A DNA stretch of 6,522 bases from Candidatus Saccharibacteria bacterium UBA3225 (GTDB lineage Bacteria; Patescibacteriota; Saccharimonadia; Saccharimonadales; Saccharimonadaceae): positions 1 to 6,522 of the forward strand of contig DEVX01000063.1 of NCBI GenBank assembly GCA_002363515.1, in the 5' to 3' direction. Below the pieces are notes generated by a model. It searched no databases, had not been told where the DNA came from, and saw only the letters and a program-made list of their open reading frames with translations. The position numbers were made by a program, and so were the translations under genes. This document shows positions 1 to 6,522 of the stretch, piece by piece. The stretch's first letter is position 1, and every line of letters begins with the position of its first letter.

Positions 1-1
1 G

Positions 2-367
2 AATAATCACGGTAAAGCCCCGCCAGATTCTGGGAGCGGTAGCAATATTCTTAGCTCTGATGAGTACGGTAACTGGGTGGCCGTGTTGCCTAGTCAGCCC
101 CTAAAACGCTATCTCGTAGATCTTGACCCGGGTAATGTAACTAAGGTTGTGGCTGTGCGCAATTTAATAGAAAAGAATCGTACTTCTCTGAGGTATAGAA
201 TAGACAATAATGGTGTGGCTTATCACGATGTGGTTACGGTAGTAGTTGGTTCCAAATGTCCCGACTTGGGCAGTGATACGATTCAATTTGTAAATACTGG
301 ACATCGTACTGATATAGTGGTAGTTCGTTTTATGGAGCGAGGCTACTGGTATTGTCAGGAAGTTTAA
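2..367 (+). CDS. Hypothetical protein, C-terminal 121 residues (5' end outside window)
   Basis: The reading frame is open from the left edge of the window to the TAA at 365-367, giving the last 121 residues of a longer protein. A GTG at position 77 could be read as a start, but the frame continues upstream without a stop and no good ribosome site precedes it, so I treat this as a partial gene. The first 20 residues are a Pro/Ser/Gly-rich linker (PPDSGSGS). The remaining ~100 residues look like one compact beta-rich domain with repeated Val-rich strands (VVTVVVG, DIVVVRF). Two cysteines, at fragment residues 86 and 118, are the only ones and could form a disulfide, which would suit an exported protein. 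I do not recognise the family. The gene faces the five-gene minus-strand operon with only 5 bp between the stop codons, so it belongs to a different transcription unit. Coding status is moderately secure and function is unknown. Confidence 0.7.
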   Translation, partial: NNHGKAPPDSGSGSNILSSDEYGNWVAVLPSQPLKRYLVDLDPGNVTKVVAVRNLIEKNRTSLRYRIDNNGVAYHDVVTVVVGSKCPDLGSDTIQFVNTGHRTDIVVVRFMERGYWYCQEV

Positions 368-372
368 TTAGT

Positions 373-1308
373 TTATTCGTCCGATATACCTTCTTGCGTG
401 GTGATTCTTTCGTCGTCTTTGTCGACTTTGTCGATGATTGGCTCTAGATTACTATAGTCAAACGTAAATTGACCGTAATATTCGAATATTTTGAATGGCT
501 GCCCCGTCTCTTTGATACGAATACCATTTATCTCTTTTTCACCAGTTATGCCATTCTTGTAAGTCGATATGAAAGATACCGAATAGCTTGTTGTGCTATT
601 TCTTAGTAATACCGTAAAACTTCCGTCCGCATTGTATTTAATTTCTTGATAAGCGTCTACTTCTGGGAGTAGGTAATAGAAGAATGCGGAGACTGTTTGG
701 TGTATTACTTTGTTTGCGTAGTCGGAATAACCTTTAGCGGCGATTCTTGTGACGCCAGCAAAAATGCTGTTTCTTTCGGAAGGAAATTCATAGTCTTTAT
801 CCTTATCAAGCATATACTCGTTGAGCATCCTTTCGATTGTTTGGTCTCTTGTGATAAATCTAAGTAAGTCGTATTCTTCTTCCGTATAGGCTCCTGTATC
901 TGGCAATAGATACTGCAATAAATATGAGTTTGCGTTTCCGACTAACTCAAAATCCAATTCTTTCTTTATGAAGCCTTCAGCCGTTATGACGGCGTGACAC
1001 TTACCTGAAGGTAAACGATGAGTGCCGTTCGTGTAGCTTATACCATTTATTTCAACGCTGGCGCTTGTGGGGATTAGCCTAACATTCAAGATTGCCGTAT
1101 CTCCAATAACGGCATTTCCGTTCTTTGATCTAATGGCGGCTCTTGCTGCAAATACGAAGACGAACAGCAGTATTATTGCTCCGGCAATTATCAGCTTCTT
1201 CTTTAGTGGCTTTTTTTGCTTTTGTTGTTGCGCTTGCGTGTAATTGGCGCTATTATTCATGAAATTTTGAATAAACTCTTGATTTGGCCTCTCGCTATTG
1301 TTATTCAT
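373..1308 (-). CDS. Single-pass membrane protein with PEGA domain (operon gene 5)
   Basis: This 311-residue protein has a polar, Gln/Asn-rich, presumably cytoplasmic N-terminus (residues 1-37) ending in a basic stretch (KKPLKKK). One transmembrane helix follows at about 38-59, then a ~250-residue extracytoplasmic part. Residues ~71-135 match the PEGA pattern: a strand, P-x-x-A-x-V-x-I-N-G, a turn, a Pro/Ser-Gly-Lys step, then a Gly-Phe and a second strand. PEGA domains are small beta-sandwiches of surface proteins, often thought to bind other proteins or wall material. The rest (140-311) is unrecognised. The start is well fixed by an AGGAGA ribosome site at 1313-1318, four bases before ATG, which overlaps the TAG stop of the preceding gene and implies translational coupling. 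It is the last gene of the operon and resembles the first gene (5765-6412) in its TM-plus-PEGA layout. It has a single Cys (104), unlike its neighbours. A scaffold or adhesion role for the surface complex is inference. Confidence 0.88.
   Translation of the reverse strand: MNNNSERPNQEFIQNFMNNSANYTQAQQQKQKKPLKKKLIIAGAIILLFVFVFAARAAIRSKNGNAVIGDTAILNVRLIPTSASVEINGISYTNGTHRLPSGKCHAVITAEGFIKKELDFELVGNANSYLLQYLLPDTGAYTEEEYDLLRFITRDQTIERMLNEYMLDKDKDYEFPSERNSIFAGVTRIAAKGYSDYANKVIHQTVSAFFYYLLPEVDAYQEIKYNADGSFTVLLRNSTTSYSVSFISTYKNGITGEKEINGIRIKETGQPFKIFEYYGQFTFDYSNLEPIIDKVDKDDERITTQEGISDE
904..1098 (-). other. PEGA domain in operon gene 5
   Basis: This covers residues ~71-135 of the 311-residue protein. 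The core I-P-T-S-A-S-V-E-I-N-G followed by T-N-G-T-H and a late E-G-F matches the PEGA consensus (P-x-G-A-x-V-x-I-N-G ... G-x-x-P ... x-x-G-Y/F). The closest look-alike in this window is at 6110-6298. Confidence 0.7.
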
Positions 1309-1312
1309 TTTT

Positions 1313-1318
1313 TCTCCT
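1313..1318 (-). promoter_or_regulatory. Strong Shine-Dalgarno across the stop codon of the preceding gene
   Basis: The minus strand reads TAGGAGAAAAAATG. AGGAGA is a near-perfect anti-16S match, its first two bases are the last two bases of the TAG stop of the pilin-peptidase gene, and it sits four bases before the ATG of the 311-residue gene. This fixes that start and implies that ribosomes finishing the upstream gene re-initiate here. It is the strongest ribosome site in the operon. Confidence 0.85.
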
Positions 1319-2411
1319 AAAAGTAGTTCGTCGTAGGATTAACGTGCCAAACTTCTGATTTAATTGGTCTTTGCATGCCATAGTTCTTAAGATTGTCGCA
1401 GAACCAATGCGATGTGATTGAATAGTGCCAGCGATTGAGAGATTGTTTATCCGTAACATTGCCCCAATCTTGCGTGGAGGCGCAGGTTGACTTTTTGCCA
1501 TTGTTAGTATCACCTTTCGGGATACTAAAGTCTATTGCTAAGCCACCTTCGTGTGGCGATTCGCCCGGTTTTGCAGCGTATTGTCCGCCGTTGTTTTTAT
1601 ATTCGTTATAGAGTTCTTGCTGTTTTTCGTATGAACGGAATGATTGGCTGGCGCTAAGCTGTTGCCCATATTCTTTTTTGTAGGCCTCCGCAAGGGCGTA
1701 GTATGCTCCAGATACACGCGAGTTTACATATACGTCCCCATTTATGTTCGGTATGGAGCAAAGGTTTATTTTTACCAATTTGCCATTAACATGTGCTTTG
1801 TCGTAAGTTTTATAGAACTTTGTTCTGGGATCGCATTGGATTTTGTCGGAATCCTTCGTAAGCGGCCCGATAGGTTTATCGGTCTGAGTTGCTTCGTTCC
1901 CCCCACCAGTGTTCCCGCCCTGGCCGCCGCCGGCGCTACTATTTCCCCGGGTTGAGCTGCCGCCATTCTGGCCGCTGGAGCCATCGTCGGGCTGACTTAA
2001 GTCTATTGTGCCATCTCCGACTACCCGTGAGCCAGATTCACTACAGCCTTCTGCTGATTCTTGGGGGTTTAAAATTGCATTTAGGTCTCCGCCTGGGATA
2101 AACATCGATATAGAAATTGCTAGCGTCGCATATAGTAGTATGCCGATTATTGTTTCGATGATGCGTTTTATGCCTTTAGATTTTCTATCTGATTGGTCTC
2201 TGGATGTCATGATTAAGATTCCGCCATGGATTAGGCCAATGGTCGCAAGTAGTCCAATTCCGATAGTGAACGTGCTAATGACAAATGAGAGAATTTTAAA
2301 GATAGAGCTACCGTGACAATCGTCGCAGACTTGTCCAAAAAATATAGTATTAATGCAGTTTGATGGTAGGCCTGCTGCGAATTGTTTTAGCAACAATATA
2401 AAATAGTTCAT
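1317..2411 (-). CDS. VirB2/TrbC-like pilin module fused to VanY-type M15 D,D-carboxypeptidase (operon gene 4)
   Basis: This 364-residue protein has two unrelated halves. Residues ~1-108 look like a VirB2/TrbC-type pilin: a short hydrophobic N-terminus, TM helix 1 (~38-68), a basic loop (SRDQSDRKSKGIKR), then TM helix 2 (~82-105) ending in IPGG. The positive loop places both termini outside. A Ser/Gly/Asn/Gln-rich linker (~115-185) leads to a peptidase M15 (VanY) domain at ~230-358. That domain carries the SxHxxGxAxD motif (S285, H287, D294), the E-x-W-H motif (E353, H356) and the upstream R259 of the usual SFRSY segment. H287, D294 and H356 are the expected zinc ligands and E353 the catalytic base, so activity is likely. 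M15 VanY enzymes remove the terminal D-Ala of peptidoglycan stem peptides. Eight cysteines suit an oxidising exterior. The ATG is preceded by AAGGG at only 3 nt spacing. The downstream gene's ribosome site overlaps the TAG stop. Pilin polymerisation is inference; the peptidase call is firm. Confidence 0.9.
   Translation of the reverse strand: MNYFILLLKQFAAGLPSNCINTIFFGQVCDDCHGSSIFKILSFVISTFTIGIGLLATIGLIHGGILIMTSRDQSDRKSKGIKRIIETIIGILLYATLAISISMFIPGGDLNAILNPQESAEGCSESGSRVVGDGTIDLSQPDDGSSGQNGGSSTRGNSSAGGGQGGNTGGGNEATQTDKPIGPLTKDSDKIQCDPRTKFYKTYDKAHVNGKLVKINLCSIPNINGDVYVNSRVSGAYYALAEAYKKEYGQQLSASQSFRSYEKQQELYNEYKNNGGQYAAKPGESPHEGGLAIDFSIPKGDTNNGKKSTCASTQDWGNVTDKQSLNRWHYSITSHWFCDNLKNYGMQRPIKSEVWHVNPTTNYF
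1338..1724 (-). other. Peptidase M15 / VanY catalytic domain
   Basis: This covers residues ~230-358 of the 364-residue protein. All key residues are present: R259, H287, D294, E353 and H356, in the order and approximate spacing of VanY-like zinc D,D-carboxypeptidases. C310 and C338 lie in an insertion between the two zinc motifs and may form a disulfide there. Confidence 0.88.
1857..2069 (-). other. Low-complexity Gly/Ser/Asn linker, locally GC-rich
   Basis: This covers residues ~115-185, joining the pilin-like and peptidase halves. The protein is rich in Gly, Ser, Asn, Gln and Asp, with runs such as SSAGGGQGGNTGGGN. The DNA at about 1895-1985 is visibly more GC-rich than its surroundings because of Gly, Ala and Pro codons and their complements. 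It is probably a flexible spacer that lets the enzyme reach away from the membrane. Confidence 0.8.
2088..2411 (-). other. VirB2/TrbC-like two-helix pilin module
   Basis: This covers residues 1-108. Two hydrophobic helices separated by a basic loop and followed by a Pro-Gly-Gly turn match the layout of VirB2/TrbC pilins and the 'pilin' proteins common near VirB4/VirB6 genes in CPR genomes. N-terminal C19, C29 and C32 (a CDDC pair) are extra features. Family membership rests on layout and hydrophobic pattern, so it is less secure than the M15 call. Confidence 0.65.
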
Positions 2412-2426
2412 ACGCCCTTGTTTGGA

Positions 2427-3179
2427 TTATGCTCCGCTGTTCGAGTCGCAATAGTTTGGCATTATAAAGTTAAATTCTGACACGTTAAAATTATTCCTAT
2501 CCAGCCAAGCCTGGAAATTCTTCAGTGCATTAGCCTTTATTTCCGCATCGCCGCAACTGTCCACTGCTATTTCAAGCTTCTTGTCATTCTTGCGTCGTAT
2601 TACGGTGTAGCTATCTCCGTTATCTGTTTTGCCTACGTATGGCAAATAGCTATCAATTGCTGTCGGCGATTGTTTTTTGAGTTCATATTTGTCGCTGGTG
2701 TACTCGTAGATTTTTGAATTGCCTTCTTTAATAATGAGGTCGATTTTCTGATTTTCGTCTTCTTTAGTTTGAATCGCATAATCGTATGTATCTGCTATTT
2801 TTACTTTAAACTGTTTTATTTCGTCGTTCGCTACCCAGCTATCTTTTTGATAGCTAATCTTTTTGCCCTTTGGATGAAGGATTGAGAAGTAGTTTTGGAT
2901 AACCTTCATCATCTCTACGTAGGCATCTTGCCCATAATCGGCACTAATATCTTCGAAGCCGATTAGGGATAGCCTCCAGTCATTGATTGCGCCTAGATTC
3001 TTTTCATTTATTTCTTTGCCGGAGGCTATATCGATGACGATAGCGGTATTTTTAGTGAGACTATAGCCGTATACTAGTATAGATATTATAATTGCAATGA
3101 TTACTACGCTGACTACGGCGTATGCAATTATGTTGATTAGCTCTTGGTTTTTATCTTTCCAGTCTTTATAGCTTCCCAT
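2427..3179 (-). CDS. Single-pass membrane protein of unknown family (operon gene 3)
   Basis: This 250-residue protein has a short cytoplasmic N-terminus (1-14), one strong transmembrane helix (~15-39) and a ~210-residue extracytoplasmic domain of mixed alpha/beta character. It lacks the PEGA motif of the first and fifth genes. Its only cysteines, C209 and C244, could form a disulfide closing the C-terminal subdomain. The end (AWLDRNNFNVSEFNFIM) resembles the end of the 215-residue protein (ARKLVEDAGFKYENYGIIY), suggesting a shared C-terminal module. The start lies one base after the TAA of the 863-residue gene, with a GAGGT ribosome site inside that gene's last codons, so the two are translationally coupled. 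Topology (short N-tail, one TM, ~200 residues outside) would fit a VirB8-like T4SS component, but I see no sequence motif supporting this. The gene is secure; its function is unknown. Confidence 0.88.
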   Translation of the reverse strand: MGSYKDWKDKNQELINIIAYAVVSVVIIAIIISILVYGYSLTKNTAIVIDIASGKEINEKNLGAINDWRLSLIGFEDISADYGQDAYVEMMKVIQNYFSILHPKGKKISYQKDSWVANDEIKQFKVKIADTYDYAIQTKEDENQKIDLIIKEGNSKIYEYTSDKYELKKQSPTAIDSYLPYVGKTDNGDSYTVIRRKNDKKLEIAVDSCGDAEIKANALKNFQAWLDRNNFNVSEFNFIMPNYCDSNSGA

Positions 3180-3189
3180 TTTACCTCGC
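3180..3189 (-). promoter_or_regulatory. Ribosome binding site embedded in the end of operon gene 2
   Basis: The minus strand reads GCGAGGTAAAATG. GAGGT spans the last Arg codon and the first base of the TAA stop of the 863-residue gene and lies four bases before the ATG of the next gene. Stop and start are separated by a single base, so re-initiation by terminating ribosomes is expected. Confidence 0.75.
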
Positions 3190-5772
3190 TTTGATAGCTT
3201 TACAGTTGTTCATTCTTGGATATATGCTAGACGGATCCCACTCTGTCTCCATACTATTGACGCGTCCTTTTTCTCCATTAGAATCAGCTAGCAGCCATTT
3301 CCCATCGTTAGTAATTCCGCGAATACCGATACAGTGTCCGCCTCCGGTGAATGGATTAGAGCCCTCGCCGCAGGTCCAGATCATGTATCCACTACGCAAC
3401 TTTGCGTTAATCTGATCTATGCTAGCGCCATCTATATTTTCGGCTTCTAGTCCGTATTCTGGAGCAAGTACTAATGGAAGTGAGTGACTACTACCGCTGT
3501 TACAAACATGCAAACCTTTGCTGCCGGCAACTTTTGTCACTTCGTCTGGTAGATATTCTTTTCCGGTTAAAGCGGTGGCCATCATAGCGAAGGAAACTAC
3601 ACCGCATCCTGCAGAACAGGTCGTGCCGCATCCGCCGTAATCGGTGTTTGCCCATTTTTCGTCGCATTGATCCCACCATGGAAAATCATCGCCGCTCCAT
3701 GCTTTCTCCTGTGCACCACAGAATCCTGTATTAGTAGATGCCTGTATGGAGTCGAGAGCTTCCTTTAGCATTGGCCAAATATTTCCAGTATCTGTATGAT
3801 CGTTTGGCGCTGGCGTGTGCATATGGGCTAAAATGCCATTATAGCTATCGAAATCTTCACCGGCCGCTAAGCGTTGCGGTTTTTCCCAGTCGACCGAAGT
3901 GTTCATCGGTATGCCTGTTTCTTGGCCGATTGCGACTAGTAATTTAGCGAGGTATGCCCATTCCTCTTTTGTGAATTTGGTTTTGTCTAATATGTACCAT
4001 TCGTCATTCTCGTGTGCTTTTGTCGAAAAGCCGATTATCTCTATCTGTACGCCCGCTGAATAGTCGTACGACGCAATGCTATTGGCCGGTTTTGTGATAG
4101 GGTGATGCTGGAATACGGTTTTACTTTTTAGGTTAATCGTAAAGTGGGCAGGAAAACCATTTTGGCCATATAGAGCTAAGCCGCTAGTGCCGCCACCGTC
4201 GCCACCTTCGGTGTTGTGCAATGTGATCTTGTTTGGGCCGTAGGTAGTTCCGTCTTTCGGGTTTTTAGTTTTAAAATCTTTAAGATGTTCGCTGTCGCCA
4301 GGCGTATAATTGCCAATTACCTCTTCGCGTTGGTATCCTTCAATTCCGCTTGTGAGCCAGCCATTTGACCAAGTAGCGCTAACTGACTGTTTGCCGGTTG
4401 TGTTGTTGACGGCTTGAGCGATAATTTTAGCAAATAGTTTGCACCCGATGTTGTCAGTTGGATGAAGTTGGTCCATCATGTACTTCTTTGGGTCTTTTGA
4501 TGCAGGGCCAAGCCAGTCGGCAATAACAATGTTGCTGTAGCGCGCTGCGTATTTCTTAAGATGCTCGTTTTTTTCATTAAACTTGGCCGAGTTTTTGCCA
4601 CTGTTCGTTCTGTTGTAAAAATTCATAAGGACTACTTTTCTTTTTGTGCCAACGATTTCCATAAGATCTTTGAAATCTTGCTCGGTTACATCTTCGTCGT
4701 TTGTGCCCAATGCAAAGACGACTGTATTGCGTATTTTGTCGCCTTTACCTTTTAAGCGGGTTAAACCATCTGGCTTATCTGTACTATATGTTCCCGACCA
4801 CATTGAGCCGCTGATGGCGTCAATATCGATGCCTGGCATTGCTTCTTGCAGCTCCTTCTTTGCATGTACGGAGATGGAATCTCCTACCAAGGTAACTTTA
4901 TTGCCGTCGGCAGTTACGCCGGTATCTTCATTTACTCCACCACTACTAGTGTTATTACTAGCGCATTCCATATTAAGTGAGTGTGGTTCGGTACTTGAAA
5001 ACTCTGGGATGCTATGAATGTCTGAGTTGACGTCTGAGTATTTGCCGCCGACTTGGATATTTTTTTGTTTTGCGAGCTCTTCAGAATTTGGCCATCCTTT
5101 TTGTTTTGCAACCTCATCCGAGATGTCGATTGCCCATTTCATAGCATCCCAATAGACATCGTGGTTGCAGCCATCTGACGCTGGACAGTAATGTGCAATT
5201 TCGGCATAAAAGAACTGTTTTAAGTCAAAGTTGCTTGCTGATGAATATTGAAAGGCGTCGGAGTAGATCCCGTTGCGCAAGAAGTCGATGGCGTATCCGG
5301 CCATCATATTTTCGATTGATGAATAGATCGACCATTTTCTGCTTCCAGCGTCGTATGGTTCTGGTTTATTATAGAAACCGCTACTCGTATAGGATAAACC
5401 GAGCCAGTTAAAACCTCCTAACTCTTCTACGTGCGAAGCGACGCAGTCGGTGCAGAGGCCCAAAGTTGACTCATGCACCATTTGTGCAAATACTAATTCC
5501 CACGGTACGCCCGTTTCTTCCTGTAGTTTCATGGAAAGGATGCCGTATTTCTCTGTCACTTCGCGGAGGCGGGCTTCTACGTCCGTACCCGTAATTTCGC
5601 CGCCACATTCACCAGTAATATCGCCAGTTCCGCAGTAGTCATCTGGCTTATAGAATCTGATTCTGTTTTGAGCGAATTGGTCGATATACTCGCTAGTATT
5701 TGCGTGGGCATTATTTCCGACTATTGACAGTGTTATTATAAGGAATAGTGCTAATAATATCTTTTTATTCAT
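3181..5772 (-). CDS. Secreted four-domain peptidoglycan hydrolase: GH73-like, SGNH, Amidase_2, C39-like peptidase (operon gene 2)
   Basis: This 863-residue protein begins with a signal peptide (residues 1-24, Lys-rich start, hydrophobic core, AHA cleavage site). Four enzyme-like domains follow. (1) A GH73 glucosaminidase-like domain at ~70-225 has FAQMVHESTLG, with E101 as probable acid. (2) An SGNH hydrolase at ~292-455 has GDSI (S299), GTND (N358) and DQLHP (D434, H437), resembling the outer domain of OatA-type O-acetyltransferases. (3) An Amidase_2 (AmpD-type) domain at ~505-672 has H519, E578, H650 and D661. (4) A C39-like cysteine peptidase at ~697-850 has C723, H813 and D830. Expected targets are the glycan chain, O-acetyl groups on sugars, the MurNAc-L-Ala bond and stem or cross-bridge peptides. 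It has 17 cysteines, of which 16 remain for disulfides once nucleophile C723 is set aside. No C-terminal anchor is visible. Its ATG overlaps the end of the preceding gene by 8 nt, with a weak GGGA ribosome site. The domains are clear; their actual substrates, and whether wall is self or foreign, are inference. Confidence 0.93.
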   Translation of the reverse strand: MNKKILLALFLIITLSIVGNNAHANTSEYIDQFAQNRIRFYKPDDYCGTGDITGECGGEITGTDVEARLREVTEKYGILSMKLQEETGVPWELVFAQMVHESTLGLCTDCVASHVEELGGFNWLGLSYTSSGFYNKPEPYDAGSRKWSIYSSIENMMAGYAIDFLRNGIYSDAFQYSSASNFDLKQFFYAEIAHYCPASDGCNHDVYWDAMKWAIDISDEVAKQKGWPNSEELAKQKNIQVGGKYSDVNSDIHSIPEFSSTEPHSLNMECASNNTSSGGVNEDTGVTADGNKVTLVGDSISVHAKKELQEAMPGIDIDAISGSMWSGTYSTDKPDGLTRLKGKGDKIRNTVVFALGTNDEDVTEQDFKDLMEIVGTKRKVVLMNFYNRTNSGKNSAKFNEKNEHLKKYAARYSNIVIADWLGPASKDPKKYMMDQLHPTDNIGCKLFAKIIAQAVNNTTGKQSVSATWSNGWLTSGIEGYQREEVIGNYTPGDSEHLKDFKTKNPKDGTTYGPNKITLHNTEGGDGGGTSGLALYGQNGFPAHFTINLKSKTVFQHHPITKPANSIASYDYSAGVQIEIIGFSTKAHENDEWYILDKTKFTKEEWAYLAKLLVAIGQETGIPMNTSVDWEKPQRLAAGEDFDSYNGILAHMHTPAPNDHTDTGNIWPMLKEALDSIQASTNTGFCGAQEKAWSGDDFPWWDQCDEKWANTDYGGCGTTCSAGCGVVSFAMMATALTGKEYLPDEVTKVAGSKGLHVCNSGSSHSLPLVLAPEYGLEAENIDGASIDQINAKLRSGYMIWTCGEGSNPFTGGGHCIGIRGITNDGKWLLADSNGEKGRVNSMETEWDPSSIYPRMNNCKAIKAR
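3223..3684 (-). other. C39-like cysteine peptidase domain (Peptidase_C39_2 type)
   Basis: This covers residues ~697-850. The opening WWDQCDEKWA matches the 'YYSQxDPxWA' start of the family. The nucleophile lies in AGCGVVSFAMM (C723), the His in GGGHCIGIRGI (H813) and the third triad residue in LLADSN (D830). Cysteines 703, 715, 719, 757, 801 and 814 make it unusually Cys-rich for the fold. Related domains cleave peptides or wall cross-bridges; here the domain is C-terminal and not next to an ABC transporter, so bacteriocin-leader processing is unlikely. Confidence 0.82.
3757..4260 (-). other. N-acetylmuramoyl-L-alanine amidase domain (Amidase_2)
   Basis: This covers residues ~505-672. ITLHNTE supplies zinc ligand H519, GVQIEIIG supplies catalytic E578, and ILAHMHTPAPNDHTDTG supplies H650 and D661. 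This corresponds to the AmpD/PGRP-type set His, Glu, His, Asp. The stretch between H650 and D661 is one residue longer than in AmpD. Confidence 0.88.
4408..4899 (-). other. SGNH hydrolase domain (OatA C-terminal-like)
   Basis: This covers residues ~292-455. Block I is VGDSI (S299), block III is LGTND (N358), and block V is MDQLHP (D434, H437). The order and the VTLVGDSISVHA opening resemble the extracellular SGNH domain of peptidoglycan O-acetyltransferases. Without the ten-helix acyltransferase partner in this protein, an esterase that removes O-acetyl groups seems more likely than a transferase. Confidence 0.82.
5098..5565 (-). other. GH73-type endo-beta-N-acetylglucosaminidase-like domain
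   Basis: This covers residues ~70-225. KLQEETGVPWELVFAQMVHE corresponds to the 'SGVPPSLTLAQAILES' region with catalytic E101. NWLGL corresponds to 'NLFGIK', and SSIENMMAGYAIDFL to the conserved 'S.....Y..FL' segment of FlgJ/GH73 enzymes. Cys pairs 107/110 and 196/202 are additions. A lysozyme-like or lytic transglycosylase activity on the same fold cannot be excluded. Confidence 0.72.
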
Positions 5773-5782
5773 AGATAATCCC
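5765..5782 (-). promoter_or_regulatory. Start/stop overlap with weak ribosome site between operon genes 1 and 2
   Basis: The minus strand reads ATGAATAA, so the ATG of the hydrolase gene lies inside the end of the first gene, whose TAA is four bases on. A weak GGGA (5779-5782) sits six bases before the ATG. The overlap suggests coupled translation rather than strong independent initiation. Confidence 0.6.
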
Positions 5783-6412
5783 GTAGTTCTCGTACTTAAA
5801 CCCTGCGTCTTCTACTAGTTTTCTAGCAACACTATCGTTGCCAGTATTGTCTTTTAGTTTGAGACAAAAAACTGCTCTACAGTTCTTATCTGATGTGCCG
5901 TTAGTAACAACGGTTTCGTAGAATGGTTTCCCATCAGGTGCGTTATTGCCATTCGTAAGCATCGTGACTTGATGCAGTGGCAAAACTGAAACGATTTGTT
6001 TGGAGCTTTCGATTTCTTGGATGTAGTCTTTTGATTCATTCGTGCCGATAAGTTTTAGCGCTTCGTAGTCTTCTGGATGTTTTGTGTACCATCCGTAGTC
6101 GCCGCTTTGGGACAGCGCGGCATATACGGTGGCGGTTTGCCTCGATTTTAGCTCTACTTCGTATTTTTGGGTATCAAAACCGTCCCTGCTAATTTCTACT
6201 GTTACCTTGCCGGCGAAGAATTTATGATTGCCATTATGATATTCTGCGCCATTTATTTTGATAGTTGCATCTAGAGGAGTTGCTATTACTACTAGCTTTG
6301 CGTTACGAAAAAACCTTAAGGCTACTACTCCTATGATTGATATTGCTAATAATATCCCTAAGAACATCGCAATAGTGCGGATGTTCTTAACAAACCATTC
6401 TTTGACCCTCAT
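5765..6412 (-). CDS. Single-pass membrane protein with PEGA domain (operon gene 1)
   Basis: This 215-residue protein has a short basic cytoplasmic tail (1-11), one transmembrane helix (~12-33), a PEGA domain (~39-101) and an unrecognised C-terminal part (~105-215). The PEGA core is ATPLDATIKINGAEYHNG, with a later Ala-Gly-Lys step and a Gly-Phe before the second strand. Both cysteines, C178 and C183, are close together in the C-terminal region. The last ~20 residues (ARKLVEDAGFKYENYGIIY) resemble the C-terminus of the 250-residue protein two genes later, so the two may share an outer module. The ATG at 6412 is the first in frame and lies only a few bases from promoter-like sequence, with no Shine-Dalgarno, so the mRNA may be leaderless. 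Its stop overlaps the start of the 863-residue gene by 8 nt. As first gene of the operon, with an anchor and a protein-binding-type domain, a scaffold for the secreted hydrolase is plausible but is inference. Confidence 0.88.
   Translation of the reverse strand: MRVKEWFVKNIRTIAMFLGILLAISIIGVVALRFFRNAKLVVIATPLDATIKINGAEYHNGNHKFFAGKVTVEISRDGFDTQKYEVELKSRQTATVYAALSQSGDYGWYTKHPEDYEALKLIGTNESKDYIQEIESSKQIVSVLPLHQVTMLTNGNNAPDGKPFYETVVTNGTSDKNCRAVFCLKLKDNTGNDSVARKLVEDAGFKYENYGIIYE
6110..6298 (-). other. PEGA domain in operon gene 1
   Basis: This covers residues ~39-101. P-L-D-A-T-I-K-I-N-G, then H-N-G-N-H, F-A-G-K and R-D-G-F follow the PEGA consensus in order. It shares the pattern INGxxYxNGxH with the PEGA domain of operon gene 5 (ING-ISY-TNGTH versus ING-AEY-HNGNH), suggesting that the two are paralogous. 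Confidence 0.75.
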
Positions 6413-6421
6413 ATTAGCTAT

Positions 6422-6451
6422 ATTTTATTATATTTATGGTTATTTGTTCAA
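6422..6451 (-). promoter_or_regulatory. Candidate sigma-70-type promoter of the operon, near-leaderless
   Basis: On the minus strand, TTGAAC (6446-6451) and TAAAAT (6422-6427) are separated by 18 bases. A perfect TATAAT (6427-6432) overlaps the second box but pairs only with a poor -35 (GACTTG, 6449-6454, 16 bases away). Either choice puts the transcript start about 3-8 bases before the ATG at 6412. The region is AT-rich and downstream of a hairpin terminator, as expected for a promoter. No operator-like repeat is seen. The boxes are short matches in AT-rich DNA, so confidence is moderate. Confidence 0.5.
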
Positions 6452-6463
6452 GTCTTTAGATAC

Positions 6464-6492
6464 AAAAAACCTCCCCACTGTCTGGGGAGGTT
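6464..6492 (-). terminator. Rho-independent terminator, possibly bidirectional
   Basis: A perfect 10-bp stem (6468-6477 with 6483-6492, AACCTCCCCA / TGGGGAGGTT) encloses a 5-base loop. On the minus strand it is followed at once by a run of T (6464-6469), the classic form. On the plus strand it is followed by a less regular T-rich stretch that ends in TTTTTT (6499-6504). It would end transcription of a minus-strand gene lying beyond the right edge and separate it from this operon, whose promoter boxes lie just downstream. Plus-strand use is possible but nothing in the window would need it. Confidence 0.85.
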
Positions 6493-6522
6493 CTTTGGTT
6501 TTTTGAGGCGCTTTAACGCTTG

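Follow-up and report, generated by a model that had tools for sequence, protein, structure and literature searches.

A VirB2-type pilin module fused to a VanY-type peptidase domain in Saccharibacteria, a candidate enzyme-carrying subunit of the type IV secretion system

Why should a pilin carry a peptidoglycan enzyme, and does such a pilin still belong to a type IV secretion system (T4SS)? The question is raised by a window (the whole stretch of DNA analysed here, 6,522 bases) that makes up an entire contig (C50) of a Candidatus Saccharibacteria genome of 915 kb in 88 contigs, 86% complete. An initial annotation had claimed that one of its genes joins a VirB2/TrbC-like pilin to an apparently active VanY carboxypeptidase. 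The fusion is real: the open reading frame lies on the minus strand exactly where it had been placed, and both domains share one frame (Table 1). Read on the plus strand, positions 1317-2411 contain many stops. Unlike the small VirB2 proteins, which have little past their module, the product has 364 residues and a second domain, and for this reason we file it as a pilin-derived fusion and not as a plain VirB2. The annotation had also considered that the two halves might be separate genes joined by an assembly error. A homologue search returned 16 proteins, and the homologues are fused, while each half also occurs alone. Since three other assemblies (L016-L018) contain this fusion at 94-96% identity, and since its cluster (P0001) holds 38 member sequences on 29 contigs, we ruled out an assembly artefact.

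Table 1. Positions in the window of the fusion gene, its parts and its neighbours
Feature	Position	Strand	Basis or remark
Pilin-VanY fusion gene, 364 aa	1317..2411	(-)	ORF list, Pfam, homologues, alignment
VirB2-type pilin module, residues 36-110, "group B" pilin	2082..2306	(-)	pilB profile, PF18895/TrbC, hhalign, AlphaFold2 hairpin
Helix 1, residues 35-69, predicted transmembrane	2205..2309	(-)	AlphaFold2, TM prediction
Helix 2, residues 74-104, predicted transmembrane	2100..2192	(-)	AlphaFold2, TM prediction
Gly/Ser/Asn low-complexity linker, residues 106-171, predicted disordered	1899..2096	(-)	AlphaFold2
VanY/LdcB-type M15 peptidase domain, residues 181-364	1320..1871	(-)	Pfam, fold, alignment
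H287	1551-1553	(-)	
D294	1530-1532	(-)	
E353	1353-1355	(-)	
H356	1344-1346	(-)	
250-aa single-TM protein	2427..3179	(-)	directly upstream of pilin-VanY, gap 16
863-aa wall-lytic type protein	3181..5772	(-)	C39 over cut-off; Glucosaminidase, GDSL, Amidase_2 sub-threshold
215-aa membrane protein, PEGA-like domain (sub-threshold)	5765..6412	(-)	
311-aa single-TM protein	373..1308	(-)	downstream of pilin-VanY

The two-helix module and the flexible linker that had been described both appear in the AlphaFold2 model, with block pLDDT of 67-79 for residues 41-100 and below 50 along the linker. Lysines and arginines crowd in the loop between the helices (six in residues 70-83, one in 1-34 and one in 105-130), so the loop is predicted to lie inside and both ends outside. 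Model and charge pattern together predict a hairpin with its two ends outside the cell; the charge count agrees with the earlier placement of the enzyme on the surface, which stays a prediction. Assigning the module to the pilins is less direct. The protein matches the Pfam T4SS pilin family PF18895 at residues 47-95 with E 0.0019 and 18.7 bits, below the curated cut-off of 26.6; the module alone reaches 21.7 bits, still under it, and the NCBIfam model NF045849 gives no match to the protein at E 0.01. What marks the module as a pilin is its family, and not this weak match. We built a profile (pilB) from residues 36-110 and their relatives, and named the kind of pilin that scores high with it group B. 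The window's module scores 102.4 bits, its own sequence being part of the profile. Six standalone pilins, which include one from the genome of the window and a neighbour of virB6 in L020, score 76-98.6 bits; other pilins score 20-43 bits. At E 0.01, PF18895 matches 19 of 20 module sequences and TrbC/VirB2 matches 9 of the 20. Aligned as profiles, group B and nine array pilins match with an hhalign probability of 98 (E 2.6e-13). Among 15 of the 16 homologues (P0016, a near copy of L024 that carries PF18895, was left out), the module profile is found in 14, and 13 of these score higher than 95 bits; the lowest cases are a shorter protein with 50.6 bits (P0008) and one with no match (P0015). Helix-2 residues R83 and G90, and P106 just past the helix, are near-invariant in the pilin family.

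One might still argue that two hydrophobic helices resemble a pilin by chance and that the N-terminus is an unrelated anchor. The sub-threshold PF18895 match would fit this, as would the PDB search with the module profile, which gave no sequence match at E 10; pilus matches in structure searches were borderline only. But copies of the module without a partner domain occur in T4SS pilin arrays, beside virB6, and the profile alignment just given is at odds with chance. Further, in a set of 62 fusion proteins (taken as found, near copies from close genomes included), 56 match PF18895 and 17 match TrbC at E 0.01, and 39 match the conjugal pilin-like NF045849. The standalone copies beside virB6 led us to reject this explanation, which we regard as very improbable. 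The annotation's pilin assignment is thus upheld by the profile matches of the module family. A tree of the modules (75 columns) is poorly resolved, with 6 of 63 branches starred, and gives a hint only.

The other half is a VanY/M15 domain as claimed, with a Pfam match at residues 228-356 of 44.1 bits against a cut-off of 25. The catalytic set had been numbered correctly. It comprises H287, D294 and H356, which we take to be the zinc ligands, and E353, presumably the catalytic residue; D294, E353 and H356 are invariant in a 17-row alignment and H287 nearly so. The first two align with those of the zinc-bound structure 4mph, and AlphaFold2 models the domain mostly with pLDDT 84-97 (lowest block 74). 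From residues and fold, we predict zinc peptidase activity.

Does this enzyme have anything to do with secretion? The T4SS operon is a home of the window's VanY subfamily. In eight of the eight loci read (L027, L030, L031, L126-L129 and L131, drawn from VanY matches and not at random), the domain forms the C-terminus of a membrane protein of roughly 1000 residues encoded directly after virB4, which is itself preceded by PrgI and TrsD. A recognised lytic gene follows in four of these loci, and a PEGA-like gene in two. In other relatives (L023, L025, L026) the subfamily is found on multi-domain lytic proteins. The window's genus has VanY in 15 of 45 genomes, where the 16 matches fall on group-B pilins (11), on lytic-type proteins related to that of the window (2, of 875 and 931 residues) and on an unrelated VanY type (3); none of the 16 is on the protein downstream of virB4. 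By BLAST or profile, that membrane protein lacks VanY in the genus loci L132, L133, L135 and L198, and also in L021, and no protein of this type follows virB4 in G136 (L134). In the VanY tree the pilin-borne domains do not form one clade: the pilin label changes four times, at least two of the changes being forced by starred branches. Therefore, either VanY was acquired by pilins repeatedly, or it was lost from them.

Pilin-VanY proteins number 12, in 11 genomes (that of the window, G186, G225, G298, G321, G322, G307, G295, G309, G223 with two, and G154). The initial annotation had pointed to virB4 and virB6 as neighbours worth looking for, and two loci, those of G309 and G295, show the fusion in such a place. 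In G309 (L198) it opens a pilin array and is divergent from virB6, which is followed by PrgI, TrsD, virB4, the membrane protein, and lytic and PEGA-like genes; the second gene of the array has a nearly identical group-B module. In G295 (L022) it is the divergent neighbour of virB6. In G321 (L020/L201) it lies about 8 kb past virB6, beyond the pilin array. In G154 (L021) its neighbours are a VirB6-like gene and a membrane protein of the kind otherwise encoded after virB4, in a locus with no PrgI, TrsD or VirB4 match. The stretches read around the remaining fusions contain no T4SS gene. Membership of a T4SS locus thus holds for the homologues in G309 and L022 and for the standalone pilins; the window's locus, as seen in L017, lies outside. 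The tandem genes of G309 (L198:13907-16064) deserve mention in themselves: linker and module are nearly identical in the two, one of which carries VanY and the other an N-terminal extension.

The window's gene order is PEGA-like, lytic, 250-residue protein, pilin-VanY and 311-residue protein. Its lytic protein is related to that of the T4SS operon, and in L027 and L030 a relative of its PEGA-like protein is encoded after the lytic gene of the T4SS. The arrangement repeats the lytic and PEGA-like parts at a site unlinked to the T4SS (seen in L017), and in G186 the two are on different contigs, the T4SS being in L132. Relatives of the 311-residue protein also come after pilin-VanY in L017, L019 and L021. 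More generally, of 60 fusions 23 are directly adjoined or overlapped, on their own strand, by a gene for a small single-TM protein (several families, about 165-320 residues), compared with 10 of 84 control ORFs; the rows are not independent (L021, L084, L090, L097, L100, L103-L105, L109, L116-L118, L121, L124 and window 373-1308). These small proteins could be cognate partners or immunity proteins. At the start of the window, positions 2-367 (+) encode the C-terminal portion of a type IV pilin-like protein, whose full copy (L017:12044-12619) has a GFTIIEVVLVLAIAGL-type prepilin motif, recognised by eye, close to its beginning.

Fused modules are more like the standalone pilin of their own genome than chance would predict. 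A standalone group-B pilin adjoins virB6 in each of the five loci in which its neighbours were read for this purpose (L010, from the window's genome, L201, L132, L133 and L135). Of the 60 fused rows (59 genes), 45 had a standalone pilin in the same genome, G154 being outside these, and for 27 of the 45 the closest of 18 choices was the pilin of the own genome, with the near-identical G000, G186 and G225 counted separately. The window's module has 41% identity to its own standalone pilin and 37% to the best other. Mean identity to the own pilin is 54.2%, against a permuted mean of 41.5%. Within genus g3 the values are 55.4% and 47.1%, and none of 20,000 permutations reaches the observed mean; genus g1, with three species, is too small for the test. 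These results would be expected from recent duplication as well as from concerted evolution, and either one ties the fused module to its own standalone pilin. Per-site conservation in fused and standalone modules is correlated (Spearman 0.86, partly from shared ancestry), with G59, G64, R83, G90 and P106 each conserved at at least 90%.

The fusion with VanY is one of many. PF18895 occurs in 94 of 99 genomes of an even sample of the class, and group B in 42 of the 99 at E 1e-20; of 53 group-B matches, 12 are in open frames of at least 299 residues in seven genomes, counting unread the 299-residue frame of G092. By our own count, ORFs with a pilin domain number 16 in the genome of the window: seven standalone, eight complete fusions and one running off a contig end. 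Some of these fusions are of group-A pilins, several have Big_2 domains in between, and the partners besides VanY are a C39 peptidase, a GH114 glycosidase, a tyrosine phosphatase, sub-threshold DUF4886 (SGNH-like) and CHAP domains, and unnamed domains. In the set of 62, the matches at E 0.01 are to Big_2 (10), VanY (9), GDSL, C39 and NAGPA (3 each), tyrosine phosphatase and NlpC/P60 (2 each), and GH114 and phage lysozyme (1 each); NCBIfam adds a PHB-type esterase (4), and the L096 fusion has a sub-threshold metallo-beta-lactamase fold. Among 141 pairs of modules with at least 50% identity, 59 have partners of the same cluster and 82 of different clusters. These single-linkage clusters of the non-pilin parts are loose, Big_2 joining different enzymes, and for this reason we rely on the Pfam and NCBIfam counts. 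Another domain family, of about 300 residues, stands ahead of group-B pilins in 14 rows (L117, L118, L121, L123, L101, L107, L108, L102); the three checked (L104:3091, L117, L123) had no named N-terminal Pfam domain over the cut-off.

Taken as observations, we have a conserved fusion, two recognised families, kinship of both halves with proteins of T4SS loci and a variety of partners. What they mean depends on whether the module enters a filament. The pilin hairpin may instead have been reused as a two-pass anchor, the enzyme being displayed by the epibiont on the surface of its own cell without ever becoming part of a pilus. Extra domains are found before the module, after it or on both sides, and some fusions exceed 600 residues, which would suit an anchor, as would the window's locus, away from the T4SS. 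Genomes lacking VirB4 point the same way. VirB4 over the cut-off is absent from two of 15 fusion-bearing genomes searched, G145 (99% complete, four fusions) and G154 (96% complete, seven distinct fusions); no standalone group-B pilin was found in either, and both have VirB6-like genes. Therefore, fused modules may act outside the standard T4SS, at least in these genomes. But an anchor would leave unexplained why the residues conserved in fused modules follow the profile of standalone pilins, why these modules resemble the pilin of their own genome and why pilin-VanY comes first in the G309 array. Reuse as an anchor is, in our judgement, a serious but somewhat doubtful alternative, kept in play by G145 and G154 and by the unlinked locus of the window. 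VirB6-like genes of a second type were seen in nine of ten genomes checked. In L207-L217 their products, about 850-1,720 residues where complete, are encoded at a distance from the T4SS, in most cases with a protein of about 300-500 residues as neighbour. We considered a second, VirB6-centred system and dropped it, as no pilin was found in 11 stretches read around such genes in eight of these genomes; the sole second-type gene seen near a pilin-VanY is that of L021 (G154).

The target of the enzyme raises another alternative. In Gram-positive T4SSs, genes of VirB1-type wall hydrolases, such as TraG, come right after virB4. The VanY subfamily ends a protein encoded in this very place, and the fusion protein might be a displaced helper of the VirB1 type, opening or trimming the wall of the epibiont itself so that the T4SS can be assembled. 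A recognised VirB1 is missing from most VirB2-bearing genomes of Patescibacteria (PMC12102498), which would suit such a helper. Yet, it is not obvious what GH114, esterase, phosphatase and metallo-beta-lactamase-fold domains on the same pilin family would do in building the cell's own T4SS, and the window's locus is unlinked to it. We consider a self-directed enzyme unlikely.

The reading that we favour, and to which we give an even chance, makes the protein a minor pilin of the T4SS of Saccharibacteria, by which an exchangeable wall enzyme would reach the place of contact with the host. It draws on the place of pilin-VanY at the head of the G309 array and next to virB6 in L022, on the VanY subfamily ending the virB4-downstream membrane protein while sitting on pilins in the genus, on the standalone pilins of the same subfamily that adjoin virB6 in five loci, on the nearness of fused modules to the own-genome pilin with correlated site conservation, and on the scattered pilin-borne VanY in the tree. 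As a minor pilin, the module would hold the enzyme outside and would still become part of the pilus or of the pilus base on VirB6. VanY would then cut peptidoglycan where the host cell is touched, the host wall being the presumed target, and the fusion might make up for the VanY missing from the genus's membrane protein after virB4. Since the window's and related genomes bear other enzyme domains on like subunits, it is likely that pilus parts carry enzymes to the host-cell surface in these tiny bacteria. More tentatively, with a little less than even confidence, we propose that this family of Saccharibacteria builds enzyme-armed T4SS pili. The virB6-adjacent pilin would have been duplicated and loaded with swappable, outward-facing enzymes (peptidases, lysozyme, glycosidase, esterases, phosphatase) that serve as lineage-specific tools at the host cell, a T4SS counterpart of the enzyme-tipped spikes of the T6SS and a source of the missing VirB1 activity.

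These results suggest that the VirB2 fold can serve as a carrier to which different enzymes are attached. They bear on the question of how ultrasmall epibionts get through, or reshape, host walls. A pilin that bears a wall enzyme, of a kind also encoded in the same T4SS locus, would give the pilin array a concrete, testable function, and it offers a reason for the seeming absence of VirB1 in many Patescibacteria.

Arrays of VirB2-like pilins are part of the T4SS of Patescibacteria (PMC12102498), and such an array is reported to be essential in Southlakia epibionticum (PMC10633639). Southlakia also has an essential peptidase encoded after virB4 (PMC12102498). The module family and the kind of locus beside virB6 are the same here, and one pilin-VanY heads such an array; but the covered parts of both papers describe the arrays as pilin genes, with no enzyme fusion. 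Our searches of the open-access literature turned up no account of pilins fused to enzymes in Patescibacteria. The enzyme matches the VanY/LdcB (DacB) M15 carboxypeptidases (5hnm, 4jid, 4mph) in fold and profile, and differs from them in being fused to a pilin module. As with the VirB1-type wall hydrolases of Gram-positive bacteria (PrgK), a peptidoglycan enzyme is tied to a T4SS and its home gene lies directly after virB4; here, it is an M15 peptidase instead of a transglycosylase or CHAP domain, and a pilin carries it. A wall enzyme is inside the T4SS locus in all eight loci of the VanY subfamily, and as pilin-VanY in G309 and L022, but not at the window's locus. In the T6SS, "evolved" VgrG and PAAR spikes are tipped with enzymes. 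They too are structural parts of a secretion machine with swappable enzyme domains, although the machine is another one, there is no homology and the function proposed here is putative. PilV of the R64 shufflon is a type IVb minor pilin with exchangeable C-terminal parts that act as adhesins. The likeness would be that of a minor pilin with interchangeable ends, which in Saccharibacteria, on a pilin of the VirB2 type, are enzymes.
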